The notes below the pieces were generated by a model. It had not been told where the DNA came from and did not search any database. It saw only the letters and a list, made by a program, of their open reading frames with translations. A program made the translations under genes and the position numbers. From positions 1 to 42,746 of the IMG/VR virus record IMGVR_UViG_3300017782_000044: 42,746 nt of DNA. The stretch is one strand, 5' to 3'. This DNA is from a virus. Below, one piece after another: positions 1 to 42,746 of the stretch (its first letter is position 1; the number at the start of each line of letters is the position of its first letter).

Positions 1-1
1 A

Positions 2-3000
2 GGATTAAAAACAGGCTTAGGAGATTATGTTGCTACTGTTAGTGGCTTTCCTATGTTGATAGATAATTACTATCTAGAGGCTATGTCAAGTTATAAGACA
101 ACCAATGCTCCTTTTGAAAATCACCCTAACGATAGAAGGCTAAACGTAGAAGCGACATTACTAACTAAAGATATACTAGAAAATGAAAATTACATTATTG
201 GTGAAGATTTTACTGATTTCCCTAGTAGTGGTTTTGGTAGACTTACAGGTAGAAAAGGAGAGGGTTCAAACCAACAAATTGCAGAACGATTTTTTACTTG
301 GTCAGCAAAAACATCAACTACAATATCAGAAACAATTGTTACTAGTGCTGATTCTACTTACTATGGTGATAAAAATTATGGTACAGGAAATATTGTAGGT
401 AAAAAAATAATAATCGGTAAAGATATGGAAGCATTAGGTGTAGAAGTAGGAAGTCTTTTAATACACAATAGTATAAAATATACAATTAGTGCAATAGTAA
501 CTACTGTTAGCACAAATGATTCATTAATTATTAATAGAATTATGACTAATCAAGAGTTACAAACAGAAGTTAACGATGAGTTTGCAAATATATTATGGAT
601 AGAGGCAGGAAACTCTACTTACGGTTGGCCTATGGCAATAGGTAATAGTAATTTTCTAAATATATGGGAAGGATTTCACGATATATCAGGAGTTACTTTT
701 AACTCAACAACTTTTACAATTTTACCACAATTAAACTACGTGTGGACTACATCTATAAATAACCTAAGCGCATCAGTATTAGATAGCCCATTTGCAGTAG
801 AAAATGAGTTAGGTAGTTTGTTATCTAATTTACCTGTTCAAGCAAGACGTATAGATATGGGTATGGCAATAGAAGGAGAAACACCACAATTTGATGAAAT
901 TACAATTACTTCAAGTGTAAGTAGTCAATATATGTTAAGGTTAATGATGAAATTAGAAGGCCAAACTAAATCACCTAACATTGGAACATACTACGAAAGT
1001 GATAAGTTTAGAATGTTATGGAATAGTGCATTAGTAGATAATTGGATGCCACCAACTGCGTTGCCATTTACATACAGTTTTAATAATGTTCCTCAAACTA
1101 CAAAAATGACCTATGATGGTACTTTAAGTAATACAGATGAGTATGGTTCTACACTTGATGCTAGAAATAGTAGTTTTATGCAAATACTAAAAGGAATAAC
1201 TGATAACTCAGGTATAGGTAAAGAAGGTAATGTTACTAAGTTTTCGCATTTGCAGGGTAGAGATGGTAAGTTTGAGTTTAGACCTAAGTATAACTCAGGT
1301 ATTGCTTTTAATAGAGATAATGTTATACTCAGTAATATGAGTATGGATATGACAAAAACAATAGATAGAGTTAGAATATATTATGCAGATGGAGCGTCAT
1401 TTGTGGATTATCCTAAAGACGCATCACCATATGTAAGTACCGCAAAATGGGAAGTTATAGAAGAGCCGCAAATAAAACAACATCACGAAGCACTAGCATT
1501 AGCAGAAGCAGAATATAACACACTAAAAAGCCCTAAATTAAGATTATCATTAACTCCTACTTTAGATAGATTAGATGAAGAGCCTATGCTTACCGGTGGT
1601 AGATACGGATATGTGTCAGACCCACAGGTAGCATTGCAAGGTAGACAAGACATAGATGATGATAGTAGTCAACAACCTGCAAACAGGCATCACGCATGGA
1701 CTTTCTTGGGTACAGGTGGTGTACCTTATCCGGGCATGGTAAACGCCCTAGACGGCAATCAAAAAACTACTACGGATATATACGCTAGGTATGGTGTTAG
1801 CGAGCAAGAAACTACTACCGCAGACACGGCATATAACGACAATTTTTATTGGTATGGGGCAAACTCTCTCTCCAACGCTCTCTCCTGCGTACACGTGCCT
1901 AAGCGTTGCCCTTACGTTAGCGATACTACAAGTAATGAGTTGCGTTTGTTTGTTGCTCTTAAATCAGGACAATCAGGTACAGATATAGACAATGCTGAGT
2001 TTACAATTGGTATTATAGATTATCAATTTAGTGGTAGTGCAGGTACAGGGCCGGGCGGCCCTACACTTGCACATACTGTTGCGTCAGGCTCAGGTACAAA
2101 ATATACTACTCTTGACGTAAAAGAAAATGGTTTTTACGAAATTACTATTCCTAATTCGTATTCATCATCTCTCCATGACGCAGGAGCAAAGTTTGTGTTT
2201 TCGTTTAACGCAGATTACTGTCGCTCTCTCCTGCAACACAGATGCGGCAATCCTAATGGGTCAGACATATTAAAAAATGCACACAATATAGAAGGAATTA
2301 GTTTTACCGGAACAAATACTGACAGTATATTTCCGCTAGGTCTGCGTAATCAAGACATACATTCTGCGGGATTCTCAGGCACAAGAGTAGGTTACTACGC
2401 CCCTAGATTACAAATTATTCCTGATTTTACTTACATCCCTTCTACTTTTGTAACATTGACAGATGCAGGGTTAAATCTAAATAACGAATCACTTGTTATT
2501 ACAGATTGTAATTATTCAATACAAATAGGTAAAATAGACGTAAAACTATCATTAGAAAAAGATGAATCTAAAAAGTCAGAATCTATTATATCTTATTTAT
2601 TTCCTACTCCGCCACCACCACCACCTATTGTACCAATGCAAGTACAACATATGCTAGGGCCACCCGGCCCAATCACAGGCGGAACAGACCCTAATGCGTT
2701 AGATAATATGCCCGCCGGAGATGGTAGTCAAGGTTTTGTAACGGCAGACCCATCAGTTGTAGTTAACCAAGCAGGTAGCGGCATGAATACTAATTCAATA
2801 AATACAATTAGTGTAAGTGCTTATGATAATCTAACAGGCCGTATGGGTCTTAGTGCTGACCAATTTACTGCACAAGGAGAGTTTGCTTTACTAGGACAAA
2901 AAAAGGTTGGTCTTTCTCCATCTGTAATGAAAGGGGCTAACGAGTTTAGCGACATGATAATAGATGGCGGTTCTGCAATAAGGTCATTAGAAGGTTGGTC

Positions 3001-3442
3001 ATTACCACCGACAGGCAACTCTCCTAGTGATGAAGGGCAAGTATTTCACAGGGCTAAAGTTAGCCGAACAGTAAGTGTGCCTTCGGATGTAACGACAGAA
3101 GAAGTAGCCGTAACTGCACTAATAACTTTAGGAGATAGAACACCTTCAAGTGGTGTTGCTAAACTAAATGTAAGACTTGAGTGTTTAGATACCGGTGCTA
3201 AACATACAAGAAACGTAACTATACCTGCGTCTACTGTTAGAAAAAATATATCTTTTATGTCTAACACAAATCTAGATGGGGCATCTAAAACTAGTAATAG
3301 AATAAAAGTAACTATTACTAGAAGAGATGCAACAGAAGATACTTCTGATGATTCTGTTATTATTCACAATCTAGATGTGCAATTTAGAAGAGCAGGTATG
3401 CAAGGTAAATCTGCTAGTGGTACATTTAGGCCGTATCAATGA
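2..3442 (+). CDS. Large tail/baseplate hub or fibre protein (5' end outside window)
   Basis: The frame is open from base 2 with no start needed before the internal ATG at 53, so the protein begins upstream of the window; at least 1146 residues are present. The central part (about nt 1340-1570) pairs a beta-rich segment with an Ala/Glu-rich helix, reminiscent of tail-hub (gpD/gp27-like) proteins, but I cannot prove it. A run of eight prolines interrupted only by Thr lies near nt 2606-2630, probably a linker, followed by a Gly/Pro-rich stretch. The last 150 residues look like a beta-sandwich with Thr/Ser/Val-rich strands, as in receptor-binding tips. The gene is on the same strand as the head genes at the other window edge, which fits a late structural operon. 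Its stop overlaps the convergent nuclease gene by 17 nt. Baseplate hub versus fibre remains open. Confidence 0.6.
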   Translation, partial: GLKTGLGDYVATVSGFPMLIDNYYLEAMSSYKTTNAPFENHPNDRRLNVEATLLTKDILENENYIIGEDFTDFPSSGFGRLTGRKGEGSNQQIAERFFTWSAKTSTTISETIVTSADSTYYGDKNYGTGNIVGKKIIIGKDMEALGVEVGSLLIHNSIKYTISAIVTTVSTNDSLIINRIMTNQELQTEVNDEFANILWIEAGNSTYGWPMAIGNSNFLNIWEGFHDISGVTFNSTTFTILPQLNYVWTTSINNLSASVLDSPFAVENELGSLLSNLPVQARRIDMGMAIEGETPQFDEITITSSVSSQYMLRLMMKLEGQTKSPNIGTYYESDKFRMLWNSALVDNWMPPTALPFTYSFNNVPQTTKMTYDGTLSNTDEYGSTLDARNSSFMQILKGITDNSGIGKEGNVTKFSHLQGRDGKFEFRPKYNSGIAFNRDNVILSNMSMDMTKTIDRVRIYYADGASFVDYPKDASPYVSTAKWEVIEEPQIKQHHEALALAEAEYNTLKSPKLRLSLTPTLDRLDEEPMLTGGRYGYVSDPQVALQGRQDIDDDSSQQPANRHHAWTFLGTGGVPYPGMVNALDGNQKTTTDIYARYGVSEQETTTADTAYNDNFYWYGANSLSNALSCVHVPKRCPYVSDTTSNELRLFVALKSGQSGTDIDNAEFTIGIIDYQFSGSAGTGPGGPTLAHTVASGSGTKYTTLDVKENGFYEITIPNSYSSSLHDAGAKFVFSFNADYCRSLLQHRCGNPNGSDILKNAHNIEGISFTGTNTDSIFPLGLRNQDIHSAGFSGTRVGYYAPRLQIIPDFTYIPSTFVTLTDAGLNLNNESLVITDCNYSIQIGKIDVKLSLEKDESKKSESIISYLFPTPPPPPPIVPMQVQHMLGPPGPITGGTDPNALDNMPAGDGSQGFVTADPSVVVNQAGSGMNTNSINTISVSAYDNLTGRMGLSADQFTAQGEFALLGQKKVGLSPSVMKGANEFSDMIIDGGSAIRSLEGWSLPPTGNSPSDEGQVFHRAKVSRTVSVPSDVTTEEVAVTALITLGDRTPSSGVAKLNVRLECLDTGAKHTRNVTIPASTVRKNISFMSNTNLDGASKTSNRIKVTITRRDATEDTSDDSVIIHNLDVQFRRAGMQGKSASGTFRPYQ

Positions 3443-4142
3443 GTTTTTCTCTTAGGTCTAATATATTTTTGGCTTTGACTCTCCCTATCCCCTCTACTTC
3501 CATTAGAGATTTCTGAGTCATGCGTGAGTGTAGGATTTTAGGTAGACTGCCAAATCTTTTCAGCAACTTCTGAGCATCCTGTTGCGATACTCCGTTTACG
3601 GTAGCAAGCACTTCTACTCTTTGGTCGTGTATAGGCTTGGCTATTGCTCCTTTCATTTCGTCAGTTAGTTTTGCACTAACATTAATTTGTGTGTGGTTTA
3701 AGATTAGCCACTCTACAAAATCATCCATAGTAGGAAACTCCATGTAGCGAAACTTTGGGAATCGCTGATAGAATGTCATCTTGAATTGTCTAATGATTTG
3801 TTTCATTCGGGCTATCTCTATTGCGGCAGTACGTCTACTACCCTTTTGACCACGAACATACGGTTTTAATTGTGTACCATATACTACTAGCATAGGAGTT
3901 TCTACTGCTCTCTCCAAATCTCTTAGTTGGCCTATGATTGTACGGCTTCTCCCTATACCTAGTATCGAGCGGTACAAGTCATTTATCTCTTTTGCTTCTA
4001 TCCCCCAAGTACCCATCATGTAATCTGCGGTAGCCATTCGCATTACTTTTGCCTCTCCTGTATCTGAGAGTTTAGCATCTCCCATACGCATAAGTAATTT
4101 AGCAATTAGTTTTGGGTTCTCTCTATCATCAACAAGAAGCAC
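3426..4142 (-). CDS. XPF/ERCC4-type structure-specific nuclease with C-terminal HhH
   Basis: 238 residues. The N-terminus carries the ERCC4 signature VDDRE (residues 4-8), followed by ADY (39-41, in place of GDY) and GIEAKEINDL (47-56), which corresponds to the family's ERKxxxD catalytic motif but has Ala where Arg is usual. Residues about 174-234 form a tandem helix-hairpin-helix (VNGVSQQDAQKLL, then VEGIGRVKAKNIL), the DNA-binding module of XPF/Hef/Mus81. The family cuts branched or flapped DNA, so a role in replication fork or recombination processing is likely. The start is GTG at 4142; a TATA-like box centred at 4167 lies 25 nt upstream, so the transcript is probably leaderless and monocistronic. 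The Glu and Lys of the catalytic motif are kept, so activity is plausible. Confidence 0.85.
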   Translation of the reverse strand: MLLVDDRENPKLIAKLLMRMGDAKLSDTGEAKVMRMATADYMMGTWGIEAKEINDLYRSILGIGRSRTIIGQLRDLERAVETPMLVVYGTQLKPYVRGQKGSRRTAAIEIARMKQIIRQFKMTFYQRFPKFRYMEFPTMDDFVEWLILNHTQINVSAKLTDEMKGAIAKPIHDQRVEVLATVNGVSQQDAQKLLKRFGSLPKILHSRMTQKSLMEVEGIGRVKAKNILDLREKLIDTA

Positions 4143-4162
4143 AAACCTACGGAGTTATTGTT

Positions 4163-4171
4163 AGTATAAAA
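4163..4171 (-). promoter_or_regulatory. TATA box of the ERCC4 nuclease gene
   Basis: Minus-strand TTTTATACT centred 25 nt before the GTG start at 4142, the register seen at most other promoters here. A single TTTTGTAACG copy, one of only two far from the right-hand cluster, lies just upstream at 4182-4191. Confidence 0.6.
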
Positions 4172-4191
4172 GAAGTTACTATTTTGTAACG

Positions 4192-4335
4192 TTACTTATA
4201 TTGTAGTTTGAGTACAAAAAAAGTTAGCAAACCAACAAGACCTATCACAATACCTAAGCCTGTTAATTCAGACCAATCTATCGCAAGGTGTTCACTTACT
4301 ATTGAGTTAATTATTCTTTCATCTACTTGAATCAT
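4192..4335 (-). CDS. 47-residue single-pass membrane protein
   Basis: A small ORF read directly from the sequence, MIQVDERIINSIV... to ...VLKLQYK. Residues about 24-42 (GLGIVIGLVGLLTFFVL) form one strong hydrophobic segment followed by a basic tail, so an N-out, C-in single-pass protein is likely. Its ATG overlaps the TGA of the upstream zinc-ribbon ORF in an ATGA junction, the translational-coupling pattern used throughout this operon, which supports it being a real gene. It is the last gene of the primase operon. Holin-like or membrane-anchor roles are possible but nothing identifies one. Confidence 0.6.
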   Translation of the reverse strand: MIQVDERIINSIVSEHLAIDWSELTGLGIVIGLVGLLTFFVLKLQYK

Positions 4336-4460
4336 ATTATACACGCTCCATCACCACAACAAGATGATATTTTATTTTTACAGTTAAGACAAGTCATAGA
4401 GCCATGCAAATCCATGAAGCCTTTGTCACTACGGCACATAGGGCAGATTTGTTTTTGCAT
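4332..4460 (-). CDS. 42-residue zinc-ribbon microprotein
   Basis: The ORF starts MQKQICPMCRSDKG and contains CPMC (6-9), CLNC (24-27) and a terminal CCGDGAC, so two CxxC knuckles and an extra Cys cluster typical of a zinc ribbon. Its ATG overlaps the primase stop (TAATG) and its stop overlaps the next ATG (ATGA). Being between primase and a membrane microprotein in one operon, it may bind nucleic acid or a replication protein, but the function is unknown. Confidence 0.65.
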   Translation of the reverse strand: MQKQICPMCRSDKGFMDLHGSMTCLNCKNKISSCCGDGACII

Positions 4461-5464
4461 TAGTGCATTCCCCCATGTGCCCAACAGTTAGTACCATCGC
4501 AGATACCGTGATTCCTATACCAAGATGCAGAAGGCGACCTTTTGTATTCCATGATGCTTTCTACATGGTGTCTTGTGATTACTTCATTGAAGTCACGCCA
4601 TCCTAGACTACGCATAAACTCAACCATCTTGTCTGCCATCTCACGCTTCTGTTGTAGAGTGAGGCTAGAAGGGTCAGCAAACATCCTTAATTCTTCGGCC
4701 ATGTATTGTGCTAGAGCAACCCTGATGTGATGCTTAGGGTTCTCATGCTTTATCGCTGAGTCTAAGCAAGGTGGTATTGGTATCTGACCAACACTAGATA
4801 TATCGCCCGTAAACTCCCTCTTGATTACATCTATTTCCTTCATAGGATTCTTAGCAATCCATGTCACTATATCGAATGTAGAATTAGGTAGGTTGCCTCT
4901 ATATGGGTCTAGATGTCTAAACTCGGCACTAGGGCTAGTAGGTATTTTGAAATCTAAATTGGTCATAAAACTTTTAGCACAAATGTTTACGCACCATTTG
5001 TTTCTCTTAGGATTGAATGTATCGGGTACTCTTGTAAGTTTTAGTGGGTTGCCTACACCATCTAGTGTCTTTAGACCTTCTGCCATCTTAGTCTGATAGC
5101 GGTGAATGTGTTTAGAAATTGCCTGACCCATAACAGGTGAAGCAAAGAATTGATGAATGTGAAAACCCCTGCCTGTAAAGACTAAACGAACATCGCCGTT
5201 AAGCCTATTTAGAAGCGTTCTAACGTCATCTTTTACGTCAGATAGGCTACCCCCCTCTAGCATATCAAAATCCCACCACGCTCGGTCTATGACCACAGAA
5301 TCAGCATCTATTTTCCAACGCCTAACAGGGTGTCTAGAACCATACGCATATAGACTAGTGTAGCAGGATGATTTGCCATTTAGTTTTAGGATATAATTAT
5401 TGAAGTCATCTACGGACTCACATACCTGACGGCGTAGCCCTATCTCACGTGGAAAATCTAACAT
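4460..5464 (-). CDS. Archaeo-eukaryotic primase (AEP) catalytic subunit
   Basis: 334 residues from the ATG at 5464; a GTG 27 nt further upstream would overlap the preceding gene, while 5464 leaves a 2-nt gap after that stop, the same spacing as at the junction before it. AEP motifs: WWDFDM (63-68) supplies the acidic metal-binding pair, GRGFHIH (98-104) is the sGxGxHhH-like motif, and RVPDTFNPKRNKW (145-157) holds the conserved basic/nucleotide region. These fit a PriS-like polymerase that makes primers for the virus's PolB. The C-terminal third is helical and ends in a CxxxNCWAHGG segment. It lies in an operon with a Cas4-like nuclease and two zinc-ribbon proteins. No PriL-like subunit was recognised. 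Confidence 0.85.
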   Translation of the reverse strand: MLDFPREIGLRRQVCESVDDFNNYILKLNGKSSCYTSLYAYGSRHPVRRWKIDADSVVIDRAWWDFDMLEGGSLSDVKDDVRTLLNRLNGDVRLVFTGRGFHIHQFFASPVMGQAISKHIHRYQTKMAEGLKTLDGVGNPLKLTRVPDTFNPKRNKWCVNICAKSFMTNLDFKIPTSPSAEFRHLDPYRGNLPNSTFDIVTWIAKNPMKEIDVIKREFTGDISSVGQIPIPPCLDSAIKHENPKHHIRVALAQYMAEELRMFADPSSLTLQQKREMADKMVEFMRSLGWRDFNEVITRHHVESIMEYKRSPSASWYRNHGICDGTNCWAHGGMH

Positions 5465-5466
5465 AA

Positions 5467-5628
5467 CTATACCTCTTGTTGGTTGCCGCACTCACAGGCG
5501 GCGATAGTGACTATTTCAGGCTTGTGTCCTTCTTGCCCTATGACACGTACAACATCCTCAAAACCTTCCCACTTATCATCACTACCGCAAGCGGCACAAA
5601 CTAATACTTTTGACCTATCTATATTCAT
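5467..5628 (-). CDS. 53-residue zinc-ribbon protein
   Basis: A small ORF beginning MNIDRSKVLVCAACGSDD, with CAAC at 11-14 and CECG at 45-48, a classical four-Cys zinc ribbon. It sits exactly 2 nt after the Cas4-like stop and 2 nt before the primase start, so it is part of the same polycistronic message. Zinc ribbons this small often bind DNA or RNA or act as protein adaptors; here a primase or nuclease partner is possible. Confidence 0.65.
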   Translation of the reverse strand: MNIDRSKVLVCAACGSDDKWEGFEDVVRVIGQEGHKPEIVTIAACECGNQQEV

Positions 5629-5630
5629 AA

Positions 5631-6464
5631 TTACGCACCTGTTAATTCTTCTTCACAACTCAGGCAAAACTCGCACCATAGGGGGCAGAAGTATTCACTC
5701 CATTTCATAGGCCATTGTTGGAGTGTTAAGTCAGACACAGTATCACTTAAAGATTCCTCAAAAGCATTTATACTACGTTTACCTATTGGCTCTAAAATTG
5801 CAATTCCCTGCTCAGGCCCAAGCCATAGTTTCTTACCACGTTTGTTTTCTTCCAACAATAACTTGTCGTTAATGTCTATTTCGTAGTCAGGAGATATGTA
5901 TAGGAAATGTGTAGGCTCTTCATACTTTTCAAGTAACTGTAACATTCTACGATAGTAGATTAATTCTTTTCTAGTCCTTGCAAGTTTGCCTGTATTCATC
6001 TTACCTGTTTTTAACTCAACAATAACTAGCCCTAGACCTTCTACTCGGATAAGCCCGTCAATCATACCTACCCAAATAATACTTTTACCTCGATAGTTTT
6101 CATATATTTCGTGTTTTACTTCTGCTTCTACTATCTCAAAAGAACCCAAGTCATGTGCTATCTGATGTAATAATATTTCTAAGGTTTCAACTCCCATGTC
6201 GCCTTCTACTTCGTTGGCTATCGCAGACTCTTTGATTGTGTGTGAGCCTTTGAGAAGGCCATCTTCCATAACCTGATGAACCCTGCCACCACGTATGGCC
6301 GCTTCACTAGCGGGTGCGGAAGGTAGCCCTGCACAGTATTTCCAATAGTATTGTCTAGGACACATTATGTACGTCATCAGGGATGACTTACTTATTCTTA
6401 GGTTATCAGCATCCGCAGGAATGTAAGAAGAGGCTTCTTTCTGTTCTGCGGTAGCGAGAGGCAT
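5631..6464 (-). CDS. Cas4/RecB-like PD-(D/E)XK exonuclease with Fe-S cysteines
   Basis: 277 residues. The PD-(D/E)XK core is visible: GGRVHQVMEDG (59-69), GMIDG with Asp136, and VELKTGK with Glu150 and Lys152, followed by a QxxxY-like helix with YYRRML. One Cys lies at 35 (MCPRQYY) and four more near the end at 260, 264, 267 and 270 (CPLWCEFCLSC), the arrangement that ligates an iron-sulphur cluster in Cas4 and AddB nucleases. Cas4-like nucleases are common in archaeal viruses, where they process ends for recombination-dependent replication. No cas1, cas2 or array is present, so a CRISPR adaptation role is not suggested. Confidence 0.85.
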   Translation of the reverse strand: MPLATAEQKEASSYIPADADNLRISKSSLMTYIMCPRQYYWKYCAGLPSAPASEAAIRGGRVHQVMEDGLLKGSHTIKESAIANEVEGDMGVETLEILLHQIAHDLGSFEIVEAEVKHEIYENYRGKSIIWVGMIDGLIRVEGLGLVIVELKTGKMNTGKLARTRKELIYYRRMLQLLEKYEEPTHFLYISPDYEIDINDKLLLEENKRGKKLWLGPEQGIAILEPIGKRSINAFEESLSDTVSDLTLQQWPMKWSEYFCPLWCEFCLSCEEELTGA

Positions 6465-6468
6465 ATCA

Positions 6469-6831
6469 TCACTCTTCTTCTTCTACTAAATCAACCTCAT
6501 TCAGACTAACTTGTGTAGAGTTATGTAGATTCTGACCGCAATGGGGGCAAGAATCTGATTGCTCCACACCGTCTAATTCAGGTCTAATTACTTCTTCTTT
6601 ACAATTAGCACAAGTTATCTTTGTTATCAATCCTTCTTTGTCTAGCATAGCGTAGATTAAATGATTTAGTTTGAGTATATCGTTAGCGGCCGCTTGAGCG
6701 AATCCCGCAAACTCCATTCCTAGTGCATCTAATTTGTTGATTACTGCGTCTTGCTGAGTGGATAACTCGCTTACACGTGCATCTACCTGCTTTACAGTCC
6801 TCTTACCTGTCATTTTTCTGCTTCTACTCAT
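6469..6831 (-). CDS. Coiled-coil zinc-ribbon protein
   Basis: 120 residues: a basic N-terminus (MSRSRKMTGKRT), a heptad-rich helix at about 15-60 likely to form a coiled coil, a four-Cys zinc ribbon (CANC at about 74-77 and CPHC at about 94-97) and a very acidic tail. It is the first gene of the Cas4-primase operon and is preceded by a TATA box 25 nt upstream of its ATG. The combination suggests an oligomeric nucleic-acid or replisome adaptor. Function unknown. Confidence 0.7.
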   Translation of the reverse strand: MSRSRKMTGKRTVKQVDARVSELSTQQDAVINKLDALGMEFAGFAQAAANDILKLNHLIYAMLDKEGLITKITCANCKEEVIRPELDGVEQSDSCPHCGQNLHNSTQVSLNEVDLVEEEE

Positions 6832-6851
6832 ACATATACCACCCTAATCAT

Positions 6852-6860
6852 GCTTATAAA
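6852..6860 (-). promoter_or_regulatory. TATA box of the Cas4-primase operon
   Basis: Minus-strand TTTATAAGC, centred 25 nt before the ATG at 6831, followed by ATGATTAGGG. Similar TTTATA-N2-CATGATT contexts recur at 12540, 15612 and 20659. The operon is therefore probably leaderless. Confidence 0.65.
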
Positions 6861-6865
6861 CAATC

Positions 6866-9088
6866 CTACAACCACGCTAAATGTCCTATCCCTTGCAAAC
6901 TGTTGTGTAGAGGCTGAGTATTCCAACCCATAATCTCGTAGTAGGGAGTTACTTTCTTAATCAAAAACTTGTCTGCTATGTATTTGTAGCCGATGTTATA
7001 TCTACCCTCAATGTCTTTTGGGTCATCGAATGCAATATACTTACCCTTATCATTTAGTGTGACCTTGAAGAAAGACCCACGCTTGTAATTCTTACCTAGA
7101 TACTCGTTAGCCCATGCCGCACCCGCACTAGTGCCTGATAGGACTTTGTACTCATGTAGATTTCTGTCTAATTTACCTTTCATACAAAGAGAAAGTGGGT
7201 CTGCTTCACCGCTCACAATACTATCAATAGTTACTTTTAGGTGATTGGTAACATCATTCTCCGTCTGCTTGGTGAGTAGACCGTAGATAATATCCTGCAT
7301 CGCATCCTTCATCACCTGTGGCATACGGGATTGCTTCATTTCTATTCCTTTGATGTATAGTTTCTCAGAATGCTCTTGCCCGTCAGTCCATGTGACTAGA
7401 CCTGCGTATCTGTTTTTAGCAATCAGTATCATGCTATCGCACCACTTCTCAAACTGTACTTCTATCGGACTTAGTTTTTTGTTAATAATATCTATCATAC
7501 CTTCCAAGAATGAACGATTACCACAACTTACAAATACGCTATCAGTATGTCCGTATAATACTTTTAGCCCCACACTTTCAGACATCTGCTTGAGTCTATC
7601 AAGAGTCTGTCGAGAAGTGAATGTGATTGCGGCCGCTAATTCAGGATGATACATACCATACTTAGCATCACCACACACACCATACATAGAAGCGACTAGG
7701 GATTTGCAAGCAAACTGCATGGTATCGAACACCTGCTTGTCATCTTCGGTTGTAGCAGATTTCATCTCACCCTTGTAGTGGTTACGAAGGTCAGTCATCT
7801 TATCCATGAGCCTTACTAGAAGCCCTTTGTTATCCTTAGAGAATCTTGTACCGTTACCACAATCATCTCCGTTTTCATCTAGAGTTTCCCAACTGATATT
7901 GTGTAGAGAAGCGTTGCTATGATACATTGCTTTTATGTCAAGAATACCTACGTTGTCATAAACACCTTGTTCTACATCCATGACATCTGCTCCTGAATAA
8001 TCTATCTTCGCAAACTGTGGATTAGTAGGTATTCGTCTACCAAACTCTTTATCCTGCAAAGCAAGACAACTGAACATCTTAGTGATAAAAGGAGTAGTCC
8101 TGATGTCACATTGTACGATGTGTTGTAAAGAGAGATAGTAGTTTATCGCATTTACTTTTGCGTCTAATTTAGGTAGCAACTCAACGTCTTTTCTAGAGTA
8201 GTCTAGATACAACGGCAAGTCGCTAAGGAATGTGTCGTGTCCGTCAGGCAACTCAACTTTCTTTTCCCCTAACAATTCATGCGATACATTGTCTAGAGAA
8301 TAGCCTGAAAGTTTGCCGTTCTTCAACTCCCATAGTTTAGATACCGCCACCATCAAATCAATACACAACCTACCTACGATTGGTTGCGACCAATCTTTGT
8401 ATTCGTATCTGAGTCTTCGCATAGGGGATAGGCTCTTCGGGTCTAGACCGTTGCGGTTACAACGCTCTATGATTTGCTTTATGTCAGCACCAACAACGAA
8501 CCAACCTGCTATAACATCAGGGTCGTGGTCATCCATAGTACGTAGGAAATCTAGTAGCATGGCTTTCTCAGTAGGAAACTCCCTTGCAGGTTCTTCGTAT
8601 TTGTAACCACCATATTCTTCATGTGTCCTCTTCAACTCTATACCTTTGTTGATGAACCACACATATTCTTTTCCGCTAAAAGAATCTCTAACTACCATCA
8701 CACGCATTTCGTTTGTAACGGGATTCCATTCGCAATCTAGATACCATATTCTGTGTTCGTAGTTTGGTACAGGTTCTTCTCCGTTAAGGATTCTATCAGA
8801 CATCACCCTATTGATGTAGGGAACGTTTGCTTCCCATGTTCTGTAACCTCTAGATTCAGCATCATCACGTATTTCTTTTATGTTAAAAGATTTAGGTACT
8901 GTAATCTTAGTAAGGTTCTCACCGTATAGTCCTGTATATCCTGCTTCTTTAGTACCACCAAAATTACTAGAGTGTTTGCTTTCTACAAAGCAGTAGGCAG
9001 GAGAGGAAAAGTCAGCAACCTTACGTTGCCTATTCTCATCACGGTATCTAACTCTAACCTTGTTAGACCTGACAGTTTCAATTATCAT
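6866..9088 (-). CDS. polB: Family B DNA polymerase
   Basis: 740 residues from the ATG at 9088, which overlaps the end of the upstream HTH gene; a longer frame to 9166 would lie inside that gene. Exonuclease motifs: LDCEWN (Asp118, Glu120), AGWFVVGADI (194-203) and YSRKD (297-301). Polymerase motifs: A, LDIKAMYHS with Asp384; B, KSLVASMYG (462-470, Ser where Asn is usual); C, YGHTDS (512-517), where the first Asp of the usual DTD is His but catalytic Asp516 is kept; then KNRY (558-561). Proofreading and synthesis therefore both look intact. It ends an operon with ssDNA-binding protein, RecA-fold ATPase, clamp and HTH protein, i.e. the core replisome. A GTTACTTTTA motif lies inside it at 7231. 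Confidence 0.95.
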   Translation of the reverse strand: MIIETVRSNKVRVRYRDENRQRKVADFSSPAYCFVESKHSSNFGGTKEAGYTGLYGENLTKITVPKSFNIKEIRDDAESRGYRTWEANVPYINRVMSDRILNGEEPVPNYEHRIWYLDCEWNPVTNEMRVMVVRDSFSGKEYVWFINKGIELKRTHEEYGGYKYEEPAREFPTEKAMLLDFLRTMDDHDPDVIAGWFVVGADIKQIIERCNRNGLDPKSLSPMRRLRYEYKDWSQPIVGRLCIDLMVAVSKLWELKNGKLSGYSLDNVSHELLGEKKVELPDGHDTFLSDLPLYLDYSRKDVELLPKLDAKVNAINYYLSLQHIVQCDIRTTPFITKMFSCLALQDKEFGRRIPTNPQFAKIDYSGADVMDVEQGVYDNVGILDIKAMYHSNASLHNISWETLDENGDDCGNGTRFSKDNKGLLVRLMDKMTDLRNHYKGEMKSATTEDDKQVFDTMQFACKSLVASMYGVCGDAKYGMYHPELAAAITFTSRQTLDRLKQMSESVGLKVLYGHTDSVFVSCGNRSFLEGMIDIINKKLSPIEVQFEKWCDSMILIAKNRYAGLVTWTDGQEHSEKLYIKGIEMKQSRMPQVMKDAMQDIIYGLLTKQTENDVTNHLKVTIDSIVSGEADPLSLCMKGKLDRNLHEYKVLSGTSAGAAWANEYLGKNYKRGSFFKVTLNDKGKYIAFDDPKDIEGRYNIGYKYIADKFLIKKVTPYYEIMGWNTQPLHNSLQGIGHLAWL

Positions 9089-9461
9089 CTGTATTCCTTC
9101 CTCGCTTACGAGTAGGAATATCATGCTTATTAAGCCATTGATTGACCGCCGTTGGCGTAATCCCAAATTGGTCTGCTATATCTGCCATACTTCTTTCTTT
9201 TTCAAGATAGTTTTCGGCTAACCATAAGGGGTCACGATAAAGGGGGTCTAACTCTTGTCTTACTTTTACGTTAGCAACAAAAGTTTCTCCGTTTTTTCCT
9301 ACCCAATGAAATGATTGTGTACCGCCTGACCTAAGAGTTACTAGCATCTCGTATGTGTCAGTTAAGTCACCTTCGGATATTAGTTTTGACCTAGTTATTA
9401 CTTCGTGGAAGTGGGGCGTTCTTGAGCGGGGCATATCACTATTTTCGTCTATTACATTCAT
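9078..9461 (-). CDS. Helix-turn-helix DNA-binding protein
   Basis: 127 residues. The C-terminal part, about residues 88-122, reads MADIADQFGITPTAVNQWLNKHDIPTRKRG, a clear HTH of the resolvase/homing-endonuclease-accessory type with a basic tail. The N-terminal part is predicted beta-rich and unidentified. Its ATG overlaps the clamp stop (ATGA) and its end overlaps the PolB start, so it is translated with the replisome. It may be an origin-binding or regulatory factor. Confidence 0.7.
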   Translation of the reverse strand: MNVIDENSDMPRSRTPHFHEVITRSKLISEGDLTDTYEMLVTLRSGGTQSFHWVGKNGETFVANVKVRQELDPLYRDPLWLAENYLEKERSMADIADQFGITPTAVNQWLNKHDIPTRKRGRNTDDN

Positions 9462-10342
9462 TGTATCATCACCTGTCCTATTGAGGATTGTAGGATGAAG
9501 TTATCATCATCAAACTCCATTACCATTTTTACGCCCTGTTGATATTGTGTCATGTCTATAAAATATAGATTTACTTTTTCCTTATTAATAATCTTAGTAA
9601 GGTAGTCAAGACCACCACCGAAGGTAGCCTCAAATGTCATTCGTAGAGGATGGATAGCACCTGAGTAATCTATCAAGGTGTATTCTGTCTGTCCTTTCAA
9701 TTCGTTACCTGTAATTACTTTTACCCCATCATCATTCGCAACAAACTTATACTCGTTTAGTTTCTGCTTGTTGACGTTAACGCATCTGAGTGCTTCATGC
9801 AAACTAGTCACGTTTATGTCCGGTAGTTTACAGAAAGGTGCAAGGTGTGTGCCATCAGACATGATGTACGTGCCTTCTGCACCAATCTTCCCTGCTATTT
9901 CTAACGATTGGTCGAACCACTCCTTCAATGTCTGAGGACTATGGGGAAAGGCCAACGCATCTTCATGGCAAGTTAAGGTAGTCTGTTTACTTTTAGACTT
10001 AATCAAAAGTTTACTACCTTCTTTGTGAGTGAGTGTGATTGTCTGTCCGTGATACTGTAACGCACCTAGCACCGCATCTATATCTGTGATAGGGATGAAA
10101 GCATTACTGCTTTCTATTGTAGTTTCATTATCTCTAGGAGAGGCGGTTGCCTGTGCCCCTACTGTGAAAAGACTGACGCTAGACAAACCATCTTTGACTA
10201 AGGAGCAAGCCATAACTTTTGGGTAAGTTACTTTTAGCATAACGGCATTAACTTGGTTCGCAGTTTTACCTGCAACGTTATGCGGCCTTTGAGTCAACTT
10301 CAATAAAGAAGTCAGACTATCCTTACTCAGTTGTAGACTCAT
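9458..10342 (-). CDS. PCNA-like sliding clamp
   Basis: 294 residues, a little longer than cellular PCNA (about 245-265). Sequence identity to PCNA is not obvious by eye. The call rests on two-domain alternating strand/helix texture, the final segment with FGGGLDYLTKIINKEK followed by paired strands (compare PCNA's last domain), and position beside PolB and, one operon away, RFC. It overlaps the RecA-fold ATPase stop by 20 nt. It would tether PolB to DNA. An unrelated phage-type clamp fold is the main alternative. Confidence 0.6.
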   Translation of the reverse strand: MSLQLSKDSLTSLLKLTQRPHNVAGKTANQVNAVMLKVTYPKVMACSLVKDGLSSVSLFTVGAQATASPRDNETTIESSNAFIPITDIDAVLGALQYHGQTITLTHKEGSKLLIKSKSKQTTLTCHEDALAFPHSPQTLKEWFDQSLEIAGKIGAEGTYIMSDGTHLAPFCKLPDINVTSLHEALRCVNVNKQKLNEYKFVANDDGVKVITGNELKGQTEYTLIDYSGAIHPLRMTFEATFGGGLDYLTKIINKEKVNLYFIDMTQYQQGVKMVMEFDDDNFILQSSIGQVMIQ

Positions 10343-11303
10343 TCTTTACGACCTTCTTACTCTCTAATGCCGGTAGGCCATACCATGTGACCTTACCATC
10401 TTTCACTCTTAGGATGTCGTGTTTGCTTCCGACTAATTCCATGTGACTGCCTTTCATTTCTTCGACTACACCACGAACAACCCACTCATCTGCGGATAGG
10501 TTCTTGTCGCCCTTGACACCTGCGGCCATGTCAGCCTTCTTCATGTATCTAGATAGGAATATCTGCTGAGTAAACTTTCTCATAGTACCCTTCTCCCAAT
10601 CCGGCCTTTCGCCTACGGCCATCAGAACCTTCTTGCCTGTGCCGTCATCCATATACTGCTGAATTGCTTTTAGGTGATAAGTAAAGAACACTTTAGATAC
10701 AGGTAGAGCATGAACCCTAGTGATTACATCACGATTCATTCTGTTACGCTCTCGCCACTCCTTCTGATTGAAGGAGTCATCTTCGTTCTCGATGATTCCC
10801 TTAGATAGTAATGATTGCCTCATAGCAAACTCACACCACTTTAGGAAAGTAGAACCGCCATCAAAGATAACACCGCCTACATCTTCACCTTCTTCTATAA
10901 GACCGGCAATGATGTTGACATACATCTTGGTCTTGTCAATCAAAGCCATGTAGTTGATGCTATTGTCATCGTGGAATATACTGTCATCCATCTCATCTAA
11001 CAAAGGAATTACTTTTATGTTATCTTTATCAGGATAGATGTAGTCCAAAGTAGAACGTGCTGAATTGTCAACGTCTAGGATATAGACTGACTTACCTGAT
11101 TGAATCTCAGGGTCAAGTAGAGAAGCGGCCAAGCCTGTCTTAGCCGTATTCTCATGCCCCACTAGAGCCATTCTGTTCTCAGTCTGTTGTGACTGAGCCT
11201 TGAATTGCTTTAGGTAGTAAGACCTGTCGAAAGTAGTCTGAACCGGTGTAGGCTCGGAGTTACTTTTAGCCGCAGTTTTCTGTGCTTGCTCCCCCCACGC
11301 CAT
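10323..11303 (-). CDS. RecA-fold ATPase (RadA/Sak4-like)
   Basis: 326 residues. The P-loop GHENTAKTG lies at 49-57 and the Walker B strand GVIFDGG at 144-150, with YILDVDN in between, the arrangement of compact phage Sak4/RadA-like recombinases. The first 40 residues are a low-complexity Gln/Ser/Lys linker. Sak4-type proteins cooperate with an ssDNA-binding protein in recombination, and here the gene follows directly after one (TGATG overlap). A role in strand annealing or exchange during replication is the likely assignment. Confidence 0.75.
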   Translation of the reverse strand: MAWGEQAQKTAAKSNSEPTPVQTTFDRSYYLKQFKAQSQQTENRMALVGHENTAKTGLAASLLDPEIQSGKSVYILDVDNSARSTLDYIYPDKDNIKVIPLLDEMDDSIFHDDNSINYMALIDKTKMYVNIIAGLIEEGEDVGGVIFDGGSTFLKWCEFAMRQSLLSKGIIENEDDSFNQKEWRERNRMNRDVITRVHALPVSKVFFTYHLKAIQQYMDDGTGKKVLMAVGERPDWEKGTMRKFTQQIFLSRYMKKADMAAGVKGDKNLSADEWVVRGVVEEMKGSHMELVGSKHDILRVKDGKVTWYGLPALESKKVVKNESTTE

Positions 11304-12496
11304 CAGAAGTCACCGCCCACATTGTCAGCAGGAGAGGCAGGTGCAATCGCATCGAAAGCATACCAACCGTTGACAGTCAGCCTGTCCTCGCCCTCTTGTG
11401 TTCTCCACATCTCACCGCATAGTAGCATCTTTGTACCAACACCGAAGTCAACCATGTCCTCGTCTTGTGCGGAGATATAGATGTCTGCGGTAGAAGCAGT
11501 AGAAGCCATGTCAAGGTCAGCACACATTACTACAAACCCACCGTTCTCACGTGGGTCTATGTGGATTACCTCAGTCACTACGGCAATCTTGTGACCCCAC
11601 CAACCGTCTTGACCATGCTTCGCATCGTAGTAAGCAGTCAAGTCCATTAGACTGTCTAGCATATCCCATGTGCCGGACTCAGGTACAAGACCTGTGTAGC
11701 CTGACTCACCGGCCATAATAGGTGGCTGAGTAAACATAGAAGTTAGATTTGCGTCAGGAGTAAGCACCGAGATATTTGGCTTTGCATACGCATTGTTGTT
11801 AGCACCTGAGCGTAGAGGAATAGTACCTGTTACAAATGTTGGGTGTTGAACATCTGCTGAGTTGCCCTGTGCCCTTACGGTAATTAGAGTTGGCTCAGTA
11901 GTAGTACCCTGTGGTCTACCCAAGAAGAGAGTGATTCGCTCCCTGTCATCCTGCGGTCTTGGCTTTCCAAACTTGAAGTTGTCATTGCCATTAGCGAAGG
12001 TAGGGTTAGTCTTATCCCACACGGAGTAGAAGTGGGTGTTTGCATCTAGAGCCATTGTGTGCTTCGGCAACTCACCGACATCTGCACCATCAGCACCGAA
12101 GTCCTCTCGACAACTGCGAGTGTAAGAACCATCGTGGTTGTCCTCATACAGTACAACCGCACCTGCTTGCACAAGAGCGTTGCGAGCATTGTCATCAGCA
12201 TTAAGAAGTTGATTCTTCATCTTCTTGTAGCCCCACTCGCCCCACATCTTAGGTCGTGAAACATCTACGAACATTCCTTCGTATACAGTAGCACCTGACC
12301 TCTTCAATCGTGCCTGTTCTGTGTTAATCAATCTAGCGGCTACTCTAAGAGATAGCACACCTGCATCAGACTCAGATTTACCGGCAGAAAGCCAAGCAGA
12401 ACCCTGTTCCGCAAGCACCTGTTCTGCCTTCGCACGAAGCGTAGTCGAGTCAACATTAAGCGTCTTTGCCATATTACTAATCATTTTTTCATCCAT
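11303..12496 (-). CDS. Replication protein A-like ssDNA-binding protein
   Basis: 397 residues. The N-terminal 100 residues are helical; the rest is beta-rich with Gly turns and aromatic residues, consistent with one or two OB folds. It ends in an acidic/hydrophobic tail (SPADNVGGDF) like the protein-interaction tips of SSB proteins. Position as first gene of the RecA-PCNA-PolB operon supports an RPA-like job. A TATA box lies 48 nt upstream, so unlike most genes here it should have a leader of about 20 nt, with a purine-rich AAGGATGA before the start. Confidence 0.6.
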   Translation of the reverse strand: MDEKMISNMAKTLNVDSTTLRAKAEQVLAEQGSAWLSAGKSESDAGVLSLRVAARLINTEQARLKRSGATVYEGMFVDVSRPKMWGEWGYKKMKNQLLNADDNARNALVQAGAVVLYEDNHDGSYTRSCREDFGADGADVGELPKHTMALDANTHFYSVWDKTNPTFANGNDNFKFGKPRPQDDRERITLFLGRPQGTTTEPTLITVRAQGNSADVQHPTFVTGTIPLRSGANNNAYAKPNISVLTPDANLTSMFTQPPIMAGESGYTGLVPESGTWDMLDSLMDLTAYYDAKHGQDGWWGHKIAVVTEVIHIDPRENGGFVVMCADLDMASTASTADIYISAQDEDMVDFGVGTKMLLCGEMWRTQEGEDRLTVNGWYAFDAIAPASPADNVGGDF

Positions 12497-12539
12497 AGGT
12501 ATTCATCCTTGTTTGTTATCTATCGGGTGTCTAATCATG

Positions 12540-12548
12540 GTTATAAAC
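12540..12548 (-). promoter_or_regulatory. TATA box of the core replisome operon
   Basis: Minus-strand GTTTATAAC followed by CATGATTAGAC. The expected start of transcription is about 23 nt before the ATG at 12496, giving this operon a short leader in contrast to its neighbours. Confidence 0.55.
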
Positions 12549-12555
12549 ATCCCGC

Positions 12556-13431
12556 TCATGCTATACACATCCTTACGAAGTTAGCAAGAGCGATGTTTTC
12601 ATCAACTCCCAATAGAAAATCACGTTCTGCGGTCACGGCCGCATCTAATAGTTTTAGTTTATTATTAGTTTGACCTTTAGACTCCATGCCAAACTTGAAT
12701 ATTTCTTTTACACTAATTCTAGGTGAGTGTGGTGCAAGAATCTTCAAACAATAATCGAAGTCTGAATCTGTGAATGCGTGGTAAAGAAACTCCTGTGTAG
12801 GAACGCCATTACCTGATAGACTCAGTAGGAATCGTTCTGCCTTCTCATCATTCATAGAAGAGTATACTTGTAACGCACCGATAGCATTTCGCAAGTCGCC
12901 CTTGTGTGCGTCTATTATCATACGCATTTGTGGCGAAGTTACTTTTACCCCTTCTTTACCTGCAATAACCGAAAGTCGTGACATCATATCTTCATCGCTT
13001 ATGGGCTTGAAGTTACAGACAAAACATCTAGACTTCAACCAATCACTAATCTTACTCAGGTCATTACAAGTCAGGATGAAATATCCGTGTGAGTTTTCTA
13101 TCACTCCCTTCAATGCTGACTGTGCGGCAGGTGTCAATTGGTCTGCTTCATCTAGTAGGAAAAATTGATTTTTGTTACCTGTCCTTGACATAGGTAGTAG
13201 ATGTTCTTCTACAAACTCAATACCTCTAGTCGCTTTGCTACTAGCATTGAATACATGGATAGGCCAACCTAGCGACTTTGCCATTGCGTGTGCTAGACTA
13301 GTCTTGCCCGTACCTGCTTTCTGACTGTAAAAGATGAAGTGTTGTAGTGAGGATATGGTTTCTAGAATATCATCCTGACCCACTATCTCATCAAGAGATG
13401 GTCTGTATTTTTCTGCCCATATATTGCTCAT
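12556..13431 (-). CDS. rfcS: Replication factor C small subunit (clamp loader ATPase)
   Basis: 291 residues. The N-terminal WAEKYRPSLDEIVGQ is the RFC box; Walker A is SQKAGTGKTS (36-45), Walker B FFLLDEAD (90-97) and the SRC arginine-finger motif is at 134-136. After the AAA+ module comes the helical lid and a shortened C-terminal collar. It loads the clamp onto primed DNA. Cellular archaeal RFC needs a large subunit as well; none is evident here, so the virus may use a homo-oligomer or borrow the host large subunit. ATGA overlap with the upstream zinc protein. Confidence 0.93.
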   Translation of the reverse strand: MSNIWAEKYRPSLDEIVGQDDILETISSLQHFIFYSQKAGTGKTSLAHAMAKSLGWPIHVFNASSKATRGIEFVEEHLLPMSRTGNKNQFFLLDEADQLTPAAQSALKGVIENSHGYFILTCNDLSKISDWLKSRCFVCNFKPISDEDMMSRLSVIAGKEGVKVTSPQMRMIIDAHKGDLRNAIGALQVYSSMNDEKAERFLLSLSGNGVPTQEFLYHAFTDSDFDYCLKILAPHSPRISVKEIFKFGMESKGQTNNKLKLLDAAVTAERDFLLGVDENIALANFVRMCIA

Positions 13432-13724
13432 AAAAACTCACCTATTTTTAACGCACAAGTATTACAGATAATCTTATCAGCGATAGAAGGTAATCTGTTC
13501 TTAGTTTTACTTACCTTAATAATAACATACTCATCAGCACTCTTACTTGCAAGACCTTCACACAAATCACATTCTGCACAATCACATACGGATATATCAT
13601 AATCAGCATAGTCACGGCCTTCGTCAATAGCACCTTCACAATGGTCGCATTGGTCGTAATCAAAAACCCATGCAGGTAAATCATCTTCGGGATGGTGATT
13701 ACTTCTGTCAGGTACGGAATACAT
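13428..13724 (-). CDS. Cys-rich zinc-binding protein
   Basis: 98 residues with CDHC, CDCAECDLC and a late CNTC, i.e. eight or more paired cysteines, probably two zinc sites, separated by an acidic strand-rich stretch. Its stop overlaps the RFC start (ATGA), so it is co-translated with the clamp loader. Function unknown. Confidence 0.6.
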   Translation of the reverse strand: MYSVPDRSNHHPEDDLPAWVFDYDQCDHCEGAIDEGRDYADYDISVCDCAECDLCEGLASKSADEYVIIKVSKTKNRLPSIADKIICNTCALKIGEFL

Positions 13725-13735
13725 TTACATCAACT

Positions 13736-14017
13736 CTAAAATAAGGTGGGGGCTTTCCGACTTGTTAATGCTCTATGTATTATCAGAACGGTTCTGCATC
13801 TATGACTCTTGGCTTGTTTATCAGAACGTGAGACTCTTAATCTTCGTGTCTTTACTCCTTCCTTCATCAACGGCTCTACATCTATCTGTGCATATCGGTT
13901 ACGGTTTGGGGATAGCACCTGTTCATCTATCCTCGCCCCCTTGTGTTGGTACTGACCTTGTAGGGCGGGAAACATGAAACCCGATGAGAAAAGGTCAGCA
14001 CCGTTTGTTCTTCTCAT
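13736..14017 (-). CDS. Small, very basic protein
   Basis: 93 residues from the ATG at 14017. The open frame runs to 14164 but that part overlaps the preceding gene; a TATA box centred at 14043, 26 nt upstream of 14017, decides the start. The protein is rich in Arg/Lys throughout (RRLRVSRSDKQAKSHR), so nucleic-acid binding is likely. It leads the zinc protein-RFC operon. No family recognised. Confidence 0.5.
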   Translation of the reverse strand: MRRTNGADLFSSGFMFPALQGQYQHKGARIDEQVLSPNRNRYAQIDVEPLMKEGVKTRRLRVSRSDKQAKSHRCRTVLIIHRALTSRKAPTLF

Positions 14018-14038
14018 AAACCTAGTAGAAATAATCAG

Positions 14039-14047
14039 GGTTATAAA
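14039..14047 (-). promoter_or_regulatory. TATA box of the RFC operon
   Basis: Minus-strand TTTATAACC centred 26 nt before the ATG at 14017. It overlaps the stop codon of the upstream gene, so promoter and coding sequence share bases. Confidence 0.55.
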
Positions 14048-14382
14048 TCTACTTCTTGTTCTAGTTTGATTGCCTGAGCCATTTCCCACAACTCCTTGAG
14101 CAATACGTGATGAGGGGATGGCATCAAGAATGGGTCTAGTGCTAGTGACATTAGTATTCCGCATTGCAATCCCCCTAGAAACTCAGATGATAGTGGTGTG
14201 TTCTTGAGTATGTCATCAGCATTGTCATCCATACCTTCTACATAATCAGGATTACTTTTGAGAATTAATAACTGTCTGATAAACTCACATTCTTTTAGGT
14301 TACGATTAGTTAGTAGGTCATCTAGTGTCGTCACTCTTTGCGTTTTGAAAATCATATCAAGTATGTTGCTGATGTCATCCAT
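14041..14382 (-). CDS. Acidic helical protein of unknown function
   Basis: 113 residues, almost entirely alpha-helical and acidic, no Cys pairs and no motif I recognise. It is preceded by a purine-rich GAGGGAG 6 nt before the ATG, one of the better Shine-Dalgarno-like sequences in the left arm, and follows the 14392 gene by 9 nt. Last gene of the operon starting at 15591. Confidence 0.6.
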   Translation of the reverse strand: MDDISNILDMIFKTQRVTTLDDLLTNRNLKECEFIRQLLILKSNPDYVEGMDDNADDILKNTPLSSEFLGGLQCGILMSLALDPFLMPSPHHVLLKELWEMAQAIKLEQEVDL

Positions 14383-14391
14383 TGTACTCCC

Positions 14392-14649
14392 TCAGACAAG
14401 ATAATGACTGAGTGTGATAAAAGGTTTAGGTGCAACAGGCTCAGGAATACTTTTAGGTGCAGTATAAATAGTCTGCCTTGTCTTTTGATGCGTACCATTC
14501 TCATTGGCTATTTCTATGCACTTCGGACAGACGGGAAGTGTTCTAGCAAACTCATCTGTCATGTACTTGTCAGGCCATGAAATCATAGCCTCGCCACAAA
14601 GTCGCCCTCGACCTGACGAGTAATGTAAGTGTGTAGGTATGTACGCCAT
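14392..14649 (-). CDS. Small CxxC protein of unknown function
   Basis: 85 residues from the ATG at 14649 (a TTG one codon earlier is less likely because the ATG overlaps the upstream stop as TGATG). It has Cys at 18 and a CPKC pair in the middle, followed by a Pro-rich tail. A half zinc ribbon or a site completed by a partner is possible. Confidence 0.55.
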   Translation of the reverse strand: MAYIPTHLHYSSGRGRLCGEAMISWPDKYMTDEFARTLPVCPKCIEIANENGTHQKTRQTIYTAPKSIPEPVAPKPFITLSHYLV

Positions 14650-14777
14650 CAAATCAACTCAAATACTTTTAGGGTAACTAAACTTGTCAACACCACACTA
14701 ATTACATTCATAACTGTTCTAGCAAAAGCCATTTCTGCCATGTGGTCATCGCACATCTTCTCAAGATTGGATTTCAT
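14649..14777 (-). CDS. 42-residue membrane microprotein
   Basis: The ORF starts MKSNLEKMCDDHMAEM and continues into a hydrophobic segment (about residues 22-38) ending KVFELI. Both junctions are coupled: ATGA with the upstream stop and TGATG with the downstream start. One GTTACTTTTA-type copy lies in its last codons. Probably a single-pass membrane peptide; function unknown. Confidence 0.55.
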   Translation of the reverse strand: MKSNLEKMCDDHMAEMAFARTVMNVISVVLTSLVTLKVFELI

Positions 14778-15346
14778 AGTTGTAGCCCCAACGCCTTATA
14801 CATCGCTTCCCTGTCACTTTGCTCAGGAGTTACTTTTACACTATCGGTTTTTACAGTCCACCAATACGGAGCAGGTGTACCTCGCTTCCATTGTGCGAAA
14901 CCCTTAGTGTGGTAGTAAGAACGATACGCTACAATTGCGTCATTGTCTTTGTGTTCGTCAGGCATAGCCTGTGCGAAAGGAGTAAGGTTGCCATCAGGAA
15001 TCATACTTAGCATAGCCTTCATGTGTAGGATTGGGCCTTGACAAGCATGAACCTTGCCACCATATCTTTGAGAGTATTCTCTACATAGAGCGAAACCATG
15101 TTCTGCTAACCAATTGAAATTAGCACGTGTATCGCCTGACCAAATAGTACATGGGTGATGTGGGTAGCCACCTTTGTACGGAGTTTGTTTGGTTTTGGTC
15201 AATGGCATTTGCTCCGGTTCTGCACCGTGACGGATGAGAGCAGAAGCGAGCATTTGTGCTGACTCTACACACATCTTAGGAATGTGCTTGTCGCACATCA
15301 TAGTAGCGGCGAGATGAGGGTTCATGTGTAATGCAAATATATTCAT
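14774..15346 (-). CDS. Conserved phage protein with CDKH...PDEH motifs
   Basis: 190 residues: MNIFALHMNPHLAATMMCDKH..., HHPCTIWSGDTRANFNWL, ALCREYSQRYG, FAQAMPDEHKDND and WKRGTPAPYWW. From memory this matches an uncharacterised family common in cyanophages and other marine tailed phages with a DKHVxKMxxESAQ start and a PDEY centre. The conserved His, Cys, Asp and Glu look catalytic or metal-binding, but I know no proven activity. It overlaps the upstream gene by 4 nt. Confidence 0.7.
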   Translation of the reverse strand: MNIFALHMNPHLAATMMCDKHIPKMCVESAQMLASALIRHGAEPEQMPLTKTKQTPYKGGYPHHPCTIWSGDTRANFNWLAEHGFALCREYSQRYGGKVHACQGPILHMKAMLSMIPDGNLTPFAQAMPDEHKDNDAIVAYRSYYHTKGFAQWKRGTPAPYWWTVKTDSVKVTPEQSDREAMYKALGLQL

Positions 15347-15591
15347 GCTCTCACCTTTTTCATTAGTTTAGATTCGTAGTCTGCGTGTTCGCTAGGTAAT
15401 CTGTGAGTCCTGCGGTCTGCTAGATTCTGTATAAGGTTTGCTACATTTTCTGCACCCTTGTTGAATCTAGTTAATGCGTGTTCGTCATCATCAGGGCACA
15501 AGCGGTTTTTGACATCTGATATGTCAACTGTCGCTATAATGTGCTTGATGATTTCGTACTCAGCGTGTATCACGGTTTTTGCCCTGTTCAT
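15343..15591 (-). CDS. Small helical protein of unknown function
   Basis: 82 residues from the ATG at 15591, chosen because a TATA box with the ACGCTTGYGAT upstream element lies 25 nt before it. A longer frame from 15636 would overlap the upstream stop by 8 nt (ATGAGTAA) and add 15 residues; both could be used, one from read-through and one from the internal promoter. Helical and charged; no domain recognised. Confidence 0.5.
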   Translation of the reverse strand: MNRAKTVIHAEYEIIKHIIATVDISDVKNRLCPDDDEHALTRFNKGAENVANLIQNLADRRTHRLPSEHADYESKLMKKVRA

Positions 15592-15611
15592 AAACTTACT
15601 ACACCAATCAT

Positions 15612-15645
15612 GCTTATGAAGGTAATCATTACTCATCGCAAGCGT
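15612..15645 (-). promoter_or_regulatory. ACGCTTGCGAT-type promoter inside an operon
   Basis: Minus strand: ACGCTTGCGAT (15635-15645), 14 nt, TTCATAAGC (15612-15620), then 25 nt to the ATG at 15591. It lies within the end of one gene and the possible start of the next. One of six promoters with this exact register. Confidence 0.7.
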
Positions 15646-16039
15646 CACGCACACAATGTAGGCATTTGGTATAGCCATCAGGAAATACTCTTGTCCTACC
15701 ACATTGCTCACATCGTTCTGATTTTTTCATTTGTGTCGGAGTCATTACAGTAGGGGTTCTTGTGCATACAATATCTTCTTTTGACTTAATTAAATCACGG
15801 TTGATGTCATAGATGAGATGCTTTGCTTTTATCCCAACAACATTTTCAACACTTTGTTTTCCGACAGAAATAATCTGTGGGTTTTTTGACATGAGAGCGG
15901 CTAAACTATGAGGCGAAGGTACAGTACGAATACTTTTATCCTTACTTAAAATAGATGCCATTTCCTCTTTCGTCATCGCACCACGTTCCCAAAGAATGTC
16001 AACGAGAATGCGTCTGATGCGTCTGTTGTTCGCACTCAT
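15629..16039 (-). CDS. Winged-helix plus zinc-ribbon regulator
   Basis: 136 residues. Residues 5-75 read as a winged helix (RRIRRILVDILWERGAMTK, then a recognition-helix-like HSLAALMSKNP and a wing), and the C-terminal part has CEQC and CLHC plus a final Cys, a zinc ribbon. This is the build of an archaeal transcription factor. It ends in DACDE; the last codons form the ACGCTTGCGAT promoter element. A weak TATA-like box lies about 28 nt upstream of the ATG. Confidence 0.65.
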   Translation of the reverse strand: MSANNRRIRRILVDILWERGAMTKEEMASILSKDKSIRTVPSPHSLAALMSKNPQIISVGKQSVENVVGIKAKHLIYDINRDLIKSKEDIVCTRTPTVMTPTQMKKSERCEQCGRTRVFPDGYTKCLHCVRDACDE

Positions 16040-16079
16040 GTTATTATTAGGATAACTGAAAGGTTAATAAGACGTTTTA

Positions 16080-16262
16080 TCAATAATCATCCTCGATACT
16101 CAAGAACATGGCTGAGTTGACGAAAGAATCACCCTTACCTTCATGTACTTTTGCCGGAACAATATTTATCCATTGTGCTAGATAATCAAAGATAAATGCG
16201 TAAGTTGATGCTCCTATAAACCACCAAAATAAACAAGAAAGAAAGAAGAAATCGTACCCCAT
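16080..16262 (-). CDS. Small membrane protein
   Basis: 60 residues from the ATG at 16262, which overlaps the upstream stop (TGATG). Residues 2-30 (YDFFFLSCLFWWFIGASTYAF) are strongly hydrophobic and aromatic; the C-terminal half is polar. Single-pass membrane protein of unknown role. Confidence 0.55.
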   Translation of the reverse strand: MGYDFFFLSCLFWWFIGASTYAFIFDYLAQWINIVPAKVHEGKGDSFVNSAMFLSIEDDY

Positions 16263-16930
16263 CACAACCACCTGCTTTCATGTTGTATGCTTTTTTTAAC
16301 CCCCTTCGGCAGACTTTCCCCTTGTTTCCTGACTTGGTTGCCAACGCCAATGTCAAGTGAAATTAACTGTTCCCAATACACATCGCTATGTCTGAAATTA
16401 CTTGTAGGTTCAGACTTACTTTTAGCCTTGTTGTTCGGCCATGAGATGCGACCTGCGAGTGGCTTGATTCCGTATGCGAAAAGACCATGACAATACATAT
16501 CATCTAACTCAAGACCTATCGTAGCGAGCCGCCTATGAAACTCAATGTCAGGCACGTTAGAACGGATGAATGATAGAGCGTAAGGTATGGGTACTTGTGA
16601 TGCACGGTGATAGGCTCTCAGTCTATCGTTTTCTTTCAACAAAGCCCTAGTAGAATTAGCAAAGTCATGTGATTTTACTTTTACCTCATCAAAAATAATT
16701 TGGTCATGGTCTTTCAATTTAGTAAGTCGTGGCATTTTTTCTACACAAATCACCAATCTATTTTGCAAATAATTCAAGCCGTTCAAAACCTGTTGCTCAT
16801 TTGTGGTCTTGGTTCTGAGAATGTAAGTGACATCGGGTTGGTCGGGGATGACATCAAGGTTGTCGTAACAAATAATATATTTACCTTGCAAAAACTTTGT
16901 GTCATCGTTTGTAATTATCACAATCGCCAT
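16262..16930 (-). CDS. Unknown protein, possibly clamp-loader-associated
   Basis: 222 residues. The first 85 residues alternate strands and helices, then come LKENDRLRAYHRA and VPIPYALSFIRS followed by helices, and a Lys/Ser-rich linker near the end. The layout loosely recalls delta-type clamp-loader subunits, which would complement the RFC small subunit, but no P-loop or diagnostic motif is visible and I would not rely on it. It lies 21 nt after its upstream neighbour. Confidence 0.5.
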   Translation of the reverse strand: MAIVIITNDDTKFLQGKYIICYDNLDVIPDQPDVTYILRTKTTNEQQVLNGLNYLQNRLVICVEKMPRLTKLKDHDQIIFDEVKVKSHDFANSTRALLKENDRLRAYHRASQVPIPYALSFIRSNVPDIEFHRRLATIGLELDDMYCHGLFAYGIKPLAGRISWPNNKAKSKSEPTSNFRHSDVYWEQLISLDIGVGNQVRKQGESLPKGVKKSIQHESRWL

Positions 16931-16951
16931 TTCAAAGCCTCAATTTTTTTT

Positions 16952-17206
16952 TCACAATTTTTTTTCAAAAGGGTCATTCACTATGATATAGTCTTGCAGT
17001 CTACGCATTTGGTTTATGGATAAGCCCCAAGCATCCCTGATTTGTTTATGCTTAAGAACATACCGGCCTACTTGCCATAGGATTCCTTCGCTAGTAAGTG
17101 TGGCTACTAGCCCATCCTCTTGCATAGCGGATATTAGTTTAGGCCATTCCTTTTCGTAGATAGGTCTAGTGTTTAATACTTTTACACTAGAAGAACGCCA
17201 ACTCAT
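16952..17206 (-). CDS. Unknown 84-residue protein
   Basis: A charged, mostly helical protein with no recognised domain; the middle (LTSEGILWQVGRYVL) may be a wing-like beta hairpin, so a small DNA-binding protein is one possibility. ATGA overlap with the upstream gene. A TACTTTTACAC motif copy lies 30 nt inside the start. Confidence 0.5.
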   Translation of the reverse strand: MSWRSSSVKVLNTRPIYEKEWPKLISAMQEDGLVATLTSEGILWQVGRYVLKHKQIRDAWGLSINQMRRLQDYIIVNDPFEKKL

Positions 17207-17826
17207 TCTACTACCTCAAAGTCAGCATCTACTACGTGTGAAGGTTCTTTTAGGGTAGCCATACGCAACTCAAATTGGTCTAGCAATTCCGGTTGGTCGC
17301 CTAAAATATCAACAAGCAATCTACTCATATCATTCATCTGTGCCTGTGCTAGAAGGAGTTGTGAATCAACACCTATTTCCTTCTTGAGTTGACCAATTAG
17401 TTTTAGGCTACTGTTAGCCTGTGAAATCAATTTCGCCGCATCAGCAACGAAGTCTGAGTTTATACCAACTACATCCTTCTGTTCTTCTAACTCGTCTAGA
17501 TAACCACGAATCCTGTGTATGATGTCATTCGCCGCAGTAAGTGTGTCTATGGATTGTGACCTAGCATCTTCTATATGTGTCGCTTCTGCTATATCATAGT
17601 CAACATGATTTGTCATGTGATTCAGTACAGTACCTTCCGGCCAATTATGTTTGACTTCTAAGTAACTAGGCTCGTACTCCCCATTGTTGATTGCTATTTC
17701 GTACTCACGCCTTTTCTTGTGGTCGCACATAGGGCATTCATCAGCAAGAACCCACGATAATACTTCTATCACAAAAGCATCATTGGTGGAAGATAGCCGT
17801 TCCTGTATTTCACGCTTGCTTCTCAT
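17203..17826 (-). CDS. Zinc/HTH coiled-coil protein, possible small terminase-like
   Basis: 207 residues. The start has CPMCDHKKRREYE then YLEVKHNWPEGTVLNHMTNH, which resembles the CxxCxHxxRxxIE...HxxxH N-terminal DNA-binding module of many tailed-phage small terminase-like proteins. Residues about 85-190 are long helices fit for oligomerisation and the tail is acidic. The large terminase is about 17 kb away, which would be unusual for a small subunit, so a different DNA-binding role is equally possible. Confidence 0.5.
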   Translation of the reverse strand: MRSKREIQERLSSTNDAFVIEVLSWVLADECPMCDHKKRREYEIAINNGEYEPSYLEVKHNWPEGTVLNHMTNHVDYDIAEATHIEDARSQSIDTLTAANDIIHRIRGYLDELEEQKDVVGINSDFVADAAKLISQANSSLKLIGQLKKEIGVDSQLLLAQAQMNDMSRLLVDILGDQPELLDQFELRMATLKEPSHVVDADFEVVE

Positions 17827-18013
17827 CCAATACCCCCAATAATACTTTTAGCCTTTCTATATAGACTGCCCCATCTAGTAATTCCTCTTGCAAATGCGTT
17901 AGCCATTCGATGTTTGTTAAATCTTCTCGCTCCATAGTTACGCCGTATTTCTTGAGTCCTACTTTTGCACGTTGCCTAATCTTGTCAATTACTTTTTCCT
18001 CATAAATACTCAT
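17810..18013 (-). CDS. MazG-like all-alpha NTP pyrophosphohydrolase-type protein
   Basis: 67 residues: MSIYEEKVIDKIRQRAKVG, KKYGVTM, and LTHLQEELLDGAVYIERL. The KYG followed by an EExxD-type helix matches short phage members of the MazG/dUTPase-like alpha family that hydrolyse or bind nucleotides. Only part of the family's metal-binding set fits in this length, so it may be a regulatory relative. GGCTAAAAGTAAC, the GTTACTTTTA motif read on the coding strand, lies just before the RBS-like AGGTGA. Confidence 0.55.
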   Translation of the reverse strand: MSIYEEKVIDKIRQRAKVGLKKYGVTMEREDLTNIEWLTHLQEELLDGAVYIERLKVLLGVLDEKQA

Positions 18014-18041
18014 AATAAATCACCTAAGTTACTTTTAGCCC

Positions 18042-19358
18042 TCATATCTTGTCACTCTTTGCGTTTTTGCCGAAGCGACAAAGCAGACCTTTTCTGCCTC
18101 GTCTTGCAGTTTCAGGTTCAAACTCCGCATACCAATCCTGCGGTTCTAGATTCTCGATAATCCATCGCTTTGCTGATTGGTAATCTCCGTTTGTAACCAT
18201 GCGTGATACTTCTTTTACAACCTCAGACTTAGGCAAGTCCTTCATCCAAAATGTCGTGCGTATCAATTCCATGTCTGCATCCATGACAGTCCTACGCATC
18301 TTGAGTGATGAGTTTAGTATTGCCTCAAGCGTTGGGTCTAGTGTGATAACTAATGGTTGACCGCCACGATACTCAGGCTTCATCATGTGATAGCCGATAC
18401 AGATTCGTCTAAACAAATCAGATTCAAAAGACCTAACCGATGGGTGTTCTATCCACTCAAGAACGTCATCAGCAAACAACAGACCTGATGGGGGATTCGC
18501 TACTGCGTTATTCATACGATTACGAATCCACTCCTTGATTGATATTGCTAGGTTCGCTAACTCTAATCTTTCTTCTACGCTAACATTAGATTGTTTATGT
18601 TGTGCCTGTTTGTATAACAACTCTTTTTCAGGAGTCATCTCGATGTCAATGATGAAGAATCTTCTGTCAAGACCTGACTCTAACTCAAATCTTGCAGGTT
18701 GTGTACCCGCCCAAATAGAATAGCGGGTTGTGTAGTTTACCCATCCTGCTCGGAGAGCCTTTTGCACACGACCATTATCTAGAGATGTAAGTAACTGATT
18801 CTTCATGTCAAGCGAGTGTTCTTTCTTAGACGCATCAGACATTGAGGAAAACTCTTCAAAGCCTAGAATGCCACCACACAACTCACGTGCAAGTGGTCTA
18901 CCTAAGATTCTACCATCCTCATCTACCGAGCCGAACATACCTGCCTCAGTAACGCTATTTGGGCCGAGCATGGTTCTCATACCCTCACCTAAATCTTGAT
19001 TCATACTATGCAAAAGACCTGTGCCTTCTGACAAGAACATATTGATAAGAATACTTTTACCCGAACCTTTCGCACCACGAAGCATCAGATGAATACGTGT
19101 GTCAGGTAGTTGTGACATCGGTGTGTAGAAGGGGGGATTGTTGTGCCGCAACGGACAATGAGTAATCACGAAGTCGCCTTCTTCTTCGTCAACTAGTGGG
19201 CTATCAGGGTCGAAGTCACAACGACTGCATTTATTGAGAGCGTTGAAGATATGCGCTCCAATACTACATAGGAAAATAGGTACTTTATCCTCGACATCTA
19301 CGTAGTAATTACGTGTAGTAAACTCAAGCGTCTTGGCAAATACATCAAAATCACTCAT
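18042..19358 (-). CDS. MCM-like AAA+ ATPase, probable replicative helicase
   Basis: 438 residues. A short N-terminal region with KCSRC and a later Cys suggests a zinc site, as in MCM N-domains. The AAA+ core has Walker A RGAKGSGKS (94-102), Walker B GGILGFEEFS (162-171), sensor 1 AGTQ (217-220) and DRRF (231-234) as candidate arginine finger, in MCM-like order. The C-terminal 120 residues are helical. Archaeal MCM is about 650 residues, so this is a reduced form. First gene of an operon, leaderless, with an ACGCTTGCGAT-type promoter. Confidence 0.75.
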   Translation of the reverse strand: MSDFDVFAKTLEFTTRNYYVDVEDKVPIFLCSIGAHIFNALNKCSRCDFDPDSPLVDEEEGDFVITHCPLRHNNPPFYTPMSQLPDTRIHLMLRGAKGSGKSILINMFLSEGTGLLHSMNQDLGEGMRTMLGPNSVTEAGMFGSVDEDGRILGRPLARELCGGILGFEEFSSMSDASKKEHSLDMKNQLLTSLDNGRVQKALRAGWVNYTTRYSIWAGTQPARFELESGLDRRFFIIDIEMTPEKELLYKQAQHKQSNVSVEERLELANLAISIKEWIRNRMNNAVANPPSGLLFADDVLEWIEHPSVRSFESDLFRRICIGYHMMKPEYRGGQPLVITLDPTLEAILNSSLKMRRTVMDADMELIRTTFWMKDLPKSEVVKEVSRMVTNGDYQSAKRWIIENLEPQDWYAEFEPETARRGRKGLLCRFGKNAKSDKI

Positions 19359-19379
19359 AATTCATCCTACCCATGTTTT

Positions 19380-19413
19380 CTTATTAATCCCTAACAATCC
19401 CTATCGCAAGCGT
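19380..19413 (-). promoter_or_regulatory. ACGCTTGCGAT-type promoter of the MCM-like gene
   Basis: Minus strand: ACGCTTGCGAT (19403-19413), 14 nt, ATTAATAAG (19380-19388), 26 nt to the ATG at 19358. Immediately upstream, 3 nt away, is a TAAAAGTAA motif, the same spacing as at 23937. Confidence 0.75.
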
Positions 19414-19433
19414 CATTTACTTTTACCTTCCTT

Positions 19434-20270
19434 TTAACCGTGCATATTTTGATACCGGTCAGCCATCGCTCTATCTAAATCGAAAGGCTGAGTCAGATGT
19501 TCAAAGTCACGCAAGACTCCGATGTATTCCTCAACTTTACTTTTAGAGTAAGACAAACCTAAAACATCTTTACAATATTTGAGAAGAGAAAGACTTGTTT
19601 CTTCGTCAATAAATCCTGTCTTTGTGTTACCGCCTATCGCAATCCATACTCCACGAATATCATTCGTGCAGAAGTTTTTGAAAACGGATGCGAAAGGCCA
19701 CGATGGGGGAGCGAGGATTATTTGTCGCTCTAATGTGTCTTTTCCGTTGATAGTCTGTATTTCTTCTTCGTGGTTGACATAATCGAAGAGAGCGACATCA
19801 CCATCATCTATTGATATGTACTCATCCGGTGCTACTTTGTTTACTGCTTGTAGCATATTAGTTGTAAGGTAAACCAATTCATCAACTCCGTGTTGATTCA
19901 TTTCCATTACTATGTCACGCACGATAGGATAAGTGTAGAGCCACACATGGTCTGCTACATCTGAATCAGGTAGTGGGTACGCATGAGTTATTCTTAGGAT
20001 AAAAAAACGCCTACCATCTTCGTTGCGAGTTTCAAACATTCGCCACTCAGGAAATGTAGGTTCGGGTGCTGAATTGAATGCACCTACCTTGTGCAACTTG
20101 CTGAATATCTTACACACCGGTTTTTCTTCGCCTATCAAACCCATACCTGCGATGAAGGATGCGAAGCCCATCTCACCTTGATGGAATACTATTAGGCTAG
20201 AAGGTTCTGACTGTAAGTTGTCATTCTGCCAAATAAAATCAGCATCACTTCTTTGTGTTATATGCTTCAC
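19434..20270 (-). CDS. PAC2-like (proteasome-assembly-chaperone-like) protein
   Basis: 278 residues. The start of the fold, SLIVFHQGEMGFASFIAGMGLI (26-47), matches the LivGfPG.G.vG.iaa.yLi opening of PAC2 family proteins; YPIVRDIVMEMNQHGVDELVYLTT looks like the family's second alpha/beta unit, and GFIDEETSLSLLKYC...GLSY its C-terminal helix-loop. PAC2 proteins in archaea and eukaryotes help assemble or regulate the 20S proteasome. In a virus it could act on host proteolysis, but its role is inference. ATGA overlap with an upstream winged-helix gene. Confidence 0.5.
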   Translation of the reverse strand: MKHITQRSDADFIWQNDNLQSEPSSLIVFHQGEMGFASFIAGMGLIGEEKPVCKIFSKLHKVGAFNSAPEPTFPEWRMFETRNEDGRRFFILRITHAYPLPDSDVADHVWLYTYPIVRDIVMEMNQHGVDELVYLTTNMLQAVNKVAPDEYISIDDGDVALFDYVNHEEEIQTINGKDTLERQIILAPPSWPFASVFKNFCTNDIRGVWIAIGGNTKTGFIDEETSLSLLKYCKDVLGLSYSKSKVEEYIGVLRDFEHLTQPFDLDRAMADRYQNMHG

Positions 20271-20638
20271 AATGTAACCCCCATAATTTCTAGTGCGTTT
20301 GTGACTGCTTTTGGTTGAGATTTTCTAATGTGGTGCTTAGTTACTTTTGTGTTAATTTTTTCTACTATTTCTTCGGGCGTTCTTGCTCGCCACAAATACA
20401 CCTTACCACTAAAGTTATCGTACTTATTCATAACGTGGCCTTTGTTATCGAACAACGGACTTGTTCTCAATACTTGTGCTATCTGATGTGAAGAGAAACT
20501 ATGATAGTTGCTCTTCTTTTGAGTAGCCCTTCTATGATTAATGTAGTCCTTGATGTCTTGCACAGTAGCCTCTCCACTTTCTTGCAGATATTCATACATC
20601 CAATCTGCTAGCCTAATGTTACGACTGCTACCTACCAT
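20267..20638 (-). CDS. Winged-helix DNA-binding protein
   Basis: 123 residues. RLADWMYEYLQESGEATVQDIKDYI is a typical first half of a winged helix, HQIAQVLRTSP the recognition helix and GKVYLWRAR the wing; the tail is basic. Likely a viral transcription regulator, co-expressed with the PAC2-like protein. It is preceded by a TATA box 25 nt upstream and, beyond that, by the AT-rich element at 20.7 kb. Confidence 0.65.
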   Translation of the reverse strand: MVGSSRNIRLADWMYEYLQESGEATVQDIKDYINHRRATQKKSNYHSFSSHQIAQVLRTSPLFDNKGHVMNKYDNFSGKVYLWRARTPEEIVEKINTKVTKHHIRKSQPKAVTNALEIMGVTL

Positions 20639-20658
20639 ACCATCACCTACATATTCAT

Positions 20659-20667
20659 GCCTATAAA
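20659..20667 (-). promoter_or_regulatory. TATA box of the winged-helix/PAC2-like operon
   Basis: Minus-strand TTTATAGGC followed by ATGAATATG, centred 25 nt before the ATG at 20638. No ACGCTTG element at the 14-nt position. Confidence 0.6.
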
Positions 20668-20700
20668 CAACTCGGTCTTATTCTTTTCTTTCCTTGTGTA

Positions 20701-20860
20701 ATCTCTCAAATAAATAAAACGTTGTACTGCGAGCCATTCTCTTATTTCTTTTATTTCTTCAAAGACATAGATAATATAAGAAGAAAGCCCTTTTACAAAC
20801 ACCTTTGAAGTAAATAATTAATTCCCAAAACCGTGATACTGCGAGCCTGTTATTTTTTCT
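20701..20860. repeat. AT-rich intergenic element, copy 1
   Basis: Contains AAATAAATAAAACGTTGTACTGC (20708-20730) with GAGCC after it, then TTATTTCTTTTATTTCTTC followed by AAAG, and a second ACTGCGAGCC at 20838 followed by TTATTTTTTCTGA. The same pieces recur at 37.24-37.43 kb, partly inverted, and GTTGTACTGCGA recurs at 33735. No gene is apparent. Possible origin, replication-protein site or regulatory element. Confidence 0.55.
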
Positions 20861-20873
20861 GAGGTAATTAAAA

Positions 20874-21659
20874 TTACCAAATTAATTCACTATATCTCTC
20901 ATGCTCTAACTTATTTCTATCCTTAATGTTTAGAGAGTGGATTTGATAGGACATATTTCCCAATGTAATTTTGTCAGCCATAGGTATGTATTTTTCATCT
21001 AATACTTTTAGCCCCTCTATAAGAGTGTCAATGTGACCGTAAATATCTGTGACAGGCAACGTACATAATCTACCATTGAATGCTCTAGATTCTATGGGTT
21101 GGATAAATCCAATTCCTGCTGAATATCTACCTGCTATTATTACATGGTGTTTGTTGGCTTGGTACTTGGAGATAATCTCAATAATTTTGTTACCCTGAAT
21201 GTAAGTCGCTACTAATCCTGTGAAGAATCCTTCTCTTGCACGATAGGGTACTAGTCTTACTTGATAATCCCAATCCTCTATGTACTCGGCTATCTCACCC
21301 ATAGTTTGTTGAGTTTCTTTTGGGTTATGTTTTTTATTACCATCGAACCCTACGATGTAATTGTCCTCATCTATCCATGCTCTAACTAAAGTGTTAGGAT
21401 AGTCATACAGAAAATCATTGATGATAACTTCAAGGGGTACTTCGTTAATTACATTTAGGTAACTATTATAGTGAAACTTCTCATTGTCTAAATTGTCTAG
21501 AAATCTCCACATGACGTATCTATCTTTTATCTTCAAAGTAGTATGGTCTGCCACAAGCAAAGTTACTTTTGGGTCGGTTCTAACAGGTCTAACGTCTAAA
21601 TTGAATGCTATGGCTTCTACGACTTCTACGTTACCTGATACGAAATCAAGACGATTCAT
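20874..21659 (-). CDS. Unknown 261-residue protein
   Basis: A mixed alpha/beta protein without recognised motifs. Regularly spaced strands (VTLLVADHTTLKIKD, HHVIIAGRYSAGIGF) and several Asp/His are visible, but no catalytic set. ATGA overlap with the upstream winged-helix gene, so it belongs to that three-gene operon. Confidence 0.6.
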   Translation of the reverse strand: MNRLDFVSGNVEVVEAIAFNLDVRPVRTDPKVTLLVADHTTLKIKDRYVMWRFLDNLDNEKFHYNSYLNVINEVPLEVIINDFLYDYPNTLVRAWIDEDNYIVGFDGNKKHNPKETQQTMGEIAEYIEDWDYQVRLVPYRAREGFFTGLVATYIQGNKIIEIISKYQANKHHVIIAGRYSAGIGFIQPIESRAFNGRLCTLPVTDIYGHIDTLIEGLKVLDEKYIPMADKITLGNMSYQIHSLNIKDRNKLEHERYSELIW

Positions 21660-21952
21660 CTAACTCGGCCACCTAACCAATCTATCAATGCCTGTTCGTC
21701 TGTTACCTTGTATAGAAGCACCTTGTACTTGTGTACCGACAATCCATCAGTAAGCATAACTCCTACGCCACCGTCTTTTATTCTTTCTACTCCCTTTGCT
21801 CCACGCATTAGGTTGCTGATGTGTCGTGTATCAGTCACACTTTGCCTACTTACTTTTGGGTCTAATCTTGTTATAATCTCAGCCCCCGTAAGCCCTGTCG
21901 GATTGTCTATCAACACTTCTGCTATTGCTCTTCTTGCCTGTATTTTCCTCAT
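21656..21952 (-). CDS. Winged-helix protein
   Basis: 98 residues from the ATG at 21952, which overlaps the upstream stop (ATGA); five extra residues would come from 21967. RRAIAEVLIDNPTGLTGAEIITRL then DTRHISNLMRG and a beta wing with YKVLLYKV form a winged helix. Likely DNA-binding regulator, the third of four such proteins in the window. Confidence 0.6.
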   Translation of the reverse strand: MRKIQARRAIAEVLIDNPTGLTGAEIITRLDPKVSRQSVTDTRHISNLMRGAKGVERIKDGGVGVMLTDGLSVHKYKVLLYKVTDEQALIDWLGGRVR

Positions 21953-22158
21953 TTTATTCTCCCCCAATTAACATCGTCACCGATGATATTTAATGTCTGC
22001 AACTTAGCCCTAATTCTGTCTATTAGTCTACGCATTGGGCTTATCGTTGCGGGTATCTTCTGATACCCATATTGACTACATAAAGCCTTCTCCTGAGCAT
22101 CTAAGTAAGAGTTGTATCGCTCTCTATCAGCATACTCTACGGGGCATGACTCTCTCAT
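21949..22158 (-). CDS. Unknown 69-residue protein
   Basis: Charged, helical and Tyr/Arg-rich, no recognised domain. First gene of a three-gene operon and leaderless: its ATG is 25 nt from the TATA box of an ACGCTTG-type promoter. Confidence 0.55.
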   Translation of the reverse strand: MRESCPVEYADRERYNSYLDAQEKALCSQYGYQKIPATISPMRRLIDRIRAKLQTLNIIGDDVNWGRIK

Positions 22159-22178
22159 GTTTATGAATCAATCTCATA

Positions 22179-22212
22179 CTATATGAAGGTAGCGAAACCC
22201 TATCACAAGCGT
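22179..22212 (-). promoter_or_regulatory. ACGCTTGTGAT-type promoter
   Basis: Minus strand: ACGCTTGTGAT (22202-22212), 14 nt, TTCATATAG (22179-22187), 25 nt to ATG 22158. A CGTTACAAAA sits 3 nt upstream of the element, where TAAAAGTAA sits in two other copies; this is one of only two such copies outside the right-hand cluster. Confidence 0.75.
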
Positions 22213-22264
22213 TAATTTTGTAACGTACAATATATTGCACAAAGACCTCAAAAAAAAGTTACTT

Positions 22265-22357
22265 TTACGCTAGATAAACCATTAATCCCATGAAAGAACA
22301 ATACAAAAATACCTGACCTAATGCCATCCAAAGTAGTTGTTTTGTATTTTGGCTCAT
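22265..22357 (-). CDS. 30-residue membrane microprotein
   Basis: Sequence starts MSQNTKQLLWMALGQV and is hydrophobic through to VYLA. It begins 7 nt after the stop of the zinc protein gene; the intervening TAAAAGTAA motif supplies that stop codon. A single-pass membrane peptide ending the operon. Confidence 0.45.
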   Translation of the reverse strand: MSQNTKQLLWMALGQVFLYCSFMGLMVYLA

Positions 22358-22363
22358 TTACTT

Positions 22364-22633
22364 TTACCTTCTGTGTATTGTACCACGAACCGCAAAACGA
22401 TTGTGGTTTTTTAATCTAGAAATGAAGTCGCCTGACCTACACCACGCTATGATAGTTTCTTTTGGTATATCTTTACCTTGATGAACCTTGTAGTGCATCG
22501 CTCCTAAAGCACAATTACCGCATCCACGTGAACGAAGTAAAGGCCGTAAGTCCTCACCTCTCCCCATGATAGGTGCGTTACATACGCCACACAACAACCT
22601 TACTTCCACCTCTTGTTGCCACCGAGAGGCCAT
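22364..22633 (-). CDS. Zinc-binding protein (CGVC...CGNC)
   Basis: 89 residues with CGVC (15-18) and CGNC (38-41) plus a later Cys and basic tail, a zinc-ribbon-like protein with possible nucleic-acid binding. Its start overlaps the upstream gene by 34 nt, longer than usual here, so a later start is possible. Confidence 0.55.
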   Translation of the reverse strand: MASRWQQEVEVRLLCGVCNAPIMGRGEDLRPLLRSRGCGNCALGAMHYKVHQGKDIPKETIIAWCRSGDFISRLKNHNRFAVRGTIHRR

Positions 22634-22962
22634 GTTAGGTTTTTGAATGTTTCTGCTATATACATAGAACGGGGGTTAACTCTCTTACCATCTACTACCC
22701 ATTTGCCTCGACCTTTCTCCTTATCGTATGTAGGATTCAATCTCCAAAGTGTTCCTTTGGCTACCTGATTGTCTAGGTAATGTTTGGCAGTACCTTTATT
22801 GTGAAAGTATTTTGGTGGTAGTTGCTGATATTCTTTTTCTCCGGTACTTACTTCTACCCTACCTGTTTCCATAGAACCTGTGACCTTGAATGGTGGTTGG
22901 TCGTACTTGTCATACTGATACCATTTGTATGATTTTTCAGGATTTCTGTCAGCCTTAGCCAT
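22600..22962 (-). CDS. Unknown 120-residue basic protein
   Basis: Lys/Arg/Tyr-rich with many aromatics and a Gly-Lys-rich C-terminus, no recognised family. The 17 nt between the previous stop and its ATG are filled by CTAAAAGTAA, placing the GTTACTTTTA motif directly at the start codon. Confidence 0.55.
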   Translation of the reverse strand: MAKADRNPEKSYKWYQYDKYDQPPFKVTGSMETGRVEVSTGEKEYQQLPPKYFHNKGTAKHYLDNQVAKGTLWRLNPTYDKEKGRGKWVVDGKRVNPRSMYIAETFKNLTWPLGGNKRWK

Positions 22963-22979
22963 TTACTTTTAGCCCCCGA

Positions 22980-23246
22980 TTAACCGTATATTTCTTCTTT
23001 GACTCTAATTGTGTGCATCTCTAACCATTTTGAATGCCAATTCAATTCTGACTGTGTATCGTATTGCTCTCTAGTAGTGAAGATAGTACCACTCTTCATG
23101 TGAATGTCGTATTGAAATATCTCGTCTATACCATCGTCTGTGAGTTTTACTGTAACTGCTGAAATCTCAGTATACATGATAGTCGTTCTACCTGCATCAG
23201 TTTTAACTGAAAAGTAAGTATCATTATTGTAGTTAGTTGCGACCAT
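22980..23246 (-). CDS. Unknown 88-residue beta-rich protein
   Basis: Short alternating strands (TTIMYTEISAVTVKL, FQYDIHMKSGTIF) and a final helix resemble a small PH-like or single-domain barrel, but no family can be named. Start overlaps the upstream stop by one base. Confidence 0.55.
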   Translation of the reverse strand: MVATNYNNDTYFSVKTDAGRTTIMYTEISAVTVKLTDDGIDEIFQYDIHMKSGTIFTTREQYDTQSELNWHSKWLEMHTIRVKEEIYG

Positions 23247-23893
23247 TACTCTTCACTCTCCGAAGTTACTTTTAGGTCGTCTTTATCAGCAAATATCTTG
23301 TCAATGTCATCGAAAAACTCTTCTGTTGCTTTCTGCATTTCTTCTAGTGCATCTCCGGCAGTCATACCGAATATCGCTTCTGCAATGATTCCGTTCTCAT
23401 CTACGGGTGGAAAGACTAACTCATCCATCTGCTCTTTTGATGACTTGTAAGGCAACTCAGCAATGCACAACTTGATTTCTGTACCATCCTGCCCTTCATC
23501 GAAGGGGCAGTAGTCACGCATGATTTGGTCGGCACACTCTACAAACAACATCTTGTCTATCGTGACTGACGGCTCGTTAGCCTCGTAGATGTCTACAATG
23601 AAAGTGAATAGCGGAGCAGGTACTACACCGTACTCTCTACCCCATTGCCTAGTAGTAGTATCTGATAGAGCCAATAGCAACTCGTACTCGTCAGGTGACA
23701 TGATAAACCAATTTTCTGCTATCTGTCTAAGACTCCATGAGTTAGTAGTGTAGTTATCTGCTACCTTGTAGAACGATAGTGTCCTATCTCCAAAGTCGCT
23801 GATTTTCTCTTCTGTAATATTGGCTAGATTTCCATTGTGCTTGTTCATCAGGCAGTAACCTACCTTCAATTCCTTTTCTGTGCCTTCTCGCAT
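23246..23893 (-). CDS. Unknown acidic 215-residue protein
   Basis: Highly acidic, especially the last 40 residues (EEFFDDIDKIF, DKDDLKVTSESEE). No motif recognised. Acidic viral early proteins can be DNA mimics or protease decoys, but that is only a thought. Leaderless, from an ACGCTTGCGAT-type promoter; first gene of a five-gene operon. Confidence 0.6.
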   Translation of the reverse strand: MREGTEKELKVGYCLMNKHNGNLANITEEKISDFGDRTLSFYKVADNYTTNSWSLRQIAENWFIMSPDEYELLLALSDTTTRQWGREYGVVPAPLFTFIVDIYEANEPSVTIDKMLFVECADQIMRDYCPFDEGQDGTEIKLCIAELPYKSSKEQMDELVFPPVDENGIIAEAIFGMTAGDALEEMQKATEEFFDDIDKIFADKDDLKVTSESEE

Positions 23894-23913
23894 ATTATCT
23901 CCTACCTATTGAT

Positions 23914-23947
23914 GCTTATAAACTAGATGTATTCGTATCGCAAGCGT
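23914..23947 (-). promoter_or_regulatory. ACGCTTGCGAT-type promoter
   Basis: Minus strand: ACGCTTGCGAT (23937-23947), 14 nt, TTTATAAGC (23914-23922), 25 nt to ATG 23893. TAAAAGTAAC begins a few bases upstream with the same 3-nt gap as at 19403. Confidence 0.75.
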
Positions 23948-23961
23948 TAGTTACTTTTAGA

Positions 23962-24300
23962 CTACCAATAAGGGTCTAAGTCGTCATTCGGAATCATGTT
24001 CCAACTCTTCTTCATCTCATTCTCAAATGATACAAACTCTACGAAGTCAGGATTCTTTAGAAGGTGTAGTGGCACGTGCCAATCTCCATCTTCTTGTGCT
24101 TCCTTGATTGCATCCTGCATCACCCTCTCCTGTCTAGGATTCAATTCTACCCAATAGACTAGAGCGTGTCTGTGCCTGTTGGCTCTCGCTCTCCATGTGA
24201 ACATCGTAGGTGCTAGACCCATCTTCTCAGTTTCTTGAAATGACTCTAGGCCATGTGCGTCTGCTATTCCACAAAATACTTTTACGTTATCTTTACTCAT
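23962..24300 (-). CDS. Unknown 112-residue protein
   Basis: Mixed protein with Trp/His-rich centre (TWRARANRHRHALVYW); no domain recognised. Its ATG lies within the end of the upstream ORF as ATGAGTAA, an 8-nt overlap also found at 15629. Confidence 0.55.
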   Translation of the reverse strand: MSKDNVKVFCGIADAHGLESFQETEKMGLAPTMFTWRARANRHRHALVYWVELNPRQERVMQDAIKEAQEDGDWHVPLHLLKNPDFVEFVSFENEMKKSWNMIPNDDLDPYW

Positions 24301-24466
24301 TGTTTATCACCCTATTTATTTCGTCACTTGTATCATCAATCTCCTGCATGATGTACGAGTAATCATTGATGTTTGCGACAGGTGCTAGCACTATATACTT
24401 TCTCGCTAGCAAGAGAATCTTAGCAACTCTCTTGAGTAATACTTTTACGGTAATACTATCTGTCAC
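24293..24466 (-). CDS. 57-residue protein of unknown function
   Basis: GTG start preceded by GGAGAGG, a Shine-Dalgarno-like sequence. The product begins VTDSITVKVLLKRVAKILLL and has an amphipathic basic helix then an acidic helix. Overlaps the downstream start by 8 nt. Without it 230 nt of an otherwise packed operon would be empty. Confidence 0.5.
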   Translation of the reverse strand: MTDSITVKVLLKRVAKILLLARKYIVLAPVANINDYSYIMQEIDDTSDEINRVINNE

Positions 24467-24530
24467 GGTAAACCTCTCCTTGATTGTAGAAAATATCGAA
24501 AGTTACTTTTACAGTAAAAACATTAGTCAT
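24456..24530 (-). CDS. 24-residue micro-ORF
   Basis: MTNVFTVKVTFDIFYNQ..., starting 1 nt after the preceding stop and overlapping the next GTG start by 11 nt. The FTVKVTF strand parallels ITVKVLL in the next ORF because both carry the TAAAAGTA motif in the same frame. May be only a coupling leader. Confidence 0.3.
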   Translation of the reverse strand: MTNVFTVKVTFDIFYNQGEVYRDR

Positions 24531-24531
24531 C

Positions 24532-24861
24532 TCAAGCAACTCCATGTTTCCTAAGTATCTCAACATCGTGATTGCTGATTGGCTCTACGCTTCTGACTCT
24601 TGCTATACCTTCTGCGTAACTGACATCTATCCAACCATCTCCAATCTCCCCATCTCGCCAATCCTCATCTTGTATCGAATACATCTCATCAATCAACTCG
24701 GCGTGATTTTTACTTTTATCCTCTCCGTAAGTAGTTGCTTTTTCTTTACTGACTACTAATCTGTCTATTGATTCAGAATCTCCATGACGCAACTCAAAAG
24801 TCACAAGCATAAACTCATCTTTCTTTTCTATCAGTATGTTTGTATAATCTAATTTTCCCAC
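24532..24861 (-). CDS. Unknown acidic 109-residue protein
   Basis: GTG start with GAGGTGA about 8 nt upstream. Acidic with an alternating strand/helix pattern; no recognised family. Fourth position of the DUF932 operon. Confidence 0.55.
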   Translation of the reverse strand: MGKLDYTNILIEKKDEFMLVTFELRHGDSESIDRLVVSKEKATTYGEDKSKNHAELIDEMYSIQDEDWRDGEIGDGWIDVSYAEGIARVRSVEPISNHDVEILRKHGVA

Positions 24862-25006
24862 TCTCTCTCACCTCGTTACAAAACTTAAAATTATTTTTAG
24901 AACAAAAAAAAGTAATCTCCTGTCGGCATGGGTGCGAATTACCCAACTTGCGATGTCCTACGCTGACATCACCGACCGAAGTTACTTTTACGATATATCT
25001 AAGCAA
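24815..25006 (-). CDS. Possible small protein between DUF932 and the next gene
   Basis: 63 residues if a TTG at 25006 overlapping the DUF932 stop is used; no ATG or GTG start is available and it overlaps the next gene by 47 nt. Contains three Cys and a basic tail. The region may instead be non-coding leader; the coding call is weak. Confidence 0.3.
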   Translation of the reverse strand: MLRYIVKVTSVGDVSVGHRKLGNSHPCRQEITFFCSKNNFKFCNEVRESGKIRLYKHTDRKER

Positions 25007-26048
25007 CCACCTCGATTGCTTCTGCTGATGCCTCGACTACTAGGTTGTCTAGGATTTCCCATGCGTCATTCATCTTCTTGGCTGATGAACCCATGACTGC
25101 CGATTCTAGTTTGGATTGCAATATCTTGCCATCCTTGCCGTGAATACCTGCGTGAGTCAAGTGGTCTGTGATTGTAGTCCATGCTTGGAAAGCAGTATTG
25201 CTCATGTCACCGATGTTGTTGCGGGCTAGTGCTTCGGCCTCTAGGATTGTGTCAAGAGTGTTCTTGCCACGTGTCTTGAGTCCGTGAGGATTGTCAACAG
25301 GGTCAACGCATTCGGGGTCTGTGACAAGACCCATGACCTTGATGTAGTATTCTACTCTTGAACCGATGTCCATGTCTACTTGAAGCAGGTCTGCGGTCTG
25401 TTGTGCGAAAGTTTCTGTTAGGCTATCAATAATGTTGAGAGCCTTGAGAACGTCGTCAATTCTGTCGTGCATCTTTGAAGAATGCCTGATTGACAAAGCC
25501 TTTGGATTGATACCCTGCTTTCGCAGGAATCCGTCTAGCATTGGGAATTGATTTGAACAGAAAAGTCTGACAGGGGCAGGTACTATTTTTAGCCCCGAAG
25601 AACCATCGTGAGCGTTCATCACATAGAAGTAGGTAGCAACCTCTTCTGTGGCATCTCCATTTCCGAAAGTCATGGTATCAGGCAGTTGGAATGACATCAT
25701 CATTCTTGCACCGCCATGTGTGCATCCGACTCTATCCCAATCCACATCTCGACCTGCTCCAACGATTGTTTCGGCAAGACCGGCCATCTCTCTTGGCTGA
25801 TATGGAACGAACCCTTGACTGACAACTCCGAGCGTGGCTTGGGTGTCTGTTCGGGTTACTCTCCGATAGCGTGAGCCGTCTTTGACTGCTCCACCATTAT
25901 TGGAACGATAGATAGGTTGCATCTCAACCTCAAAATCCATTCCGGCATTCCTAAGCACTTCGATTCCGGTGTCGCCTTCTGCGGGCTTACCAAAAGCATC
26001 GAAGGCTGATAACAGGCTTCTTAACTGCGGGGTATTACTACTCGACAT
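24999..26048 (-). CDS. DUF932 / LGT_TIGR03299-type phage-plasmid protein
   Basis: 349 residues. Recognisable family features: YRRVTRTDTQATLGVVSQGFVPYQPREM (R-x-D...LGvV...Y.p.Q), an AGRDVDWDRVGCTHGGARM stretch, NAHDGSSGLKIVPAPVRLFCSNQ (hDGs...pvRvvC.NQ), and helical C-terminal half. DUF932 proteins are common in phages and plasmids, often abundant and of unproven function. Leaderless with an ACGCTTGCGAT-type promoter, and AAGGAGAAAG is also present 6 nt before the ATG, so it can be translated either way. Confidence 0.85.
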   Translation of the reverse strand: MSSSNTPQLRSLLSAFDAFGKPAEGDTGIEVLRNAGMDFEVEMQPIYRSNNGGAVKDGSRYRRVTRTDTQATLGVVSQGFVPYQPREMAGLAETIVGAGRDVDWDRVGCTHGGARMMMSFQLPDTMTFGNGDATEEVATYFYVMNAHDGSSGLKIVPAPVRLFCSNQFPMLDGFLRKQGINPKALSIRHSSKMHDRIDDVLKALNIIDSLTETFAQQTADLLQVDMDIGSRVEYYIKVMGLVTDPECVDPVDNPHGLKTRGKNTLDTILEAEALARNNIGDMSNTAFQAWTTITDHLTHAGIHGKDGKILQSKLESAVMGSSAKKMNDAWEILDNLVVEASAEAIEVVA

Positions 26049-26069
26049 ATTTCTTTCTCCTTACTTTTT

Positions 26070-26103
26070 CCTTATAACTATCTCGATTACGCATCGCAAG
26101 CGT
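26070..26103 (-). promoter_or_regulatory. ACGCTTGCGAT-type promoter of the DUF932 operon
   Basis: Minus strand: ACGCTTGCGAT (26093-26103), 14 nt, GTTATAAGG (26070-26078), 26 nt to ATG 26048. The element overlaps the last codons (DACDA) of the upstream gene. Confidence 0.75.
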
Positions 26104-26329
26104 CAATGATGTTCGGGTCATCTAACCATGCCTCATACATTGCTCCCCTGCGGGTAATCGAATCTATTTCTGCACATCTCAATGTGCCATCTCCTGAGCA
26201 GTATTTTTTGTACTGCCATTCTACTCTCTCTTTTGTAACGATGTACTCATCTGATAATTTCTCAGTCAACATCTCTTCGTCAAAAGCCATCCCGCACAAG
26301 TGGCAGGTCATCTGTAATTTCATGCTCAT
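26087..26329 (-). CDS. Small Cys-containing protein
   Basis: 80 residues, with CHLCG near the start and three later Cys, ending DACDA. Probably a zinc-binding protein. A TTTTGTAACG copy (read VTKE on this strand) lies within it at 26231. Leaderless from its own promoter. Confidence 0.55.
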   Translation of the reverse strand: MSMKLQMTCHLCGMAFDEEMLTEKLSDEYIVTKERVEWQYKKYCSGDGTLRCAEIDSITRRGAMYEAWLDDPNIIDACDA

Positions 26330-26349
26330 ATCTCTCCATCTCCTATTTT

Positions 26350-26383
26350 CTTAATAAAGGTAGTCATTTCTAATCACAAGCGT
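26350..26383 (-). promoter_or_regulatory. ACGCTTGTGAT-type promoter
   Basis: Minus strand: ACGCTTGTGAT (26373-26383), 14 nt, TTTATTAAG (26350-26358), 25 nt to ATG 26329. The element overlaps the end (CHACD) of the upstream gene. Confidence 0.75.
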
Positions 26384-26828
26384 GGCATATCACTCTAGCA
26401 GGGTTTTGTAACACATCTTTTGGATGGATTTTAGATGCCTGAATCGCAGGTATATTTGCCCCACAAGTACCTTGACAGATTCCTTCTGTGCCTCTCAACA
26501 TTGTCCTGACTGCTAATACTGAAATCGCTTCTGAATGCCATGTGACTTTCGGGATTTTGATTGTCACGATTGGAATATTAGTTTTGACCTGAATGTTCTT
26601 TCTCATGCCAATTCTTGCATGACTGCAATTGACATCGTGAGGACTAGTTTTCAAGGTGTCACAACAATCTCGATAGCCGTGTTTGAATCGGCCATTGCTA
26701 TCTCCTGTCCTTGCTTTTGTAACGCCGGTCTTACTACCGCCTTTCTTACCTCTCGCTGATGCCACCGGACACTTGCCTCGATGAACCACGCCATTGCATT
26801 TTTTGTATCTGCACGGAAACTTGCCCAT
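26370..26828 (-). CDS. Cys-rich, basic zinc-binding protein
   Basis: 152 residues. The N-terminus CRYKKCNGVVHRGKC is a CxxxxC...H..C zinc knuckle, followed by a Gly/Lys/Arg-rich basic region, CC and C pairs in the middle and CQGTC/CHAC at the end. Likely a nucleic-acid binding regulator; it is the gene that faces the divergent control region, and a candidate for recognising the TTTTGTAACR sites that flank it. TATA box TTCATATAG 25 nt upstream. Confidence 0.55.
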   Translation of the reverse strand: MGKFPCRYKKCNGVVHRGKCPVASARGKKGGSKTGVTKARTGDSNGRFKHGYRDCCDTLKTSPHDVNCSHARIGMRKNIQVKTNIPIVTIKIPKVTWHSEAISVLAVRTMLRGTEGICQGTCGANIPAIQASKIHPKDVLQNPARVICHACD

Positions 26829-26848
26829 GTACGTGCGAGCGTATACAA

Positions 26849-26857
26849 CTATATGAA
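26849..26857 (-). promoter_or_regulatory. TATA box of the leftward gene at the divergent region
   Basis: Minus-strand TTCATATAG centred 25 nt before ATG 26828. In place of ACGCTTG there is a CGTTACAAAA half-site only 7 nt upstream, i.e. a TTTTGTAACG site in the opposite relative orientation, which may repress or activate. Confidence 0.6.
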
Positions 26858-27488
26858 GTAGACCTTTTGTAACGATTTAGTTTTGTAACGATAACTTAGT
26901 TTTGTGCCGAAAGTAAAGTTTTGTAACGGAGTTATTTTTTGGGTAAATATATTCAACGTAACAAAAGAAAAATGTTACAAAACGGGTAAGTAGATATAGA
27001 CCTTCATAAAGGCCATTTACGTGCGTTCTGAGGCACTTGAAGGGGTCGCTAGTACGTTGACACCTTTTTCTTCATAAAGTGCCTAGAAACACCCTTCAAA
27101 CGATTTCACGCTTGCGATTGGTATTTAAGGTTTCTTTTGTAACGCTTTTGTAACGGCACTATTCTTACTTAGTGCTTTTTGTAACACTATGTAACTGTAT
27201 TGCATTAAGTATATTTTCTGCACCGGCTTTACTTTTTGTTATTAAATGTATCTCTTGCACTTACTTTCTTTCTAACACTAACTTTCTCTTAGATACCTAG
27301 TGCTTTAATGTCAGTTGCTTTCTCTTCTGCATCGAGTGTTGGTTACAAAAGCAAGTGTAATCTCTACACTAGGTTTACTCTCTCTCTCTTAGTGTAAAAA
27401 AAACACCTAAAGTTTTGTAACGGCTCTATCCACACTAGGTAACTTTTGTAACAGTCGGTGCAAAAAGTAAACCGCACAATATAATTAA

Positions 27489-27530
27489 TGTTACAAAAGG
27501 TTTTGTAACGGAAGGGGTTACTTCATATAG
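27489..27530 (+). promoter_or_regulatory. Palindrome promoter, cassette 1
   Basis: TGTTACAAAA (27489-27498), 2 nt, TTTTGTAACG (27501-27510), 11 nt, TTCATATAG (27522-27530), 26 nt from box centre to ATG 27552. CAATATAA lies 4 nt upstream of the palindrome. Confidence 0.85.
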
Positions 27531-27551
27531 TAAGGGCGATGAGGTGGGGGT

Positions 27552-27875
27552 ATGAGTTGGAAGGAGACAAAAGCCCGAAGCGAATTACTAGGAGAAGCGA
27601 TACACAAGGAAACGATTGAAGCGGGGTTATGCGGTAAGAAGTGGATGACCTGTATTGAGGGTTCACCGGCTAACGGTAGAGCCTACCGAATCGCCTTAGT
27701 ATGTCCTAAGACCTACGCACACTTCAACCACCCCGCAACCGGTGCAGGTGGCGATTATCTAGGCTGGACTCGTAGAGAGTGCAACCTTTCACTTCAAAGA
27801 ATCCTTAGAGGGGTTCAGTTTTGTAACATGACCAAGAAGACGGCGAGGGCTAGATATGGCAGATTCAACAAGTAG
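27552..27875 (+). CDS. Cassette 1: unknown 107-residue basic protein
   Basis: MSWKETKARSELLGEA..., with two Cys in the first half, a Gly/Tyr-rich middle and a basic end. One TTTTGTAACA copy near the end encodes FCN. No family recognised. Leaderless. Confidence 0.6.
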   Translation: MSWKETKARSELLGEAIHKETIEAGLCGKKWMTCIEGSPANGRAYRIALVCPKTYAHFNHPATGAGGDYLGWTRRECNLSLQRILRGVQFCNMTKKTARARYGRFNK

Positions 27876-27897
27876 ATGTTTTGTAACGGGTTGTTGC

Positions 27898-27978
27898 ATG
27901 AGTGCAACCGAGTTGAACGAATTGTTTTGTAACACCGACTTCAAGCATTGCGGGTATTGCGGGGTGATACTGAGATAG
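27898..27978 (+). CDS. 26-residue zinc-knuckle-like micro-ORF
   Basis: MSATELNELFCNTDFKHCGYCG...; C11, H17, C18 and C21 could bind zinc. FCN is encoded by a TTTTGTAACA copy. No separate promoter; it would be translated from the cassette 1 transcript. Short, so uncertain. Confidence 0.35.
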   Translation: MSATELNELFCNTDFKHCGYCGVILR

Positions 27979-27989
27979 TTTTGTAACGG

Positions 27990-28004
27990 TTCTCTCTCTC
28001 TCTT
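27990..28004 (+). terminator. Pyrimidine tract after cassette 1
   Basis: TTCTCTCTCTCTCTT between two TTTTGTAACG copies. Similar CT tracts follow every gene of the array, and pyrimidine-rich tracts are typical archaeal terminators. Confidence 0.4.
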
Positions 28005-28049
28005 GAGAGTTTTGTAACGAAACTTTTGTAACACTTGCAACATATTCAA

Positions 28050-28091
28050 CGTTACAAAACCTTTTGTAACGGCATAACCAACTATATATAG
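28050..28091 (+). promoter_or_regulatory. Palindrome promoter, cassette 2
   Basis: CGTTACAAAA (28050-28059), CC, TTTTGTAACG (28062-28071), 11 nt, TATATATAG (28083-28091), 26 nt to ATG 28113. CATATT lies 4 nt before the palindrome. Confidence 0.85.
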
Positions 28092-28112
28092 GGGGGGCGT
28101 GTACGACTAATC

Positions 28113-28505
28113 ATGTTAGAAGTTGGAGTGCATGGTAACTTACCCGAAATCGCAGAACAATTTGAGGAAGGTCAAATTGAGTTTTGTAACAGTTTAGGAT
28201 TTGGCGTTTTGGCCGGAATGGTCGCCGGATTCAGCGAGGTCAAAAATCCCGAAGAGTTTTGTAACAGGGTTCTAGTCAGTAATCAGATATCCAAGATATT
28301 CAAGAAAATGCCTTCATGGTTCGACGTAGAGTTTTGTAACACCCTCAAGGCAACCGATTGGTTTTGTAACGGTGGTCGCAAGACCCATGAGCAATGGTTG
28401 GATTGGGTCGCAGAAAATCACCCCGATGTCAATTTGAGAGTCACACGTTTTGTAACGGTTGAGCAGGATTCCTATACCAAGATGGGGGTGCTTGCTAACA
28501 AGTAG
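28113..28505 (+). CDS. Cassette 2: unknown 130-residue protein with four FCN tripeptides
   Basis: Acidic/aromatic helical protein. Five TTTTGTAAC copies lie within it: four read FCN (IEFCNSL, EEFCNRV, VEFCNTL, DWFCNGG) and one, at 28448, reads FVT in the other frame. The motif therefore supplies all four cysteines. No family recognised. Leaderless. Confidence 0.6.
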   Translation: MLEVGVHGNLPEIAEQFEEGQIEFCNSLGFGVLAGMVAGFSEVKNPEEFCNRVLVSNQISKIFKKMPSWFDVEFCNTLKATDWFCNGGRKTHEQWLDWVAENHPDVNLRVTRFVTVEQDSYTKMGVLANK

Positions 28506-28560
28506 TTTTGTAACGGATGCGTTCTCTCTCTTTACTTTTGTAACGATAGTTTTGTAACGC

Positions 28561-28573
28561 TCTCTCTCTCTCT
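28561..28573 (+). terminator. Pyrimidine tract after cassette 2
   Basis: A 13-nt CT repeat, with another TTCTCTCTCTTT at 28522, each flanked by TTTTGTAACR copies. Confidence 0.4.
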
Positions 28574-28617
28574 AAAGTTTTGTAACAGAAGTTTTGTAAC
28601 GGCTACAATATATCCAA

Positions 28618-28659
28618 CGTTACAAAAGGTTTTGTAACACCACCCAATCATTCATAAGC
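28618..28659 (+). promoter_or_regulatory. Palindrome promoter, cassette 3
   Basis: CGTTACAAAA (28618-28627), GG, TTTTGTAACA (28630-28639), 11 nt, TTCATAAGC (28651-28659), 26 nt to ATG 28681. CAATATAT lies 4 nt before it. Confidence 0.85.
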
Positions 28660-28680
28660 AAATTGCAAGTAGAACGAATC

Positions 28681-29109
28681 ATGCCAACCGAAGCGACAGG
28701 CCGACGAGAATTGCTAGCGAACGTGAACCGTATCAGGGCGGAGTTATCCCGAACATGGTACGATGAGGAAAAGGACAGGATGAGAACATCCACTCCCGAC
28801 ATCAACCTCATGCTGAACACCGGCATGGGCTACCAAGACCCAAGTGTAAAAATCAAAGTCAACATGACCGGACTCAACAACTACCTTAACCAACTAGACA
28901 AAGAATTAGAAATATTTTGTAACAGGGCACGAAAGTGGATGAGCAACGTTCGATACGAGTTTGCTATGTATCACGGAAACTACTCAGGGTCATCCATTGA
29001 CATCAAGACTGACTTCAAGTTTGACGACCACCGCCTATCGAAAGACGGGCTTTGCTACGGCCACATTGACCAAGACACAGGTGAAGAGGTGATTTGGGAA
29101 AAGAATTGA
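28681..29109 (+). CDS. Cassette 3: unknown 142-residue protein
   Basis: Start chosen at ATG 28681 by the promoter register; a TTG at 28663 would be upstream of the predicted transcript start region. The protein is helical in the first 90 residues and beta-rich after; one FCN. No family recognised. Confidence 0.6.
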   Translation: MPTEATGRRELLANVNRIRAELSRTWYDEEKDRMRTSTPDINLMLNTGMGYQDPSVKIKVNMTGLNNYLNQLDKELEIFCNRARKWMSNVRYEFAMYHGNYSGSSIDIKTDFKFDDHRLSKDGLCYGHIDQDTGEEVIWEKN

Positions 29110-29162
29110 GTATAGTATAGAGAGGGTTTTGTAACGGTCTTTTGTAACGGACTTTTGTAACA

Positions 29163-29187
29163 CCCTCTCTCTCTCTTTTCTCTCTCT
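29163..29187 (+). terminator. Pyrimidine tract after cassette 3
   Basis: A 25-nt C/T-only run starting just after a TTTTGTAACA copy, followed by more TTTTGTAACG copies. Confidence 0.4.
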
Positions 29188-29253
29188 TTTGTAACGTTCT
29201 TTTGTAACGAATGTTTTGTAACGGAAAAGTTTTGTAACGGACAACATATCAAC

Positions 29254-29295
29254 CGTAACAAAAGGTTTTGTAACAGAAACGATTGGTTCATATAG
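29254..29295 (+). promoter_or_regulatory. Palindrome promoter, cassette 4
   Basis: CGTAACAAAA (29254-29263), GG, TTTTGTAACA (29266-29275), 11 nt, TTCATATAG (29287-29295), 26 nt to ATG 29317. CAACATAT lies 4 nt before it. Confidence 0.85.
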
Positions 29296-29316
29296 TATAG
29301 CGAATCAGGGGGGTAC

Positions 29317-29652
29317 ATGGCACAAGGACTGAAAATCCAAACCAATGGCACAACCGAAATTGTGTCCATCAACGGCCTTGCAGATATGCAGGGTGTAGTT
29401 GGTGGATATATCGAGCGAGTATGCTCAGTAGATAGCACTCAATTTGAGGCTACCTTCGATAACGTAGAGATGTGGGCGAATGAGGAAGGACTCATTCATT
29501 CACTACCTATCAACATGAAGGCTACTGTACTGCGTGATATGGTACTAGGCATTCCTAGTTACTATGCTATCGTGGGTGACGTACTACTAACCGCATCGAA
29601 AGAGGGAGCAGATGTTCCACAGGAGTTAATTGATATACTATGCAAAGACTAA
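29317..29652 (+). CDS. Cassette 4: DUF3846-like protein
   Basis: 111 residues. GLADMQGVVGGYIERVCSV, ANEEGLIHSLPINMKAT and YYAIVGDVLL follow the DUF3846 pattern (lq..vgG.ie.v...nEeg.l..lp.N..A......i.GdvlV). DUF3846 proteins occur on phages and mobile elements and are of unknown function. The one cassette gene with a family assignment. Confidence 0.6.
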   Translation: MAQGLKIQTNGTTEIVSINGLADMQGVVGGYIERVCSVDSTQFEATFDNVEMWANEEGLIHSLPINMKATVLRDMVLGIPSYYAIVGDVLLTASKEGADVPQELIDILCKD

Positions 29653-29663
29653 GTTTTGTAACA

Positions 29664-29792
29664 CTCGCAGGGTGAGTTGCATCCCAACAAGTCCTGCGGG
29701 TGGTAAGTTTTGTAACGCAACCTGCGAGAACGCTTTTGTAGTTGTTGTGCATCGGACTTTTGTAACGGATTAGTCAACTTACCGCCCGTAGG
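29664..29792. other. Interlocking inverted repeats, possible structured RNA
   Basis: CTCGCAGG...TTGC (29664-29680) pairs with GCAACCTGCGAG (29717-29728), and CCTGCGGGTGGTAAG (29693-29707) matches the reverse complement of 29778-29792 at 13 of 15 positions. The two pairings interlock (the second pair's left arm is in the first pair's loop), so pseudoknot or alternative folds are possible. It follows cassette 4. Confidence 0.45.
29672..29773 (+). CDS. Possible 33-residue ORF in cassette 4 trailer
   Basis: GTG start, VSCIPTSPAGGKFCN..., with three Cys and two TTTTGTAAC copies read as FCN and FVT. It overlaps the inverted repeats and has no good ribosome site. Weak. Confidence 0.25.
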   Translation: MSCIPTSPAGGKFCNATCENAFVVVVHRTFVTD

Positions 29793-29810
29793 CAACCTTT
29801 TGTAACGGTT

Positions 29811-29824
29811 GTTCTCTCTCTTTG
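29811..29824 (+). terminator. Pyrimidine tract before cassette 5
   Basis: GTTCTCTCTCTTTG between TTTTGTAACG copies, in the position of the other array CT tracts. Confidence 0.35.
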
Positions 29825-29873
29825 TTTTGTAACGTTTTTGTTTGTTTTGTAACGTTTTTTACAATAATTCGCA

Positions 29874-29915
29874 CGTTACAAATAGTTTTGTAACGGAATC
29901 GCTACCTTTATTAAG
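29874..29915 (+). promoter_or_regulatory. Palindrome promoter, cassette 5
   Basis: CGTTACAAAT (29874-29883), AG, TTTTGTAACG (29886-29895), 11 nt, TTTATTAAG (29907-29915), 26 nt to ATG 29937. CAATAATT lies 4 nt before it. Confidence 0.85.
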
Positions 29916-29936
29916 GGGATGATGTTAGCACTAAAC

Positions 29937-30074
29937 ATGACAACAACCTACGAATTGGAGTGTTACTTTTGTAACGAATGTATTGAAATTGAAGTACCTT
30001 GCGGTGGCAAGTTGGGTACTATCGAAAATGGTGTTTGCGGTGCTTGCACCGAAGGGGGTAAAACCCTATGGTGA
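29937..30074 (+). CDS. Cassette 5a: 45-residue zinc-ribbon protein
   Basis: MTTTYELECYFCNECIEIE... with CYFCNEC (9-15), C22 and CGAC (34-37). One of the zinc ligands is provided by a TTTTGTAACG copy. An in-frame ATG at 29922 is closer to the TATA box than the 26-nt register allows, so 29937 is preferred. Confidence 0.55.
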   Translation: MTTTYELECYFCNECIEIEVPCGGKLGTIENGVCGACTEGGKTLW

Positions 30075-30184
30075 GTGAAACTTTTGTAACACTTTACTTC
30101 CCATGTTTTGTAACGGGTGAGCCTGACGCTAATGTTCTACAAATCTTTTGTAACGCTCCACCACCACCGGAAGATGAAGCATGA
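30068..30184 (+). CDS. Cassette 5b: 38-residue overlapping ORF
   Basis: MVSETFVTLYFPC..., starting inside the end of 5a (ATGGTGA, 7-nt overlap) and ending in a Pro-rich acidic tail. It reads three TTTTGTAAC copies, two as FVT and one as FCN. Coupled translation with 5a is likely. Confidence 0.4.
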   Translation: MVSETFVTLYFPCFVTGEPDANVLQIFCNAPPPPEDEA

Positions 30185-30190
30185 GTTTTG

Positions 30191-30215
30191 TAACGGCAGT
30201 ATCTCTCTTCTTTTC
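30191..30215 (+). terminator. Pyrimidine-rich tract after cassette 5
   Basis: TATCTCTCTTCTTTTC-type run preceding TTTTGTAACG copies. Confidence 0.35.
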
Positions 30216-30281
30216 TTTTGTAACGGCTTTCTCTTTTGTAACGATAGTTTTGTAACGGTAGTATAATTACAACATATTGTA

Positions 30282-30323
30282 TGTAACAAAATGTTTTGTA
30301 ACAGGAGAGGCAGGTTCATAAAG
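30282..30323 (+). promoter_or_regulatory. Palindrome promoter, cassette 6
   Basis: TGTAACAAAA (30282-30291), TG, TTTTGTAACA (30294-30303), 11 nt, TTCATAAAG (30315-30323), 26 nt to ATG 30345. CAACATAT lies 4 nt before it. Confidence 0.85.
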
Positions 30324-30344
30324 GAGAAGTCGTTGGATAGAAAC

Positions 30345-30737
30345 ATGGAATCAGATGCACGATACCACCCTGACTTTGCCACCGACCACCTGAAGCGAGG
30401 CACGAAAACCGTTGCCCGCAAAATCCGTTCCTTCCTCAACGAGAAGGCTCACGGCGGGCTACTTGCCGACGGAGATTGGCACTCCGGTTGCAGTTTGTTT
30501 TGTAACGATTTTTCGTATGCCTTCGGTGGCGGCGACCGACCTATCCAATCACGTGATGCTCACGGCGAATTGTTCCTAGTTTTCGACGGTGGACTCCTGT
30601 ACGACTTCCTTTCACCAAACGGTGACGCTGAGTACATGGGTCACGGTTGGGAGTGGCCTTTTACACAGTTTTGTAACAGGCTCGGCTACGACGTTGAGTG
30701 CGTGACCTCATATTGCTTGTCGGTTACTAAGCAGTAA
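30345..30737 (+). CDS. Cassette 6: unknown 130-residue protein
   Basis: Start at ATG 30345 by promoter register; the longer frame from 30291 would begin inside the promoter palindrome. Asp/His/Gly-rich with SGCSLFCNDFSYAFGGG and WEWPFTQFCNRLGY; Cys mostly come from the motif. The G/D-rich middle could bind metal. No family recognised. Confidence 0.6.
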   Translation: MESDARYHPDFATDHLKRGTKTVARKIRSFLNEKAHGGLLADGDWHSGCSLFCNDFSYAFGGGDRPIQSRDAHGELFLVFDGGLLYDFLSPNGDAEYMGHGWEWPFTQFCNRLGYDVECVTSYCLSVTKQ

Positions 30738-30764
30738 GTTTTGTAACGGGGCGGGAGTTTTTTC

Positions 30765-30790
30765 TCTCGCCCCTCTCTCTCTCTTTTTCT
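30765..30790 (+). terminator. Pyrimidine tract after cassette 6
   Basis: CTCTCGCCCCTCTCTCTCTC followed by TTTTTC, the longest such tract in the array. Confidence 0.45.
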
Positions 30791-30847
30791 TTTGTAACGA
30801 TTTCTTTTGTAACGATTTCTTTTGTAACGGTTGTGCAATAAATAAAA

Positions 30848-30889
30848 CGTAACAAAATGTTTTGTAACGGCAGATATATTGTAAAAATT
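30848..30889 (+). promoter_or_regulatory. Orphan palindrome promoter
   Basis: CGTAACAAAA (30848-30857), TG, TTTTGTAACG (30860-30869), 11 nt, then GTAAAAATT where the TATA box should be. No ORF starts 26 nt later; instead there is a GC-rich hairpin. A decayed cassette or a regulator-only site. Confidence 0.5.
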
Positions 30890-30919
30890 AGGGGTTTGCC
30901 CCACCCGCCTTGCGGCGGG
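30890..30919. terminator. GC-rich hairpins at a convergent junction
   Basis: GGGG-TTTG-CCCC (30891-30902) and a perfect CCCGCC-TTGC-GGCGGG stem (30904-30919) between the last + cassette and the first leftward gene; likely a bidirectional transcription end. Confidence 0.5.
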
Positions 30920-30934
30920 CGAGGACTTTGGCTT

Positions 30935-31141
30935 TCAGTTATTGTAGCAGTTACCGCACCACTTCTCGGATGCTCCACCGTTGTATGTACGGACTCGCAC
31001 CCAATACATATTGTTACGGCTTACCATTTTGCCACAATGCTCACATCGCATTTCGGGGGCGTAGTGTAGGCCTGTCGGCTTACCGTTCCCGTCAACTGCA
31101 ATGGCTTCATTTATTTCATTCCATTCATTTTCGCTTATCAC
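30935..31141 (-). CDS. 68-residue zinc-binding protein
   Basis: MISENEWNEINEAIA..., with CEHC (33-36) and CGNC (62-65). GTG start with GGAGTGA upstream; the ORF before it ends in that same GGAGTGA. Probable zinc ribbon of unknown partner. Confidence 0.6.
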   Translation of the reverse strand: MISENEWNEINEAIAVDGNGKPTGLHYAPEMRCEHCGKMVSRNNMYWVRVRTYNGGASEKWCGNCYNN

Positions 31142-31148
31142 TTTTGTA

Positions 31149-31253
31149 TCACTCCTTGTCGTATGTGTATTCGACTATTACTGTACCAAATCGGTCAATG
31201 TACCATGAGTAAAACCGAAATACTATTTCGCCCCACATTGTTCGCTTCATCAT
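31149..31253 (-). CDS. 34-residue microprotein
   Basis: MMKRTMWGEIVFRFYSW..., Tyr/Trp-rich and beta-like. Its start overlaps the stop of the upstream gene (ATGA) and its last codons provide the ribosome site of the next gene, so it is embedded in an operon. Function unknown. Confidence 0.45.
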   Translation of the reverse strand: MMKRTMWGEIVFRFYSWYIDRFGTVIVEYTYDKE

Positions 31254-32152
31254 ATCACCCCCTGCTTTTTCAATTGTTGAATCATTTTTGCGTTGTACTT
31301 GATGTCGTTAGAGTAGTTATCCGTAAACCACTTGCGAAGCACGTTGACTTCTGTGTGAAAGTCTATGTCCGGCCTCAATGCCCATGCTATCGTCGTTATT
31401 AGTGGTTGGTTAGTACCGTCTAGGTGTGGTACAACCTGCTTCGATTTGAATTGATAGATGTAGAGTTGGTCTTGGTTGACTGCCTCATTGTGCATCATAG
31501 GGCGAGTGTCCTTGAAAGATTCTAACACCGGTGCGTCTGCCATGTCCTGACCTGCCTCTAGTTGTTGGCGTGGATAATTTTCTATCGTTCTGACTGCGGT
31601 GAGTTTTTCGCCTAGCCAATCAGGGTAGTTTTGTAACGGTACGCATTCCTCGATTGGGAACACGTGAGCCAACTCGACATCGAAGTATCTGTGTCCTGTT
31701 TCGGGGTCGTTGCGGTTAATCTGCCCGATGGTCGGGTCTACGATGTAATGCTCAGTCTGTGCGACCACGTGACCGTCATACCCTGTTGCTCCTGTTGAGT
31801 AGTAAGCAGGGTTGGTTCTAGGCTCAGGGTACTGAGGGTCGTTTCCATCGTGACCCTTGTGCCATAGGGAAAACTCTCGGCCTGTGCTACCATAGCCGGA
31901 CACATCACAACAAACCGCCTTCGCTCTTTTTAGAGTAGTTTTGTAACGCTTGTTGTATAGGATGGTGAAGAGCATCGAATCTGAGATGCAACTCCCTGCT
32001 CCTGTGAATCCTCTAGCGTGGGTGTTGAAGTTGATGATGTCGTTTAGCACATCCTTGATAGCCCGTTGCTCTAGGTGTAGGTTTTGTTTTGTAACGGTTG
32101 CCTTCTTCGCCTTTGGCTTGCGGTTCTGCCTTGCTTGCTTCTTGAATCCCAT
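31250..32152 (-). CDS. Possible transglutaminase/papain-like fold protein
   Basis: 300 residues from the ATG at 32152 (TGATG with the upstream stop). After a basic N-terminus come GSCISDSMLFTILY (Cys55), GYDGHVVAQ (His128) and HYIVDPTIG (Asp139), the Cys-His-Asp order and local context of transglutaminase-like or papain-fold enzymes. The C-terminal half is unassigned. If active it could be a protease, peptidase or crosslinking enzyme. Three TTTTGTAACG copies lie in it. Confidence 0.55.
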   Translation of the reverse strand: MGFKKQARQNRKPKAKKATVTKQNLHLEQRAIKDVLNDIINFNTHARGFTGAGSCISDSMLFTILYNKRYKTTLKRAKAVCCDVSGYGSTGREFSLWHKGHDGNDPQYPEPRTNPAYYSTGATGYDGHVVAQTEHYIVDPTIGQINRNDPETGHRYFDVELAHVFPIEECVPLQNYPDWLGEKLTAVRTIENYPRQQLEAGQDMADAPVLESFKDTRPMMHNEAVNQDQLYIYQFKSKQVVPHLDGTNQPLITTIAWALRPDIDFHTEVNVLRKWFTDNYSNDIKYNAKMIQQLKKQGVI

Positions 32153-32727
32153 CAGTACCACACCCCGAACACGTTGGTTACTTCTCGCCTGTCCTCACCC
32201 TTGACAGGTGCGGTGTCAACTTTAACGCTTCCGAAGAAGTCTGTTGCGTGGATGTGTGCAACTCCTGCTTCCCTGTCTATCGTGATAAATACTAGATAGT
32301 CAGGCATCTGACCTCTAAGCGATAGTTGTTTTGTAACGGTTGCCGACATCTCGCCGTTAACTTTTGTAACGAAGTCTGATACGGTGTAGCCCGATTTCCT
32401 GATGATAGATGTTCTTTGCCTGACCATGTACCCCTTCTTTCGCATTGCCCTGATAAAGTCGGTTGTGAAGTGTACCCAATGGATAGCACCTCTAACGCCG
32501 AACCAATGAGCCGTAGCGGTTAGGCATGGCGACCCTCTAAAGTCGTGGTTAATGTATTCGGCTGATAGAGTGGTTATCCTCTTCGCTCTTTGTTTTGTAA
32601 CGGGGTTCACTTTGCTATGTGGTATTTGATTCCCGCTCGGTCTGCTCCTTGCCGGTAGGGTAGCCCCTACGATTTGAAACATTTCATCCTCAAGTTTTGT
32701 AACGGTTGTGTATTCTTTGTCTGTCAT
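32152..32727 (-). CDS. Unknown 191-residue protein
   Basis: Basic, with five TTTTGTAACG copies on the opposite strand, most read as VTK (TVTKLED, PVTKQRA, FVTKVNG, TVTKQLS). The C-terminal part alternates strands (DYLVFITIDREAGVAHIHA). No family recognised. AATAGGAG-type or AGGAGTGA ribosome site before the ATG. Confidence 0.55.
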   Translation of the reverse strand: MTDKEYTTVTKLEDEMFQIVGATLPARSRPSGNQIPHSKVNPVTKQRAKRITTLSAEYINHDFRGSPCLTATAHWFGVRGAIHWVHFTTDFIRAMRKKGYMVRQRTSIIRKSGYTVSDFVTKVNGEMSATVTKQLSLRGQMPDYLVFITIDREAGVAHIHATDFFGSVKVDTAPVKGEDRREVTNVFGVWY

Positions 32728-32772
32728 ATTTATTCACTCCTATTAGTTTTGTAACGGTTGTTATATTGTAGG

Positions 32773-32793
32773 TCAAGGGGGGCTTTCGCCCCC
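32773..32793. terminator. Perfect GGGGGGC/GCCCCCC hairpin
   Basis: A 7-bp GC stem with a TTTC loop downstream of the 32808 gene and upstream of the next one; no T-run follows on the coding strand, so it may be a transcript stabiliser or terminator. Confidence 0.5.
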
Positions 32794-32807
32794 CCTGCCG
32801 TTCCGTC

Positions 32808-33638
32808 TTACTCAGTCACCTCACGGTCAAAGAGATTTATTCCCCTGCTTTGAATGGTAACTCCCCTAGCGGTCATGTTGTCGGTGTCTGACTCATCGAA
32901 GGCAATGGTTGCAAAGGTTCTGAAAACCTTGTCCTTGATGTGGCACTCTAGACCAATCATACCGGAGCGGAATGACCCGCCTTCTACGTTGTATGAACCC
33001 CATGATGGCTTTTCGCCCCTGACCCTTCGGCGGGATGTCTGCCACTTCTCGGCGTTATTCTGAGCCTTGTCTGAGCCACCTCGACGGGTTAGGGTAGAGT
33101 TACCCCTGAACACTAATTCACCGTTCTCGATTCCGAAAACCGGCATTCGTGCTTTGGGTTCGTACCTGTTGGCTACGTCGTTCATTGTTACGATTGTGAT
33201 ATCATACGCTTCGATATCTACGGATTGACCGCATCGTGTTTCTGTTGGGTGGCCGCCGTTGCAAGTGAATGTCTTAGGGTGGATTAGACCACACTCACAG
33301 ATAGGGCATAGCATTGATTCTTTGCTAGTCAATTCAAGGCTTGTGTGGTGGCCTTTCCTGCTTGTTCTGCTCTTGTCGTCAGACTCGATGTTCATAGTGC
33401 TTCGGCGGTACTTTGTAACCTCTAGGGTCATCGCCTTCTTTCCTGCCGTGATGATGTCGTCGAATGACTCAACTCTCACGATTGGAAGATTTGAGAGGTC
33501 GGCTCTCCTGCCGTATGTGGTGGCTCTCTTTGGGGTCGGTAGGTCTGACCTGAGATTTACTCTCTCACCGAGAGTCACCCTCTCAACCCTACTGACATCT
33601 TCGGCATCGAAGATGTCTCCCGCAGGGGCATTCGTCAT
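32808..33638 (-). CDS. Unknown zinc-finger protein
   Basis: 276 residues from the ATG at 33638, which has AGGAG about 12 nt before it (a frame start at 33668 is less likely). The middle has CPICECG and, after 12-20 residues, CNGG and RCGQ, a probable zinc site; the rest is beta-rich and basic. Lacks TTTTGTAAC copies although both neighbours have them. A capsid-accessory or DNA-binding role is possible; unknown. Confidence 0.55.
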   Translation of the reverse strand: MTNAPAGDIFDAEDVSRVERVTLGERVNLRSDLPTPKRATTYGRRADLSNLPIVRVESFDDIITAGKKAMTLEVTKYRRSTMNIESDDKSRTSRKGHHTSLELTSKESMLCPICECGLIHPKTFTCNGGHPTETRCGQSVDIEAYDITIVTMNDVANRYEPKARMPVFGIENGELVFRGNSTLTRRGGSDKAQNNAEKWQTSRRRVRGEKPSWGSYNVEGGSFRSGMIGLECHIKDKVFRTFATIAFDESDTDNMTARGVTIQSRGINLFDREVTE

Positions 33639-33817
33639 ATTATCATAAACTCCTATTGCTTCACGCATAAATATGGCTACTGAGGCCGTCGGATATAGTC
33701 TTTTGTAACGGCTCTATCTCTCAAAAACGTTGTACTGCGACGGTGCAAAAACTACACCGGCTCTTATGGCCTGTATTGCCTACCCCCTCAATCAATTTTT
33801 ATATTTTTTTTCAAAAA
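33639..33817. other. Intergenic region with GTTGTACTGCGA element
   Basis: Holds the last TTTTGTAACG (33701), an ACGTTGTACTGCGA (33733) shared with the 20.7-kb element and, inverted, the 37.4-kb element, GGTGCAAAAACTACACCG, and a T/A-rich stretch before the next gene. It is the right boundary of the TTTTGTAACR territory. Confidence 0.45.
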
Positions 33818-34189
33818 TTATTTTTGGGGTTTTGAATGCCATCGCTCTAGGTAGGACTCCGGCACATCAAAGTTTTTCCTAGCCTTGTATTGCTTCGGGG
33901 AAGTAGTAAGTGGCTTTCTAGACCTTACCTTGTTTTCTGCCACGTAAGGCCGTAGGATAGTACCGACACGAATCTTACTCAATGGACTCCAATGTGGCGA
34001 TATGTACTTCTTGCCTTCGTAGGCTATCTGTTCTGCCGTCATCCAATCTTCTGCATCGTTCAGGATTTTCTCTATCACTAACTTATACACTTGCCTTTTC
34101 TTCATAGGCCCATGTCGCCTAACCAAAGGGTCTTGTTTGTTAAACTTCTTACCTGTTATTCTACTTCTAGTAGCATCTAATTTACTCAT
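33818..34189 (-). CDS. Winged-helix-like basic protein
   Basis: 123 residues. A basic N-terminus, then QVYKLVIEKILNDAEDWMTAEQIAYEG and a later VGTILRPYVAENKV form a winged-helix-like unit; the tail is basic. Directly downstream of large terminase with an overlapping start (ATGA-type). Could be a packaging factor or regulator; a small terminase role is possible given position. Confidence 0.55.
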   Translation of the reverse strand: MSKLDATRSRITGKKFNKQDPLVRRHGPMKKRQVYKLVIEKILNDAEDWMTAEQIAYEGKKYISPHWSPLSKIRVGTILRPYVAENKVRSRKPLTTSPKQYKARKNFDVPESYLERWHSKPQK

Positions 34190-35700
34190 CAGTTATACCT
34201 TCTTCTAATTATTCTTCCACCTACGGGGCTATCTCTACTTCTTTGAATGCCTTTAGTAGAGCCGCCTGACCACTCACCTTTGTTCATAGTCTTCATAATG
34301 ACGGGTGTGGAAGGGGATTTGTATGTGAATTGGTCTAGTGCGTGTGCAAATGCCATAGCACAGTCATTGTGTCTACCTAAATCAACTATCATACCATCTC
34401 GCCATGCGTGGCTTTCTAATTCTTCTAGCAGGATGTTAACTTCTTTTCTAGTAAAGTCATCACCATAGGGAATCATAATTAACTCTCGCTCTAACCAAAC
34501 CCTCATTCTGTTCATCAAGCCTTGCTTTAGCGTTCTGTTGCCTACTTTGCTTTCACGGTAATCAACCATTATACCCTTATTTGCAAGTAGGCTTTCGTAT
34601 AACTGTTGGAAACCTACGGATTCGACTGCAAATGCAGGAGTACCATATCGCTTACTCCAATCACCCATCATATCTGCTTGCTTGTCAGGTGGAAAATCAT
34701 TACGCCGCCAAATGTTGACTAGGTGTATGTAGCCTTCTTTGTCTTGTCTAAGACATACCATTACAGAATAGTCTTGCCCTAACCCATGTGCGGGGTCAAA
34801 ACCGATAGAGTACCTATCAGTAGTCAACTTTTCATTCTCAAACACCGCATCCATCTTTAGGTTCTTACGTGTAAGATTTCTAGGATAGCAAGCCGCCTCG
34901 TCATCAATTACCTTACACATATACTCCTGAATAAATGCTAACTCACCCATAGCGTTCTTTTGCTCTAAAAGAAAGTTGATAGGTCTAAACTCAGGCCATA
35001 ATTCAATAGGTTGAACGTTTTCGGGGTCTGATTTGTATTCATCCCAATTTTTTACACTAGACCAAACACCGCTTTTCCAAGTATCGTTTGCTAACATCTC
35101 CGTATGGTACAAATCTACCATACTCATAGGTGTGCCTACGACATAAATGGATGTGCCCGGACTTAGCATAGGAGTAACCTTTTTACGAAACCAATGTCGT
35201 ATGTTAGTCCAATCCATATCACCCATATCATCAAGAACGTCATCGAAGGCGATGCAAGCAGGATGCTCACCACGAATAGCCGCCCCAACAGACGTTGCAC
35301 GAATCCAAGCACCGTTGTTAAAGTGTAATTCTAGTTTGTTACCCCTTTTCTTATTGAGATACTTACTAAGTTGGGGATGACGCTTCATATCTTCTCTAAT
35401 TTCTTCTAATCTACGCATTGCAAGGTCTTTGCTAGCCGAAAATAACCAACAAGTGAACGGTTTGTTACGCCATTTCTCAAAAAGTGCGCTATGTAATAGT
35501 TTTACCCTCAAAGTAGTGGATTTACTATGGTCACGTGGGGCAATAACGCATACTCTATGCACAGATACTTCACTTCGCTCGCCATACATATCCATCCATT
35601 CGCCAATGTGGTCGCCCCAAGTGTAACCAAGCCACTTGTAGAAGTATTCTACATCGTTACGGGAACGTGCCATTGCAAAATCGGTGGAAAACTTAGCCAT
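34189..35700 (-). CDS. terL: Large terminase subunit (packaging ATPase-nuclease)
   Basis: 503 residues. Walker A variant APRDHSKST (54-62), Walker B ACIAFDDVLDD (148-158), coupling motif VVGTP (187-191) and an RNase H-like nuclease with IGFDPAHG (Asp302) and later DLGRHNDCAMAFAHAL. It translocates and cuts DNA during head filling. Located beside a phosphoesterase and transcribed away from the portal, which lies on the other strand. Confidence 0.95.
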   Translation of the reverse strand: MAKFSTDFAMARSRNDVEYFYKWLGYTWGDHIGEWMDMYGERSEVSVHRVCVIAPRDHSKSTTLRVKLLHSALFEKWRNKPFTCWLFSASKDLAMRRLEEIREDMKRHPQLSKYLNKKRGNKLELHFNNGAWIRATSVGAAIRGEHPACIAFDDVLDDMGDMDWTNIRHWFRKKVTPMLSPGTSIYVVGTPMSMVDLYHTEMLANDTWKSGVWSSVKNWDEYKSDPENVQPIELWPEFRPINFLLEQKNAMGELAFIQEYMCKVIDDEAACYPRNLTRKNLKMDAVFENEKLTTDRYSIGFDPAHGLGQDYSVMVCLRQDKEGYIHLVNIWRRNDFPPDKQADMMGDWSKRYGTPAFAVESVGFQQLYESLLANKGIMVDYRESKVGNRTLKQGLMNRMRVWLERELIMIPYGDDFTRKEVNILLEELESHAWRDGMIVDLGRHNDCAMAFAHALDQFTYKSPSTPVIMKTMNKGEWSGGSTKGIQRSRDSPVGGRIIRRRYN

Positions 35701-35703
35701 ACT

Positions 35704-37173
35704 CTACTCACTCAATACGGGTGCGAACAAATTACCTATTAAACCTAATTCTTTATCTAGTAAGTGGGCGGAGATACCTGCTCTCGCCAAAACGTGACCC
35801 TTTCGGTAATGCCACCTATCAGCACCGGCCAAACTTGGTAATTGGATAACAGTAGTGCCACCTTTCTCAAGTAAACGCTGATGATGAAGATGTCCGTGAA
35901 ACCAAGTGTGATGTTCGCAATCACCCCACCCTTTTCTTTGTTCGGATGCCATAAGTAGTGGTAAATCATTACCCCTAACACCGTCACCATGCGTAAAGCC
36001 TATCAAATTGTTACCCCATGTAATATACTGTCTTAGTTTAGGGTCAACTATTACGTCTACATCATTAACATTTTCGTAAGTCGCCCTTAAATACATCATT
36101 AGGGCTAAAGCCATTTGTCTATCGTGATTACCACGCATAAATACTACTTCTACCGGACATACGGCTCTAAGCATATCAATATGTTCTCTTGCTAACTCGC
36201 AACCATCAATAAATATCTGAGCAGGACTAGTGGATAAGTCTTGCATAGTGCCTTTGGTGGTAGAACCTTCTTCATTGTCTATGTGAAACCAATCTGAGCC
36301 TGTTGCTAGTATAATCTTCTCAGGTCTACTAGGAAGTCTAGTTATTAGGTTATTAGTCCTGTCAATTAGTCTGCTCTTTGCTTCTACTGTATCGTAATGG
36401 CTACCTGTTTCATCAATCCATGACCCTGCGCCAAAGTGAAGGTCTGTTGGGGATATAACTACTGCGTATGGTTCTGCATCTTTCATTTTTCGCTTACTTA
36501 CTTTCTTAGGTGCTAGGTTTTGCTTACTTAGTGCCTCACGAAACTCATTTAGTAGTGTGTCATCTAACAAACGCATTCTGTTTGCATCTTTCTCTAAGTC
36601 GTTCCACATTTTTTTGTTTGCTTTTTCTCTTACTTGTCTACGTCTTGATGCTAGGGATGTTTCTACTAACTCATCTACGCTCTTATCTAGTATTTCTTCG
36701 TCTGTAAACGCATCCATAGTATGAGTCCAACTAAAAGCCGAAATGTACTCACGTATGAAAGTAGAAGACTTTGAGTATTTTCTAGCCATCTCATCTATGC
36801 TTAGATTGTCGCCATCAAAAGAATACGAGTGACGCATAGCCCTATGTGTTTCACCGCTTACGTTTACTAGGGATTCTTGGGAAGGTAGGTATGACAAATA
36901 CACATCGGTTGTCTTGTCATAGTGCGTACCTACTCTACTAGGTTCTTTGGCTTTATCGCCGTTGTATGCTGAATACTTAGAGTAATTCATAACACCACCT
37001 TTTTTCTTCCATCTTAGTATAGCGTTTCGCCAACCACCTACTGTTCTATCAGGTTCTATTGAATGCAGAAATCGAGCAAACTCACGTTCAGTAGAGAATT
37101 GCATTTCTGACGCATACTTGTCAATCAATTGGTTTCCGCCACGAAAGTAGCGTTTCGTTGGAGCATCGCTCAT
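35704..37173 (-). CDS. Metallophosphoesterase with N-terminal HTH region
   Basis: 489 residues. Calcineurin-type motifs in order: SPTDLHFG (Asp244, His246), TGSDWFH (Asp294), RGNHD (347-351), THGDG (His395) and FHGHLHH (426-431). The first 150 residues contain HTH-like helices (LSIDEMARKYSKSSTFIREYI). It may act as an Mre11-like nuclease or phosphatase on DNA; such genes accompany terminase in some marine phages. Leaderless, TATA centre 27 nt upstream. Confidence 0.85.
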   Translation of the reverse strand: MSDAPTKRYFRGGNQLIDKYASEMQFSTEREFARFLHSIEPDRTVGGWRNAILRWKKKGGVMNYSKYSAYNGDKAKEPSRVGTHYDKTTDVYLSYLPSQESLVNVSGETHRAMRHSYSFDGDNLSIDEMARKYSKSSTFIREYISAFSWTHTMDAFTDEEILDKSVDELVETSLASRRRQVREKANKKMWNDLEKDANRMRLLDDTLLNEFREALSKQNLAPKKVSKRKMKDAEPYAVVISPTDLHFGAGSWIDETGSHYDTVEAKSRLIDRTNNLITRLPSRPEKIILATGSDWFHIDNEEGSTTKGTMQDLSTSPAQIFIDGCELAREHIDMLRAVCPVEVVFMRGNHDRQMALALMMYLRATYENVNDVDVIVDPKLRQYITWGNNLIGFTHGDGVRGNDLPLLMASEQRKGWGDCEHHTWFHGHLHHQRLLEKGGTTVIQLPSLAGADRWHYRKGHVLARAGISAHLLDKELGLIGNLFAPVLSE

Positions 37174-37195
37174 TGAGTCTAACGAGTCACGGTTG

Positions 37196-37204
37196 GCTTA
37201 TAAC
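37196..37204 (-). promoter_or_regulatory. TATA box of the phosphoesterase-terminase operon
   Basis: Minus-strand GTTATAAGC centred 27 nt before ATG 37173; the downstream genes run through terminase to the winged-helix gene. Confidence 0.6.
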
Positions 37205-37474
37205 TGTTACTTCTTTCCGTTAATTTAGCACCCTAAAAAATAAATAAATCGCTAGACTGCGCCTTTATTTTTTAATTCTTTTATTTCTTCAAAGGGGGGT
37301 CTTAGAAAAATCGGCATAATCCATTCTAAAAGATAACTTACTAAATAGTTACTATTTCTTTTAGTCTATGTCTTAGAATAAATAAAATAATTACGGAATT
37401 GCGGAGCAGTACAACGATTTATTTTTTCTGAAAAAGCCGTAAAAAATAAAAATAATTAGAAAAAAGAGCAAAAA
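37205..37474. other. AT-rich divergent region, element copy 2
   Basis: About 300 nt without genes. AAATAAATAAATCGCTAGACTGC (37240-37260) and TTCTTTTATTTCTTC followed by AAAG (37277-37295) repeat pieces of the 20.7-kb element; GCAGTACAAC at 37407 is its GTTGTACTGC inverted, followed by ATTTATTTTTTCTGA. Likely origin, packaging-start or regulatory element between the two structural operons. Confidence 0.55.
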
Positions 37475-37483
37475 TTGATAAAC
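37475..37483 (+). promoter_or_regulatory. TATA-like box of the head operon
   Basis: TTGATAAAC centred 26 nt before ATG 37505, the leaderless register; supports that start over the upstream in-frame TTG, which is inside the box. Confidence 0.5.
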
Positions 37484-37504
37484 CACCGCTTACTAGCCAT
37501 AGGT

Positions 37505-38935
37505 ATGAGTGAGCGTAGAGCATGGTATCAGTTTTGGAAGGATAGCCAACCACCAAGAAAAATAGTAAGTAGTGGTAGAGTACCTTCTAACAAGAGTTTG
37601 AGAGTTGCCGCAGGTATTCCCGACCTTATGCGTGATACAGAAAGATTGCAGAAAGACAGTAATTATGACAATGAGTTTGATATGTATGACTTGATGTTAA
37701 AACTAGACCCTGAGTTGAACGGGGCAGTAAGAGCAGTAAGCCTAACGGCTAACAATTATGAGATACAGTTTGAGCGTGGTAGAAATGCCGCTATACGTGA
37801 CGCTATACGTGAGTTAGTAGAAGAGAGGCTAGACTTTGATGACATTATGATTAACTCTATGCGTAATATGATGGTGTACGGCAATGATATTAACAAGATT
37901 GTAGGTAGAGAGGGAGATGGTATAACAGACTTGCAGAACCTACCAATCAAGCAAATTACGATTGTAGACTCAAGAGGCGGTATAGATTCAGTATTTGACG
38001 CTACTGAGGACAGTCCTATCACTAAGGCAGAAAAGTACCTGCTACGTGAGATGAAACTAAACGCCAAAGAAATACCTGCTTCTGAGATAATGCACATCAA
38101 GATTGACTACCGAAGCAATTGGTTCGTAGACAACAGGGGCAGAAAGACCTACGGTATATGGGGTGCGTCAAGGTTTTCAGCACTAAAGCAAGCAATACGA
38201 ATGAAATACAATTCCCTTAACAATAGATTATCGCTAGAGGACAGTATGACAAAGCAGTACATTACTATCAACAAAGAAGCAATAGAACACATACAAGACC
38301 CCGCCGAGCAGAACGAAAGGCTCACACACATTATGGATGAGGTCATTTCCCTCTTTGAAGGTCTACGTGGCGACCAAATACCGGTACTTCCGCATTATGT
38401 AGAGTTACATCATGTAGACCTAGAAAACTCACTACCTGAGAGCGGCGGCTTCCTTGACGCTATAAACGCAGATATAGCGGCCGTACTACAAGTGCCTAGA
38501 GTGGCCGCAGGACAGGAGAGGGGTAGTACATTCGCCGCAACCTTCAATGCTAACCTTTGGGCGGTTCAGGCTATCAGCCGTATGCACAAGATTCTAGAGC
38601 AGACTTGTATGCAGTTGTTTTCACTACACCTAGACCTATTAGGTATTCCCCACAAGAGAATAGACCTACCTACTATCAGGTTCGATGCTATGGATAGCGA
38701 AACCCCACTAAACGTCATGCAAAGGGCTACTATGGGTTATGATGCAGGTCTACTGACATTAAACCAATCTCTAGATATGCTCAATCTGCCGGAAACGCCT
38801 GATGGAAATGAGAGAAAAGACATTAGCCCACCTAATCTACAACCTAAAGAAAACGGTAACACAGACTTAGGTGACGTTCCTGACGAAAACACTCAGCCGG
38901 GCGCAACAGATGTAGCCCCAACAGAAGAAGATTGA
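37505..38935 (+). CDS. Portal protein
   Basis: 476 residues from ATG 37505. Typical portal texture: YDLMLKLDPELNGAVRAV near the start, a wing with NNYEIQFER, SMRNMMVYGNDINKIV, the stem and long helices (LKQAIRMKYNSLNNRL), VPRVAAGQERGSTFAATFNANL and an acidic C-terminus. Forms the dodecameric DNA gate at the head vertex and docks the terminase. First gene of the rightward structural operon. Confidence 0.85.
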   Translation: MSERRAWYQFWKDSQPPRKIVSSGRVPSNKSLRVAAGIPDLMRDTERLQKDSNYDNEFDMYDLMLKLDPELNGAVRAVSLTANNYEIQFERGRNAAIRDAIRELVEERLDFDDIMINSMRNMMVYGNDINKIVGREGDGITDLQNLPIKQITIVDSRGGIDSVFDATEDSPITKAEKYLLREMKLNAKEIPASEIMHIKIDYRSNWFVDNRGRKTYGIWGASRFSALKQAIRMKYNSLNNRLSLEDSMTKQYITINKEAIEHIQDPAEQNERLTHIMDEVISLFEGLRGDQIPVLPHYVELHHVDLENSLPESGGFLDAINADIAAVLQVPRVAAGQERGSTFAATFNANLWAVQAISRMHKILEQTCMQLFSLHLDLLGIPHKRIDLPTIRFDAMDSETPLNVMQRATMGYDAGLLTLNQSLDMLNLPETPDGNERKDISPPNLQPKENGNTDLGDVPDENTQPGATDVAPTEED

Positions 38936-38962
38936 TAAAACACACACGTTCTACTTTGAGCC

Positions 38963-39439
38963 ATGAGGCTACGTCAGGATAAAAGGGCAGAAGTCTACCC
39001 TAGCAGAAAAATAAGGTCGTTTTACGACAACATGATGGCGGCAGTAGGCATTCCTCTAATTATATCTTGGCTTGTTTTTGCTTGTTACGTCATATACAAG
39101 GGTGTTAACGATACAGAAGGCTTGGTTCAGGCAAACCTTGATTTCTTCGTATCACTTATTGCAATTATTGGTGGCCCTGCTCTACTTTTCCTAACTGCCG
39201 TTCTTGACGCATGGAAAACTGAGGGTCAGGCTGAAATGGCCGCTATACCTGCACGTATAGATGCAGACCTAATAGCATCTGCCGCTCAACGTGACCACAC
39301 TTACAAAGTAGAAATGGTTAACCTTGAGCATCAGAATACTATGGCACAACTAGCACAGACTCACAACTTCAAAATGGAAGAGCGGTCAGGTGTTTCTATC
39401 AGCGATGTTAAGAAAGAAGCATCCGGCAAAAAGAAATGA
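38963..39439 (+). CDS. Membrane protein with two TM segments and coiled coil
   Basis: 158 residues: a basic N-terminus, two hydrophobic stretches (about 30-50 and 62-82), then an Ala/Gln-rich helix and a Lys-rich end. The layout is holin-like or of a membrane-anchored morphogenesis factor. Its place between portal and protease suggests a head-assembly or lysis role. Confidence 0.55.
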   Translation: MRLRQDKRAEVYPSRKIRSFYDNMMAAVGIPLIISWLVFACYVIYKGVNDTEGLVQANLDFFVSLIAIIGGPALLFLTAVLDAWKTEGQAEMAAIPARIDADLIASAAQRDHTYKVEMVNLEHQNTMAQLAQTHNFKMEERSGVSISDVKKEASGKKK

Positions 39440-39469
39440 TGATACATCACTCGCATAGTAGACATAGTG

Positions 39470-39832
39470 ATGTTTTTTGACCGAGAGCAACTATTCGCTT
39501 ATATGTGCGTATTAATGATGGTTTTAGTGTTAGCGGGGGGTGGCGGCTCTTTTGGTTTTGATAGCAAAGAAGATATAGGTTTTACTTGTAGAGATATAAC
39601 AGGAGAAGTAGTAGCAAAAGACCATAGTGAAGGTACTTTTCAATTGTATGTTACCTTAAATGACTCAGGTGACAAATCCGGTTTCGCATTATATGTTGGG
39701 CCTGATACATACGATGAGTATGAAGTAGGTGACTTATACACAGACCGTATGTGTAATCTAGAACAGTATCAGAAACTAAAACAAGTGATTCAGGAATTGT
39801 TAGATGCGGGGTTATTAGACCAACTTTCATAA
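39470..39832 (+). CDS. Membrane-anchored or exported small protein
   Basis: 120 residues from ATG 39470 (a GTG one codon earlier is possible). Residues about 9-25 (AYMCVLMMVLVLAGGGG) form an N-terminal hydrophobic anchor or signal; the rest is a beta-rich acidic domain with two Cys. Function unknown. Confidence 0.5.
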   Translation: MFFDREQLFAYMCVLMMVLVLAGGGGSFGFDSKEDIGFTCRDITGEVVAKDHSEGTFQLYVTLNDSGDKSGFALYVGPDTYDEYEVGDLYTDRMCNLEQYQKLKQVIQELLDAGLLDQLS

Positions 39833-39856
39833 GACGCTTGAGATTTCAACTCTATC

Positions 39857-41767
39857 ATGTCGTGCGGATGCGGTTGTGGTGGAGAGGCAGTCGCCTACGA
39901 AAATTGGAACGAACACACAGTAGATGATAACCAAAATGCTATTGCCGCAGAATATCAAGGCCGTAGCGTTACACTCAATAAACCATTTAGGACAAAGGGT
40001 GCTAACAAAAAGTTTGGTGTATATACTAAGAATGAAAAAGGAACAGTAGTAATAGTACGCTTTGGCGACCCTAACATGGAAATCAAAAGAGATGACCCTG
40101 CTAGGAGAAAATCATTCCGTTCACGACACAACTGCGATTCGCCCGGCCCAAAATGGAAGGCTCGCTATTGGTCTTGCAGACAATGGCGTGGTGGAAAGAA
40201 AGTAGAGGCAGATATTCCATGTGGTTGCGGTTGTGAAGATGCTTGCGAATGTGAAGGTGAGTGTGTATGTGGTTCTGATGTAGAAGCAAAAAGAGCAGAT
40301 GACCCATGCACATCAGGCTACGAGCAGTACGGCATGAAAATGAAGAATGGTCGTAAAGTACCTAACTGCGTACCTATCAAGAAAGAAAAAGCCGAAGCAG
40401 AACATTACAAAGTATGCTCAAGTTGCACTACTCAAGCAAAGTGCGCTGAGATGGGCAAGTGCATGAAAGCAGAAGCGGCACTACCTACACCAAAAGAAGA
40501 TGAAAGTCACGAAGCATTTATGTCAAGGTGTCAGGCTATGGGTAACAGTAAAGAAGAGTGCATGAAAGCACACGAAGGCCATAAGTTTGATGTAGAAGGC
40601 TACAAAAAGAAAGATGAGTATGCTTCCGAATGTGGCTACGGAGAAGAAATGGTAGATGGTGAGTGCAAGAAAGTTGCAGTTACTATTGACCTACAAGTAA
40701 ATGAAACTACCGCAATGATAGAAGCATCCACAGGACAGACTATTATAGAGATAAAGGGAGTTGCATTCCACGATGGGTTCAACAAGAACAGTTGGTCTTT
40801 GACTAACGAGGGTGCAAAAACTACTGCTATGCAGATGCAAGGGGCAGACCTAACTCTAAATCATCCTGACCCGAACCCTCTAGGGCCGGGTTTTGGAAGA
40901 GCGACAGAAGGACTAGACAAATCCAATGTCGGTTACATCAAGAGTGCAACTTATCTACCTAAGACAAACGGTGGTTATGAGGTAAGATATATAGCGCACG
41001 TGACTAGGCCGGAATTGTTTGACGTTCTAGAGTCAGGACTTTACACTCTCAAAGAAGACTACGGTGTGAGCATAGGCGGGTCGGGCGTACCGGTCAAAGC
41101 CGATGATGATGGCATTGTGTTTGGAGAGGACTTTACATTCGACCATTTGGCGATTGTGTACCGCCCTGCCTACCCTCAAGCAAATATAGAAAGTGTGAAG
41201 AGAATAAAAGACGAAAGGAAAATAGAAGCAACCTTGATAAGTCATTCCACACCTGACGATACTCAACCAACAGGAGATTTAGATACTATGAGTGAAGAAA
41301 CAGTAGAAACACCTGAGATTAACGATAAGATAGAAGAGTTGACGGCTTCGCTTGTTCTCGCTGAGTCGAGAGTAGCAGAATATGTGGCCGCAGAAGAAGC
41401 AAGAGTAGAAGAGGCTCGCATGGTTCTAGTGAACAAGGCAACCGAATTGGGTATGTCCGGTCACGATGACCTAAGAAGCGACACTCTAGAAACTCTCATT
41501 GCTTCGTGGGAAACTGCTCATCCTGAGCCAACCCCCGTAGTTATGGAAGAGGTTACTTCTGAACCAATCGCTAACGCTCCTGTAATCGCATCCGAAGAGG
41601 CAAAGCCTGTTGTGGCTAACTACCTAAACGGAAGCATGGTTGAGTCCGATGAGGACACTTATTCTCGATGTTATAACGCATGGGCAAAGGCTTGGAATGG
41701 TACTCTTGCTCGCAACGAAAGTAACATGAGAGCAAGAACATACGATGAAATAAAGGAGATGATTTAA
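39857..41767 (+). CDS. Prohead protease fused to DUF5872-like, Cys-rich and scaffold domains
   Basis: 636 residues. Residues 63-110 (VVIVRFGDPNMEIKRDDPAR..., FRSRHNC...PGPKWKARYWSC) match the DUF5872-type domain seen at prohead protease ends. Then a Cys-rich segment (120-270, CGCGCEDACECEGECVC and later Cys groups), a protease-like domain (about 297-450) with LNHP (His336), GVSIGGSG (Ser405) and FDHLAIV (His430), and a final coiled-coil scaffold-like helix (480-530) with Pro/Glu tail. Cleaves scaffold and capsid N-termini during head maturation. Confidence 0.75.
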   Translation: MSCGCGCGGEAVAYENWNEHTVDDNQNAIAAEYQGRSVTLNKPFRTKGANKKFGVYTKNEKGTVVIVRFGDPNMEIKRDDPARRKSFRSRHNCDSPGPKWKARYWSCRQWRGGKKVEADIPCGCGCEDACECEGECVCGSDVEAKRADDPCTSGYEQYGMKMKNGRKVPNCVPIKKEKAEAEHYKVCSSCTTQAKCAEMGKCMKAEAALPTPKEDESHEAFMSRCQAMGNSKEECMKAHEGHKFDVEGYKKKDEYASECGYGEEMVDGECKKVAVTIDLQVNETTAMIEASTGQTIIEIKGVAFHDGFNKNSWSLTNEGAKTTAMQMQGADLTLNHPDPNPLGPGFGRATEGLDKSNVGYIKSATYLPKTNGGYEVRYIAHVTRPELFDVLESGLYTLKEDYGVSIGGSGVPVKADDDGIVFGEDFTFDHLAIVYRPAYPQANIESVKRIKDERKIEATLISHSTPDDTQPTGDLDTMSEETVETPEINDKIEELTASLVLAESRVAEYVAAEEARVEEARMVLVNKATELGMSGHDDLRSDTLETLIASWETAHPEPTPVVMEEVTSEPIANAPVIASEEAKPVVANYLNGSMVESDEDTYSRCYNAWAKAWNGTLARNESNMRARTYDEIKEMI

Positions 41768-41768
41768 G

Positions 41769-42197
41769 ATGGCATATGGAGAAGGGGCAGACCCAAGAAA
41801 CGCAACGCTAGTGACAGGGCAAACGGTGGCAGGAGCAGGACTACTGCTTAAGTTAACGGGTGCATCATTGATGGAAACGACAGACGCAGGTTCAGACCAC
41901 ATCGCTCTAGGAGTATCAGTAGGAGAATCCTCAAGAGCGGCAGGTGGAGCATTAGATACTGCGGCAGGAGCAACAGTATCATACTACCCAATGGGCGGAG
42001 TCCTAATGATTCAGTCTGAGGCAAGTGTGACCTACGCTCTAGGAGATTTAGTTTACGCAGGTGCGGCAGGTATGTGCGACAAGACTTCTTCCTCACAGAA
42101 AGCAATCGGCGTTTATGTCGGTGCAGGTGAGGCAATTGGTGGAAGTGGTGCAGGAACGTTAGTTGCTATAAACACAAACTCGGCGGTGGTAGCATGA
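41769..42197 (+). CDS. Capsid decoration-like protein
   Basis: 142 residues, Gly/Ala-rich and beta-like (VSYYPMGGVLMIQSEASVTYALGDLVYAG), matching the DUF2190/gpD-type head decoration proteins that precede the capsid gene. Stop overlaps the next ATG (ATGA). Confidence 0.7.
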   Translation: MAYGEGADPRNATLVTGQTVAGAGLLLKLTGASLMETTDAGSDHIALGVSVGESSRAAGGALDTAAGATVSYYPMGGVLMIQSEASVTYALGDLVYAGAAGMCDKTSSSQKAIGVYVGAGEAIGGSGAGTLVAINTNSAVVA

Positions 42198-42746
42198 GTA
42201 AGTCACTAGAAGAAATCTTACAGGTTGAAGCGGCCGCAGGGCCATTCAGCACAGGCGATGCAGTTATCGAGCAAACGCTCCGTGACTTCATCCAACTACA
42301 ATCCACTACTATCGCAGTAGGAACACAGGTTGTTGGAGTACGTTCAGTTTCATGGATGGACTTCAAGTGGTACACAGGAGTTAACGGAAGTTTCTCCTTC
42401 CCACTAGATGACAACGCAGTAGTTGACCCAACCAAGATTGGTACGGCTAACTACTCCACCAAACTAGAAAAGGGTCAGGGAAGAGTTACTTTCCTAGATT
42501 CAGTCAGGCTACGTGGAGAGTCATGGGAGAACATTGACAGGCAACAGTTGGGAATTGTGAGAGCAAGGGCTGACAAGATTGACGCTACTATCCTATCTGC
42601 ACTACACGCAGGAGCAGGACAGACTCAGGCCGCTACCGCAAACTTCGGTGCAAGCGGAGCAGATGAGGAAGGCGACCTTCTAGCCGCAATGGACTTGGTT
42701 TTCGTAAACGCTAGAGTTTCCGGTGACGAGCCAATGGCTCTTATCC
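42194..42746 (+). CDS. HK97-fold major capsid protein, 3' end outside window
   Basis: At least 184 residues starting MSKSLEEILQVEAAAG. FIQLQSTTIAVGTQVV, SVSWMDFKWYTGVNGSFSFP and a long helix with DRQQLGIVRARADKIDATILSALHAGA fit the N-arm, E-loop and spine helix of HK97-type capsid proteins. It follows the protease and decoration genes in canonical order. The open frame runs off the right edge. Confidence 0.8.
   Translation, partial: MSKSLEEILQVEAAAGPFSTGDAVIEQTLRDFIQLQSTTIAVGTQVVGVRSVSWMDFKWYTGVNGSFSFPLDDNAVVDPTKIGTANYSTKLEKGQGRVTFLDSVRLRGESWENIDRQQLGIVRARADKIDATILSALHAGAGQTQAATANFGASGADEEGDLLAAMDLVFVNARVSGDEPMALI

Follow-up and report, generated by a model that had tools for sequence, protein, structure and literature searches.

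The zone between positions 26,231 and 33,709 of the window (the whole 42,746-nucleotide stretch of viral DNA analysed here) appears, judging from sequence, to be a regulon of single-gene cassettes controlled by a virus-encoded, sequence-specific DNA-binding protein, with virus-specific operators and dispersed sites that resemble stoperators; we put the probability of this reading at about 60%. The window derives from an uncultured marine virus, probably one infecting archaea. Its terminase has no relatives above ~28% identity in named phages and none in species genomes. Records of related viruses reach 60–74 kb, all of which may be fragments, while the genomes of the Magrovirales / Apasviridae, viruses of Poseidoniales, measure 90–110 kb (PMC12999244).

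An earlier note on this DNA had described six + strand units with identical promoter spacing, and this description was borne out. All seven palindromes of the form GTWACAAAW-NN-TTTTGTAACR were recovered by pattern match (7/7; the reversed pattern gave 0 matches), and at 6/6 cassette promoters the palindrome is centred 52.5 nt before the ATG, with the TATA box centred ~26 nt 5′ of the ATG. The core promoter of each cassette is of the leaderless archaeal type and is preceded at a fixed distance by the palindrome, which is made up of two 9-bp half-sites, one inverted and one direct copy of the 9-mer TTTTGTAAC. A conserved regulatory sequence with BRE/TATA is in this way common to unrelated small single genes; in the fifth cassette another ATG lies upstream of the 45-aa frame. 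When related contigs were checked, the spacing was found to be kept (52.5 in L007 and 51.5–52.5 in L008), while lineages beyond these two prefer their own, such as 62.5 nt, seen five times in L054. A seventh promoter, thought to lack a gene (30848), turns out to be the right-hand end repeat of the array and not an orphan promoter, because the empty allele in L007 shows that it bounds cassette 6. An eighth, partial promoter proposed at 26949–26999 does exist as a partial unit, but one consisting of two reversed arms.

Table 1. Features of the cassette zone and neighbouring genes in the window
Feature	Position	Strand	Basis
Zone of 71 dispersed half-sites, S-TTTTGTAAC-R	26231..33709	+	
m152, cysteine-rich, left array edge, conserved in relatives; second-choice reader	26370..26828	−	
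Half-site directly upstream of m152 TATA box	26865..26873	+	
Partial unit, two reversed arms	26958..26982	−	
Cassette 1 operator, palindromic, inverted + direct half-site	27490..27509	+	Pattern match; centre 52.5 nt before ATG 27552
Cassette gene 1, 107 aa; homologue in L008 (48%)	27552..27875	+	
Cassette 2 operator, palindromic	28051..28070	+	Pattern match, spacing
Cassette gene 2, 130 aa; homologue in L021/L022 (34%)	28113..28505	+	
Cassette 3 operator, palindromic	28619..28638	+	Pattern match, spacing
Cassette gene 3, 142 aa; L007 and some word-less viruses have homologues	28681..29109	+	
Cassette 4 operator, palindromic	29255..29274	+	Pattern match, spacing
Cassette gene 4, 111 aa, DUF3846	29317..29652	+	PF12957 E 2e-13; phrog_3777 E 1.5e-17
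Cassette 5 operator, palindromic; left breakpoint of L007 gene replacement	29875..29894	+	Pattern match, L007 comparison
Cassette gene 5, 45 aa, with CxxC pairs; L007 has another gene here	29937..30074	+	
Cassette 6 operator, palindromic; left repeat of 566-bp unit absent from L007	30283..30302	+	Pattern match, L007 comparison
Complete cassette-6 unit missing from L007	30303..30868	+	DNA alignment
Cassette gene 6, 130 aa; homologues in L008 (66%) and L054 (47%); absent here in L007	30345..30737	+	
Gene-less palindrome, identical to 30283–30302; right repeat bounding cassette 6	30849..30868	+	Single L007 copy joins both outer flanks
p303, Cys/His/Asp peptidase-like by eye; half-sites inside	31250..32161	−	
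p191, Cys/His/Asp peptidase-like by eye; four half-sites inside	32152..32727	−	
Half-site ~20–28 nt before p191 start; kept in L007	32747..32755	+	
p286, proposed reader, zinc-ribbon-containing, 286 aa	32808..33668	−	Position, co-occurrence, co-variation with word
Half-site directly upstream of p286 TATA box; kept in L007; possible autoregulation	33701..33709	+	
wh123, conserved winged-helix-like, next to terminase	33818..34189	−	

The earlier note had also called the cassette genes unassigned except for one DUF3846-like product, and a family match was indeed obtained for the fourth gene only; comparison with PADLOC, Pfam and PHROG gave no function for any cassette, and the PADLOC search returned no match. 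By analogy with the early-promoter rule of archaeal viruses (PMC11065993), it is a reasonable guess that these are early host-takeover or anti-defence genes.

The note did not cover three further features: a dispersed, oriented 9-mer, words specific to each virus, and a neighbouring gene that co-varies with them. The palindrome arms belong to a far larger set of half-sites, since TTTTGTAAC occurs 81 times in the window (75 copies on the + strand and 6 on the −) against 0.69 expected, and no shuffled sequence held more than 4. All but four of the + strand copies (71/75) fall within the zone, both in intergenic stretches and within genes of either direction. Half-sites stand 0–3 nt 3′ of the stop codon in most cassettes, a placement that L008 shares and that recurs in L054/L047 for a different word, and they cluster upstream of promoters as well. 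Their orientation follows transcription in the array genes, while the + orientation is kept inside − strand genes (m152 and 31.2–33.7 kb). The sites inside m152 and p303/p191 oppose the transcription of those genes, which is not expected of a simple stoperator that follows the direction of transcription. Cassette gene 2 contains five copies of the 9-mer, four of which read FCN. The half-site in gene 3 occupies the same place in L007 in another reading frame, and 4/4 of the p191 half-sites are kept there; this comparison indicates constraint on the half-sites at the level of DNA. The copy preceding the p286 TATA box would make autoregulation of that gene possible. That the word is purely an RNA motif is disfavoured by the palindromic promoter arms and by the antisense copies in − strand genes. 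A palindrome scan of viral contigs gave 14 matches, mostly single chance matches, with the dispersed word present only in L007 and L008.

Other related viruses have the same layout with other words (about 20), restricted to the same zone. A gene of the p286 type, the candidate reader of the word, accompanies the word-bearing zones except in L077, and is present in 0/13 word-less zones; a virus found by its PolB, G034, served as an out-of-sample case and carries a reader-type ORF alongside a new word. The match between reader presence and word presence can be traced to only two clean changes across the terminase tree, by themselves too few for significance. Within a tight clade (terminase at least 96% identical), a 394-aa reader type goes with TTTTGTAGGGT, a 333-aa type with TTTTGTAGGC and a 287-aa type with TTTTGTAGTC, word and reader type switching together at least four times on the terminase tree. 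Beyond overall relatedness, the word is correlated with the gene at the p286 position (partial Mantel r=0.42, p=0.0005; in a second clade r=0.25, p=0.017), while the comparison genes gave r=0.07 (calcineurin-like) and r=−0.22 (portal), and wh123 a weak r=0.22. As a word-determining reader wh123 was rejected, because L066 and L061 differ in their words but have identical copies of it. Site consensus and candidate regulator gene thus co-vary among relatives, as with stoperators, with linkage as a possible cause: reader and words lie in one segment, and the co-variation could therefore reflect co-transfer. A reading by a host transcription factor, with each virus matching the operator of its own host species, seems very improbable: the words differ between viruses whose hosts may differ, but they switch several times among near-identical terminases together with a viral gene, and no host protein is needed as an explanation.

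The p286 gene adjoins wh123/terminase, and word-less viruses have no such zinc-ribbon gene. Reader proteins gave nothing credible against Pfam, PHROG or PDB sequences, and divergence between their families is too great for common ancestry to be proved; the window and L008 share a word despite p286 proteins only ~26–31% identical. An AlphaFold model of the window's p286 (3 sequences) was not usable (pLDDT 27). For a distant reader family (8 sequences) the N-terminal part was modelled confidently as helices and a hairpin, with no match among the PDB and viral folds searched. An unlikely alternative is that m152 reads the word, with p286 serving the same module in some other way. This gene borders the array, is conserved in relatives and co-varies with the word too; in the tight clade it is 91–95% identical among GGG-word viruses and 56–60% identical between GGG- and GGC-word viruses. 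However, m152 homologues, unlike p286-type genes, occur in viruses without the dispersed word (G004, G006, G013), and a search with the window's m152 found none in the second clade (G016–G020), which has words.

We think it improbable that the words are instead a cis element for genome maintenance, such as replication origin iterons, partition or packaging sites. Their high density, their strand bias whatever the gene direction, their place between the replication genes and the terminase and the recurrence of palindromes every ~58–60 nt in G003/G005 would all suit such a role. Yet the word is missing from close relatives whose gene order is the same, so neither replication nor packaging requires it, and the palindromes keep a fixed distance from TATA boxes and ATGs, with single sites after stop codons.

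Comparison with L007 bears on how the array changes. There, cassette 6 is absent, with one palindrome remaining at the junction in the DNA alignment, and cassette 5 has given way to another gene from its palindrome to the post-stop site. Junctions of cassette gain, loss and swapping thus fall at palindromes and post-stop sites, and because of this absence and replacement the units can be regarded as swappable cassettes, which, with the recurrent spacing in L007/L008, supports the earlier proposal of a regulon of interchangeable single-gene units. L026 and L032 are 99.6% identical up to a word copy and unrelated right after it. Such sharp ends, and the loss in L007 exactly between identical palindromes, could also mean that the words are sites of a dedicated recombinase for cassette exchange, with transcription control secondary, a reading we likewise judge improbable. 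Among six pairs, 18/47 alignment ends are no more than 12 nt from a word, where ~9 would be expected; this is only mildly above chance, and the test is biased, since conserved words are in any case places where alignments tend to stop. Moreover, ordinary homologous recombination at repeated operators gives the same pattern, no recombinase was identified near the array, and the fixed promoter spacing would be left unexplained.

If the zone is a reader-controlled cassette regulon, p286-type proteins would bind the word and, on the palindrome next to the BRE, would set the activity of all cassette promoters. Bound at dispersed and post-stop sites, the reader may act like a stoperator protein, limiting read-through between adjacent cassettes, and the repeated operators would offer short homology through which cassettes recombine. 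Activation is favoured by where the palindrome lies, but repression would fit the half-sites found at the promoters of p191, p286 and m152. Since words are particular to each virus, the reader made by a resident virus would be expected to affect related genomes only where they carry its word, leaving the rest alone. More tentatively, and with considerable doubt, the whole may form a self/non-self address code, in which a private 9–12 bp word in dozens of accessory-zone copies and a fast-changing zinc-ribbon reader control superinfection by same-word viruses, the words serve as exchange points for accessory genes, and word and reader are replaced as a module.

One close parallel is the operator/stoperator immunity of Cluster A mycobacteriophages (L5, Bxb1, TipsytheTRex), with many short, asymmetric sites in one orientation, some at promoters and most elsewhere, whose consensus varies between relatives at a distance that tracks repressor distance (PMC6550527, PMC9283540). 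The window's sites are likewise many, short, asymmetric and mostly in one orientation, but this does not follow transcription throughout, ~70 copies are packed within 7.5 kb instead of 20–30 over the genome, the promoter sites are palindromic pairs, and sites are frequent inside genes. Nor is the proposed reader recognisable as an HTH repressor of the L5 type (N-terminal HTH plus stoperator domain), and any repression is putative here. The virus is probably archaeal, and no integrase or lysogenic state is known, which counts against our best explanation. In SIRV2 and other archaeal viruses, unrelated small anti-defence genes share a near-identical TATA/BRE promoter region, thought to be bound by the virus-encoded wHTH regulator Aca8 (PMC11065993). 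The window's unrelated small single genes also share one promoter element, but this is a palindrome upstream of the core promoter with dispersed half-sites, and its word varies among close relatives. Archaeal activators usually bind upstream of BRE/TATA (PMC5937170), and the haloarchaeal GvpE/UAS system uses a 20-nt two-part element next to the BRE, where distance matters (PMC4390858). The window resembles GvpE/UAS and TFB-RF1 in this respect, but those are cellular regulators with few sites and no dispersed copies, and GvpE is leucine-zipper-like, unlike p286. The archaeal virus proteins AvtR and SvtR (ribbon-helix-helix) bind imperfect inverted repeats at several places in the viral genome and are thought to spread along DNA (PMC5569661); these are small RHH proteins of crenarchaeal viruses with few sites, and lineage-specific word switching is not described for them.

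If true, this reading would extend a stoperator-like immunity code to a group of viruses that are probably archaeal, and would supply ~20 natural word/reader pairs with which shifts in the target of a DNA-binding protein could be compared. The accessory genes of uncultured viruses, which are possibly anti-defence genes, could then be located by a rule that needs only sequence, and there would be an actual example of operator repeats that also serve as points of cassette exchange.

Six promoter units of the architecture proposed in the earlier note are present exactly as described, with seven plus-strand matches in the window to a pattern scan for GTWACAAAW-NN-TTTTGTAACR, and, in the six units that carry a gene, a TATA box ~26 nt upstream of the ATG and a distance of 52.5 nt from palindrome centre to ATG (6/6). 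The cassette genes are indeed unassigned apart from gene 4, whose match to DUF3846 was the only one to a family; defence-related models gave no matches to them. CT-rich tracts, possibly terminators, follow most of these genes and are also present in lineages with other words.

What the earlier note missed was the larger set to which these palindromes belong. The 9-mer TTTTGTAAC has 75 plus-strand copies in the window, the palindrome's direct arm being one of them, and 6 minus-strand copies, half of which are palindrome arms (expectation 0.69; shuffles never above 4). The base 3' of the word is always A or G, and the base 5' nearly always G or C. Copies are found between genes, within plus-strand genes (FCN or FVT) and within minus-strand genes (often VTK). 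Since the gene 3 site has the same position in the window and in the related contig L007 in different reading frames, and since L007 retains all four p191 sites, the constraint acts on the DNA. Most cassettes carry a site that begins 0-3 nt past the stop codon, an arrangement also seen in the relative L008 and, with a different word, in L054 and L047.

Features of the window
Feature	Positions	Strand	Remark
TTTTGTAAC-rich region	26231-33709	+	71 of the plus-strand copies
Last two palindromes	30283-30302; 30849-30868	+	identical to each other
CT-rich tracts	27816-30848
m152	26370-26828	-	cysteine-rich
Neighbour of p191	31250-32161		with p191, Cys-His-Asp peptidase look by eye
p191	32152-32727	-	adjoins the preceding protein
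p286	32808-33668	-	putative word reader
wh123	33818-34189	-	winged-helix-like
S-TAAAAGTA-W	3426-26050	-	33 copies, 0 on plus strand, 1.4 expected
ACGCTTGCGAT / ATCGCAAGCGT	~19418, 22260, 23952, 27095		near minus-strand promoters

Terminase searches yielded ~140 related viral contigs, all metagenomic and many of them fragments, the larger of which share the gene order nuclease, primase-like, PolB, clamp, clamp loader, MCM-like, DUF932, m152, zone, wh123, terminase and portal. From the archaeal-type replication genes and the TATA-to-ATG distance we infer archaeal hosts; a terminase search of named phages and species genomes found no host. Two contigs from sample 3300017783 (L020 and L132) match the window's terminase and PolB at 100% identity and probably represent the same virus population. 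Where relatives have a dispersed word, it is concentrated in the corresponding zone and its sequence differs: TTTTGTAAC in the window, L007 and L008, and elsewhere ACTTCGTAGGGCTAAA, AAATTTGTAGC, TTTGTAGTAG, ATTTGTTGGTAA, TTTTGTAGGGT, TTTTGTAGGC, TTTTGTAGTC or ATTTGTAGATAA, assignments based on few copies where zones are short. Words of a second clade are centred on CGACTA, with varying edges. The array zones of G003 and G005 have palindromes every ~58-60 nt rather than scattered half-sites.

Word and neighbouring gene change together. In a clade with terminases at least 96% identical, a 394-aa type of putative reader accompanies TTTTGTAGGGT, a 333-aa type mainly TTTTGTAGGC and a 287-aa type TTTTGTAGTC, which implies four or more such switches on the terminase tree. 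Reader and word similarity were correlated once terminase similarity was removed (r=0.42, p=0.0005; second clade, r=0.25, p=0.017); the identical test gave r=0.22 (p=0.026) for the adjacent wh123, r=0.07 for a calcineurin-like gene and r=-0.22 for portal. Sequence comparison thus favours p286 as the putative word reader, because wh123 is excluded and m152, the second choice, which also co-varies with the word, occurs in word-less viruses too. Co-transfer of reader and sites, which are physically linked, is a possible account of the co-variation. wh123 cannot set the word, since L066 and L061 share an identical wh123 and differ in word.

In the first clade, a large ORF of 240-470 aa that usually encodes a CxxC-type zinc ribbon adjoins wh123/terminase in every examined word-bearing zone except that of L077, and a reader-type ORF was found in 0 of 13 word-less zones; this presence/absence evidence is weak on its own, because the terminase tree shows only two independent changes. 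G034, which came from a PolB search instead of a terminase search, has a new word together with a reader-type ORF. Word-less zones of the second clade have no such ORF, save that of L218, which carries a long ORF on the minus strand. In L077 (word TTTTGGCCGTGA), a 356-aa neighbour without CxxC pairs, SAP-like in one stretch by eye, adjoins an m152-like gene. The reader families could not be joined by sequence comparison; structure prediction gave no usable model of p286, and the model of a distant reader family matched no fold. Genes resembling p191 also adjoin the reader in L008, G012, L068 and L070, and a peptidase of this kind might act on the putative regulator.

Cassettes move, with junctions at palindromes and post-stop sites. 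In DNA alignment, L007 lacks the entire cassette-6 unit, a single palindrome copy joining both outer flanks; its cassette 5 is a different gene, similarity stopping at the cassette-5 palindrome and restarting beside the post-stop half-site. L026 and L032, of another lineage, share 99.6% identity as far as a word copy and are unrelated past it. Across alignments in general, ends near words exceed chance only slightly, and the count is biased, so we do not claim a dedicated recombinase.

Other elements were seen. S-TAAAAGTA-W, a second word that is dispersed and oriented, lies in the replication half, within genes and shortly before start codons; it is 19:0 in L132 and in weak excess on the same strand in L136, L139 and L149. 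The ACGCTTGCGAT / ATCGCAAGCGT element also occurs in word-less relatives (L044, L045, L073, L074), and TACTGCACGATTTT has five copies downstream of terminase in each of L213, L215, L221 and L223, which lack a reader-type ORF.

The palindrome lies at a fixed distance directly upstream of BRE/TATA, where archaeal activators usually bind, as at the GvpE UAS (PMC5937170, PMC4390858). p286 and m152 also have half-sites adjoining their TATA boxes, and another lies near the p191 start, an arrangement that would suit repression and autoregulation. The dispersed and post-stop sites are similar to mycobacteriophage stoperators (PMC6550527, PMC9283540), but their orientation does not track each gene's direction, and none of the candidate readers looks like the L5-type repressor. 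In having one promoter common to unrelated small genes, the array resembles the early anti-defence genes known from other archaeal viruses (PMC11065993), a role that the cassette genes may possibly share.
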